Positions 1-43,802 of a stretch of 43,802 nt of DNA are shown one piece after another (position 1 is the stretch's first letter; each line of letters begins with the position of its first letter). The position numbers and the translations under genes were made by a program. Where the stretch lies: NCBI GenBank assembly GCA_016840465.1, contig JAEOSH010000015.1:1-43802 (forward strand), given 5' to 3'. Under the pieces are notes generated by a model. The model did no database searches, had not been told where the DNA came from, and saw only the letters and a list, made by a program, of their open reading frames with translations. The DNA comes from Candidatus Baldrarchaeum yapensis. GTDB lineage: Archaea; Asgardarchaeota; Baldrarchaeia; Baldrarchaeales; Baldrarchaeaceae.

Positions 1-26
1 GGCTCGGAGATGTGTATAAGAGACAG
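1..26. other. Nextera transposase adapter (artefact)
   Basis: The first 26 bases match the 3' part of the Nextera read-2 adapter: GGCTCGG followed by the 19-base Tn5 mosaic end AGATGTGTATAAGAGACAG. This is library sequence left on the contig end and should be trimmed. It does not represent a natural Tn5 end, because it continues outward into the synthetic adapter arm. Confidence 0.97.
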
Positions 27-309
27 CCTCCTACACTAACCTCCTTTAATTCGTTTAACTAAAACCTTCATTAGCAGATTAAATGTTCGTCCCAAGATGC
101 AGAGTATTGCTGACGAATATTTTGAGGGATTTCAACCAAGTTTGCCATATTTGATTATTTATAGCCATCAATGGCAATTTTTAGCTTATTCAGCGTCCAT
201 TAAATGTTTTTGATGCTGAATTTACCTCGTGCACTTTCTGCATTTTTCACACACTTAACAATTATTAAAAATCTGACACAATAATATGAAGTTGTAAAGA
301 ATTAGTTAT
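27..309. other. AT-rich stretch without a recognised gene
   Basis: I see no convincing gene here. The AT-rich element ATAATAT near 281-287 lies about 30 bases before the next start codon and could be the TATA box of a leaderless antitoxin-toxin transcript. Confidence 0.5.
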
Positions 310-318
310 GTGATAAAA

Positions 319-540
319 ATGACCGATGTGATAACAATATATGATGAACAGGGGAGAACTAAACTGCCTGCACGTGTTCTTAGGAAGTTGGGACTGGGAA
401 AGAATTCAAAGCTGCTCGTAAAAGTATCAGGAGATAGCATAATTCTGACGCCTTTGAGGGTGAAATGGCCAAAGAAGGGGAAAATCGATGAGGATAAAGT
501 TTTAGAGGAAAAACATCTCGCATGGTATGAGGTGCCGTAA
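319..540 (+). CDS. AbrB/MazE-type antitoxin
   Basis: Small protein of about 73 residues with the swapped-hairpin AbrB signature at its N-terminus (VITIYDEQGRTKLPARVLRKLGL, then a K-L-L-V-K-V strand), the DNA-binding fold of VapB/MazE antitoxins. The C-terminal tail (KGKIDEDKVLEEKHLAWYEVP) is the part expected to wrap the toxin. Its TAA stop directly abuts the TTG start of the PIN-domain gene, so the two are almost certainly co-transcribed and translationally coupled. A GTG at 310 in the same frame is an alternative start; no clear ribosome site separates them. Likely represses its own promoter, as such antitoxins do (family knowledge). Confidence 0.75.
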   Translation: MTDVITIYDEQGRTKLPARVLRKLGLGKNSKLLVKVSGDSIILTPLRVKWPKKGKIDEDKVLEEKHLAWYEVP

Positions 541-1050
541 TTGATAATACTTCTGGACACGATTGCCCTCTGGGCCCTTGTATTTGAGGATTCTAAGTAC
601 CACGAGTTCGTGATAAAGGAGTTGGAGGGAAAGAGGGCCTACATACTTGACATACAACTTTTAGAACTCCTCAGGGTGATCTACAGGTCATTTTCGCAGA
701 ATGGAACGGATTATGATGCTGGAGTTAATAAAATGCTTGAGATCTCCGAATTTATCAGGATGAAGGGGTTCTCGCTTAAGAACATAGATCTGAGGTATAT
801 GAGCACGGAGGCTGATGACTTCGTTGGAGGGGTGAAGATTCTAAACTCAGAAAGAGAGTTATTTAAGAGGGTCGGTCCAAGAGACACTTGGTGGCCTGAA
901 ATCGTCGATGCCATTATCGCGTATAAGTGGAAATCCCTCAATGCACTGCTCTATACGAGAGATTCCGCCCTCATAGCGTACGGAAAGAAGAACGATTTAC
1001 AGTATAAGATCATAAGGGCAATTCAATCAGATTTTATGTATCGAAGGTAA
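541..1050 (+). CDS. PIN-domain ribonuclease toxin (VapC-like)
   Basis: A 169-residue protein starting at TTG immediately after the antitoxin stop. It shows the PIN layout: an N-terminal Asp in ILLDT, a Glu in the second helix (LLELLRV), and late acidic residues in the stretch IVDAIIAYKW followed by LLYTRDSAL. PIN toxins are Mg-dependent RNases that cut tRNA or rRNA. It is somewhat longer than usual (130-150 residues), with extra sequence in the middle. Its 3' end runs 28 bases into the 3' end of the convergent ROK kinase. The VapC assignment rests on motif pattern and the antitoxin neighbour, not on close similarity. Confidence 0.7.
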   Translation: MIILLDTIALWALVFEDSKYHEFVIKELEGKRAYILDIQLLELLRVIYRSFSQNGTDYDAGVNKMLEISEFIRMKGFSLKNIDLRYMSTEADDFVGGVKILNSERELFKRVGPRDTWWPEIVDAIIAYKWKSLNALLYTRDSALIAYGKKNDLQYKIIRAIQSDFMYRR

Positions 1051-2018
1051 GTTTCCGGTGGTTCCATTGCGAGGCCGAGCGCTCCTAGGAGTACCACGTC
1101 CTCTCTCAGGGTGGTAATTTCTATCCGGGGTATCCTATTTATTGCATATTCTCCGATATTTTCAATTATGGGGTTGAGGACAAGGTGCTTTGGGTTTTTT
1201 AGTGCCACCGCGCCGCCTATCGTTATCAACTCCGGGTCGTACATGTTCACCAGCACCGAGAAACCGATCGCGTTCAATCTGCCTACTTCATTCACTATAT
1301 TCCTCGCAAGTTCATCGCCCTTGTCTGCCAGCCTAAAAATCATCTCAGCGGTCAGTTTAGAAAAGTCCCCACCGGTTTCTTTGGTCAGTAAGCTTCTCTT
1401 GACGAGTTCTTCATCCGACCTGCTGATGAGGTATCTTGCAAAATTGGGTATATTTTTCCCGGAACAGTACGCCTCCCAGTGTCCGCGCTTGCCACAGCCG
1501 CACACAAGTTTCCCCTCCATGTCTATCACCATGTGGCCTATCTCGGCGGCGTTTCCATCCTTTCCTATCAGAAGGTTCCCGTCGACGTAGACTCCTCCCC
1601 CTATTCCTGTACTGAGTGTGACGTAAACGATGTTTTCGTACTTTTCTCCTCGTCCGTACATTTTCTCACCAATGACGCCGGCGGTGGCGTCATTGACTAG
1701 GTAAACAGGCACCGAGAACTTTTTCCTCAATGGAGAGACCAAATTTACGTTTCGCAGTGGTGCGTTCACTGGAGTGAGTATCATTCCACGCCTTATGTCC
1801 AGTGGCCCGATGGAACCTATACCTATTCCCGAGATCTTTTTAACACTAACTTTCTGCATCAATGCACTTATTGTATCTGCAAGCCATCGCACGATGTCGG
1901 TTCCCGGGAATTTGCTCGTTTTCTCGACGACCCTTCCCAATAACTCGCCATCCTCACTACCAATAGCAACTCTGACCCACGTTGCGCCGATATCTATTCC
2001 TATCGCAAATCTGGTCAT
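1023..2018 (-). CDS. ROK-family sugar kinase (glucokinase-like)
   Basis: A 331-residue ROK kinase that phosphorylates glucose or a related hexose using ATP. Visible are the phosphate-binding motif GIDIGATWVRVAIG at the N-terminus, the NDAT sugar-binding segment, the STGIGGGVYVDG loop, and the ROK zinc motif CGCGKRGHWEAYCSG near residue 180. The last zinc-motif position is His rather than Cys, a variant I believe occurs in archaeal ROK kinases. Start ATG is preceded by GGAGAT. It is monocistronic and convergent with the toxin gene. Substrate cannot be settled; N-acetylmannosamine or allose kinase activity is possible. Confidence 0.88.
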   Translation of the reverse strand: MTRFAIGIDIGATWVRVAIGSEDGELLGRVVEKTSKFPGTDIVRWLADTISALMQKVSVKKISGIGIGSIGPLDIRRGMILTPVNAPLRNVNLVSPLRKKFSVPVYLVNDATAGVIGEKMYGRGEKYENIVYVTLSTGIGGGVYVDGNLLIGKDGNAAEIGHMVIDMEGKLVCGCGKRGHWEAYCSGKNIPNFARYLISRSDEELVKRSLLTKETGGDFSKLTAEMIFRLADKGDELARNIVNEVGRLNAIGFSVLVNMYDPELITIGGAVALKNPKHLVLNPIIENIGEYAINRIPRIEITTLREDVVLLGALGLAMEPPETYLRYIKSD

Positions 2019-2153
2019 ACCATCTCCTCACATTTTTTCCAGTCGTGATTTGCGTTGAGCGTACTACATGTTTTTATGGAGTTGCAAAGGAGTATACGCC
2101 TTTCCGTAGGTGGGAAGGAAACACTCATTTAGATGTGTTGAGAACGTAGGCAT

Positions 2154-3167
2154 ATGACGAGAGAAACCATACGTGTGGTAATATACGGGCTTGGCGCGAT
2201 CGGTTCCCTGATAGCAAGGCGCGCGCTGAGGAGGAAGAACCTGGAGATAATCGGCGGGATTGAGATAAATCCCGAAAAGGTCGGGAAGGATCTCGGTGAA
2301 GTGCTCGGTTTGGGCGAGAAACTTGGAGCCAAGGTTGTACACGACAAGGATGCGCTCGACTTCCTGATGGAAAATCGTCCCGATGCCGTCATACACTCCA
2401 CGCTCACCTTCCTTGATAAGATATACCCTCAGCTTGTGCGTTGCATAAAAGCGCGCGCCAATGTTGTCTCAACCGCCGAAACGCTGGCTTATCCCTGGTA
2501 CAGGTACCCCGAGCTTGCCACTCTGATAGACGAGATGGCAAAGAAGTATGAGGTTACGGTTCTGGGAACAGGAGTGAACCCCGGGTTCATATTCGATAGT
2601 TTACCTGCCTTTCTGACATCCGTTTGCGTGGATGTAAAGAAAATTCACGTAATAAGATCGATAGACGCTGCGAAGAGAAGATTTCCCTTCCAAAAGAAGT
2701 ATGGTCTAGGTATGGATCCCGAAGAGTTCAGAGAGAAATTATCTCGGGGTGAGATAACGGCGCACGTCGGCTATGCCGAATCGATACTGCTGATAGCGTC
2801 CATGATTGGCGTGGAGTTGGACAGGGTCGAGGAGGGTCAGGAGCCCGTGATTGCCGATAAAGCTATGGAGACTCAGTATTTCAAGATAAAGCCGGGTCAG
2901 GTTTGCGGGATCAGGGGGTACGGGATCGGGTACCACAACGGTGAGGAGTTCATAAGGTTGGAGTTGCTCGCCGCCGTCGGGAGGGAGGATTACGATGAGA
3001 TAGTAATAGAGGGTGAGCCGCCAATGAAGTGGAGGAACGAGTACGGAACATCTGGAGATATAGCGACGGCCGCTATGGTTATAAACATGGTACCGAGAGT
3101 AGTACGCGCCCCGCCGGGGTTGCTGACAATGAAGGATATGCAAATACCATCGCTATCTCTGAAATGA
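2154..3167 (+). CDS. 2,4-diaminopentanoate dehydrogenase-like oxidoreductase
   Basis: A 337-residue protein with an N-terminal Rossmann fold (YGLGAIGSLIARRAL) of the dihydrodipicolinate reductase type, and a C-terminal half ending in GDIATAAMVINMVPRVVRAPPG and LLTMKDM, the hallmark tail of the 2,4-diaminopentanoate dehydrogenase (Ord) family. Family members oxidatively deaminate 2,4-diaminopentanoate in ornithine fermentation or act on related diamino acids. The next gene, 15 bases downstream, is a PLP aminomutase/aminotransferase, so the pair probably handles one amino-acid substrate. The cofactor and exact substrate are unknown. Confidence 0.75.
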   Translation: MTRETIRVVIYGLGAIGSLIARRALRRKNLEIIGGIEINPEKVGKDLGEVLGLGEKLGAKVVHDKDALDFLMENRPDAVIHSTLTFLDKIYPQLVRCIKARANVVSTAETLAYPWYRYPELATLIDEMAKKYEVTVLGTGVNPGFIFDSLPAFLTSVCVDVKKIHVIRSIDAAKRRFPFQKKYGLGMDPEEFREKLSRGEITAHVGYAESILLIASMIGVELDRVEEGQEPVIADKAMETQYFKIKPGQVCGIRGYGIGYHNGEEFIRLELLAAVGREDYDEIVIEGEPPMKWRNEYGTSGDIATAAMVINMVPRVVRAPPGLLTMKDMQIPSLSLK

Positions 3168-3182
3168 TGTGGAGGGATGAGG

Positions 3183-4496
3183 ATGGATTACGTGGAATTT
3201 ACTCCCAAATCTAGGGAGTTGTTCGAGAGAGCAAGGAAAGTGCTTCCGGGAGGAGTATCCTACGTCATAAGGTACGTCGATCCGTACCCATTTTATGTTG
3301 TCAAGGCGAAGGGTTGCAGGTTGTGGGACGTGGACGGCAACGAATACATAGATTTCTGGATGGCGCATGGCGCGGTTGTCACCGGGCATGGCTACGAGCC
3401 CGTAATAAATGCTGTGAGAGAACAGTTGGAGTACGGCCTCCATATGGGATGGTGTAATGAGTGGGAGATCAAGTGGGCGGAGGCCGTATGCAGGTGGTTT
3501 GATGCGGATATGGTGCGCCCCACAAACAGTGGTACGGAGGCAAATATGTACGCGGTAAGATTGGCGAGGGCGTACACTGGAAAGGAGAAGGTGGGAAAAT
3601 TCGAGGGAGGTTGGCACGGAGGTTATGACGGTCTCCACAAGGCGGTTACCTATCCCTATGACAAGCCCGCATCATTGGGTTTGACCGAGGGGGCATTGAA
3701 ATACATTATAACCCTTCCGTACAATGATCTCGACGGTGTCCGTAAGAGAATAAAAGGAGAAGATGTCGCATGTATAATAATAGAGCCCGTATTGGGCGCA
3801 GGGGGATGTATACCCGCTGATAAGGAGTTCTTGAAGGGATTACGCGAGTTGTGCGATGATATGGGAATTTTACTAATATTCGACGAGGTTATAACTGGCT
3901 TTAGATTCTACAAGGGCGCTCAGCACTACTATGGTGTGAAACCGGATCTCACGACGCTGGGTAAGGCTGTGGGTGGTCAGTTCTTCCCCGGGGCTGGGGC
4001 ATTCTGCGGGCGTGAGGACATAATGGAACTTCTCGATCACATTAAGAGGCCGAATTTCTGGGAGAGGGCCTTCCACGGCGGAACCTATGTTGGGAACGCA
4101 CTCACCATGAGGGCAGGATGTACTCTCATAACCGAGTTGGAGAAAAACGCCGATAAGTTCTATCCCTATATGGACCAGTTAGGAGAGAGATTTAGGAAGG
4201 GTCTTGAGGATGTATTCTCCAGTTACGGGTTCGAGGCTTACGTTACCGGCGTCGGTTCAATGATAGGGATACATTTCACAAGGGAGAAGCCGGTCGACGG
4301 CATCACTTCGGAGCGGACGAAAGATGTGGAGATGTGCAATAAGTTCTTCCGGCACATGCTGAACAACAAGGTCGTTTATGTATCAGCGCTGAAACCCCAT
4401 CTGTTCATTTCAGTTGCCCATACTGAGAAGGAGATCGACACCTTTGTGTCACTGACGGAGGAGTTTGTGAAGAGAAATGTTAAGGAGAAAAAGTAG
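3183..4496 (+). CDS. Glutamate-1-semialdehyde aminomutase-like PLP enzyme
   Basis: About 437 residues, class-III aminotransferase fold closest in pattern to HemL. It carries RPTNSGTEANMYAVRLAR (substrate/PLP region), IFDEVITGFR (PLP-binding Asp) and DLTTLGKAVGGQ with the Schiff-base lysine. I start it at ATG 3183 because GGAGGG at 3171-3176 is 6 bases upstream; ATG 3177 would touch that site. Its partner upstream is the diaminopentanoate dehydrogenase-like gene, which points away from tetrapyrrole synthesis and toward amino-group movement on a diamino acid or aminoacyl substrate. No other tetrapyrrole gene is near. HemL itself remains possible. Confidence 0.72.
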   Translation: MDYVEFTPKSRELFERARKVLPGGVSYVIRYVDPYPFYVVKAKGCRLWDVDGNEYIDFWMAHGAVVTGHGYEPVINAVREQLEYGLHMGWCNEWEIKWAEAVCRWFDADMVRPTNSGTEANMYAVRLARAYTGKEKVGKFEGGWHGGYDGLHKAVTYPYDKPASLGLTEGALKYIITLPYNDLDGVRKRIKGEDVACIIIEPVLGAGGCIPADKEFLKGLRELCDDMGILLIFDEVITGFRFYKGAQHYYGVKPDLTTLGKAVGGQFFPGAGAFCGREDIMELLDHIKRPNFWERAFHGGTYVGNALTMRAGCTLITELEKNADKFYPYMDQLGERFRKGLEDVFSSYGFEAYVTGVGSMIGIHFTREKPVDGITSERTKDVEMCNKFFRHMLNNKVVYVSALKPHLFISVAHTEKEIDTFVSLTEEFVKRNVKEKK

Positions 4497-4498
4497 TT

Positions 4499-7258
4499 TT
4501 ACTTTCCCCTCATTCCGAAAATTTTTCCTCTTAGGAGGTACTTCTCCGCCTCGAACGCTACGAGTATGGTCGCGGCAAACGGTATTGCCAGTAGCAATGA
4601 GTAGAGCGAGAGGGCTGTCATCTTGAAGAGCATCTGGAATATTGGCATGTATATGAAGATCAATGCGAAGATTATCGATGATGCAACGGCCGCAACCAGG
4701 TACTTATTCTTAAACGGTCCTATTTCGTGTAGAAGATGGCGTTCGGATCTAGCCGTGAATGCCGCGAACATCTCGAGCATTGTTATGTACCAGAAGCACA
4801 TTGTTCGTGCGTATATCTCGTTAAAGGACAGCAATGACCAGTAGAACAGAAGTATTCCCCAAGTTGCGAGCACGATTCCGCCGGTTGCAATGAATATTTT
4901 CACCATGGGGGTGAAAATGCTCTCCTCCGGGTCCCGAGGTGGACGCTCCATAATATCTGGGTCGTAGGGGTCCACACCGAGGGCTATTGCCGGAAGTCCG
5001 TCAGTTAGCAGGTTTATGAGCAGTATCTGTATTGCTACGAGCGGTAGCGGCAACCATAGCAGTCCGGCGACAAACATTAGCAAAATCTCGCCGACATTAC
5101 ATGCGAGGAGGTACATGAGGTACTTCTTTATATTTTCGTAGGCCCCTCTTCCCTCCTCGACGGCTGCAACTATCGTTGCAAAGTTATCATCAGCTAGTAC
5201 CATGTCCGCTACCTCTTTTGTCACATCAGTACCCTTTATTCCCATTGCAACACCCACATCGGCTCTTTTAACTGCAGGGGCGTCGTTAACGCCATCGCCC
5301 GTCATTGCAACGACGTGCCCTCTCTTCTTAAGCGCGTTCACTATACGTAGCTTGTGCTCTGGGGAGACGCGAGCGAACACCACAACATCCTCTATAACCT
5401 CTTCCAGCTCCTCATCGCTCATCCTGTCCAGATCCCTACCAGTGAGCACCTTACCCTCCTCGCTACCCTCGAGTAGCCCTATTTCTCTTGCAACGGCGAC
5501 CGCGGTCAGTTTATGATCGCCTGTTATCATTTTCACTTTAATACCTGCCTTCTTACACTTCTCTAGCGCGGGAATTACTTCCTCACGAGGTGGATCGAAC
5601 ATTCCCTGAAGTCCCACGAATATTAGTCCCTCTTCCACGCTTTCATCTACTTTCTCGACTTCCGGCCCAAGTTCTCTGTAAGCCATTGCAAGTACTCTTA
5701 GTGCTGACCCCGCCATTCTCTCAACCGTATCTAGTATTCTTCTTCGATCCTCTTCGCTCAGCACCTCCACCCTTCCGTTCTTTCGGATGTGCGAGCAGAG
5801 GTTCAAGACGACCTCGGGTGCCCCCTTCATGTAAAGTATCGTTCTTCCGTCCGGCATTCTATGTACGGTTGACATCCTCTTCCTCATGGAGTCGAACGGG
5901 ACTTCTCCGATCCTTGGGAACTTTTCGGGGAGTTTCTCCACGTCGATGCTCGCTTTTGCCGCAGATACCAGCAAGGCTATCTCGGTCGGGTCTCCCACCC
6001 ATTTAATGCCCTGCTTGTCCCTGATCATTTTCGCGTCGTTGCACAGCGCCCCTATCTCCAGCAGTAATATGAGGTCTTCGTCCTCCCGCGGGTCTATCCT
6101 CTCGTTCTTCTCATTTAAAAACTCTCCCGTGATCTCGAAACCGGTCCCAGTGACTTTATAAGTTTTTCCTCCCACGAAAATCTCTTTAACTGTCATTTCG
6201 TTTTTCGTTATAGTCCCCGTCTTATCGGAGCATATCACGGTGACGCATCCTAATGTCTCGACAGCATATAGTTTTCTAACGATGGCGTTGCGTTTTGCCA
6301 TACGCTGTACACCCACCGCTAGTGAAATGGTAACTACGGCTGGTAGTGCCTCTGGGACCGCTGCCACCGCTAGGCTTACGCCCCAAATGAACATCTCGAC
6401 GGTCACTTCAAAGGGTGGTCGCTGTTCGAAGACTACTCCACGCACCATACCGAGGCCCGCAACCACGAAACATACGATTAAGCATATCAGGCCGAGCCAC
6501 TTTCCAACTTCTTCCATCTTTCTCTGGAGTGGGGTCTTTTCTATCTCCACCTCCTGCAACATCGCCGCTATTTTTCCAAACTCGGTGTTCATGCCAGTAG
6601 TGGTAACAACAGCCTTGCCCCTTCCCCTCGTAACGAATGTCCCCATGAACACCATGTTTTTCCTCTCGGCAACCGGAATGTTAACGTCATGGAGGGGAGA
6701 AGTTGTCTTAGGAACTGGGACGGATTCTCCTGTTAGGACTGCTTCGTCAACCTCCAGATTTACTGCCTCTATCAGTCTCGCGTCAGCGGGAACCCTATCA
6801 CCGGTTTCCAAAACTATTATGTCTCCGGGGACTACCTCCCTAGCAGGTATTTCCACTATTTTACTATCTCTGAGGACTCGCGCCCTAGGTGCCGCCAGTT
6901 CTCTTAGGGCCTCTAATGCTTTCTCGGATCGATACTCCTGTACGAATCCCAGAACCGCGCATGCAATTACTATTGCGAATATTACTGTTGCATCTAGGAT
7001 TTCTCCCAGAGCCAGCGATACCAGTGTCGCTATTAGCAAAATTATGATGAGGACGTCCTTAAATTGGTTGAGGAACATCATTAGGGGGGATACTTTCTTT
7101 CGCTCCTCTATCTCGTTATATCCAAAGACTTCGAGCCTCCTTTGCGCCTCTTCCGATGAGAGGCCGTCCTCTCTTGTGTCGAGTATCCTCATGACGTCTT
7201 TTATTCCCATTGCGTGCGGATGCTCCACCCCAATCCTTTTGTGCTCCTGCATCTCCAT
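4499..7258 (-). CDS. P-type calcium-transporting ATPase (SERCA-like)
   Basis: About 919 residues, full-length P2A-type cation pump. Visible are the actuator motif TGES, the ion-site helix AAVPEALPAVVT, the phosphorylation site CSDKTGTITKNE, KGAPE in the nucleotide domain, TGDGVNDAPAVKRADVGVAMG in the hinge, and M5-M6 with INLLTDGLPAIALG. These match Ca2+/H+-type exporters that pump Ca2+ (or Mn2+) out of the cytosol. The N-terminal cation-ATPase domain begins at EDGLSSEEAQRRL. I chose ATG 7258, preceded by GGGAG; an in-frame GTG at 7303 would add 15 hydrophobic residues. It faces the histidine operon divergently. Ion specificity is inferred. Confidence 0.92.
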   Translation of the reverse strand: MEMQEHKRIGVEHPHAMGIKDVMRILDTREDGLSSEEAQRRLEVFGYNEIEERKKVSPLMMFLNQFKDVLIIILLIATLVSLALGEILDATVIFAIVIACAVLGFVQEYRSEKALEALRELAAPRARVLRDSKIVEIPAREVVPGDIIVLETGDRVPADARLIEAVNLEVDEAVLTGESVPVPKTTSPLHDVNIPVAERKNMVFMGTFVTRGRGKAVVTTTGMNTEFGKIAAMLQEVEIEKTPLQRKMEEVGKWLGLICLIVCFVVAGLGMVRGVVFEQRPPFEVTVEMFIWGVSLAVAAVPEALPAVVTISLAVGVQRMAKRNAIVRKLYAVETLGCVTVICSDKTGTITKNEMTVKEIFVGGKTYKVTGTGFEITGEFLNEKNERIDPREDEDLILLLEIGALCNDAKMIRDKQGIKWVGDPTEIALLVSAAKASIDVEKLPEKFPRIGEVPFDSMRKRMSTVHRMPDGRTILYMKGAPEVVLNLCSHIRKNGRVEVLSEEDRRRILDTVERMAGSALRVLAMAYRELGPEVEKVDESVEEGLIFVGLQGMFDPPREEVIPALEKCKKAGIKVKMITGDHKLTAVAVAREIGLLEGSEEGKVLTGRDLDRMSDEELEEVIEDVVVFARVSPEHKLRIVNALKKRGHVVAMTGDGVNDAPAVKRADVGVAMGIKGTDVTKEVADMVLADDNFATIVAAVEEGRGAYENIKKYLMYLLACNVGEILLMFVAGLLWLPLPLVAIQILLINLLTDGLPAIALGVDPYDPDIMERPPRDPEESIFTPMVKIFIATGGIVLATWGILLFYWSLLSFNEIYARTMCFWYITMLEMFAAFTARSERHLLHEIGPFKNKYLVAAVASSIIFALIFIYMPIFQMLFKMTALSLYSLLLAIPFAATILVAFEAEKYLLRGKIFGMRGK

Positions 7259-7550
7259 CAACACGCATACTCCCAGTTTGAGAAATACTATCGAAAGGCG
7301 CACATATTAAGCATTTCCCGGGTCGTGGGCCCTCCTCTTATTAATTTTGTAAAGTGTTATCTTTTCGTGCAGATGGTCCACAGACTAGAGTTCGATAAAA
7401 ATTTGCAACATTGTGGTAGCGGTGATAATCCGCCTGTTCGGTTATCCCTTCTGCAGTGATCCGCCGTATTCTAACACGCTACATTACACGGTTTTCCGAG
7501 AGTTTCATATGTAGTTATCTTAAGAACGACGAGCAGGTATTCTTGCCCAT

Positions 7551-7684
7551 AAGGTTTAAATTCCTATGTGCTGTGAAGATGTAGGGTGGAAAGGATGAGA
7601 GGTCGTCGAGTTCACGAGTGTTAGTTGTTCGGTTTTCCTACTTCTGTCCGAAAAGGGTGAGCCGAGCCTCCGGGGGTGGAGGCG
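7551..7684 (+). promoter_or_regulatory. Promoter and structured leader of the his operon
   Basis: AAGG followed by GTTTAAATT (7551-7562) reads as a BRE/TATA pair, placing transcription start near 7585 and leaving a leader of about 100 bases. The leader holds a possible 9-codon upstream ORF (7595-7624: M R G R R V H E C, one His codon), a TTCGG/CCGAA stem (7628-7632 with 7648-7652), and a CCTCC/GGAGG stem (7667-7671 with 7678-7682) that buries the ribosome-binding site of hisG. This suggests translational control of the operon; the control is inferred. The remainder of the gap from 7311 shows nothing else I can name. Confidence 0.5.
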
Positions 7685-8686
7685 ATGAAGCTCAGGTTTG
7701 CAATACCGAAGGGTTCCTTGGGCGAGGCAACACTAAACCTTCTGAGCGAGGCCGGTTATAAGCTAAGGGGGCACGAGAGGTCTTATAGGCCGGTGATAAA
7801 CGACCCGGACATCGAGGTCAGAATTTTACGCCCTCAGGAGATACCGCAACTTGTGGAGGAAGGGTATCAGGATATCGGAATAACGGGCATCGACTGGGTT
7901 ATCGAAACGGGTGCCGACGTTCTTGACCTCCAAGATCTGGAGTACGGCGCGGTGGACATAGTTCTCGCGGTGAGCAAGGATTGGAGAGATGTTAACAGTT
8001 TCGAGGATCTGCTTAACAGAGTTCTACGCGAGGATAGACCCTTGAGGATATACACCGAGTATCTCAACATCTCCAGCAGGTGGATACACAGTCAGGAAGC
8101 CTATAGGGAAAAGTTCGGAGACGTTGAGCCGCAGGTGATAACGCCTTGGTTAAAGCGAGGGGATAACCCGAGAGTGAAGATATACCTGAGCTTTGGAGCG
8201 ACCGAGGCAAAGCCCCCAGACACCGCGGATGCGATAATAGATGCCACAAGCACCGGAATAACGCTCGAACAAAACAATCTCAAGCCAATAGAGGTACTTC
8301 TGAAGTCCACTGCACACCTCATTGCAAATAAGGACGCTATGCGGGACCCCAACAAGAGGGAGAAGATCCTAGATGTATTGAGTTTGCTAAGGGGCGTCGT
8401 GGAGGCGCGCAAAAAGCTGCACATATTCGTTAATGTCAGAGAGGAGAACCTCAAGAAAATAATACCTCTTCTGCCCGCGCTCAAGAGCCCGACCATAAGC
8501 CCGCTCTCAAAGAAGGGATGGTATGCGATAAACACCGTGATAGACGAGGAGCAGTTTCTCAGGATTTTACCGGTCCTGAGAAGGTACACCCAGGGGCTGG
8601 TTGTGCACAAGCCCAGACAGGTTCTACCGCTCGATGAGATCATGAAAGAGGGGGCGAGCGGCACTGAAAATGATAGTTCTACATAA
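7685..8686 (+). CDS. hisG: ATP phosphoribosyltransferase
   Basis: First enzyme of histidine synthesis, joining ATP and PRPP to PR-ATP. The protein of 333 residues begins KLRFAIPKGSLGEATLNLL, includes DIGITGIDWV and the PRPP loop IIDATSTGITLEQNNL, and ends with a C-terminal ferredoxin-like domain. It is therefore the long form, which is feedback-controlled by histidine and needs no HisZ. ATG 7685 was chosen because GGTGGAGG lies just upstream; the in-frame GTG at 7676 would overlap that site. It overlaps hisD by 17 bases. Confidence 0.95.
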   Translation: MKLRFAIPKGSLGEATLNLLSEAGYKLRGHERSYRPVINDPDIEVRILRPQEIPQLVEEGYQDIGITGIDWVIETGADVLDLQDLEYGAVDIVLAVSKDWRDVNSFEDLLNRVLREDRPLRIYTEYLNISSRWIHSQEAYREKFGDVEPQVITPWLKRGDNPRVKIYLSFGATEAKPPDTADAIIDATSTGITLEQNNLKPIEVLLKSTAHLIANKDAMRDPNKREKILDVLSLLRGVVEARKKLHIFVNVREENLKKIIPLLPALKSPTISPLSKKGWYAINTVIDEEQFLRILPVLRRYTQGLVVHKPRQVLPLDEIMKEGASGTENDSST

Positions 8687-9935
8687 GGAGAACGCTGGCT
8701 GGATTGCTAGAAGGCTTAGGACCGAGGTACATAGCGGGTTGCCGTTGGAGGAGGTCATTGAAATAATAAATGAAGTCAGAAGGAACGGGGATGATGCCAT
8801 CATTCGCTTCGAGGAAATGTTCGATGGAGTTAAGTTATCAAGGGATAGTATTGCGGTTGATCCGAGTGAAATCGATAGGGCCGTGAAGGCGCTGCCAGTA
8901 GATCTTCTGAGGAGCATAAGGACCTGTATTGAAAGGTTGGAGCAGGTTGAAAGGAAATTCATGGAAGGGCTCGTAAAAGAGGTCAAAATAGAGTTTGACA
9001 GCGTGGCTATAACGTACGAGTTTGCTCCCTTGGACAGAGTTGGGGTGTATGTTCCCAGAAGCAGATTCTCATACCCGAGCAGCCTGATAATGGCGGCGGT
9101 TCCCGCAAGGGTTGCTGGAGTTCGGTCGATAGTGGTAACAACACCGCCCGACAGGAACAGGAATGTGGATGCCGCGGTCCTAGCGGTTTGCAAGATGCTA
9201 GAAATAGAGGAGGTTTATAGGATCGGGGGAGCCCAGGCAATTGCGGCGTTAGCATATGGAACCGAGACGATAAAGCCGGTGCAGAAAATAGTGGGACCGG
9301 GTGGCAGGTATGCAACGGTTGCGAAGTTCATAGCCTCAATTAATACCGATATAGAGTTCCTAGCTGGGCCGACCGAGTTGCTAGTGCTCGCAGATGGTAG
9401 CGCGGATCCGAAGTTTGTGGCATACGATTTACTTTCTCAGGCGGAGCATGGCCCCGACTCGATAATAGTGCTTGCCGCAACTTCGGAAGATGTCGCGAAT
9501 TCCGTAATTTCTCATTTGAGGCAGACGGGATTCGGAGTGGAGGTTCTGGATCGATTGATAGTGGTTATAGGAGATCTTGAGTCTCTTATAAAGTTCGTTG
9601 AGGAGTTTGGGCCGGAGCATGCACAGATAATGACTAGCAACGCGAATGAGGTTTCCAAGAGGATAAAAAGCGCAGGGGTTGTGCTCATCGGGGACTACAC
9701 GCCCAGCGCCGCGAGTGATTATATCCTCGGGACAAATCACATATTACCGACGTTCGGATTGGCTAGAGGAAGGGGCGGTCTTTCTCCACTGGACTTCATG
9801 AAAAGAGTCGCGAGGGTGCAGGCATCAAGGGAGTTTCTTCTTAAGTATGGTGATGACATAATGCGTCTAGCCAAGTACGAGGGGTTCTTGTGGCACAAGA
9901 AGGCGGTAGAGGTAAGAGTTTATGAGAGGGGGTAA
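8670..9935 (+). CDS. hisD: Histidinol dehydrogenase
   Basis: A 421-residue, full-length HisD that oxidises L-histidinol to L-histidine with two NAD+. Diagnostic segments are VGVYVPR, GGAQAIAALAYGTE, the KIVGPGG motif, FLAGPTELLVLAD, QAEHGPDS and GPEHAQIM, which include the zinc and substrate ligands. It overlaps hisG at the start and hisC at the end, so the genes are translationally coupled. Confidence 0.96.
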   Translation: MIVLHKENAGWIARRLRTEVHSGLPLEEVIEIINEVRRNGDDAIIRFEEMFDGVKLSRDSIAVDPSEIDRAVKALPVDLLRSIRTCIERLEQVERKFMEGLVKEVKIEFDSVAITYEFAPLDRVGVYVPRSRFSYPSSLIMAAVPARVAGVRSIVVTTPPDRNRNVDAAVLAVCKMLEIEEVYRIGGAQAIAALAYGTETIKPVQKIVGPGGRYATVAKFIASINTDIEFLAGPTELLVLADGSADPKFVAYDLLSQAEHGPDSIIVLAATSEDVANSVISHLRQTGFGVEVLDRLIVVIGDLESLIKFVEEFGPEHAQIMTSNANEVSKRIKSAGVVLIGDYTPSAASDYILGTNHILPTFGLARGRGGLSPLDFMKRVARVQASREFLLKYGDDIMRLAKYEGFLWHKKAVEVRVYERG

Positions 9936-11034
9936 ACTGGAGCGGGTCCTCAGGCGCCTTGAGAGCTTAGAGTTCTACAATCAGGGGGCGCCTAGAAGGC
10001 TGCAGAGCGCTATGGGCAGAGGCAGGGTTCCCATTAGATTGAATGTTAACGAGAATCTGTTTGTACCGAGGGAAGTTACGATAGAAGTCGCAAGGAGAGC
10101 GGCCGAGAGTTTAGATCATAGGCTGTACCCTGATGGTATTGGGAAGCCCTTACTGGAGAAATTGGCTGGGTATTTGGGCGTGGATGAGGAAAATATAGTG
10201 CTGGGATGCGGGTGTGACCAGTTGGTGGATCTGTTGATCACAACGATTGGAAGGGGTGGCGTCTGTACCGTTCAACCGACCTACGCGTTTTATCGCGTGA
10301 GATGTGCACTTTATGGCGTCCCCTACAGGTATACTTTCTTCAGGGACGATTTGAGTGTTGACGTAGATCATCTGCTTGCCCTTCTCGGGTCATCGGATAT
10401 GCTCATCTTGTGTTCACCGAATAACCCGACCGGTCATAAGGTATCGAGAGAAGTGATAGAGGGCGTTGCCGAATCTTTCGACGGCGTAGTAGTGATAGAT
10501 GAGACGTACGCGGAATTTTCCGATGAGCAGTTACACAGGATGCCGCTAGACTTTGAGAATGTGATCGTGATGAGGACCTTCTCCAAGTCCTTTGCAGCGG
10601 CGGGCATAAGGCTGGGGTACCTTGTGGCGCCGGAGAGGATTGCCTCAGTGCTTCGGAGATTACAGATGCCGTACCCGGTTCCGGCCTTTTCTCTCAAGTA
10701 TGCGGAGATCCTCTTAGATATGGTTGATTATTTTAAAGCTGTGTGGGATGAGGTGAGGAGAGTGAGATCATGGTTTTATAACGTGCTAAGATCTGTCAGG
10801 GTCCCCAAGTTCAGAGTATTTGAGTCATATGCGAATTTTGTGTCGGTGGGAATCGACGTGGACGGTTCTTACATCATTGAAGAGCTTATGCAGAGGGGCT
10901 ATCTTGTCAGAGTGTTTCCCGACGTTCTGGGGCATAAGACCCTCGTGAGGATAACTCTAGCGCCCAAGGAAATCTTAGAGGGGTTCGTGGGTGCGTTTCT
11001 CGAGGTGTTAAGCAATGCTGTACGAGAGAATTAA
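9922..11034 (+). CDS. hisC: Histidinol-phosphate aminotransferase
   Basis: A 370-residue fold-type I aminotransferase converting imidazole acetol phosphate to histidinol phosphate. It has the substrate segment LNVNENLFVP, CSPNNPTGH, the PLP aspartate in VVIDETYAEF, and the PLP lysine in RTFSKSFAAAGIRLGYL. Position between hisD and hisB and four-way overlap of the operon support HisC rather than another aminotransferase. Confidence 0.93.
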   Translation: MRGGKLERVLRRLESLEFYNQGAPRRLQSAMGRGRVPIRLNVNENLFVPREVTIEVARRAAESLDHRLYPDGIGKPLLEKLAGYLGVDEENIVLGCGCDQLVDLLITTIGRGGVCTVQPTYAFYRVRCALYGVPYRYTFFRDDLSVDVDHLLALLGSSDMLILCSPNNPTGHKVSREVIEGVAESFDGVVVIDETYAEFSDEQLHRMPLDFENVIVMRTFSKSFAAAGIRLGYLVAPERIASVLRRLQMPYPVPAFSLKYAEILLDMVDYFKAVWDEVRRVRSWFYNVLRSVRVPKFRVFESYANFVSVGIDVDGSYIIEELMQRGYLVRVFPDVLGHKTLVRITLAPKEILEGFVGAFLEVLSNAVREN

Positions 11035-12136
11035 GACTCCCGCCGGAGTTGCATTTTACAGAGAGGACGTTATTGAGTCGCTTAGGAGTGTCGATGCGGT
11101 TGTAATGGATGTAGACGGCACGCTAGTAGACACCACAGAATCCCTCACAGAGGCGATAATCAGTACTGTGAATACTATCATGGGATGGCTTACTGGTATC
11201 CGTCTTACGGGTAAGGTTATCAGGAGGGCAATAAGCGAGTTGCGCGGCTCGGGTGGGTTTAATAATGACTGGGATACTACGTATACTATAATAATCGCCG
11301 CGTTGAGTGCGTTGAGCGAGAATTTATTGGAAGGTGCACTGGCCAGACTGAAGGAGGGCAAGCGTCCGGAAGCGAATGACAGGAACATAAATGAAGATGA
11401 GGATACTATTTCTTTCGAGGTTTTGAGAAGAATTGAGGATGCGGTGAAAGTTGCTGGTGGAGAGGGCATTATTGAGGTCGAGAAGAAGATATTGGACTCT
11501 TGTGGCGGTGTGAGAAAGAGAGGTCTTCTGATGAAAATAAGGGAGGCGTTAGGATATTCTTTTGATAGGCAAAGCAGTTTATTGGTTTCGATATTCGATG
11601 AAATTTACTGTGGGTCGAAGTTGTACTCGATTCTTTATAACAGAAGTCCTATACTCGGGAATGAGCCCGGCCTTATATTTACCGAGCGCGTAATAGTTGA
11701 TAAGCGTGTTTTGAGATTTCTCTTTGAGAGAGCCGATGGGAAGCTTGGAATAGTGAGCGGAAGGCCGAGATTGCAAGCAACACTCGTCTTAAAGGATTTG
11801 CTGACAACGTTCTTCGACGATCGAGCCGTATTGTTTTATGAAGATCTCATATTCTCCGATGATAATGGTAGGGCGAGAAAGGCCCTGAAACCGCATCCTT
11901 ATGGTCTCATAAGATGCCTAGAGGCGTTATCTCCGTTCGAATTGGCCGTTTATGTAGGGGATTCTGCCGAAGATGCCCTTCTTGTCGAGAATACTCGCAA
12001 GCTCTATAGGAATGTAATGTTCATTGGGGTATATGCTTATACTCTGGATCCTCCTAGTGCGATAAAGACTTTCATGAGGTTGGGGGCCGCGGCAATTCTT
12101 CCAACGGTGAACGAAATTGTGGAGGTGCTGAGGTGA
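11015..12136 (+). CDS. HAD-family phosphatase in his operon, candidate histidinol-phosphatase
   Basis: A 373-residue HAD hydrolase. Motif I is VMDVDGTLVDT (near residue 31), motif II SGRPR, motif III the Lys in KPHPYG, motif IV GDSAEDALL. The large cap insertion contains NNDWDTTY, a pattern I associate with the HAD-IA group TIGR01548, which is linked to histidine genes in several lineages. The operon encodes no HisN or PHP-type histidinol-phosphatase, so this gene most simply supplies that dephosphorylation step. The function is inferred from operon position. It overlaps hisC by 20 bases and hisB by 4. Confidence 0.75.
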   Translation: MLYERIKTPAGVAFYREDVIESLRSVDAVVMDVDGTLVDTTESLTEAIISTVNTIMGWLTGIRLTGKVIRRAISELRGSGGFNNDWDTTYTIIIAALSALSENLLEGALARLKEGKRPEANDRNINEDEDTISFEVLRRIEDAVKVAGGEGIIEVEKKILDSCGGVRKRGLLMKIREALGYSFDRQSSLLVSIFDEIYCGSKLYSILYNRSPILGNEPGLIFTERVIVDKRVLRFLFERADGKLGIVSGRPRLQATLVLKDLLTTFFDDRAVLFYEDLIFSDDNGRARKALKPHPYGLIRCLEALSPFELAVYVGDSAEDALLVENTRKLYRNVMFIGVYAYTLDPPSAIKTFMRLGAAAILPTVNEIVEVLR

Positions 12137-12711
12137 GGATTGTGGAAGGATTCATTGAAGTGTCACGTGAGACTTTGGAGACAAGGGTCAGGGTGAGGGT
12201 GAGGCTTCGCGGAACGGGAAAGTTTGAGATAAGGACCACAATCCCGTTTCTTGATCATATGCTCAAGACCCTAGCGCTTCATAGCCTAATGGATCTGTAT
12301 ATCGATGCGGAGGGGGATCTGCACCACCATATTGCCGAGGATGTTGCCATAACCTTAGGGCAGGCGATAGGGAGGGCGCTGGGCAAAAGGGAGGGGTTAA
12401 GGAGGTTCGGCTATGCAAAGGTTCCCATGGATGAAAGTTTAGCGGAGGCGGCGGTGGATCTTATAAGTAGACCTTTCGCAGTCGTCAACTTGAACCTCTC
12501 GGCGGGGAGTATCGAGGGTTTTGATGCCAAGCTCTTAGTGCACTTCATTAGGAGTTTTGCATGTTCAATACCGGCAACGGTGCACGTGAACGTGATTTAC
12601 GGAGAGGATGACCACCACAAGGCGGAAGCCGCGTTTAAAGCGCTCGCCCTTGCCCTAAGGGATGCCTGGTCAAAGGTCAACTTTCCCACAACCGTGAAGG
12701 GGGTCTACTGA
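12133..12711 (+). CDS. hisB: Imidazoleglycerol-phosphate dehydratase
   Basis: A 192-residue monofunctional HisB with both metal-ligand repeats: FLDHMLKTLALHS and DLHHHIAEDVAITLGQAIG in the first half, and DDHHKAEAAFKALALAL near the C-terminus. It dehydrates imidazoleglycerol phosphate to imidazole acetol phosphate. It starts at GTG within the stop of the HAD gene and shares one base with the hisH start. Confidence 0.95.
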   Translation: MRIVEGFIEVSRETLETRVRVRVRLRGTGKFEIRTTIPFLDHMLKTLALHSLMDLYIDAEGDLHHHIAEDVAITLGQAIGRALGKREGLRRFGYAKVPMDESLAEAAVDLISRPFAVVNLNLSAGSIEGFDAKLLVHFIRSFACSIPATVHVNVIYGEDDHHKAEAAFKALALALRDAWSKVNFPTTVKGVY

Positions 12712-13310
12712 TGCGCATCTTCATTGTGAATACGGGAGTCGGCAACATCTTCAGTTTGAAAACGGCGTTTAAGAGGTTAGGACATAAAACCACCATAAGT
12801 TTGTCAGAGGAGGAGTTGAGGACCTCGGATGCCATCGTTATACCGGGGGTCGGCAATTTCGAGAGCGCGGTGAAAAGGATAGAACACATAAGGGTAGCTA
12901 TCATCGATGAGGTGCTTTCGGGGAAGCCTTTGTTGGGGATATGTCTCGGATATCAGTTATTGTTTGAGAGTAGTGAGGAGGGTCGCGGGAAAGGTCTTGG
13001 CATCTTCAGAGGCAGGGTTATGAGGCTTCCAAACACAGTAAGGGTGCCACATATGGGCTGGAACACGATAGAGAACTTAAGACCTAGTCCTTTGGTCGAT
13101 GGCATCCGGGATGAGAGTTTCGTGTATTTTGCACATTCTTACTACCCGGTCCCCCGCGAAAACATTACAATCGCGGAAACGACATACGGCGTCACGTTTC
13201 CGAGCATTGGCGGACGAGAACCCGTGTATGGGGTTCAATTCCACCCCGAGAGGTCCGGTAAAGTGGGTTTGCAGATACTCAGAAACTTCTGTGAGGTGGT
13301 CCACCGGTGA
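12711..13310 (+). CDS. hisH: Imidazole glycerol phosphate synthase, glutaminase subunit
   Basis: A 199-residue class-I glutamine amidotransferase. The nucleophile elbow is GICLGYQLLF (Cys), and the His-Glu pair is in GVQFHPE. It releases ammonia from glutamine for HisF, with which it forms a complex. It is directly followed by hisA, whose start overlaps its stop codon. Confidence 0.95.
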   Translation: MRIFIVNTGVGNIFSLKTAFKRLGHKTTISLSEEELRTSDAIVIPGVGNFESAVKRIEHIRVAIIDEVLSGKPLLGICLGYQLLFESSEEGRGKGLGIFRGRVMRLPNTVRVPHMGWNTIENLRPSPLVDGIRDESFVYFAHSYYPVPRENITIAETTYGVTFPSIGGREPVYGVQFHPERSGKVGLQILRNFCEVVHR

Positions 13311-14050
13311 TGGTGATTCCCAGTATCGATTTGCTTGGTGGCCGCGTGGTGAGACTTGTTAAGGGTAGGGTGGAGAACGTCAAGGAGTACGGCAGGAATC
13401 CCTTAAAAATCGCGGAGGAATTTCTCGATGCGGGCGCTGAAATAATCCATGTGGTGGATTTGGATGCTGCCATGGAGAGGGGATCAAATACCAGGATAAT
13501 TTTGGAGATGGCGTCCGCGGGGGTTCCAATGCAGGTCGGCGGTGGAATAAGGTCGCTCGACCGCGCGCTTGAATTAATAGAGGGAGGGGTTAGGAGGGTG
13601 ATTCTGGGAACTGCTGCTATAAAGAGCCCAAACATGGTGGAAGAATTGCTTAATATGGTATCTGGGGACTGTGTAGCCGTGTCAATTGATTATTCGGGCT
13701 CTAGAACCATGATCAGAGGATGGATGGAGAGCGTGGGGCTTCCTCCGTTGGAAGTGGCGAGGCGCCTTGAGGAAATAGGCGTGAGGTGGTTCATTTTCAC
13801 CTCAGTTGACAGGGATGGAACGTTAATGGGACCGGACGTTAGTGGCATGATGCTCGTTAGGAAGACCATTAAGGGGAAGGTTATTGCCTCGGGCGGAATC
13901 TCATCGATTGGGCATATTCTTGATCTTAAGAGGATAGGGGTTGATGGCGTGGTACTCGGTAAAGCCATCTATGAGGGAATTATAGACCTGAGAGAGGCGA
14001 TAAGGGTGGTAACTCGTGCCGCTGGCGAAAAGGATAATTCCCTGTCTTGA
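13310..14050 (+). CDS. hisA: ProFAR isomerase
   Basis: About 246 residues forming a TIM barrel with the two half-barrel phosphate sites (QVGGGIRS and [10 protein letters not shown]) and catalytic Asp residues in [17 protein letters not shown] and [12 protein letters not shown]. It isomerises ProFAR to PRFAR. ATG 13310 is preferred over the adjacent GTG 13307. Its last 35 bases overlap the start of hisF in another frame, the largest overlap in the operon. Confidence 0.94.
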
Positions 14051-14822
14051 TGTGGACAAGGGACGGGTGGTAAAAGGGGTAAAATTTGTGAATTTGAGAG
14101 ATGCTGGGGACCCGGTGGAGCTTGCGTCATATTACAGCGAGGAGGGTGCGGACGAAATAGTATTTCTGGACATAACGGCATCCGTGGAAGGGAGGAAAAT
14201 CATGGTTGATGTTGTGAGGAGGGTTGCGGAAAACATAGATATACCCTTCACGGTCGGCGGGGGAATCAGAACTGTCGATAACGCGAGAGAGTTGCTGAGC
14301 AGTGGTGCGGACAAGGTTTCGATAAACACCCTTGCCATTAGAAGGCCGGAGGCGATCACCGAATTATCCCAGGAGTTTGGATCCCAGTGCGTCGTTGTGG
14401 CGATAGATGCGAAAAGGAACTTCGACACCTCGGCCCCTGTGCCCAAGGTAGTAATCAGGGAGGGCGATCAAGAGTTCTGGTTTGAGGCGTACATCTATGG
14501 TGGGAGGGTGCCCACCGGGATAGATGCAATACTCTGGGCTAAAAGAGCGGAAGAGTTGGGTGCGGGCGAGATCTTATTAACATCTATCGACAGGGATGGA
14601 ACTGGACTCGGTTATGACATTACCCTCTTGAGGGCGGTTGTGGGCGCGGTGAACATACCGGTCATTGCGAGCGGGGGTGCAGGGAGGCCTGAGCACCTAC
14701 TTGAGGCTTTCAAAGCGGGGGCTGATGCTGCTCTTGCTGCGAGTATATTCCATTATAGGAGGTATAGCATCCGCGACGTTAAGATGTATCTCAGGAGGGC
14801 GGGGGTGGTGGTTAGACTATGA
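14016..14822 (+). CDS. hisF: Imidazole glycerol phosphate synthase, cyclase subunit
   Basis: A 268-residue TIM barrel starting at GTG with [20 protein letters not shown], containing [32 protein letters not shown] and [11 protein letters not shown]. These are the HisF catalytic aspartates and phosphate loops. It uses HisH-derived ammonia to make IGP and AICAR. It is encoded just after its evolutionary sister hisA. Confidence 0.96.
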
Positions 14823-15166
14823 GGAAGTTGAAGGTCGTTGGTGTGGATGAAATAGATTTTGAGAAGGGAGGTGGGCTCGTACCAGTCGTTGTACAGGATG
14901 TAAAGACAGGTGAGGTTCTGATGCTCGCTTATATGAACAGGGAGGCTCTTAAAAGAACTCTGGAGACGGGGCTTGCTCATTATTATAGCAGAAGTAGAAA
15001 AAGACTGTGGATGAAGGGAGAAACTAGCGGAAACATACAAAAGGTAAAGGAAATACTGGTGGACTGCGACAACGACGCCATACTTCTCAAGGTGGAGCAG
15101 GTGGGCGTTGCGTGCCACACTGGCGAGTATTCATGCTTTCATAAGGCGCTCAAATTGAGAGGCTAG
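14819..15166 (+). CDS. hisI: Phosphoribosyl-AMP cyclohydrolase
   Basis: A 115-residue single-domain PRA-CH. Diagnostic residues are [29 protein letters not shown], the metal site [10 protein letters not shown] and the zinc cysteines in [12 protein letters not shown]. It opens the PR-AMP ring. The HisE pyrophosphohydrolase domain usually fused or adjacent is missing. This is the last operon gene, overlapping hisF by four bases. Confidence 0.96.
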
Positions 15167-15189
15167 ACACACATTTTCCCATGTAATAC

Positions 15190-15203
15190 GAATTTATTTT
15201 TGT
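15190..15203 (+). terminator. T-rich end of the his operon
   Basis: The T-rich tract TTTATTTTT, about 25 bases after the hisI stop, is typical of an archaeal intrinsic terminator. No stem is needed in archaea. Confidence 0.45.
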
Positions 15204-15318
15204 CTATTCGATTCTTTCACGGCTACTTCTTTTAAGACGATTTTGTCACCATTATGGCATTGTATCATTTTAGAAATGTTTAACAAAATGTTAAATGTTC
15301 ATAAGATTGGTGATGCCA

Positions 15319-15918
15319 ATGTTGTCAAAGGGAGTTATGAGAGTACTGGAGGTTTTGGTGGAGGAGGGCAGGCCTCTTAGGAAGGTTGAAATTGCGAAAA
15401 AGGCAGGAATCACGCCGGCTGCGGTTACGAAAATTATAAGAAAGTTGCGTGAGTTCGGGATTGTCAGGAGGGATAACGGTGCGTATTCTTTGAACGAAGT
15501 GAACCCCCTCGCATCGGTTCTGCGGGATTGGATCGTGGCTATGAAAATGCCGGTGGTGGAGGTGTTTCGGATCCTAGACAGGGCGGTCTTTAAGTATGGG
15601 TGCTATGCGGGGAAGTCTGCACTTCTAGTTTTCCAGAAATACCTAAAATCGGGTGTGCGATACGAGGGAGAAATAGAGGTGCTCGTGCGTAGGGACAGAA
15701 TTGAAGACTTCTTGAGAGAAACAAAGATTCCGAGGTTGAGACTGACATTGAGGGTGATTCCATGCGACCCCTCCGATATTTCCGATTCTGTTGAGGAGGT
15801 AGGAGTGAGTGGGGAACTCACAAAGGTAATTCCCCCGTGGAGGCTTGTGGAGGAACTCAAAAGACACGGCATCATTACAATAGCGGAAGAACTGGAGGAA
15901 GTTTTTCTTGCACGATGA
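15319..15918 (+). CDS. Winged-helix protein, likely AbiEi-like antitoxin
   Basis: About 200 residues. The N-terminal 70 form a winged helix (LRKVEIAKKAGITPAAVTKIIRKLREFGIV); the rest has no motif I can name. It overlaps by 11 bases the gene for a nucleotidyltransferase of the AbiEii type, the usual antitoxin-then-toxin order of type IV AbiE modules, so it is probably the transcriptional antitoxin. I prefer ATG 15319 with GGTG 6 bases upstream; in-frame ATGs at 15295 and 15313 are alternatives. An ordinary MarR-like regulator is the main alternative reading. Confidence 0.55.
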   Translation: MLSKGVMRVLEVLVEEGRPLRKVEIAKKAGITPAAVTKIIRKLREFGIVRRDNGAYSLNEVNPLASVLRDWIVAMKMPVVEVFRILDRAVFKYGCYAGKSALLVFQKYLKSGVRYEGEIEVLVRRDRIEDFLRETKIPRLRLTLRVIPCDPSDISDSVEEVGVSGELTKVIPPWRLVEELKRHGIITIAEELEEVFLAR

Positions 15919-17092
15919 TCTTAGGTCCGAGATTGAAAGGTTTCTCGAGTGGCTGAAGGGAGATAGGACAGAAGAGGAGGAAAGTGATTACGCCAAGGCT
16001 ATCGCACTAAAAATACTGAACACGGCCGCCCGAGGGCAGATGTCTCTATCGGGAGGAACCGGGCTGTACTATTTCCTAATACCCGAAGAATGGAGATTTT
16101 CAAGAGATCTGGACTTTGAGGTCGACAAGCGCCGAGTTAGGAGCGTCAGGAATTTTGCAGAGAGTATTGTGACATCCGCGAATGACGTTCTGAAGCGGCT
16201 AAGCTTGTATAGAGAAATAGTTATAGGTGACGCCACCATTACAGTACTGGGCTTTGTTCTCAAGGAAAGCAGAGGAATAACTGCCAGAATGGCATTTCAA
16301 TTCCCAAGTCCACGGGGTAGAGATTTATCGACGTTTGTTCCTCGGTCGGAGAGAAAGAGGCCCGATCTTGCGGGGGCGCTGATTACGCTCAAAAGAGAGG
16401 TTGGAAGAATAAAGGAAATCGAAGTATCCATTACATCTACAACAATTATAAGAAGTGAAGAGGTGGAGAGCAAAAAATTGCCCCTTTCCGTAAGAGTTTT
16501 GTGCAACAGCCTTGAGGATCATCTCTTTAACAAATTAATGGCCGTATATCGTGGTGCCGTCATAGAGGGAATAATCAGGGAGGAGGAAAAGGTTCCCTTG
16601 GGGGCAAGTGGTAGGAGGAGAGTGCATGGCAGAGACATATATGACCTCTACGCAATTCTTAGAAGAGGACAATTGAACCCACAAGCCGTGAGAGCAAAAT
16701 GCTGGCGTGAGGGTGTCTCCTATCCTCACCTATTGTTATCAGTAGTATGGGCGTTGGAGAGAATAAAGATGCGTCATGATCTTTTAAGGGACGTTGAGTG
16801 GAGAGTGCCTCCCGAACGCCGTCCGACCGACCTATCCTCAATGTGTGATTACATTGCCAATAGGTTGCGTCTCCTCCTCCCTCTAAGATTCTACATATTA
16901 TCAAAATATGCAGTTACAACAGGGGAGCTTCTCACCCTGGCGCCCAAATCAACTGTATACTACACCCTAGCGAGATTGAAAAAAGAGGGGCTGCTGGAGG
17001 AAGTTGTAGATGAAAGGGATGAACGTAGGAGGATCTGGATTGTAAAGTTCCGTCCGTATCCTGAAAAACGGCATTCTGAGATTGATGCTTGA
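15908..17092 (+). CDS. AbiEii-type nucleotidyltransferase toxin
   Basis: A 394-residue protein starting at TTG. The nucleotidyltransferase core is LSGGTGLYYFL, then RFSRDLDFEV with the DxD metal site, then LKREVGRIKEIEVSI with the third acidic residue. RDIYDLYAILRRG matches the conserved late motif of AbiEii/AbiGii proteins. Members transfer nucleotides to tRNA or other targets using NTP. The C-terminal 70 residues add a winged helix (KSTVYYTLARLKKEGLLEEV), which classical AbiEii lacks. It may help bind the promoter or nucleic-acid target (inference). Confidence 0.72.
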   Translation: MHDDLRSEIERFLEWLKGDRTEEEESDYAKAIALKILNTAARGQMSLSGGTGLYYFLIPEEWRFSRDLDFEVDKRRVRSVRNFAESIVTSANDVLKRLSLYREIVIGDATITVLGFVLKESRGITARMAFQFPSPRGRDLSTFVPRSERKRPDLAGALITLKREVGRIKEIEVSITSTTIIRSEEVESKKLPLSVRVLCNSLEDHLFNKLMAVYRGAVIEGIIREEEKVPLGASGRRRVHGRDIYDLYAILRRGQLNPQAVRAKCWREGVSYPHLLLSVVWALERIKMRHDLLRDVEWRVPPERRPTDLSSMCDYIANRLRLLLPLRFYILSKYAVTTGELLTLAPKSTVYYTLARLKKEGLLEEVVDERDERRRIWIVKFRPYPEKRHSEIDA

Positions 17093-17200
17093 TGAGAAGT
17101 ATTTGTAATCGCCAATGCCATTATCAAGCACTCTTAGCAGGAACAACTTGCTTTTTTCGTTGAAAACCGATTATAAACGGCAAACAGCCATTGCCTCGGC

Positions 17201-17213
17201 ATCTTTAAATAAA
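17201..17213 (+). promoter_or_regulatory. TATA-type promoter
   Basis: CTTTAAATAAAGG lies about 65 bases before the start of the zinc-ribbon gene. It is an 11-12 base near-palindromic TATA box of the same style as that in the structured repeat. GAGAGGAG just before the start is the ribosome site. Confidence 0.45.
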
Positions 17214-17275
17214 GGATGAGGTATCGCTATCATTTAGTCACGTTCCTATGACTGCTTCTGAGAGGAGAAAAGAGA

Positions 17276-17758
17276 ATGAGTGCAAGGTATTGCCCGTACT
17301 GTGGATCCGTGTTGCCGCCGGGGGCAGCGTTCTGTCCGGTTTGTGGGGCTAATATCGCTCCACCTGAGGCAGTTCCTCCCGTTCCTTATGCTCGACCAAC
17401 TCAGCAACCCAGCCCAGTTGCTCCCTCACCACCTCCATCACCTACTATTATGATCGACACAAAGAGCCCTGAACTTGCTGCCATCCTGTCACTGATAATT
17501 GCGGGTCTCGGACAAATATATGTTGGGAGAATCCTCAGGGGCCTCATTATAATGTTTGTCCTGGTGCCATTGTTATGGGGGTCGATAGTACTAGGTGCAT
17601 TTATGCTGATATTCGCTTTTTGCGTTGCCAGATTTATATTCTCGGTGGTATTCGCTCTGATCACCTTTGTTGTATGGATATGGCAAATAATCGACGCCTA
17701 TGAGCTTGCCAAGCAATATAATAGTATTCTGATGGCCACTGGGCGGCCACCATGGTAA
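17276..17758 (+). CDS. Zinc-ribbon membrane protein
   Basis: A 160-residue protein with an N-terminal zinc ribbon (CPYCGSVLPPGAAFCPVCGA), a Pro-rich linker (residues 29-58), and a hydrophobic half with about three membrane segments, including LSLIIAGLGQIYVGRILRGL, the pattern of TM2-like domains. Such proteins are common in archaea, of unknown function; the ribbon is expected in the cytosol. The downstream gene encodes a membrane-anchored methyltransferase 56 bases away. Confidence 0.75.
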   Translation: MSARYCPYCGSVLPPGAAFCPVCGANIAPPEAVPPVPYARPTQQPSPVAPSPPPSPTIMIDTKSPELAAILSLIIAGLGQIYVGRILRGLIIMFVLVPLLWGSIVLGAFMLIFAFCVARFIFSVVFALITFVVWIWQIIDAYELAKQYNSILMATGRPPW

Positions 17759-17814
17759 AATCGAGTTGAGGACAGAGATTGAAATTTGCAGAGCGAAATC
17801 TCCGGTGGTGAGAA

Positions 17815-18462
17815 TTGCCTTTCGTAATTGTCCTGCTATATTGGACGATTGTGGTAATACTTCTATGGGCGTTCACCGTTCAGGTGGTTCTCAGAATAAT
17901 CCGGCGATATGTCCACTTTCCGATGCCTGCATTCTTTAACCGCCTGATTGATAACCCTCTGAGAAGGAGAATACAGTCCCCACGAAAGATAATCGATTGG
18001 ATGGGGCTGTCACCTAATACGGTAATCCTAGAGATTGGGGCAGGACCTGGAACCTTCACCATAGAAGCCGCCAGACGTATCGAAAATGAGAGGAGGGTCG
18101 TGGCTCTGGACGTACAACCCGCAATGATATCAGTGCTTGTCAAAAAACTAGAAAAAGAGAAGATGACGAATGTCGAGTCAATAATAGGATCCGCTCTCAG
18201 CCTACCATTTTTAGACGATTCTTTTGATGGAAGCTTCATGATTACGGTCTTAGGGGAGCTCCCAGATAAGAGTGAGGCATTACTGGAAGTGAGGAGGGTT
18301 TTAAGAGGGGAAGGAGAACTTGCAATAGGAGAGCTTTTATTTGATCCCGATTACCCGCGGAAAAAGACAATATTGCGGCTGTGTAAAGATGCGGGATTCG
18401 AACTTATCAGTGAGTACGGTCGATTTCTGCATTATCTGCTCGTATTTCGAAAGCCCGCATAG
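17815..18462 (+). CDS. Membrane-anchored SAM-dependent methyltransferase
   Basis: 215 residues from a TTG start preceded by GGTGAG. Residues 3-27 form one hydrophobic helix followed by a basic patch, so the enzyme sits on the inner face of the membrane. The class-I methyltransferase core starts at VILEIGAGPGTFT (motif I), followed by VVALDVQP (motif II acidic) and LPFLDDSFDGSF (motif IV region). Substrate may be a lipid or quinone-like molecule, inferred only from the anchor. The next gene starts 12 bases downstream, so they probably form one transcript. Confidence 0.75.
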   Translation: MPFVIVLLYWTIVVILLWAFTVQVVLRIIRRYVHFPMPAFFNRLIDNPLRRRIQSPRKIIDWMGLSPNTVILEIGAGPGTFTIEAARRIENERRVVALDVQPAMISVLVKKLEKEKMTNVESIIGSALSLPFLDDSFDGSFMITVLGELPDKSEALLEVRRVLRGEGELAIGELLFDPDYPRKKTILRLCKDAGFELISEYGRFLHYLLVFRKPA

Positions 18463-18474
18463 GAGGGAAAAGCT

Positions 18475-19167
18475 ATGCCCATTTCCTTAGAAGAGGCCAA
18501 AAGGATAAACCCGGACCTCAACCCTAAGTTGTTCCTTCCGGATCCTAGGGACGTTCTGAGAGCATTGGACGAGACTCCGGTCAAGGAGTGGCTTGAGTTC
18601 ATAGCGGAAGAACACGTTCCTCCCGTTGAAAATGCACGATTGGTTTTCGTCCCGTGTGCAGCCAAGAAGCCTTATGATCCTCCTAGAAATATCTTACATA
18701 GGAAGTTAATAGAACTGGAAAAGGAGCATCCTGACCTGTATTTTGTCGCAGTATCGGAGCCCCTCGCCCTCGAGCCCCGCGAATACTGGAATTTCAAGTG
18801 GCGCGGTTACAATCTGATATATGATGCACCGTTCTTCCCGTGGATCGAAAGATACGGCTACAAGTGGGATGAGAAGATAGCGGAGGAGGTCTGGCGGAAG
18901 CTCTCACTCGTGGCGGAGAAGTGGTACCGCAGGAATCGCCATCTTTTCAGAGTGGTGATATGTTACGCCGCACCCGGATCCTCATATAGAAGAATCCTGA
19001 GCAAAGTAAAAGCCGACTACTACATCCCCGATAAGGAACCATCGGTCGAGATTTCGTACGAAGAAAACGTAGAACGAATATACACGCACCCCTACTCCTG
19101 GTCGCAACTACTCAGAGTATTAGAGATCACGAAGAGAAATGCGCCTAACTCAGTACCTTCTCCTTAA
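18475..19167 (+). CDS. DUF5591-like protein (ArcS-related domain)
   Basis: 230 residues with an AGGAGGGA ribosome site. The core LVFVPCAAKKPYDPPRNILHR, VAVSEPLALEPREYW and VICYAAPGSSYRRI resembles the DUF5591 domain found in archaeosine synthase ArcS and related tRNA-modification proteins. This would be a stand-alone version without the TGT-like or PUA parts. A role in tRNA or other RNA modification is inferred. It overlaps the convergent HdrB-like gene by 23 bases at their 3' ends. Confidence 0.5.
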   Translation: MPISLEEAKRINPDLNPKLFLPDPRDVLRALDETPVKEWLEFIAEEHVPPVENARLVFVPCAAKKPYDPPRNILHRKLIELEKEHPDLYFVAVSEPLALEPREYWNFKWRGYNLIYDAPFFPWIERYGYKWDEKIAEEVWRKLSLVAEKWYRRNRHLFRVVICYAAPGSSYRRILSKVKADYYIPDKEPSVEISYEENVERIYTHPYSWSQLLRVLEITKRNAPNSVPSP

Positions 19168-20014
19168 ACGGCCATAGCTGTTCGACATAAAACCTCTTCC
19201 TTGAGAAGATATCGGGAATCGCACCGTATATTATGCTCTGAACAACATACTTCCCAACCTCCTTGTGACGCACTACAGGCCTCTCCCCCGTCGCGCAGCG
19301 CAAAAAGTCCATGACATGATATATCTGCATCCCCGTCCTGTAAAGCCACATACCTCCCGACTGCGTTATCAGGCAACCGAGGCAGTAGGGCACAAGTATC
19401 TCCGCACCCGTTTCTCTGGCCTCTCTGAGCCTCTTCAGGATCCCGTATACAAGATCAAAAATGTTGTACCTCCTCACGCCATAACCCAGCCCGCAACACA
19501 TCGCACGCATCTTTGCGTTTTTCATCTCCACTATTTCCAGCCCTAGCCCCTCCAGAATCCTTCTCTGCCCCTCCATGAACTCGTCTCCGAGAATCTTCGC
19601 ATGACAGGAATCCTGAACGGTGATGGTCCTCCTTATTTTCCTCTTAACGTCAACTCGCCCCTGTTCCCAGAGCCACTCAGTTAGATAATGCATTTCTGCA
19701 CCTATGTCTATCCCGAAACGCGATGGGTATATTTTCGAGAGCATGTCGTAACATCCGGTACATAAGAAGAGAACAGTCCGTACATCGATCTTCCTGAAGA
19801 AGTCTTCAACCATTGTCGCCGCTTTAAAGGCTAGGTCTAGCATTCCCATCCTGTAATACATTTCTCCACAGCATATCTCAGGTGCCGCGATGACCGGAAT
19901 TCCATCTAGAAGTTTCGTATAGGTCAAGTACGGAAGGGTCATAAGATTGCAGCCTGCGTATATAACCTCCTTTCCGCGTATTTTCAACCTCCTAGTACGC
20001 TCAACCCATTCCAA
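19145..20014 (-). CDS. HdrB-like protein with two cysteine-rich (CCG) domains
   Basis: 289 residues with two CCG domains. The first has APEICCGEMYYRMG and LFLCTGCYDML, the second VQDSCHAKILG, MRAMCCGLGYG and VPYCLGCLIT. In HdrB such domains hold the special 4Fe-4S cluster that cleaves disulfides; in LutA/GlpC relatives they serve electron transfer. It begins at TTG with AGGAGG seven bases upstream, inside the 3' end of the HdrC-like gene, which it overlaps by 31 bases. The pair resembles a fused ferredoxin-CCG protein split in two, either naturally or by one missing base. Confidence 0.8.
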   Translation of the reverse strand: MEWVERTRRLKIRGKEVIYAGCNLMTLPYLTYTKLLDGIPVIAAPEICCGEMYYRMGMLDLAFKAATMVEDFFRKIDVRTVLFLCTGCYDMLSKIYPSRFGIDIGAEMHYLTEWLWEQGRVDVKRKIRRTITVQDSCHAKILGDEFMEGQRRILEGLGLEIVEMKNAKMRAMCCGLGYGVRRYNIFDLVYGILKRLREARETGAEILVPYCLGCLITQSGGMWLYRTGMQIYHVMDFLRCATGERPVVRHKEVGKYVVQSIIYGAIPDIFSRKRFYVEQLWPFKEKVLS

Positions 20015-20409
20015 AATAGTCCTCCTATCTTCGGGAGGAAGTCTTCGGTGACGACGCTCCTGAAGTTCGGAAACCTGTGTGGAAGCATATATCTGACCCT
20101 TAGCGGCATTCCTCTCCTTCTTATGGATTCAAATTTGTTGTAAAGGATGAGTTCATATGGATTGCATCCCTCAGGACATAAAACATCACAGGTGAAACAA
20201 CTAATGCATTTAGAAAGCGTGTAGCTTCTCTCTATCCCCTCTATTAGCAGTTTTATTTCTCCTCTCGCGAGATCTCTTGGTAAGTTTAATACCTGACACT
20301 CACTAAGACACGTGCCACACAAATTGCACTTGTCGTTCGAGAAGAACCTTAATTTCCAGGTGCTCAACATTACAACACACGATACCAGTTTTTTGAGCAT
20401 AAGCCTCAC
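19984..20409 (-). CDS. HdrC-like 4Fe-4S ferredoxin subunit
   Basis: 141 residues with two 4Fe-4S motifs, CNLCGTCLSEC and CISCFTCDVLCPEGC. It should pass electrons to the CCG protein encoded downstream. The last 18 residues (from about LPKIGG) do not look like family sequence, while the +1 frame at that point reads PPEDRRTILEWVER and continues into the CCG protein. One extra C in the CCC run near 20033 would fuse the two genes. Exact start uncertain: GTG 20409, ATG 20400 and ATG 20370 are all in frame. Confidence 0.78.
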   Translation of the reverse strand: MRLMLKKLVSCVVMLSTWKLRFFSNDKCNLCGTCLSECQVLNLPRDLARGEIKLLIEGIERSYTLSKCISCFTCDVLCPEGCNPYELILYNKFESIRRRGMPLRVRYMLPHRFPNFRSVVTEDFLPKIGGLFWNGLSVLGG

Positions 20410-20588
20410 ATTTTTATTTAGAATATGTTTTTCGATATTAAAACGTGTACGGCGGTCGCCGATTAATATTGTGATTTCGACTCGAACTTTCCCACTCTCG
20501 GGCCTCTATGGAAAATTTTGTAAATATTCACACAAAGATTACGCCCGATGTCTAAATGTGGAATGCTTATAATGTAGAGGTGGCATGA

Positions 20589-21980
20589 ATGAGATGGACA
20601 TGGAAAAGGGCATTAGCCGGCCCGCGTGGTGTCGCAGTGGTCGGTGCCTCCAGAAATCCGCTCAAGTTGGGAACAAGGGTAATGTCTCAACTTATAAATC
20701 ACGGATATCCGAAGGATAGGGTCTTCCCCGTGAACCCTCGGGAACGAGAGGTCATGGGAAGGGAGTGCTACTCGTCGGTCAAGGATATCCCTGAAATCGT
20801 AGATATTGCATGTATTGCCACCCCAGCTCGTACGGTACCCGATATTCTGAGAGATTGCGCTGATAAGGGAATAAAACTCGCAATAATATTTTCTGCCGGA
20901 TTCTCCGAAGTAGGGAATGTTGAGCTTGACAGGAAAATTATGGAAATTGTGAACGAATACGGAATACGGGTGTGTGGCCCTAACTCTCAGGGAATCATTT
21001 CCACTTATAATAATCTATGTGCGACCTTCAGCCTAAGCACCGAACTTCCAAACACACCAATAAAGGGAAACGTCGCAATAGTTTCCCAAAGTGGCGGGAT
21101 CGGCGGCTCCATGCTAACCCACCTCTGGGACTCCAAGGTCGGAATCAGCCACTTCATTTCAACCGGAAACGAGTTAGATCTCTCCCTCGCGGACTTTGTG
21201 GACTTCTTGGCGGAGGATATAAACACGAAAGTTATCATACTGCTCTTTGAGGTAATAAAGGACGTTGAAAAGTTCAAATTTAGCGTCGAAAACGCTAAGA
21301 GAAGTGGCAAGACAATCGTTGCGCTATGGGTCGGTCGAAGTAAGAAGGCTCGTGAACTCATAAAGTATCATACTGGTCTTAAGCCCCCAGAGGACGGGTA
21401 CGAGGACCTTTTAGATGAACTAGAAATAATAACTCTCGAAAATGTAGAAGACTTGTGGGACTCTGCAATTGTGCTTTCGTGGCAACCGCCAGCACTTGGC
21501 AACAGGATCGGCGTTATATCGACCAGCGGCGCTTTATGTTCGGTGATAACAGATTTGTTGGAGAAATATGGACTTTCGCTAGCGGATTTCGATGAAGAGA
21601 CCAGAAACAGGCTCAGAAAAATTCTCCCGGAATTTTCTATACCAAAGAATCCGATTGACATGACCGGACAGATAATGTTAGATATTCTGATGATGAGAAG
21701 GACCTTAGAAACACTTTTCGAGTGCCCTGAGGTTGATGCAATATTGATTGCAATAACAACAGCAGTCGGTCCGTTAGCTGAGAGGTTTATAAAAGATATC
21801 ATGATAGATGTCGGAAGCTTGCGCGAAAGATTTAATAAACCATTAATCGTATGCTGGCTCGCATCTAGGATGTTCTCCGAGAGAGCTTGGCGTATTCTGT
21901 TAGAAAAAAAGATTCCGGTCTACCCAACCCCTGAGAGGGCAGTAAGGGCGTTAAAACTTTTAACTAAAAAATATGAATAA
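20589..21980 (+). CDS. ADP-forming acyl-CoA synthetase alpha subunit
   Basis: 463 residues with the CoA-binding Rossmann domain (VAVVGASRNPLKLGTRVM), ligase-CoA flavodoxin-like domain (VAIVSQSGGIGGSM) and third domain typical of ACD alpha subunits. These enzymes turn acyl-CoA, ADP and Pi into acid, CoA and ATP. The phosphorylated-His region reads KYHTGLKPPEDGYED instead of the usual SHTGALAG, keeping the His but not the following loop. No beta (ATP-grasp) subunit is adjacent. It is divergent from the HdrCB genes. Substrate unknown; either a variant ACD or a CoA-binding protein using a distant beta subunit. Confidence 0.82.
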   Translation: MRWTWKRALAGPRGVAVVGASRNPLKLGTRVMSQLINHGYPKDRVFPVNPREREVMGRECYSSVKDIPEIVDIACIATPARTVPDILRDCADKGIKLAIIFSAGFSEVGNVELDRKIMEIVNEYGIRVCGPNSQGIISTYNNLCATFSLSTELPNTPIKGNVAIVSQSGGIGGSMLTHLWDSKVGISHFISTGNELDLSLADFVDFLAEDINTKVIILLFEVIKDVEKFKFSVENAKRSGKTIVALWVGRSKKARELIKYHTGLKPPEDGYEDLLDELEIITLENVEDLWDSAIVLSWQPPALGNRIGVISTSGALCSVITDLLEKYGLSLADFDEETRNRLRKILPEFSIPKNPIDMTGQIMLDILMMRRTLETLFECPEVDAILIAITTAVGPLAERFIKDIMIDVGSLRERFNKPLIVCWLASRMFSERAWRILLEKKIPVYPTPERAVRALKLLTKKYE

Positions 21981-22027
21981 GGAGTCAAGTGCTGGTTATT
22001 CCTCTATTGGTTCAAAGTACTCTATGT

Positions 22028-22445
22028 TTAGTATGCTTCCCGTCCTCTGCTCTCTCCCCACTTCGCCTTTACCCTAGCGCCCACCTTTATCTTCTCAAGT
22101 GCCTTCTTCGGATCTGATAGGTCAACTCCTCCAACGAAATGTGGTATTCCCTCATCCGCGTCATCGAGTTTTATCCAAGCCACACAGTACGGAGGATCGG
22201 GAAGCCTCGTGAACTCCAGTAGCAAATAGTAAATGTAACGATGGTGTCCGTGTCCTTGACCTCTACCCACTCCTCCATTGGAACTAGGCATCTGTCACAG
22301 AACAACCGTGGAGGCACTATTACTCTCTTACACTTAGGGCAACGCAATCCTAGAATCTTCTTCTGCTTCATGCCCTCGTAAAAATTTGTTCTAATTTGAT
22401 CCGCAGAGTGTCTGTATGGAATCTCTACTTTGCGGGGACAACCAC
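22028..22445 (-). pseudogene. Frameshifted DUF35 zinc-ribbon/OB-fold protein
   Basis: The minus strand encodes the DUF35 partner protein of thiolases and HMG-CoA synthases in broken frames. The rubredoxin-like ribbon CPKCKRVIVPPRLFCDRC is in one frame up to TFTICY; the OB-fold (PPYCVAWIKLDDADEG, HFVGGVDLSDPKKAL) continues in another from about 22225. A likely GTG start at 22445 behind GGAGGAG also needs a one-base shift to reach the ribbon frame. In intact relatives the protein brings acyl-CoA to the thiolase. No thiolase is nearby, consistent with loss of the whole module. Confidence 0.75.
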
Positions 22446-22487
22446 AAACTCCTCCTTCTTCCCTCCTATTAAACTCACCTCTTAACG

Positions 22488-22514
22488 TAAGGCAGAAACG
22501 TATAGTGTTGCATT
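22488..22514. repeat. Box shared with the 24.19 kb locus
   Basis: GGCAGAAACGTATAG occurs here and again at about 24190-24205, each time just upstream of a minus-strand acyl-CoA-related pseudogene. GTGTTGCATTCGT next to it has a near match (GTGTTGCATTTGT) beside repeat copy B near 32130-32145. It could be an operator or a scrap of the repeat's flank. Confidence 0.4.
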
Positions 22515-22545
22515 CGTTGCTTTTATGCACTTTTCCATGAGCCAA

Positions 22546-23067
22546 GTACGATGCGAGATTATCTACTCAATTTCCAAAATTGACTCACATCCAGCCGATA
22601 TTTCTAAAACATGGATTATTGAAAATAGATGGTGTCTTTACCTTGAGGTACATGGCCACGAATATTCCCTATGCTACCAGTAAACCAGAAATCTTCATAC
22701 GCAACCCTTTCAGGAATAATAGAGAGGATTTGCGAGAGAGTTCTCGAAAACTTTGGATGAATTTCCCAAGACGACCCATATTGCAAGTTCTTAAGAAGAC
22801 TATTTAAGTGACATCCTATTAGTTCTCTTTTTTTAATCGGTTCGAAAAAACATTTAATGTTCGATTTTTCTTTAAGAATTGACAGGAAAATGTGCGTAAT
22901 AAGAATCATATAGTCATCGGAACGAGCCGCTAATTCGATAACAGTCCTTACGACATTTATAAAAAATCTTGCTTGGCTCCTCAGATAACATTTATTTTTT
23001 GCAAGAGTGTGCATATTATTGGGGGCGTGATAAGGAATACTATACATTGTTCGTGGAGGACTATAGC
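22546..23067. other. 522-base stretch without an assigned gene
   Basis: A minus-strand open frame of 143 codons (22616-23047) exists but shows no family motif and has no ribosome site, so I do not call it a gene. ATTTATAAAAAA at about 22956-22967 on the plus strand is a fair TATA box for the V4R gene that follows. Confidence 0.4.
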
Positions 23068-23664
23068 ATGAGCAATAAAAGCGCGATAGGAGAACAGGCG
23101 CAAGAGCGAGGCTTCCCAGTGGGCAAACTTAAGGAATGGATAGAGAAAGGCCACCTTAGATACGACGAGAACGGGAGGCTAATTCTCGGAGTCCCAGTTG
23201 TGATAATTCCACGTGAGGATCTTGCGGAAATTCAAAAAGCGGCGGAAGAAATCCTAGGAGAAAATGGGGCCGCCGTGATAATGTACAGGGCTGGCTTTAA
23301 GCATGGTTACCGACATGCCGGAATTTACAAAAATAATTTTGGACTAGAGCAATTTGATATATTAGATAAACATCTCTCGGTGACCGCAGCGACAGGATGG
23401 TGGGGAAAGCACGAAATCGTGGAAAAGTCCCTAGATCCCCTGAAGGTCGTTATTCGCTTCTATAACAGTATCGCAGAGGAATGGAAAGGTACCGACAGAA
23501 GTGTATGTCACATATGGCGCGGAGTCATCGCAGGGATTCTGACATTTATTGCCGAGAGCATGGGGAAACAGGTGAAAATCCGGTGTTACGAATCAAAATG
23601 TGTGGCAAAAGGCGACCCCTACTGTGAAATAGTTGCAGAGGAGTTGTTTGAGGTTAAAAAATGA
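23068..23664 (+). CDS. V4R-domain protein
   Basis: 198 residues from ATG 23068, eight bases after GGAGG. The N-terminal 50 residues are helical and MerR/HTH-like (FPVGKLKEWIEKGHL); residues about 65-195 form a V4R domain with the terminal cysteine motif CYESKCVAKGDPYCEIV. V4R domains bind small hydrophobic ligands or metal and control partner proteins, for example in phenol-sensing regulators and benzoyl-CoA or bacteriochlorophyll reductases. It is the only intact gene of the decayed 22-24.85 kb segment. Possibly a ligand sensor for the lost acyl-CoA genes (inference). Confidence 0.75.
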   Translation: MSNKSAIGEQAQERGFPVGKLKEWIEKGHLRYDENGRLILGVPVVIIPREDLAEIQKAAEEILGENGAAVIMYRAGFKHGYRHAGIYKNNFGLEQFDILDKHLSVTAATGWWGKHEIVEKSLDPLKVVIRFYNSIAEEWKGTDRSVCHIWRGVIAGILTFIAESMGKQVKIRCYESKCVAKGDPYCEIVAEELFEVKK

Positions 23665-23734
23665 TCACACGGCTCAAAGTATCATTTTCATGTTTTTATA
23701 GAACTGGAAAATAAACGTTGAGCAAGAAAGTACG

Positions 23735-24182
23735 TCATATGCGAAATCTTACGGAGGTCAATGCGCCCAGAACAAATAACTCCATAAGGGCTTGGAGCAG
23801 CCCGGGAAGCCTCTCAATCGCAACTTCCCCAACGGCCTGAGCATGTGCGATGTCTCATTCTCCCTGAAGAATCTCTTTCCACAGTTTTGCGGTGGTCTTT
23901 ATTGTATAGTTTGGCTTCTCAGCCTCCCCTTCGTAGAACTCCGCCTTTCCGTCCTTCAGATCTATATAGAATGGATCCTCTCCCTCAAGCTTTAGTTGTA
24001 TTACTCTGTTTATTGATACTGTTTTTCTGAAGATCCTCATGAGCATCTTGAGTTCTCCCCTCAGAATCCTTTCTGCAGTCTCTATCCTATTCCACTTTCA
24101 CATTTTTTGTGAGTTCATTCACCTCGCCCATCCTTATCACCACCATCACTTGACCTTCCTTAAATTTTAGCATTTCACGCAT
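23735..24182 (-). pseudogene. Broken SCP2 sterol-carrier-like protein
   Basis: Read on the minus strand, MREMLKFKEGQVMVV leads to a frameshift near 24085, then RIETAERILRGELKM, FYIDLKDGKAEFYEGEAEKP and LWKEILQGE. There an in-frame TGA at 23855-23857 interrupts a frame that continues DIAHAQAVGEVAIERLPGLL. The stop sits where Arg is expected, one C-to-T step from CGA. SCP2 domains bind acyl-CoA or other lipids. Two independent lesions mark it as dead. The reading frames were derived by hand. Confidence 0.72.
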
Positions 24183-24219
24183 GTCATCTGGGCAGAAACG
24201 TATAGAACTTTTGCGGCTC

Positions 24220-24414
24220 AGAACCTTTATAAAGGAAGGCCACGTTACGCCAAGTGAGCTCCGCCCGGGATGTGGGAAGGGCGGGGTGAAGGAGTCAGAT
24301 GGATGTGCGGAGTCATCGTTCCCCGCGAAAAGCCCATCGATGAGGCTCGAGGCGGGAAGGCTCTTTGTCATGCGTGCATCAAAAGTTATGAAAGTGGCAG
24401 AGAGTCAGAACGGT
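24220..24414 (+). repeat. Structured repeat, copy A (decayed)
   Basis: Nearly the same 195-base sequence occurs inverted as copy B at 31881-32104. Both begin AGAACCTTTATAAAGGAAGG, a TATA-like palindrome, and end GAGAGTCAGAACGGT. Stem CCGCCC/GGGCGG (24261-24266 with 24279-24284) is intact. The stem GCGGGG/CCCCGC of copy B is weakened here, and GGCGGG/CCCGCC has become GGCGGG/TTTGTC, pairable only through G-U. Copy A lacks about 24-29 bases present in B. Most differences are transitions toward A/T, as in a decaying copy. Weaker similarity extends about 20 bases further upstream. Confidence 0.8.
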
Positions 24415-24597
24415 TGCAATCTCCCTATCAAACTCCTTTGCAGTCCTAACGACCTTTTCTACGAGTTCAGCGTTGCTCCTTACCAGAACTCCCTTCTTGA
24501 GGAAAACGTTATCCTTAAGTCTGACCTTCACGTGTCTTCCCATGACGATCGAAAGCGTCGCCATCGGGAACTTATACGCACCAATGTTGCTATAGTA
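24415..24597 (-). pseudogene. C-terminal fragment of a BKACE (DUF849) enzyme
   Basis: The minus strand reads GAYKFPMATLSIVMGRHVKV, then LKDNVFLKKGVLVRSNAELV and VRTAKEFDREIAT. This is the highly characteristic C-terminal end of beta-keto acid cleavage enzymes, including 3-keto-5-aminohexanoate cleavage enzyme of lysine fermentation. It stops at the edge of repeat copy A, and its N-terminal side is lost where a plus-strand DUF35 fragment begins near 24590. It is therefore cut at both ends by rearrangement. Confidence 0.75.
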
Positions 24598-24826
24598 AAC
24601 TACTCCTATGAAGGACAACCGATGAAACCACCGTATGTACTGGGAATGGTGAGGCTTGACGGGGCGGATAATGACTTTAGGCACTTCATAGGTGAGGTCG
24701 ATCTGAGCGACCTAGAGAAGGCCGCAAAGTAACTTGGAGAGTAAGCTTGGCGCGAAAGTTGAGGTTGTTTAGAACGAAGAAAGGAAAGGGATTTCACTGA
24801 TATTAGGTACATCATAAGGATTAATC
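24589..24826 (+). pseudogene. C-terminal fragment of a second DUF35 protein
   Basis: The plus strand encodes YSYEGQPMKPPYVLGMVRLD and HFIGEVDLSDLEKAAK, matching the OB-fold half of the broken DUF35 gene at 22028. It is then disrupted: a shift leads to NLESKLGAKVEVV followed by TAG where Trp would be expected, then NEERKG, then another shift to TDIRYIIRIN. The zinc-ribbon half is absent. The fragment abuts the BKACE fragment head-to-head. Confidence 0.7.
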
Positions 24827-24899
24827 GAGTGAGAAAAATACTATTAATGCAACAATGGTCGAACTTCTCTCAACACCATTTTTATACGGAGGTGCGAGC

Positions 24900-26012
24900 A
24901 TGCCGGAGAAGACAATATGGACCCCCCTATGTGATCTCCTAGGAATAAAGTATCCAATAATACAATCGCCAATGGGACCTTTTGTCACAACAAACTTGTG
25001 CGCAGCTGTCTCGAACGCTGGTGGCTTGGGAACCATCAGCCACTCCGGTGTCGGTAAAATTCTGATGATGTGTGCTCCCGAACTCTATGAGGCTGCAAAG
25101 AAGAGCATGTTAATGCCTGATCTTGACGCCGAGAGCGAAATAATGAATAGAGATCCAATAACGGAGCTCCGAAAAGTGACTAAGATGACGGACAGACCAA
25201 TAGGAATTAATGTCAGAGTTTCAAGTAGAGAGGTAGATGCCCCTTACCTTATAGATATGATTCTCGACGAGTATGAGAACAATCCGAATGTTAGGAGAAT
25301 CCTGAAGGTTGTCATAACGTCCGCGGGGAATCCCAAGAGATTTACGAAGAAGTTGAAGGATGCAGGACTTATAGTCTTCCATGTGGTCCCCTCAACATAC
25401 CACGCGAGAAAAGCCTTAGAGGCAGGTGTCGATGGTGTAATTGCGTCGGGGCATGAAGCAGGTGGTCACGTATCGTATGATCCGGTTCACACGAGTGTTT
25501 TGTTACCAGCAGTGGTCGATATTGTTAAGAAGGAAAACCCGGAGATGCCAGTGGTCTCCGCGGGTGGATGGTGTGATGGGAGGGGGCTTGCAGCTGCGTT
25601 AATGTTGGGTGCGGATGGAATTGCAATGGGAACGAGATTCATAGCGACGAAGGAGAGTGACTTCGCACAAGGTTATAAGGAGAAAATACTTGAGGCCTCC
25701 GACAGAGACACCGTGGTCGTTCCTGGGATTTTAGGTCCGATCAGAGGAATAAAAAACAAGTTCGTGATGACGTTGCTAAAGATGCTGGAGGAGGGAATGA
25801 AGGAGGACAATCCGGAGTTCCTGAGGTTCAAAAACGATCCTAAGAAGTGGGAGGCTTCATATGTGCATGGAGACAAGGAAAACGGCCCAGTGTGGGCAGG
25901 AGAAGTATCTGGTAGGATAAAGGATCTTCCATCCGTGAAGGAGTTAATAGAGAGGATAATAAGGGAGGCAGTTGAGGTTCTGGAGAGCATTCCATCGAAA
26001 GTTATTCGCTAA
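24900..26012 (+). CDS. NMO/FabK-like FMN flavoprotein
   Basis: About 370 residues from ATG 24900 with GGAGGTG eight bases upstream; an upstream in-frame ATG at 24855 lacks such a site. It has the TIM-barrel layout of nitronate monooxygenase/enoyl reductase II: IIQSPMGPF, AVSNAGGLGTISHSG, the ASGHEAGGH motif holding the catalytic His, and VVSAGGWCDGRGLAAALMLGA with GIAMGTRF for FMN phosphate. Directly followed by two CoA-transferase-family genes, which suggests a reductase acting on an acyl-CoA, as IpdC does in actinobacterial steroid catabolism. True nitronate oxidation is less likely. Confidence 0.82.
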   Translation: MPEKTIWTPLCDLLGIKYPIIQSPMGPFVTTNLCAAVSNAGGLGTISHSGVGKILMMCAPELYEAAKKSMLMPDLDAESEIMNRDPITELRKVTKMTDRPIGINVRVSSREVDAPYLIDMILDEYENNPNVRRILKVVITSAGNPKRFTKKLKDAGLIVFHVVPSTYHARKALEAGVDGVIASGHEAGGHVSYDPVHTSVLLPAVVDIVKKENPEMPVVSAGGWCDGRGLAAALMLGADGIAMGTRFIATKESDFAQGYKEKILEASDRDTVVVPGILGPIRGIKNKFVMTLLKMLEEGMKEDNPEFLRFKNDPKKWEASYVHGDKENGPVWAGEVSGRIKDLPSVKELIERIIREAVEVLESIPSKVIR

Positions 26013-26329
26013 ATTATTTTTTCCAATTTTTATTTGCGCTCTTCGATTTCCTTTAAGCGTGATAGGTTGGGTGAAAACGGCGAAGTCAAGTATTATATTT
26101 CGCTAATTAAATTAATTTGTTGTTGAATATTATATTTACAGAACTTTTGAACTCTCATGTTTATTTTGTTGTCATATGGTGACGAGACAGGTATCTGAAA
26201 TATGCATTTTTGTTTTAAGACCTCAAATTTATAGCCTCTTCCCGCTCTTAGAGCATAATAATAAAATACGCAATATCCGGTCGTAAGGATGAACTCTCGT
26301 CTTAAAAAGAGGCGTTGGAGGATCAAGGT
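26013..26329. promoter_or_regulatory. 317-base intergenic region with terminator and promoter
   Basis: T-rich tracts at 26018-26034 probably end the flavoprotein transcript. AAATTTATAG (26225-26234) and ATAATAAAAT (26262-26271) are candidate TATA boxes for the CoA-transferase genes; GGAGG at 26317-26321 precedes their start. No gene is visible. Confidence 0.4.
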
Positions 26330-27346
26330 ATGGTCGAGGTGCTTTATGAGGGAGAAGGAGAGCTTTTGGGCTGGGAAGATCCAGACGAAATGAGAAAATG
26401 GATCAGAGAGAATAAGCCGAGGGAGATGGTTGACAAGACGATGGACCTGAAGGAGGCGATTTCGAAGTTCGTGAGAGACGGGTGCTACATAGCGTTTGGC
26501 GGATTCGGACACATTAGGGTGTCCATGGCAGCCATTTACGAGATAATAAGGCAAAAGAAGCGGAACCTGATAATGGCGGGGAAGACCGCTGTCCATGATG
26601 TCGACATACTGGTGGCAGCTGGATGTGTGAGCAAGGTCGAGGTTGCATATTGTTTCGGGCATGAACTGAGAGGTTTGAGTCCCGCAAGTAGGAGAAAGGT
26701 AGAACATGGTGAGGTCAAGGTTGCAACCGAGTGGAGCAACGCCGGCTTCCAATGGAGGTTCCTAGCGGCGGCGATGGGACTTCCGTTCATACCCACTCGT
26801 GTGATGCTCGGAACCGATACTTTAAGGAAAAGTTCTGCCAAGGTGATAAGAGATCCGTTCAGCGGAAAGCCAATTGCGCTATTGCCGGCGTGTTATCCAG
26901 ATGTTGTGATAATGCACGTCCATAGGTGTGACATTTACGGAAACGCACAGATAGATGGAATCCTTGTGGAAGACTTTGAACTTGCGAGGGCTGCGAGAAG
27001 GCTTATCATCACCACTGAGGAGATCGTAGACCACGAGCTTATAAGGAGAGAACCATGGAAAACTGTGATTCCGTACTTCTTAGTAGATGCTGTTGTCGAG
27101 GTTCCGTGGGGATCACACCCATGTAACATGCCGTACCTGTACTATTTCGATGAGGAGCACATTGCCGAGTGGTTGCGGATGTCGAGGACCGATGAGGGGG
27201 TCGAGCAGTACCTTGAGAAGTACGTTTACAGTGTGGACTCATTTGAGGAGTACCTTGAGAAGATAGGCGGAATTAAGAAGTTGAATTATCTTAAGAAGTT
27301 GGAGCATCTTAGGGCACCATTAGTTGCGCCGTGGGCCCAAGGGTGA
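26330..27346 (+). CDS. CoA-transferase family subunit A (GctA/IpdA-like)
   Basis: About 338 residues from ATG 26330 (GGAGG upstream; in-frame TTG 26315 overlaps that site). MDLKEAISKFVRDGCYIAFG followed by GFGH matches the N-terminus of glutaconate CoA-transferase alpha-type proteins. LPFIPTRVMLGTD and VDAVVEVPWGSHPCNMP are shared in pattern with IpdA, the alpha subunit of a ring-opening acyl-CoA hydrolase. The following gene is the beta subunit, 13 bases downstream. Transferase and hydrolase activities cannot be told apart from sequence alone. Confidence 0.82.
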   Translation: MVEVLYEGEGELLGWEDPDEMRKWIRENKPREMVDKTMDLKEAISKFVRDGCYIAFGGFGHIRVSMAAIYEIIRQKKRNLIMAGKTAVHDVDILVAAGCVSKVEVAYCFGHELRGLSPASRRKVEHGEVKVATEWSNAGFQWRFLAAAMGLPFIPTRVMLGTDTLRKSSAKVIRDPFSGKPIALLPACYPDVVIMHVHRCDIYGNAQIDGILVEDFELARAARRLIITTEEIVDHELIRREPWKTVIPYFLVDAVVEVPWGSHPCNMPYLYYFDEEHIAEWLRMSRTDEGVEQYLEKYVYSVDSFEEYLEKIGGIKKLNYLKKLEHLRAPLVAPWAQG

Positions 27347-27359
27347 GGAGGTAAGTGAG

Positions 27360-28136
27360 ATGGGTGAGAGGAAGTATACAACTCTTGAGTTGATGGCGTG
27401 TGTTGCTGCAAGATTATTAGAGGACAAGAAGGCAGTATTTGTAGGGACAGGACTTCCAATGATTGCAGCGTCCCTTGCACAGAGAATGCATGCACCAAAT
27501 CTTCTGATAATTTTTGAGGCTGGCGGCATAGGGCCGCAGATACCAGTACTGCCAATATCCGTTGGTGATTCTAGAACGTTCTACAGGGCAATTGCAGCGT
27601 CAAGTATGCATGATGTGATGTCACTCTCACAAAAAGGGTATGTCGACTACGGGTTCCTCGGTGCTGCCCAGATAGACATGTACGGGAATATAAACACCAC
27701 CGTGATCGGAGATTGGGAAAGACCCAAAGTCAGGCTTCCAGGTAGTGGTGGTGCAAACGATGTCGGGTCCCTCTGCCATAGGACTATCATAATAATGAGG
27801 CAAGATCCCAGAAGGTTCGTGCCCAAGGTGGACTTCATAACCACCCCTGGGTACTTAGATGGACCAGGTGCTAGGGAAAAAGCAGGACTTCCGGCAGGGT
27901 CAGGACCTTACAGGGTAATAACACAGTTGGGCGTTTACGGCTTCGATGAGAAAACAAAGAGAATGAAATTGCTGTCGGTGCATCCGGGTGTTACGATAGA
28001 GGACATTAAGAAAAACTCAAGCTTCGAAATTATAATTCCGGACGAGGTCGATACCACAGAGCCACCGACTGAAGAGGAGCTTAAGATACTACATGAAATT
28101 GATCCAGTGGGCATGGTTCTCGGAAGAAAGAAATGA
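27360..28136 (+). CDS. CoA-transferase family subunit B (GctB/IpdB-like)
   Basis: 258 residues from ATG 27360, preceded by GTGAGGAGGT that also encodes the end of subunit A. FVGTGLPMIAASLAQRMHAP and IIFEAGGIGP give the CoA-transferase beta fold; the Glu in FEAGG is where the catalytic Glu of glutaconate CoA-transferase lies. SGGANDVGSLC and TTPGYLDGPGAREKAGL follow the IpdB/GctB pattern. It should form a heteromer with subunit A. The preceding flavoprotein gives the order seen in ipdC-ipdA-ipdB. Confidence 0.82.
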   Translation: MGERKYTTLELMACVAARLLEDKKAVFVGTGLPMIAASLAQRMHAPNLLIIFEAGGIGPQIPVLPISVGDSRTFYRAIAASSMHDVMSLSQKGYVDYGFLGAAQIDMYGNINTTVIGDWERPKVRLPGSGGANDVGSLCHRTIIIMRQDPRRFVPKVDFITTPGYLDGPGAREKAGLPAGSGPYRVITQLGVYGFDEKTKRMKLLSVHPGVTIEDIKKNSSFEIIIPDEVDTTEPPTEEELKILHEIDPVGMVLGRKK

Positions 28137-28181
28137 ATCACGAAATTCCTCATCACTCTTTTTGCCTGGAATCGAAATCGC

Positions 28182-28342
28182 TTAATATTTTTTTATTTTT
28201 AAGTCTGGCACTCTGAAGAAGTGCCGAATATTTCGGGTAACGAGGCGGAGATCGTGCACGAGTGCTGTTGCCGCGATGAAGAGGATGTCCTTCAGATCTA
28301 TATGCTATATGCTATTAGGAAATCGGTATCGAAGAGGTACAT
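28182..28342 (-). pseudogene. VapC (PIN) toxin with large internal deletion
   Basis: On the minus strand an ATG at 28342 opens MYLFDTDFLIAYSI, the start of a PIN domain, and then stops. About 35 bases on, another frame gives DILFIAATALVHDLRLVTRN followed by IRHF, the usual end of VapC. The middle 80 or so residues are missing. The antitoxin lies just upstream. Confidence 0.65.
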
Positions 28343-28377
28343 TAATCAGTCATCCATTTCTCGAGAATCTCCGATTT

Positions 28378-28598
28378 TCACCTTTTATAAAGCTTTGTTC
28401 TCATCTCTCTCGTCCTTTTTAGAAATTTCTCAATTTTTCTGCTTCTTCACGACTTAGAATATTCATCTTGGCAATATCCGCGATCTTCGGACGTGATTTT
28501 ATCAACCTTCTTATTACATCACTAAAGCTCTCGCTCGGTAGTTTTGGTCTTCTTAGCATGTTATAGACATCATCGGCAATTGTAATAGCGCATGCCAT
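28378..28598 (-). pseudogene. DUF217-type VapB antitoxin, frameshifted
   Basis: ACAITIADDVYNMLRR and SESFSDVIRRLIKSRP are typical of the archaeal DUF217 antitoxins. The open frame ends after REEAEKLRNF at 28419, but one base away the frame continues LKRTREMRTKLYKR to a stop at 28378, which is the usual family tail. One missing A in the AAATTT run explains this. A truncated yet working antitoxin cannot be excluded. Confidence 0.65.
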
Positions 28599-28701
28599 CT
28601 CTGACTTCCTCCGATTGGAACATTTCTGGCCTTTCATGTTATCATATTATGCATCTTCACGTTACTCTTGAGAAGTGATGAGTGGTGCAATTTTATTTTT
28701 G

Positions 28702-30252
28702 CTACTTGTACGGGGCAATCGAGCGGTTTGATGGACATAATGGACGGACTTCTACGTCCCCCCGGATCTTCTTGAACTGCTTTATGAACTCCTTGGAGTG
28801 TTGCGGTGTTATGAACAGATATATCTTCTGGAAAGATCTTATGATTCTGTGCACATCCTTATTTCGTGAGAATACCTCCATATCGTGGATCTTCCCGTCG
28901 CTTATCACGACAAGAATCTCCTTCTTCACTTCCTTATCCACAAGCCTAAATGCGGGGGTAAACATCGTTCCGCCATGGGTATATATGCCCTGTATTCTCT
29001 CCAGCGCGTAATAAAGGTTCTGCGTCGGTTTCACTATGTACCGGGAGTACTCTCCGAACCCTATTATGCTTATCTCACTGGGCTTTTCGTTCTTTATGAG
29101 GGAGGCAAGCATCCTGACAAGGTGGTATTCGTAGCCCGCCATACTTCCTGAAAGATCCAGCAGGACGGTTATCTTCCTCTTTCTCTTCTTTCTGCGGACG
29201 GTGTTGTATCCGGGAATCACCGGGTAGCGGGTGAAGGTCTTGGGGAGATCCAACTCAGATGGCGGGTCGCCACATCTCCAGATGGTGTACTCGTAATCGG
29301 GCACGTCCCTCGACTCGTCGAGTTCCACGGTTGCGAGGATCTTCTCTATCTTGTATCTCGGTTGGAGAGGTTCTTCCTTGTCGATCACCTTCAGTGTTCC
29401 CATTCCCACGCCTCCGCCCCTCTGGAGCAACGCCTTCAGTTTCTCCTTCTCATTACCGAGCATTCCCCGTTTCTTCAACTCCTCTAGGATCTTTCTGACG
29501 ATGTACGGTGCGGGGGTGAGACGGGATCTCAGGTTCTGCTCGAACTCCTTCCTCAACTTGTTGAAGAAGTCCTCGCCCAGTTCCTGCAGTGCCTGTTTCA
29601 GGTCGCTGAAGTTTCGGGAAAACATGTTGTAGAATCGCCAGTGCGTGTTGTACCAGAAGAGCCTGTAGAGTTCGGGGAGGTTTCCGAACATCATGAAGAG
29701 TTCGTCGAGTATGTAGGCGAGAAGTGCGGCCTTTATTTTCACGTTAACGTCCGCATTCAGCACTTCCTTTATTGCATTGTAGTAGGGGACAAACTTGTCG
29801 GGTATTCGGAACTTCTCGCCGTACAGGGAGTTATAGGTGATCTCATCGACGAGTTTCATGTAGTAGTTTCGCGAGCGCACTATGCACTCCTCGAAGCACT
29901 TCACGTAGTGTTCAAAGATTCTGGGGGACTTTTCGCCCAGTATTTTCCTGCTCATGCTCTCGGCGAGCATCCCGTAGACTATATACCTCACCATGTAGTT
30001 CTTCTTCGAGAGTATTGGAAAGGCGGGCGTGAGATTCTTCTGGGCAATGAGATGCAGTATTCTGTTCCAGAACTCGTAAAACAGTGCGAACTTCGGAAGA
30101 CGTTTTACAACAGCCCGCGTCATGTGTATTACGAGTGGGTTATCGCTCTTGTCTTCACTTTTCTCCGTAATAATTAGCCTGAATGGCTTTTTGTAGAGTT
30201 TCCTTGCGAGCATGGTCATGAAGTCCAGGTAGCTTTCATTACTTAGTTCCAA
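28702..30252 (-). CDS. VWA-domain protein partnered with MoxR ATPase
   Basis: 516 residues. A helical N-terminal part of roughly 300 residues precedes a von Willebrand A domain with a complete MIDAS: LLDLSGSMAG (DxSxS), GGTMFTPA (Thr) and VISDGK (Asp). This is the CoxE/ViaA-like layout that pairs with MoxR AAA+ ATPases in protein maturation or metal insertion. The start overlaps the end of the MoxR gene by 14 bases, so the two are co-translated. No substrate gene is adjacent. It is cytosolic, as no signal peptide is seen. Confidence 0.85.
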   Translation of the reverse strand: MELSNESYLDFMTMLARKLYKKPFRLIITEKSEDKSDNPLVIHMTRAVVKRLPKFALFYEFWNRILHLIAQKNLTPAFPILSKKNYMVRYIVYGMLAESMSRKILGEKSPRIFEHYVKCFEECIVRSRNYYMKLVDEITYNSLYGEKFRIPDKFVPYYNAIKEVLNADVNVKIKAALLAYILDELFMMFGNLPELYRLFWYNTHWRFYNMFSRNFSDLKQALQELGEDFFNKLRKEFEQNLRSRLTPAPYIVRKILEELKKRGMLGNEKEKLKALLQRGGGVGMGTLKVIDKEEPLQPRYKIEKILATVELDESRDVPDYEYTIWRCGDPPSELDLPKTFTRYPVIPGYNTVRRKKRKRKITVLLDLSGSMAGYEYHLVRMLASLIKNEKPSEISIIGFGEYSRYIVKPTQNLYYALERIQGIYTHGGTMFTPAFRLVDKEVKKEILVVISDGKIHDMEVFSRNKDVHRIIRSFQKIYLFITPQHSKEFIKQFKKIRGDVEVRPLCPSNRSIAPYK

Positions 30253-31450
30253 TGGCCAGCCCCTCTAAAAACTCCTTTGAGAAGATCTTCTCCAACTCGG
30301 CGAGGATGTCATTATATATGTGTCTCACACTTAAATCTCTGTCTGCAATTTCGGCGAGTGCCTCTACGAGGGGTACGACCTCGGCTCCCTCGACGCCCTC
30401 CTCTATTTTCGCCATTATCTTCTCGACTATCGCAATGGCCTCGCGCCAGTCGTCCATGTGCTTCACAATATAGTCCCTGACGAGTTTGTAGTCCCTGACG
30501 TGCTGAGTCAGCAGAACCTCCGCCGCCTTTCTTACATCCTCCTCGGAAACCTCCTTGCGCGAATACATCCAAGCCAACGCCTTTGAGAGTCTGGCTATGT
30601 TTATCGCGAGCCTTAGGCCGACAGGCTCATCAACACGGGAACATAGACCCTCCTCATATTTACAGACCTTTCTGCGCCCGCCGTAGAAGTCGCTAGATAT
30701 GGTGCTACATATTCTCTCGTCATAGCAACATTGTAATGAGCGGCTCACGAGCGTGATGAGCAACTTGCAATGTTCGGGGATTGTGACCTTTGTTACGTCC
30801 TCCTGTGCCTCTTTTAATTCCTCATAACTTATGATTTCCTCCGTTATGAGTTCGGACACATCCACTATGTCCTTACCATCAAATCTCTCCTTTAAAACTT
30901 CGAGTTCATCAAATGCCCGTGGAACATCGAGAGTGAGTTTAATAAACCTATCAGCGAGGGCCTTATCGAGAGGGCCGCGATAGGGGTTGCCATCCGCTAT
31001 CACTATTATATCCTTACAGACTTTCTTCTCGCCGTACGCTATTATTTCCCTCTCCTGGAGCAACCTGAGAAGTTCGTCCTGTACCGCTTGGCTTGCTCGG
31101 TTCAATTCGTTAAAGAATATGAGTTCGTTTCCCTTTATTTCCCAAATTACCTCTTTACGCCCCTGCTTTATCAATTCGGGTATGTTGAGGCGGTACAGGT
31201 GGTTTTCTAGGCTGACCATCGAGGGATTGCAGAATATTATCTTCTTCTCGACACCAAGCGCCTTTTCGAGACACCTGACGATCTGGGTTTTTCCTATTCC
31301 CGGAATCCCCTCTAGGTATATGTTTGCCTTTATCAGGAGGCAGGCGACAAAAGCGTCCTCTATGTGGTATTGTCCCTTCACCATGTTGAAGAGAATGTCC
31401 CGAAGCTTCAGGATTTTGTCCTGATGTACGAATTTTGGACCGTCATACAT
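30239..31450 (-). CDS. MoxR-family AAA+ ATPase with cysteine cluster
   Basis: About 403 residues from ATG 31450, preceded by GGTGGGG; an upstream in-frame GTG/ATG at 31519 falls in the promoter. Walker A is GIPGIGKT (residues 48-55). The Walker B segment reads IFFNELNRAS, so the usual Asp before the Glu is Asn (N114). QDELLRLLQERE and NPYRGPLDKALADRF are typical MoxR sensor and arginine-finger regions. Residues 241-270 contain five Cys (CC, ERIC, KVC, EGLC), a possible metal or disulfide site. It acts with the VWA protein as a chaperone. Confidence 0.88.
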   Translation of the reverse strand: MYDGPKFVHQDKILKLRDILFNMVKGQYHIEDAFVACLLIKANIYLEGIPGIGKTQIVRCLEKALGVEKKIIFCNPSMVSLENHLYRLNIPELIKQGRKEVIWEIKGNELIFFNELNRASQAVQDELLRLLQEREIIAYGEKKVCKDIIVIADGNPYRGPLDKALADRFIKLTLDVPRAFDELEVLKERFDGKDIVDVSELITEEIISYEELKEAQEDVTKVTIPEHCKLLITLVSRSLQCCYDERICSTISSDFYGGRRKVCKYEEGLCSRVDEPVGLRLAINIARLSKALAWMYSRKEVSEEDVRKAAEVLLTQHVRDYKLVRDYIVKHMDDWREAIAIVEKIMAKIEEGVEGAEVVPLVEALAEIADRDLSVRHIYNDILAELEKIFSKEFLEGLAIGTK

Positions 31451-31492
31451 GAGATGAAACCCCACCTGATCGTAAAAATTAGGTGATATTGT

Positions 31493-31504
31493 AGTATATA
31501 AAAA
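31493..31504 (-). promoter_or_regulatory. TATA box of the moxR-VWA operon
   Basis: On the minus strand TTTTTATATAC lies about 43-54 bases before the chosen ATG, giving a short leader with the GGTGGGG ribosome site. Confidence 0.5.
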
Positions 31505-31880
31505 TAAGCATCGCACCAATTACTGCTCACGGAAAATTCTGGGATGAGCAGTGTATACACGTATTGGCGAATTTGCATTTTAGGAGATGTCTTCCTTCAT
31601 TTTCCAGCGGTGGTAGAATGTCCGTATTTGTATGTTGTGCTCGGAAGTACCAATAACAGCCTCATCTGAGGAAATGAAAACCTTTTACTCCGACATGCGA
31701 GTTTTACATTCTTTTGTTCCGTAAAATGCGATGATAGATTTTCTAGTGGTTTCTTTGTATTAGTGCGTTCCCGGTGAGTTTATCCGGCGCATTTTGCAGG
31801 TTTATCAATACTTTGTAAGAGGTGGAGATTACTTTCTCTGAGGAGGCCTTGTTGAGAAATATGCTCGTTTCCCCTTTTGG
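31505..31880. other. Non-coding stretch before repeat copy B
   Basis: No gene, tRNA or rRNA is visible. Frames here are short and lack starts. An open frame that enters from the repeat continues to 31743 on the minus strand, but I see no family pattern in it. Confidence 0.4.
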
Positions 31881-32104
31881 ACCGTTCTGACTCTCCGCCA
31901 CTTTCATAACTTTTGATACACGCGTGGCGGGGAGCCTTCCCGCCTCGGGCCTCATCGATGAGCCTTCGCGGGGAACGGTGACCCCGCACATCCATCTGAC
32001 CCCTTCGCTCCGCTCTTTCGGGCTTTCCCTCCCTCCTACCGCCCTTTCCACAATTCCGGGCGGAGATCACTCGGCGTAACGGGGCCTTCCTTTATAAAGG
32101 TTCT
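31881..32104 (-). repeat. Structured repeat, copy B (well preserved), candidate ncRNA
   Basis: This 224-base sequence on the minus strand is a close match of copy A. The 5' end carries CCTTTATAAAGG, usable as a TATA box. Downstream are perfect stems CCGCCC/GGGCGG (32058-32063 with 32039-32044), GCGGGG/CCCCGC (31982-31987 with 31968-31973) and GGCGGG/CCCGCC. It lies in a gap of almost 1 kb without genes. Changes between copies keep pairing in one stem via G-U but alter amino acids in the shared reading frame, so RNA rather than protein is likelier. An IS200/IS605-end or TnpB guide-RNA relic is one possible origin. Confidence 0.65.
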
Positions 32105-32435
32105 AGGCCACAAAGGTTGTCGTATGTTACAAATGCAACACCATATGGACAGGTTTCTGAACATTCGCCTCGTGCCGAAGTAACAGGAGGTTGCGAATAC
32201 GTCATTCACCAAGATTTTGGCATTTGGGTTCTTGAGAAAACGCTGATTCCGGTCACTTTAATTCTCGAGTTGTGGGTACGATCTTCGGATTGCATATGTA
32301 GGAATCGCTCGAATAATTCCGTATATGGGCTCTATAATGCCATAAAATCCCACAACTACGTCGCATAACTAATGGGTTTCGTATTATCATATTGAAATCG
32401 TGGTCGAGCAGGAATAATACCTAGCATTTGGTTCC
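32105..32435. other. Non-coding stretch between repeat B and korA operon
   Basis: No convincing gene. A plus-strand frame (32117-32368) has no recognisable motif. ATGCAACACCATATG at about 32132-32146 resembles ATGCAACACTATACG upstream of the DUF35 pseudogene on its own strand. Confidence 0.35.
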
Positions 32436-32537
32436 ATGCATACTCTCTCAAAGTTCGGGGCATGTGGTGACTGCGGAAGAAGTTTCGAGAAGTTTGACGT
32501 CTATGTTAATGGAACGAAAGAGGTGCTAGACTGGTGA
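32436..32537 (+). CDS. Tiny CxxC protein upstream of korA
   Basis: A 33-codon frame, KFGACGDCGRSFEKFDV followed by YVNGTKEVLDW, whose TGA overlaps the GTG start of korA (GTGA). The overlap and the CxxC knuckle suggest a real coupled micro-protein, perhaps a half zinc-ribbon or a shortened substitute for the ferredoxin subunit that normally accompanies such oxidoreductases. No clear ribosome site. It might equally be a leader peptide. Confidence 0.4.
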   Translation: MHTLSKFGACGDCGRSFEKFDVYVNGTKEVLDW

Positions 32538-33670
32538 AAAAGGGAAGAGTGGAGTTTTGGAACGGCAACATTGCATGTGCCGAGGGGGCAATTGCCGCCG
32601 GGTGCAGGTTCTTTGCCGGGTATCCCATAACACCGTCATCTGAAATTTTGGAACACATGGCGAAAAGGATGCCCGAGGTTGGAGGAGTGTTTATACAGAT
32701 GGAAGACGAACTTGCAGCCATAGCTGCGGTGATAGGGGCGTCCTGGGGTGGAGTGAAGGCGATGACGGCGACTTCAGGTCCGGGGTTTAGTCTCATGCAG
32801 GAGGGAATAGGGTATGCCTGCATGACCGAAACTCCATGTGTGATAGTAGATGTTCAGAGGGCTGGGCCGAGCACCGGGCAGGCGACAAAGGCGGCTCAGG
32901 GGGATGTGATGCAGGCAAGGTGGGGGACCCACGGGGATCATGAAATAATAGCGCTTGCGCCGAATTCCCCGCAGGAAATGTTCGACCTTACGGTGAGGGC
33001 CTTTAATCTGTCTGAGATGTACAGGGTTCCAGTGATAGTGCTCGCTGACGAGATAGTTGCGCACATGTGGGAGAAGGTGCGCATACCCGATGATATAGAA
33101 ATAGTCAATAGGAGAAAACCCTCCAGACCGGACGAGCAGATATTCGGCCACGAACTTGATACCGGAGTTCCGCCAATGCCAGCCTTCGGTGAGGGGTATA
33201 ACCTCCTCGTCACCGGATCGACTCACGATGGGTACGGGTTTAGAAAAACGGCAGATCCCCTGGTTCACCGCAAGCTTGTCACCCGCTTAGTAAATAAAAT
33301 AAGGAAGAACGCGGAGAAAATCGTTGATTTCGAAATTTATGGTTGTGATCCCGAGGATGCCGAGGTGATGGTCGTATCTTACGGTTGCACTTCCAGATCT
33401 GCAGATGAGGCGGTCAGGCAGGCATTGGAGGAGGGGATTAAAGCGATAAATTTCAGGCTAAGAACAATATGGCCATTCCCGGAAAAAGCGCTGAGGGAGT
33501 TGGCGGAAAGAGTGAAGCTGATAGTCGTACCGGAGATGAACCTCGGGCAACTGTACTTTGAGGTGGAGAGAGTGGCGTGTGGAAGATGTCCCGTCATCCT
33601 TGTTTCTAGAATAGGCGGCGGGGAGATGGTGAGGCCGCAGGATATACTTCGTGAACTGAGGAGGGCTTAA
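32534..33670 (+). CDS. korA: 2-oxoacid:ferredoxin oxidoreductase alpha subunit
   Basis: 378 residues from GTG, with GAGGTG upstream. GYPITPSSEILEHMA, ATSGPGFSLMQEGIGYA, VQRAGPSTGQATKAAQGD and HGDHE are classic alpha-subunit segments. FGHELDTGVPPMPAFGEGY resembles 2-oxoglutarate-type (Kor) rather than pyruvate-type enzymes. The complex oxidatively decarboxylates a 2-oxo acid to acyl-CoA, reducing ferredoxin. A branched-chain (Vor) specificity is possible. Confidence 0.9.
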   Translation: MKKGRVEFWNGNIACAEGAIAAGCRFFAGYPITPSSEILEHMAKRMPEVGGVFIQMEDELAAIAAVIGASWGGVKAMTATSGPGFSLMQEGIGYACMTETPCVIVDVQRAGPSTGQATKAAQGDVMQARWGTHGDHEIIALAPNSPQEMFDLTVRAFNLSEMYRVPVIVLADEIVAHMWEKVRIPDDIEIVNRRKPSRPDEQIFGHELDTGVPPMPAFGEGYNLLVTGSTHDGYGFRKTADPLVHRKLVTRLVNKIRKNAEKIVDFEIYGCDPEDAEVMVVSYGCTSRSADEAVRQALEEGIKAINFRLRTIWPFPEKALRELAERVKLIVVPEMNLGQLYFEVERVACGRCPVILVSRIGGGEMVRPQDILRELRRA

Positions 33671-33671
33671 G

Positions 33672-34478
33672 ATGAAAGAGCACTTTGCTATCAAGTATTT
33701 GAGGAGAGAAATTCTCCCGACAGTCTTCTGTCCGGGATGTGGGAACGGCATAGTGATTAACTGCTTCCTCAAAGCGGTGAGCGACCTTGGCTATGAAGAC
33801 CTCTCCGGGTTTGCGTTCGTTTCAGGCATAGGATGTGCCTCTTGGTGCATTTCGCCGTACTTTAAGGCGGATACTCTACATACCCTTCACGGAAGACCAA
33901 TAGCATTTGCAACCGGACTTAAGTTGGCAAGACCAGATCTTCAGGTAGTTGTGATCAGTGGAGATGGTGACCTAGCAGGAATCGGGGGGAACCACCTCAT
34001 ACACGCGGCGCGGAGGAATATGGATCTCCTCGTGATATGTATTAATAACTTAAACTACGGGATGACGGGAGGGCAGGTTTCCCCTACAACCCCCGAAAAT
34101 GTCACTACCACGACGAGCCCCTATGGAAATATAGAGCCGCCCTTCAGACTAGCTGAGTTGGTTGCGGCGGCAGGTGCGAATCTATCAGCCAGATGGACGA
34201 CATACCACGTGGGGCAGATTATATCCACTATAAAGAAGGGGCTTAAGAAGGAGGGCTTCCGCTTTATTGAGGTGATATCCCAATGTCCGACAAACTTCGG
34301 TAGAAGGATAGGGATTGACAAGCCGCCGGATCTCGTCAAGTGGATCAGGAGTATTTGCACCGTTAAGAAAGAGAATTCGAACGAAAAACTTAGGTTGGGA
34401 ATAATATGTGAACGCTATCGCCCGGGCTACGTTTCTGTCCTCAAAAGTTTGATGGAGAGGGTGAGAGGTGAGGGTTGA
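33672..34478 (+). CDS. korB: 2-oxoacid:ferredoxin oxidoreductase beta subunit
   Basis: 268 residues, one base after korA. It carries FCPGCGNGIVINC, ISGDGDLAGIGGNHLIHAAR (thiamine diphosphate motif) and NNLNYGMTGGQVSPTTP, all typical beta-subunit signatures. The Cys pair and thiamine site place the catalytic centre here. It overlaps the gamma subunit by 11 bases. Confidence 0.93.
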   Translation: MKEHFAIKYLRREILPTVFCPGCGNGIVINCFLKAVSDLGYEDLSGFAFVSGIGCASWCISPYFKADTLHTLHGRPIAFATGLKLARPDLQVVVISGDGDLAGIGGNHLIHAARRNMDLLVICINNLNYGMTGGQVSPTTPENVTTTTSPYGNIEPPFRLAELVAAAGANLSARWTTYHVGQIISTIKKGLKKEGFRFIEVISQCPTNFGRRIGIDKPPDLVKWIRSICTVKKENSNEKLRLGIICERYRPGYVSVLKSLMERVRGEG

Positions 34479-35007
34479 GATTCTGATAGCCGGGGTTGGG
34501 GGACTCGGAATAGTATTCGCGGGTTCGGTTTTAGCGAGAGCCGCCGCGATATATGAGGGTTTTGAGGTGACGTTTTCGCCATCATACGGGGCCGAAGCTA
34601 GAGGGACTGCATGCAAGAGCGAAGTTATAATTAGCGATGAGAGGATACTTTATCCTCGTGTGAGGAACTGCGATTTCATGATCTCTATGAGCGATGATGC
34701 AGTTTTGAGGTACATAAGATTTCTGAAGAAAGATGGATATCTAGTCTTAGATGAGGATTTGGTGAAACTTGATGTTAAGAGGAAGGGGATCAAGGTGGTG
34801 AGAGTACCCGCTCACAGGAAGGCTCAGGAGGTGTTAGGAACCCCGCAGGTTACAAACATGGTAATGCTCGGGGTTCTTGCAAAGTTGCTTCCCTTGGTGT
34901 CGTTCGAGTCCATCAAGCGGTCGATTAAGGATCTTTCTCCGAAGAGGCTCGTGGATTTAAATGTAAAGGCACTTGAACTCGGCAACCGGATACCATTGGG
35001 TGACTGA
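34468..35007 (+). CDS. korC: 2-oxoacid:ferredoxin oxidoreductase gamma subunit
   Basis: 179 residues from GTG. ILIAGVGGLGIVFAGSVLAR and FSPSYGAEARGTACKSEVII are signature gamma segments that bind CoA. It completes an alpha-beta-gamma enzyme. The delta ferredoxin subunit is not encoded nearby except perhaps as the tiny CxxC frame before korA. Confidence 0.92.
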   Translation: MRVEILIAGVGGLGIVFAGSVLARAAAIYEGFEVTFSPSYGAEARGTACKSEVIISDERILYPRVRNCDFMISMSDDAVLRYIRFLKKDGYLVLDEDLVKLDVKRKGIKVVRVPAHRKAQEVLGTPQVTNMVMLGVLAKLLPLVSFESIKRSIKDLSPKRLVDLNVKALELGNRIPLGD

Positions 35008-35446
35008 GGTGCTACCAGATATTGAAGACATCGTGAATTTCATATTAAGCATCTGTCCGAGTCCTAAGAAGATTGTAGAGGTGGGAGTGGGAAGACTGCC
35101 CGACGTGGCACTCAAAATACGTGAAAGGGTACCGGATGTGGAAATCGTAGTTGTGGATGCAGATGCCTCGGTGATTGATGAATTAAAGAGGAGAACCACG
35201 GGAATTAAGGTCCTACGGGACGATATTTTGCGTCCAAAAATGGAAATATATCGTGATGCTAGTCTTATATATTCGATACGCCCGCCACCCGATATGCTAC
35301 CACACCTCAAGCGGGTCTCATTAGAGGTCCATGCACCTCTCGTAATTCGGCCGCTGTCGTCCGATATCAGCGAATTTGTTGTCGATAAGGAGTTAAAAGT
35401 TGTAAGACATGGAAAGGCAATTCTCCTCCTTTATATTCCGAAGTGA
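35000..35446 (+). CDS. UPF0146-family protein
   Basis: About 148 residues. PKKIVEVGVGRLPDVALKIR, VVVDADASVIDE, LRDDILRP and YSIRPPPDMLPHL follow the UPF0146 pattern, an archaeal family with a methyltransferase-like Rossmann fold and unknown activity. GTG 35000, overlapping the korC stop, is my choice; GTG 35009 is also possible. The gene is probably read with korABC and the sirtuin after it. Confidence 0.75.
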   Translation: MTEVLPDIEDIVNFILSICPSPKKIVEVGVGRLPDVALKIRERVPDVEIVVVDADASVIDELKRRTTGIKVLRDDILRPKMEIYRDASLIYSIRPPPDMLPHLKRVSLEVHAPLVIRPLSSDISEFVVDKELKVVRHGKAILLLYIPK

Positions 35447-35455
35447 GGGATGAGT

Positions 35456-36184
35456 ATGGAGGTCATTAAAGAGGCGGCGGATCTGATAGGGTCTTCGAAC
35501 TTTGTGGTTGCGCTCACGGGTGCCGGAATATCTGCGGAGAGCGGTATTCCCACCTTTAGAGGCAAGAATGGTCTCTGGAGAAAGTATAGGGCTGAGGATC
35601 TCGCAACACCTGAGGCTTTCGCTAGGAATCCCAGACTCGTGTGGGAGTGGTATGTTTGGAGGATGAAGATAATAGGGTCCGCGGAGCCTAATCCCGGGCA
35701 TATTGCCCTCGCAAAGATGGAGGAAATGGGTATATTGAAGGCGTTGATAACGCAGAACGTCGACGGGCTCCACAGGAGGGCAGGATCAAGGAATGTACTG
35801 GAATTGCACGGAAACATCTGGAGAGTCAGATGTGTGGATTGCGGATTTTCGAAGATGATAAGCAAACCGCCCGAGCAAATTCCCCCGAAATGTGAGGAAT
35901 GTGGCGGGCTCTTAAGACCCGACGTTGTGTGGTTCGGTGAACCTCTTCCCAAGGACGTTTTGAATCGCGCAATTTACTATGCATCTAGGGCGGATCTCAT
36001 GTTGGTGATAGGCACAAGTGCGGTGGTTCAGCCTGCGGCATCTCTCCCCTTACTGACGAAGAGAAATGGTGGGATACTCATCGAAATAAACATTTCCGAT
36101 ACTCCTTTGACACCGATCTGTGATTTGACCATACGTGAAAAAGCGGGGGTTATATTACCAAAGATTCTGGAGGAAATTGGATGA
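35456..36184 (+). CDS. Sir2-family NAD-dependent protein deacylase
   Basis: About 242 residues. GAGISAESGIPTFRGKNGLW binds NAD, TQNVDGLHRRAG and LELHGN carry the catalytic His, and CVDCGFSKM with KCEECGG forms the zinc site. ATG 35456 sits seven bases after GAGGG; ATG 35450 is closer than usual. Sirtuins in archaea deacetylate Alba and acyl-CoA synthetases, so co-location with acyl-CoA-making genes fits (inference). Confidence 0.92.
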   Translation: MEVIKEAADLIGSSNFVVALTGAGISAESGIPTFRGKNGLWRKYRAEDLATPEAFARNPRLVWEWYVWRMKIIGSAEPNPGHIALAKMEEMGILKALITQNVDGLHRRAGSRNVLELHGNIWRVRCVDCGFSKMISKPPEQIPPKCEECGGLLRPDVVWFGEPLPKDVLNRAIYYASRADLMLVIGTSAVVQPAASLPLLTKRNGGILIEINISDTPLTPICDLTIREKAGVILPKILEEIG

Positions 36185-36310
36185 AATACTATAACAAAAA
36201 CTCTAACTCTTTGAAGGAGAGGAAATTCCGCAGACATATTATTTCTTACTCATGGGGCATGTGCGTTATGATTTTCTCCCGAGATTAGATGGAGGTTCTT
36301 CCTACACTTC

Positions 36311-36856
36311 TCAAAAACATCCTTCAATCTTCTTCGTATTCCATTTTTCCGCTATTCTCCTGAGAAGACCAAAGTCTATTTCGTCCACACTAACCTCTAA
36401 TATCGAAATCATATCTCGTAAACTCTGGTCTGAGTAATATGCCGAGAGTTTCGCAATTATAAGCACCTCTGGTGCCTCTACCCACGTGTTTTCCCCGAAA
36501 ACTCTCATTTGCCTCCTATGTTTCATCGCAAACTCATCAAGAGGTCCGTAGACACCTTGGGCATCTATCCAGTAAGCATAAGACTTGTAAAAAAATTGTA
36601 AAATGAGACTTCTCTTGGAGAGATGTTATCACATGTTCCGCGCCTCCCGTTGTCTCCAAGTCATACTTTTTCATTACCTCCAGAAAACGCTCCATCTCCT
36701 CTTTATTTGCCTTAATATCCAAAATGACATCCAAATCGTGTATTGTTCTAGGAGCCCCGTATACTGACATGAGAAACCGCCAACAATCACATAATCAATG
36801 CCTGATTCGTTCAACGCCCTTATACTTCGGTGATCAAAGTCCTCAAACGTCAGCAT
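36311..36856 (-). pseudogene. Nucleotidyltransferase (MNT/DUF6036-like) with two frameshifts
   Basis: Three minus-strand pieces join if two single-base gaps are repaired. First, RALNESGIDYVIVGGF shifts to LMSVYGAPRTIHDLDVIL near 36765. Later HFTIF shifts at a T7 run near 36590 to YKSYAYWIDAQGVYGPLDEF and on to VFGENTWVEAPEVLII. VGGF...TIHDLDVIL is the nucleotidyltransferase core with the DxD metal motif. The start ATG directly follows the small upstream gene. Likely the toxin or antitoxin half of an inactivated module. Confidence 0.72.
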
Positions 36857-37060
36857 CTACCTCCTCACCTTTCTTTCCCACTCCATAAGCCTTTCCCTGA
36901 GGTAAGTAATCGCTTCCTCTTTGCTCATGCCTTTCTTCTCCATGATTCGCCGCACCTTCTCGCGTAGTATTGCATCCATCATATCCGCTAAGATTCTCAG
37001 CCTGCCCTCGGGATTAAGCCTTCTAAGTACCTCAATTTTCTTCTTCTCAGCAATATTCAT
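36857..37060 (-). CDS. Small helical protein upstream of the nucleotidyltransferase
   Basis: 67 residues, strongly charged and helical, with RRLNPEGRLRILADMMDAIL and GMSKEEAITYLRERLMEWER. I do not recognise the family. Its TAG stop touches the ATG of the nucleotidyltransferase pseudogene and its AGGAGG end serves as that gene's ribosome site, so they form an operon. Possibly the partner of the transferase in a toxin-antitoxin or defence pair. Confidence 0.6.
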   Translation of the reverse strand: MNIAEKKKIEVLRRLNPEGRLRILADMMDAILREKVRRIMEKKGMSKEEAITYLRERLMEWERKVRR

Positions 37061-37195
37061 GTCGATCGCTCTTAAGCATCAATACGTCGTTGTGAGGTTT
37101 TGTTTATCATTGATTGCATCTTTGCATTATAAGAACGTTCCTCTCAGAGGTATTAGATTCTACCCGTAAACGTAAAAAGTTACGTAACAATTTGT

Positions 37196-37711
37196 ATGAT
37201 TCCAGTGGGTGATACGGAGTTGGAGACCCTAGTTGTTCCTCATGTCATTGCTGAGCGCATTCGGCGAGAGGCCAAAAAAGCCGGCATGACCTTAGAGGAA
37301 TATCTTATTGAGTTGATTTCGCAGAATTTGGACCCTAAGGATAAAGTTCGAGAATACCTTGAGGCATCTCGAGAACTTCTTGAACAAGCAAATGAGGAAT
37401 TGAAAAAGGGCGATATAAGGCAGGCCGCTGAAAAAATATGGGGCGCCACGGCTCTTGCAATTAAGGCTCATGCTTACTCAAGGGAAAGACGAAGACTCAC
37501 TGACCATAGGGAACTCTGGGAATATAAAAATAAGGTTGCCGATGAGCTTGGTGATTGGGTGAGGTCGGTATTTCGACATGCGAGCGCCCTGCATACATGT
37601 TTTTACGAGGGATGGTACACTAAAAGGGACGTTGAAGATGTTTTGACCGATGTAAGGAAACTTATTGAAGCCATATCGAGGGTTATTCTAAAGTCTAACA
37701 TTACTACTTGA
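37196..37711 (+). CDS. PaREP1-like (HEPN-type) protein
   Basis: 171 residues. An N-terminal ribbon-helix-like part (PHVIAERIRREAKKAGMTLEE) precedes the PaREP1 core: AAEKIWGATALAIKAHAYSR, DHRELWEYKNKVADELG and CFYEGWYTKRDVEDVL. PaREP1 proteins are mostly known from Thermoproteota and are HEPN-like. It is divergent from a nucleotidyltransferase operon, so the two may be remnants of an HEPN/MNT pair arranged head-to-head. Function unknown; no canonical RxxxxH RNase motif is evident. Confidence 0.72.
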   Translation: MIPVGDTELETLVVPHVIAERIRREAKKAGMTLEEYLIELISQNLDPKDKVREYLEASRELLEQANEELKKGDIRQAAEKIWGATALAIKAHAYSRERRRLTDHRELWEYKNKVADELGDWVRSVFRHASALHTCFYEGWYTKRDVEDVLTDVRKLIEAISRVILKSNITT

Positions 37712-37755
37712 AGTTTTCTCATCCGCCGTCTTTAAGCAGTATTTGATGTTTTCAA

Positions 37756-38967
37756 TTAACGTCCGATCTCTTTTATTGAAAAGGAAAGATTACTATCCTT
37801 TTCCAGTTCTATTAAGAATTCCGGTAGATCTTCTTCTGACAGAATTACTACGTTACGTGGATACTTCCTGTGAGGCTTTCTTGCCTTCACTTCGACTTTT
37901 AGGTCTCCTGCTATGCAATCTATCTCGTAGTTATTTTTAAAGTAGTAGATTTCCCCGAACCTTCTATAGAGATGCTCTTGTACGACGCTTTCGTAAATTG
38001 CCGATTCCACAAACTTTGCGCCAGACCAGAATGCGAATAGTCTTAAAAGGAGGGGATCTCTGAAGAAGAACTTCTTCTCCTTCCTGTAATAAACCTTATT
38101 CGACTTGAGGTACGCTATACCTATCATGTACAGGTCTCTGAAGAACTCTAAGTACTCCTGGACTATCTTATACGAATATCCGGAGGTTTCGGAGGCTATT
38201 GCCCTATAACTCATGGCGGAGGGGATTTTGCTTATCAGGGATGCAAGCACCTCCTTTGATATCTCAAGGCTCTTCCTGAACCTGATGAATTCGCCGACAA
38301 ATGCGTTTAAAATGCTATCCAGCGGCAACTCATTTATACTTGACGGGAAGCCGCCAGTTTCGAGGTATTTTTCGAATAATCTCAGCACCTCATCATACTG
38401 CAGTTTGTATCTTCTTATGCCGTGCACCCTGACGTACTGCTTGAAGCTTAATGGTAGTACTTCAATTGTCTTTCCCTTTCCGGTTCTACTTGGGAATAAC
38501 TCGATATCTCCTCTTATTTTTAGGCTACTTGAGCCTGTAGCGGTCACAACATCATTTAACAGTTCGCCCGAGTCTATTAACACCTTGACGGCCTTCCACC
38601 ATTCCTTAAGGGATGTAACTTCGTCTAAGAAGATGTATGAGGTGTCTATTCCCTCATTTTTCTTAAATTCCAAATATTCCTCCAGTAATTTCCTAAGCGA
38701 CACAAAATCAGGGAAGATTTCACAGTTGATGTACACAATACTCTCTGGAGGCGTCTTTCTCAACAATTCTGCTATTAACAGTTTTATACCTGTAGTCTTT
38801 CCAACCTGTCTCGGTCCTACGATGAAATTTAGGGAAAAAGGTTCAAGAGATATCTCCTTTGTCCACTCCGGAATCCATTTGTACTTTTGCCGTTCCCATA
38901 ATTGCACATGAATATCGGGACTATCACTCCACCAAGGATTTATTCTTCTCAGGGTTTTTATACCCAT
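37756..38967 (-). CDS. AAA_14/DUF4143-type ATPase
   Basis: 403 residues with Walker A VGPRQVGKTT, Walker B YIFLDEVTSLKEW, TATGSSSLKIRG (sensor 1) and an arginine-rich LFPSRTGKGKTIEVLPLSF. The C-terminal half, ending in YYFKNNYEIDCIAGDLKVEVKA, is the nuclease-like DUF4143 region with E-x-D and V-K. These ATPases are widespread in thermophilic archaea and of unknown role; defence has been proposed. Monocistronic, with its own TATA box and a palindrome across the start codon. Confidence 0.82.
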   Translation of the reverse strand: MGIKTLRRINPWWSDSPDIHVQLWERQKYKWIPEWTKEISLEPFSLNFIVGPRQVGKTTGIKLLIAELLRKTPPESIVYINCEIFPDFVSLRKLLEEYLEFKKNEGIDTSYIFLDEVTSLKEWWKAVKVLIDSGELLNDVVTATGSSSLKIRGDIELFPSRTGKGKTIEVLPLSFKQYVRVHGIRRYKLQYDEVLRLFEKYLETGGFPSSINELPLDSILNAFVGEFIRFRKSLEISKEVLASLISKIPSAMSYRAIASETSGYSYKIVQEYLEFFRDLYMIGIAYLKSNKVYYRKEKKFFFRDPLLLRLFAFWSGAKFVESAIYESVVQEHLYRRFGEIYYFKNNYEIDCIAGDLKVEVKARKPHRKYPRNVVILSEEDLPEFLIELEKDSNLSFSIKEIGR

Positions 38968-38994
38968 GAGAATTATTACTTCTCATTAATATAT
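38965..38994 (-). promoter_or_regulatory. TATA box and start-codon palindrome of the ATPase gene
   Basis: TGAGAAGTAATAATTCTCA (38967-38985) is an inverted repeat with 6-base arms reaching into the ATG. ATTTATATATTAA just upstream on the minus strand is the TATA box. A dimeric repressor here would block initiation, so self-regulation is plausible. Confidence 0.45.
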
Positions 38995-39141
38995 AAATCA
39001 TTATCTTGCTTGTGTCGCTGGGATCCTGTAAGTTTCCATGAAACCTCGTTATGATCTTGCAGTTTGAATTTCCAAAACACCTCTACGGTCTTACTACTGA
39101 ACGTAATGATATATAGTCTCCACGGATACTCTCCGGGGCCA

Positions 39142-39417
39142 TCAGACATATTTATGACAATTTTTACTATTTTTGCCCCATTTTTTTAATAGCAATTCCA
39201 CGATATGCTTGTAATTGGCGAACTCCAAGACGTAATATCCGAGTTCCTCACGTGATATCTTCTCTAGGACGTATCTGGCTTCTAATATTGCCGCTAGGCC
39301 GCGTAATAAGTTTAAAAGCCGATGGAATATCGCCTCTGTCGTTTCAACTATGACATTTTTTAACAATCCACAATATCTTAATATTAGCGTCAGGATTCGG
39401 AGCAATTGTCTCCACAT
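39142..39417 (-). CDS. Small hypothetical protein
   Basis: About 91 residues from ATG 39417. A hydrophobic start (WRQLLRILTLILRYCGLLKN) is followed by LRGLAAILEARYVLEKISRE and LEFANYKHIVELLLKKW. No family recognised and no clear ribosome site. The helical, Leu-rich composition and moderate length make it a fair but unproven gene, downstream of the GTPase cluster on the same strand. Confidence 0.35.
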   Translation of the reverse strand: MWRQLLRILTLILRYCGLLKNVIVETTEAIFHRLLNLLRGLAAILEARYVLEKISREELGYYVLEFANYKHIVELLLKKWGKNSKNCHKYV

Positions 39418-39589
39418 AGTAACCGAGGGACAGCCGAACGAAGAAGATGAGATCAAACATTGTATCGCGTGGATCCCTTTACCGTTTATTTTATAAAAAC
39501 CTACCTACGGCGGCAATAATTAGTTAACGAAAAATGAGTTGGAGGGTACGAGGAATAACCCGAGTTACAACGTAGATGCAACGGGTATC

Positions 39590-40063
39590 CTAACCGGGTA
39601 TTCGAGCCTCGTTTCCTCTTACTTCGACAAGCCCCTTTCTCGCGAAAATCAGGAGGTACGAGCGGACGGCATCTAATGGTATGCCTAAAGTTTTCGATAT
39701 GTACTCAACGCGGACCCACGAGGGGCGGAAGTCTCTCAGCATCCAGTACACCTGATACTTGGGGTCCTCCTCGGTAAGATTGTAGAGTTTATTCAACTCC
39801 GTCTGAAGTTTTAGCACATCCTCGGCGTACGCTGCCGAAAACACCGATTGTTGGAGATTTACCTCCTTGGTGGCCTCTTTTGCCGCCGATGTGATGGCGT
39901 TTATTAGAGTTTTCACAATTATGTCTATTATGCCGCTTATGAAGGTATCCAACTCTTCCATTATTGCGTCTAGGACCCTCTTTCTCAGCGCTCCCTTTCT
40001 TAGCGACATTCGTCTTAGGATCTCTCTTTCGACCGCGCTTCTAATGGCGTTTGCATTGCTCAT
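39590..40063 (-). CDS. Winged-helix protein ending the GTPase cluster
   Basis: 157 residues. The first 75 are helical (ILRRMSLRKGALRKRVLDAI, then FISGIIDIIVKTLINAITSA), amphipathic or weakly hydrophobic, possibly peripheral to membrane. The last 55, VYWMLRDFRPSWVRVEYISK through GIPLDAVRSYLLIFARKGLVEV, form a winged helix. It has GGAAGGAGAGCAGA before ATG and overlaps the longin gene above by 23 bases. I know no named family. It may tie the GTPase module to DNA or protein partners. Confidence 0.65.
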   Translation of the reverse strand: MSNANAIRSAVEREILRRMSLRKGALRKRVLDAIMEELDTFISGIIDIIVKTLINAITSAAKEATKEVNLQQSVFSAAYAEDVLKLQTELNKLYNLTEEDPKYQVYWMLRDFRPSWVRVEYISKTLGIPLDAVRSYLLIFARKGLVEVRGNEARIPG

Positions 40064-40952
40064 TCTGCTCTCCTTCCTTTCTTCCCGATGTTAGGGTAAC
40101 ATACCCGTAGCGTAGTGCAAGACCCAGAACGAACTTCACGATGCTTATCGGTATTCTCTCGAGATGTGCTATCTCCCTCACACTCTTAGTACCATCACAC
40201 CTACTTATGATGGACATCCCGACATCCCCATACATGCTCTTTATGAGAACGGGGGTTATCCCGGGGACCCTAACAAGTACGTCCCATTCTTCCACCTTTG
40301 CATGAGGAAACTCTATGACTCCCTCTTTAACTCCGAGCAACATTAGTGTTACAATATCATTTAACGGCATGCTTGCGATGTTTGCAATGTCCTCCACACT
40401 TTTCTTCCCGTTCACAAGATCCATGATCCTAATGAACTTCATTTTTACATCTCCAGGAACTGGCAAGCGACGGACGACCGCCACGGGATCTGATAGGAGT
40501 TTAGGAACGAACCTTGGATTTATCGGTTGCCCGGGGAACTCCATCATGACGTGAAGTATGAAGCGACGAAATACTGACACGTCCAGGATACACCCCCAGT
40601 TCTTAAGTTCCCGCTCGTACATTCTCTCAAACAATGCTACTATCTTCTTGAGTTTTGCACGTATTTCTTCTGTTTCCTCATCGGCTATTAACGCACCGAC
40701 AACCATTCTCCCTCTCTCTATAACTATTTTGAAGGACCCCCTGTCGATGCTTTTCAGATAGCCGCCCTTTTCTGGCATAAGTTCTCCGGCAAAGGAGTTT
40801 ATTGCTTGCAGGAAGCCGGTAACGAGCAGAGGATCAACCTCCACACTTCCAAATTTATAACTAAATAGGCATTCTCCGCTCTCTTCCAAAAATATGTAGA
40901 GATTGTGAACTCGAACACTCGTTTTTTTGCCTTCCTGCTTCTCTACACTCAT
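40041..40952 (-). CDS. Longin-like domain plus winged helices
   Basis: 303 residues. Residues 15-130 follow the longin order of strands and helices: NLYIFLEESGECLFSYKFG, LVTGFLQAINSFAGELM, FKIVIERGRMVVGALIAD and a long amphipathic helix. Two winged-helix units follow (around 165-215 GKKSVEDIANIASMPLNDIV and 250-290 GTKSVREIAHLERIPISIV). The ATG overlaps the coiled-coil gene's TGA. Longin domains bind small GTPases, and one is encoded two genes up. Family assignment is by fold pattern; I infer a GTPase effector or regulator. Confidence 0.68.
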   Translation of the reverse strand: MSVEKQEGKKTSVRVHNLYIFLEESGECLFSYKFGSVEVDPLLVTGFLQAINSFAGELMPEKGGYLKSIDRGSFKIVIERGRMVVGALIADEETEEIRAKLKKIVALFERMYERELKNWGCILDVSVFRRFILHVMMEFPGQPINPRFVPKLLSDPVAVVRRLPVPGDVKMKFIRIMDLVNGKKSVEDIANIASMPLNDIVTLMLLGVKEGVIEFPHAKVEEWDVLVRVPGITPVLIKSMYGDVGMSIISRCDGTKSVREIAHLERIPISIVKFVLGLALRYGYVTLTSGRKEGEQNEQCKRH

Positions 40953-41458
40953 GCCCCTCCTCTCTCTTCTATCTCTCTCTTCTTAGCCTCAAGCTCTTTT
41001 ATAAGCTCCCTGTACTCCTCCTCACTTATGAATCCACTTTCTTTCTGGAACTCCAAATCCATGATTTGTCTCTCGAGGTCCATAAGTTCTGTCCTGGGAA
41101 GTTCTACGGATTCTACCTCCTGTGCTTCATGTACAGTCTCTTCTAGGTCGCTAGCCGCTACCATTTCGGGTACTTTGGATTCTACAGATTCTACACTCGT
41201 AGGTTGAGTTGGCTTCATTTGTGGTGTCTCCATTTTGGCCATTTCTTTAGTTTCTAATTTCTTTTCCTCGATTTCCCCTATTCCCTCGAGCATTAATGCT
41301 ATTTTTTCCGGGATCCATTCTCCAAACAGTCTTATCAGCAGATCGACTTTCCGTTCAAGTTTTTCGATCCTCTCGATGAGATCGATGACCCCTGCTTCTT
41401 TCATTAAAGAGCGTACGAGGGCTTTCAGGGCGTTACCTAACTCGGATGGTTCTTTCAT
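40949..41458 (-). CDS. Coiled-coil linker protein of the GTPase cluster
   Basis: About 169 residues from ATG 41458 behind GGGGTGAT. Residues 1-50 include a heptad helix (VIDLIERIEKLERKVDLLIR), the middle 55 are acidic and disordered with Pro/Ser/Thr, and the C-terminus (LERQIMDLEFQKESGFISEEEYRE, shown in part: FQKESGFISEEEYREL) resembles SHOCT-type short helical tails. It lies between the GTPase and a longin protein, so it may act as a scaffold. No known family. Confidence 0.68.
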   Translation of the reverse strand: MKEPSELGNALKALVRSLMKEAGVIDLIERIEKLERKVDLLIRLFGEWIPEKIALMLEGIGEIEEKKLETKEMAKMETPQMKPTQPTSVESVESKVPEMVAASDLEETVHEAQEVESVELPRTELMDLERQIMDLEFQKESGFISEEEYRELIKELEAKKREIEERGGA

Positions 41459-41474
41459 CACATCACCCCATTCA

Positions 41475-42305
41475 TCAACTGAGTAATGCACTTTTTATCA
41501 CATCCATAATTTTAGATCGGTAAGCAGGGTCAATCGCAACACATCCATAAGTTTTTATTCCGAGTGTTTGCTCGATCACATCCGCGGGAAGCGATTTAGG
41601 CAGGTCCTGCTTATTTGCGATGGCGAGGATTACGGAGTACCTTGCAGGGTCCCTAATCATCGGCATTATTTGGGATTTTGTACGTTCTACATTATCAGGT
41701 GTGGAATCGGTCACTACAACCACCACGTCGCTCCCCCTTATCAGTATGTCCCATATTGGCATAAATCTCTCCTGACCACCCACGGTGAACAGTATAACTC
41801 TGTAGGGTCCAATAGGGAGTGTCATAATGGCCCGCTCCCCGAACATGGTGGGCTCGTACCTTAGCGGTATACGTTCGTGCCTTAGCAATCTGAGTAGAGT
41901 TGTCTTACCCACCCCTCCGAAGCCGACGAAGCACACTTTTGCCGGAATTGTCGCAATTACTCTTCTGCTGAGGATGCTGAGGTGCCTTTCTTCCTCGACC
42001 GAGAGAGGACTATTAAATCTCTGGGATGCGACATCTCTGAGGTACTCGGTGAGCGCACCTTCCACCTCCTCCCTATCGCACGATCTGTTGTTAATCATCA
42101 CGACAATGTAGTCTCCGAGCGTCCCGTACGATATTCTATATCTGAAGATCTCCGAGTGGTCGATCACGCCGTCGTCCATTGCCCTTGCAACAGGAAGTAT
42201 CAACTGTGAGATCTCATCGAAGTTTATCCTGCCGATATTTGCGTACTTTCTATGAAATATAAGGCGAAGATCGTCCTTCTTGTAGATGTATATCTGTCTT
42301 ATCAA
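41475..42305 (-). CDS. Longin-Arf/Rag-like small GTPase fusion
   Basis: 276 residues. Residues 2-105 are longin-like: IRQIYIYKKDDLRLIFHRKY, DEISQLILPVARAMDDG, DYIVVMINNR, and helix EVEGALTEYLRDVASQ. Residues 118-276 are a Ras-superfamily GTPase: G1 GFGGVGKT (128-135), switch-I Thr153 in EPTMFGE, G3 FTVGGQERF, G4 NKQD (231-234), G5 CVAID. The G4 and GGQ resemble Arf. G3 has Thr174 where Asp is canonical, which should alter Mg binding. The start overlaps the preceding gene's stop (TGATG). Confidence 0.85.
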   Translation of the reverse strand: MIRQIYIYKKDDLRLIFHRKYANIGRINFDEISQLILPVARAMDDGVIDHSEIFRYRISYGTLGDYIVVMINNRSCDREEVEGALTEYLRDVASQRFNSPLSVEEERHLSILSRRVIATIPAKVCFVGFGGVGKTTLLRLLRHERIPLRYEPTMFGERAIMTLPIGPYRVILFTVGGQERFMPIWDILIRGSDVVVVVTDSTPDNVERTKSQIMPMIRDPARYSVILAIANKQDLPKSLPADVIEQTLGIKTYGCVAIDPAYRSKIMDVIKSALLS

Positions 42306-43357
42306 CGCTTTTCCCTCATCATCTCCATGTATGACTCCTTGAGCAACATTAGATATTGGCGGAGCCCTTCATCCCATGACTCGACGTTACCGTACAGCTC
42401 TATCATTTTTCTAAGCTGATACTCCGGGAAGAATATCAGCAACAGCGGTTCGCTCAGTGGGAAAACTTCCTCGCCTCTCATTTCTATAAACCTGTTACGC
42501 TCTAACCACCCAAGTATGTCGAACAGTTCTCCACTCGGTATGTCAACCTCGTCTCTTATCTCCTCTATCGAGACCACACCCTTTTTCCTGATGCACGACA
42601 ACACCCGATACGTGTCCGGATCGGTGAGGGCTCTCGCCAGCACCATTGCTTCCCTGCTATCGGGCTTATACTTTGAGAACAGTGCTATTACGGAGGATCT
42701 AATATCTCGTGGCACTTTTTTCGTTCTCGGTGGAACTCTTAATATTTCACAATCCCTCACAAGAAATGCCACTTCACTTGAGGCGCCCTCTATCCATCGT
42801 GTGACCACGAGATCCAGTTTTACTAGAGGAGAGAGTACTGACCTCATATCCACGGTTCTCAAACCGAATGCGTGTTTTATTTCTCCCGATAGTTGGTCAA
42901 GCGTCATTAGGCCTTTTTCTCTCAACTTTTGCAACACAAAGACTTTCATAGGATCCAGGAACAGACGAGCAACCTTTTGCTCGATGCTCATGTGTGGATA
43001 CTGCTCTATCAGTTTGAAAAGGTCTTCAAGATGCTCGAGGTATTCACCACCCTCTATCTGGTCGAATATCCTTGAGGCAACCTCCACAACCACTTCCTCA
43101 TAATCTTCGGGATCTTCAGCCTCCGAGAGGAGGATCGCAACGTACCTGTTTATCTCTATACCTCCAAAATAGCTGATAATCCTGAGGTCGTCGACCCTTA
43201 TGGAGATGAGATTCGCCTCCCGCGCCTCACCCAGCACATGACTTCCGTAAATCTTCATCGTTAGATCAGGATCAACTCTGAGGGATGGAGGGAAACGGGC
43301 TTCGAGAACCGTCCCCCTCCGGTTATCCCATTTCACTACGATCATTCCGATCGGCAA
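42302..43357 (-). CDS. Longin-like domain protein with winged helices, first gene of the cluster
   Basis: 351 residues from TTG 43357 with GAGG upstream; ATG 43345 is an alternative. Residues 1-115 read MIVVKWDNRRGTVLEARFP, LISIRVDDLRIISYFGG, RYVAILLSEAEDPEDYEEVV, a pattern I know from archaeal proteins found beside small GTPases. Two winged-helix units follow (about 130-190 and 240-300: VVSIEEIRDEVDIPSGELFD). It probably meets the GTPase through the longin domain and DNA or a partner through the winged helices (inference). Its promoter is the AT-rich tract after 43380. Confidence 0.7.
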   Translation of the reverse strand: MPIGMIVVKWDNRRGTVLEARFPPSLRVDPDLTMKIYGSHVLGEAREANLISIRVDDLRIISYFGGIEINRYVAILLSEAEDPEDYEEVVVEVASRIFDQIEGGEYLEHLEDLFKLIEQYPHMSIEQKVARLFLDPMKVFVLQKLREKGLMTLDQLSGEIKHAFGLRTVDMRSVLSPLVKLDLVVTRWIEGASSEVAFLVRDCEILRVPPRTKKVPRDIRSSVIALFSKYKPDSREAMVLARALTDPDTYRVLSCIRKKGVVSIEEIRDEVDIPSGELFDILGWLERNRFIEMRGEEVFPLSEPLLLIFFPEYQLRKMIELYGNVESWDEGLRQYLMLLKESYMEMMREKR

Positions 43358-43677
43358 GTTTATCCTCTCTAGATGCGATCTCCGGAGTTTTTACCGTTCA
43401 AATAAAATTTTTTGTTATCCTAACGTTTATCGCGATCCTTATTTAAAAATTTTTATATAAAACCGAAATCTCGCAAATGATGTTTTTTAATGCATATATA
43501 CCGAAATTGACGATCTTTTCCGATGGGGAGATCTTGGCGCAATCTGGCGACAAAAAACTGAAAAATGTCCAATTGCAAATAAATCTTTCATTGCTTATTT
43601 TTGCATGGAAAGATTTAAATAGAGGGTTTCTGGAAGAATACGAAATTATCGACCGAATTTAAATGGAGAGCATAGTA
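43358..43677. promoter_or_regulatory. AT-rich divergent promoter region
   Basis: 320 bases between divergent genes. On the minus strand TTTTATTTG (about 43401-43409) could be the TATA box of the GTPase cluster. On the plus strand TTTATATAAAA (43453-43463), ATTTAAATAG (43614-43623) and AATTTAAATG (43656-43665) are candidate TATA boxes for the next gene. A 61-codon open frame (43477-43662) has no motif or ribosome site and I do not call it. Confidence 0.45.
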
Positions 43678-43802
43678 ATGATTTCGAAAAATTGGGCAAA
43701 ACGCTTTTTGACGATTTTTATACTCCTATTAATAGTCGTTGCCGCCATGCTCGTCGTTTTCGTGACATTCACCGGTGTCCCTTCTGCAATGGCAAGTAAT
43801 GG
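43678..43802 (+). CDS. Exported or membrane-anchored protein, cut by window end
   Basis: Only the first 41 full codons are present. A basic start (MISKNWAKR) is followed by about 24 hydrophobic residues (FLTIFILLLIVVAAMLVVFV) and GVPSAMASN, with AMA-S resembling a signal-peptidase site. GGAGAG is eight bases before ATG 43678; ATG 43663 is in frame too. Nothing more can be said about its function. Confidence 0.6.
   Translation, partial: MISKNWAKRFLTIFILLLIVVAAMLVVFVTFTGVPSAMASN

Follow-up and report, generated by a model that had tools for sequence, protein, structure and literature searches.

Protein-less IS607-type elements with their own predicted promoter and a candidate TnpB guide RNA scaffold in an Asgard archaeon

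Palindrome-associated transposable elements (PATEs) are short derivatives that encode no protein and are moved in trans. Ktedonobacter racemifer reportedly carries stand-alone omega-RNAs of the nuclease IscB at many loci away from the nuclease gene, and these are said to be usable in trans. Prokaryotic MITEs are short protein-less derivatives moved in trans as well (PMC3852290). In IS200/IS605 transposons of the ISDra2 type, the scaffold of the TnpB omega-RNA (reRNA) overlaps both the tnpB 3' end and the element's right end, and its guide is taken from the flank (PMC8612924, PMC10278001). It has been proposed that TnpB in cis makes a guided cut in the empty site and that the repair restores the element (PMC11870625). 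In IS607 transposons an RNA-guided TnpB works with a RAGATH-18-derived reRNA scaffold of ~190 nt, a 3' guide and a G-rich TAM beside the left end (PMC11061315). As only 64% of RAGATH-18 RNAs adjoin an IS607 TnpB (PMC11061315), scaffolds distant from tnpB probably exist.

We analysed a stretch of 43,802 nucleotides (the window) together with its own genome (G000), an Asgard MAG of the Baldrarchaeia order, 2.27 Mb in 100 contigs and 96% complete. G002 (locus L114) is of the same order, though G000 belongs to a different family, and G004 (L172) is of the same phylum. The repeats described here share with the RAGATH-18 systems the IS607 type, a TnpB of the RNA-guided kind, a scaffold of about that length, a putative 3' guide and a G-rich motif beside the left end. 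In contrast to them, the archaeal scaffold starts inside the zinc-finger codons of tnpB, whereas the bacterial reRNA is described as coding-independent; it has no Rfam match, and it occurs in solo copies with what looks like their own promoter. The overlap with a tnpB 3' end and a right end, and a putative flank-derived guide, are as in the ISDra2 type, but a serine recombinase with GG exchange replaces the Y1 TnpA, the scaffold is another one and the element contains no tnpB. Unlike MITEs, and unlike PATEs, the elements have no terminal inverted repeats and have retained a promoter and a complete guide RNA scaffold. The IscB case is bacterial and concerns an HNH nuclease, whereas here an IS607 TnpB in an Asgard archaeon is accompanied by mobile units equipped with a TATA box. 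IS607 TnpB guide RNAs, trans-encoded omega-RNAs (for IscB) and protein-less relatives of IS605 and IS607 are each already known. In the papers that we searched, promoter-equipped mobile IS607 omega-RNA elements without TnpB were unreported, as were the archaeal scaffold and its permuted form; with due caution, these may be new. With a probability of about 0.7, we take the repeats to be protein-less, non-autonomous elements that descend from an archaeal tnpA-tnpB transposon of IS607 type and whose guide RNAs would work in trans through one TnpB.

The original prediction was of two inverted copies, A at 24220-24414 (+) and B at 31881-32104 (-). Both are present and form long inverted repeats, whose arms measure 86, 87 and 53 nt and are 80-89% complementary, well beyond what chance would give. 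They are not alone. With copy B as the query, copy A was recovered at E=1.6e-49 together with ~16 further copies in the genome (~17 in total), and the number of places rose to 19 with a full-length young copy as the query, several of them at 97-99% identity, and to 21 with a covariance model. The repeats are thus a dispersed family of ~20 elements, most of them 255-285 bp long, and a left-end-only remnant of the family was found in the window at 22491-22537. The elements and their parts in the window are as follows.

31882-32145, perhaps to 32166 with the degenerate tip, minus strand: copy B, IS607-derived protein-less element, recognisable extent
24190-24413, plus strand: copy A, an older protein-less element derived from IS607, inserted close to the 3' end of a minus-strand BKACE gene
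22491-22537, plus strand: left-end-only remnant
32091-32098, minus strand: archaeal TATA box TTTATAAA of copy B
24227-24234, plus strand: TATA box TTTATAAA of copy A
31882-32065, minus strand: omega-RNA scaffold of copy B, from P0 to the CAGAACGG end
32058-32065, minus strand: P0 5' arm CTCCGCCC of copy B, pairing with 32008-32015 and corresponding to zinc-finger codons of TnpB
32008-32015, minus strand: P0 3' arm GAGCGGAG of copy B
31882-31992, minus strand: helices P1-P2-P3 of copy B together with its right end (107 bits, E=5e-30 with the R1 covariance model)
24259-24286, plus strand: shortened P0 helix of copy A, CTCCGCCC / GGGCGGGG
24302-24413, plus strand: helices P1-P2-P3 of copy A together with its right end (100 bits, E=6e-28 with the R1 covariance model)
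31862-31881, minus strand: putative guide of copy B, TCCAAAAGGGGAAACGAGCA, the host flank after CAGAACGG
24414-24433, plus strand: putative guide of copy A, TTGCAATCTCCCTATCAAAC, which together with the left flank restores the BKACE C-terminus

Most copies start with GGG(G)CAGAAACGTATAGTGTTGCATT and end with GAGTCAGAACGG, with a total length of 255-285 nt. The shared start given before, AGAACCTTTATAAAGG, proved to be internal, as the left end of the element is GGGCAGAAACGTATAGTGTTGCATT and lies upstream of it. The shared right end was placed correctly at CAGAACGG, except that its final T belongs to the flanking DNA: the following base is T in 11/17 copies and C, G or A in the other 6/17, so that it does vary between copies as had been noticed. 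The excess of T after the terminal GG (P ~0.001 for 27% T) hints at a GG|T insertion preference. The left tip GGGCAGAAACG is not an inverted form of the right tip CAGAACGG, so there are no terminal inverted repeats. The left tip of copy B is degenerate, copy C1 has lost most of the scaffold and copy A has lost parts of its left end and of its P0 loop through two deletions. The earlier description of copy A as drifted toward A/T with one stem kept through G-U pairs was right about the stem (P3), but the deletions matter more than the drift.

The parentage of the family is given by one of the copies, at C96:27912-28026, which is the 3' end of a tnpB gene. This locus has the order left end - tnpA - tnpB - right end, splits a sulfatase-like reading frame (identified by eye) and is 83-84% identical in DNA to the repeats over its 3' end. 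Its TnpA scores 237 bits with the IS607 transposase model NF033518 (cut-off 110) and combines an N-terminal HTH with a Resolvase (serine recombinase) domain. Its TnpB matches guided_TnpB (NF040570, 162 bits against a cut-off of 100), has a C-terminal zinc-ribbon/RuvC domain (Pfam Cas12f1-like_TNB) and is related in the PDB to TnpB and Cas12f chains; the three RuvC acidic residues are present by eye (VDVNENN, ALESL, ADRD). The other TnpB-like genes in G000 are 27-61% similar or partial, which leaves one intact cognate TnpB, that of C96, beside ~18 copies without tnpB. C96 is without the promoter segment of the solo elements and we therefore do not equate it with their immediate progenitor.

An IS200/IS605-like element had been suggested before. 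The suggestion of a mobile-element end with a guide scaffold was sound, but the family was another one: the Y1 (HUH) TnpA of IS200/IS605 (PF01797) had 0 matches in the 96% complete G000 and the parent TnpA is an IS607 equivalog, so the elements are of IS607 type and an IS200/IS605 origin was rejected. The tip reads GGG(G)CAGAAACG, the right end is ..AACGG in nearly all copies, the left junctions are G-rich and no target duplication was seen. IS607 is reported to exchange at GG, with (G)GG preferred and target duplications absent (PMC6188088), and our junctions, GG right end and lack of duplication fit this behaviour. Four 9-bp direct motifs lie ~20-60 bp into the left end of IS607 (PMC6188088); in copy A2, motifs that contain TGC recur at 9-bp intervals from ~18 to 53 nt inside the left tip, with a putative role in recombinase binding.

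By their shared helices, the repeats are TnpB omega-RNA (reRNA) scaffolds. In the solo copies the scaffold is ~185 nt long and consists of the helices P0-P3, which the repeats have in common with the 3' ends of tnpB genes in distant archaea. TnpB relatives occur in Archaeoglobales, Thermococcus, Bathyarchaeota, Thermoproteota, Jordarchaeia and other archaea. In C96 and in tnpB relatives from Asgard, Thermococcus, Bathyarchaeota and other archaea, the scaffold overlaps the tnpB 3' end as well as the transposon's right end. P0, whose arms are zinc-finger codons (for example CUGUGCCC / GGGCACAG), is followed by GAUGUG-P1-CCGUUC-P1'-GAAAGC-P2-GGGAAGG-P3-CAGAACGG. The two arms of a helix vary in concert. 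The arms of P1 are GGGG/CCCC in C96, GCCC/GGGC in the loci L071 and L072 and GCGG/CCGC in the solo copies. Those of P3 are CUCUCCGC/GCGGAGAG, or CUACCC/GGGUAG (L066), CCUAGCGU/ACGCUAGG (L071) and GGAGAC/GUCUCC (L063). RNAalifold on the whole element mixed left-end pairs with scaffold pairs, and the helices were therefore defined by comparison with the tnpB relatives.

The predicted stems were borne out by this comparison. For P1-P3, counted in 24 sequences (8 solo copies and 16 tnpB 3' ends, with relatives at 44-69% protein identity), 93.4% of positions were paired and double changes occurred at 16/22 pairs. Double-change cells numbered 73, where shuffled data gave 21.2 +/- 3.4 and slid controls 7-15. 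In P0, counted in 22 sequences, 96% of positions were paired and there were 32 double-change cells, compared with 10.3 +/- 2.4 after shuffling. Among the solo copies alone (n=16), 95.6% of positions were paired and the 3 double-change cells did not differ significantly from the 1.6 in shuffled data, because these copies are too similar to one another. The P3 hairpin of copy A is fully paired through G-U pairs and compensatory changes. Some pairs are broken in copies A and B, in copy B one each in P0, P2 and P3, so individual copies may be dead. The fold z-scores of single sequences were only moderate (-1.9 for copy A and -1.5 for copy B) and single-sequence energy was for that reason not counted as evidence.

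At the gathering cut-off the window had no Rfam hit, and at E<=5 the copies and the tested relatives gave none beyond chance-level matches, for example to miRNA models. Membership of RAGATH-18 was rejected, as that model matched at neither threshold. The two candidates put forward earlier, a new non-coding RNA family and an element end with a guide scaffold, are then one and the same thing. A covariance model now exists for an archaeal IS607 omega-RNA family that Rfam does not match, together with its cognate TnpB.

The reading frame shared by copies A and B (MRxEAGRL..KVMKVAESQNG) is readable in most copies and has a mild third-position excess (13/27 variable sites), as a gene for a small conserved protein might. 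We give this explanation next to no weight, since the parent TnpB ORF ends in this very frame (..SMNPETGRLSATHASKVVKVAESQNG) and the amino acid is changed in 12/18 variable codons. Insertions shift the frame in copies A and C80, and in the relatives it stops before or within P3. It had been noted before that substitutions change the amino acids freely, and this holds; the frame is nevertheless not arbitrary but a relic of the TnpB C-terminus.

The solo copies have lost tnpA and nearly all of tnpB and have retained the left end, a TATA box, P0-P3 and the right end. The stretch with the last catalytic Asp, which lies between P0 and P1 in tnpB, is shortened to ~15 nt. The TATA-like palindrome reported at the head of both copies proved to be an archaeal TATA box (TTTATAAA) rather than a terminus; in 15 copies TTATA is found 30-32 nt upstream of the P0 5' arm. 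The usual distance from TATA to start in archaea would put the start of transcription at the edge of P0, so the element looks like one that carries its own promoter. When the solo copies were compared pairwise, the TATA segment was 91% identical and most stems and motifs of the scaffold were 90-96% identical, against 68% for the spacer between TATA and P0 and 72% for the P3 loop. We regard this segment-wise identity as the best evidence that promoter and scaffold, beyond the ends, are maintained.

These copies could also be inert IS607 deletion derivatives, MITE-like and moved by TnpA, in which scaffold and TATA are passive leftovers and no guide RNA works. The covariation within solo copies alone is not significant, copy C1 has kept its ends and promoter after losing most of the scaffold, and the near identity of the young copies could reflect recent ancestry only. 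On the other hand, the part that was kept is exactly a promoter and the full P0-P3 (~185 nt), which is far above what IS607 ends need; in the same copies spacer and loops have diverged far more than TATA, stems and motifs, and the distance from TATA to P0 is nearly constant. In addition, two other species have the order left end, TATA, scaffold and right end, with the RNA rearranged and its pairing kept. We therefore consider inert derivatives unlikely, if by some way the strongest competitor of maintained guide RNA units.

The two other species belong to a sister family (G003, locus L181, and G001, locus L182). Their tnpB-less elements have a left end of their own, GGGCARTAACATAGAGTGAAAC, and a TATA ~33 nt before the RNA domain, followed by a P1 of the solo type, P2, P3 and CAGAACGG, with extra hairpins inserted in the P1 loop. 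The 5' domain reads AAGCC-GAAU-GCCC-loop-GGGC-GAUAUGUGGGG, where the order in tnpB is GCCC-GAUAUGUGGG..AAGCCCGAAU-GGGC; judged from this order, it seems to be the same internal-loop element after a natural circular permutation. The permuted hairpin is present in the predicted fold of G003 but not clearly in that of G001. If the permutation is real, it would point to selection on the RNA fold independent of a coding role. As solo-only covariation is not significant, the case for continued selection on the RNA once tnpB was gone is made by the segment-wise conservation together with these G001 and G003 elements.

The covariance model search had been recommended for the genome and its relatives. 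In 228 genomes of the phylum it found scaffolds in 16, and at many inspected loci a TnpB-like or eroded TnpB gene lies upstream. In G054 (L174) a tnpB-less scaffold has broken zinc-finger codons and a P0 that is a perfect 9-bp helix, GCAUCACCC/GGGUGAUGC. The copies in G078 have only short eroded tnpB remnants, and a TATA is not obvious there. Viral contigs yielded no relative with a protein of the window as the query, and a solo-copy-specific pattern had 0 hits in a further scan.

What follows CAGAACGG differs from copy to copy, as expected of a guide taken from the insertion site. When the flanks of copy A were rejoined through GG, the match to the BKACE profile was extended from 205-262 to 205-273 of 274 and the score rose from 53 to 71.9 bits; this empty site needs one more G than the present junction has, a 1-nt ambiguity. 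It reads ..TCATCTGG-GG-TTGCAATCTCC.., so the motif beside the guide of copy A is G-rich. The TAMs measured for bacterial IS607 TnpB are AGGAG/GAGGG (PMC11061315), and by this analogy the G-rich left flanks of our elements fit the TAMs of an IS607 TnpB. The BKACE-like gene that copy A splits (24414-24684 in the window and the left flank to 24191, minus strand) is probably a pseudogene, since only its last part, profile 205-273 of 274, is recognisable in frame. The MAG is fragmented and its contigs break at repeats, so some copy flanks, and hence guides, may be mis-assembled. The copies on C39 (L044, 1-25) and C69 (L047) have identical left flanks and different right flanks, which could be explained by recombination between copies or by a join made at the repeat during assembly.

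Dispersed, promoter-driven units with diverse guides and one nuclease at hand might suggest that the host has adopted the guides, as domesticated trans regulators or for defence, with TnpB aimed at host or invader sequences. This we hold to be very improbable: each flank is just the place where the element inserted, a gene is interrupted by copy A, the copy number is expanding (several copies are 97-99% identical), and between species no conserved position or guide was seen.

For elements that use their guides on their own behalf, we propose the following mechanism. The TnpA of C96, the single intact parent, would move the solo copies by exchange at the GG dinucleotide. Each copy would be transcribed from its own TATA, with a start at the 5' edge of P0, and the RNA would run through the right end into host DNA, which would serve as the guide. 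Loaded in trans into the C96 TnpB, this RNA may send the nuclease to the empty site of that copy, where a G-rich TAM ending in GG is followed by the guide sequence, and cleavage and repair of the empty site would restore the element. With guides loaded in trans against their own empty sites, one TnpB would retain the whole protein-less family. Our tentative view, which we put at a little short of even odds, is that a single IS607 TnpB serves such a family in trans as a shared retention network, each member directing a promoter-driven guide against its own empty site.

One TnpB gene could in this way be programmed by ~18 scattered guide RNAs. If the guides work, retention by TnpB also benefits elements other than the transposon that encodes it, and protein-less relatives borrow it at the price of a promoter and a scaffold of ~185 nt. 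This would be a natural step from a transposon nuclease with one guide to one with many dispersed guides, and the question whether one TnpB can protect many elements becomes directly testable.

Some minor observations were made alongside. A further repeat, D2 at 33727, was a chance match inside the gene for a TPP-binding oxidoreductase subunit. A single element at 5703-5958 of L045 (G000:C82) shares the left end of the family (94% over 47 nt) and the same P3 and right end, and has its own TATA, but its core is wholly different and very stable (GGGCUCCGAUUUCCGAGAGCCC..., z=-4.8); it matched nothing in Rfam beyond chance, and 224 genomes of the phylum contained no relative. At 325-620 of L169 (G172:C27), two nearly identical scaffolds of a related type form a tandem pair within 300 nt; a very short remnant lies upstream of each, and the flank after the end is the same in both.
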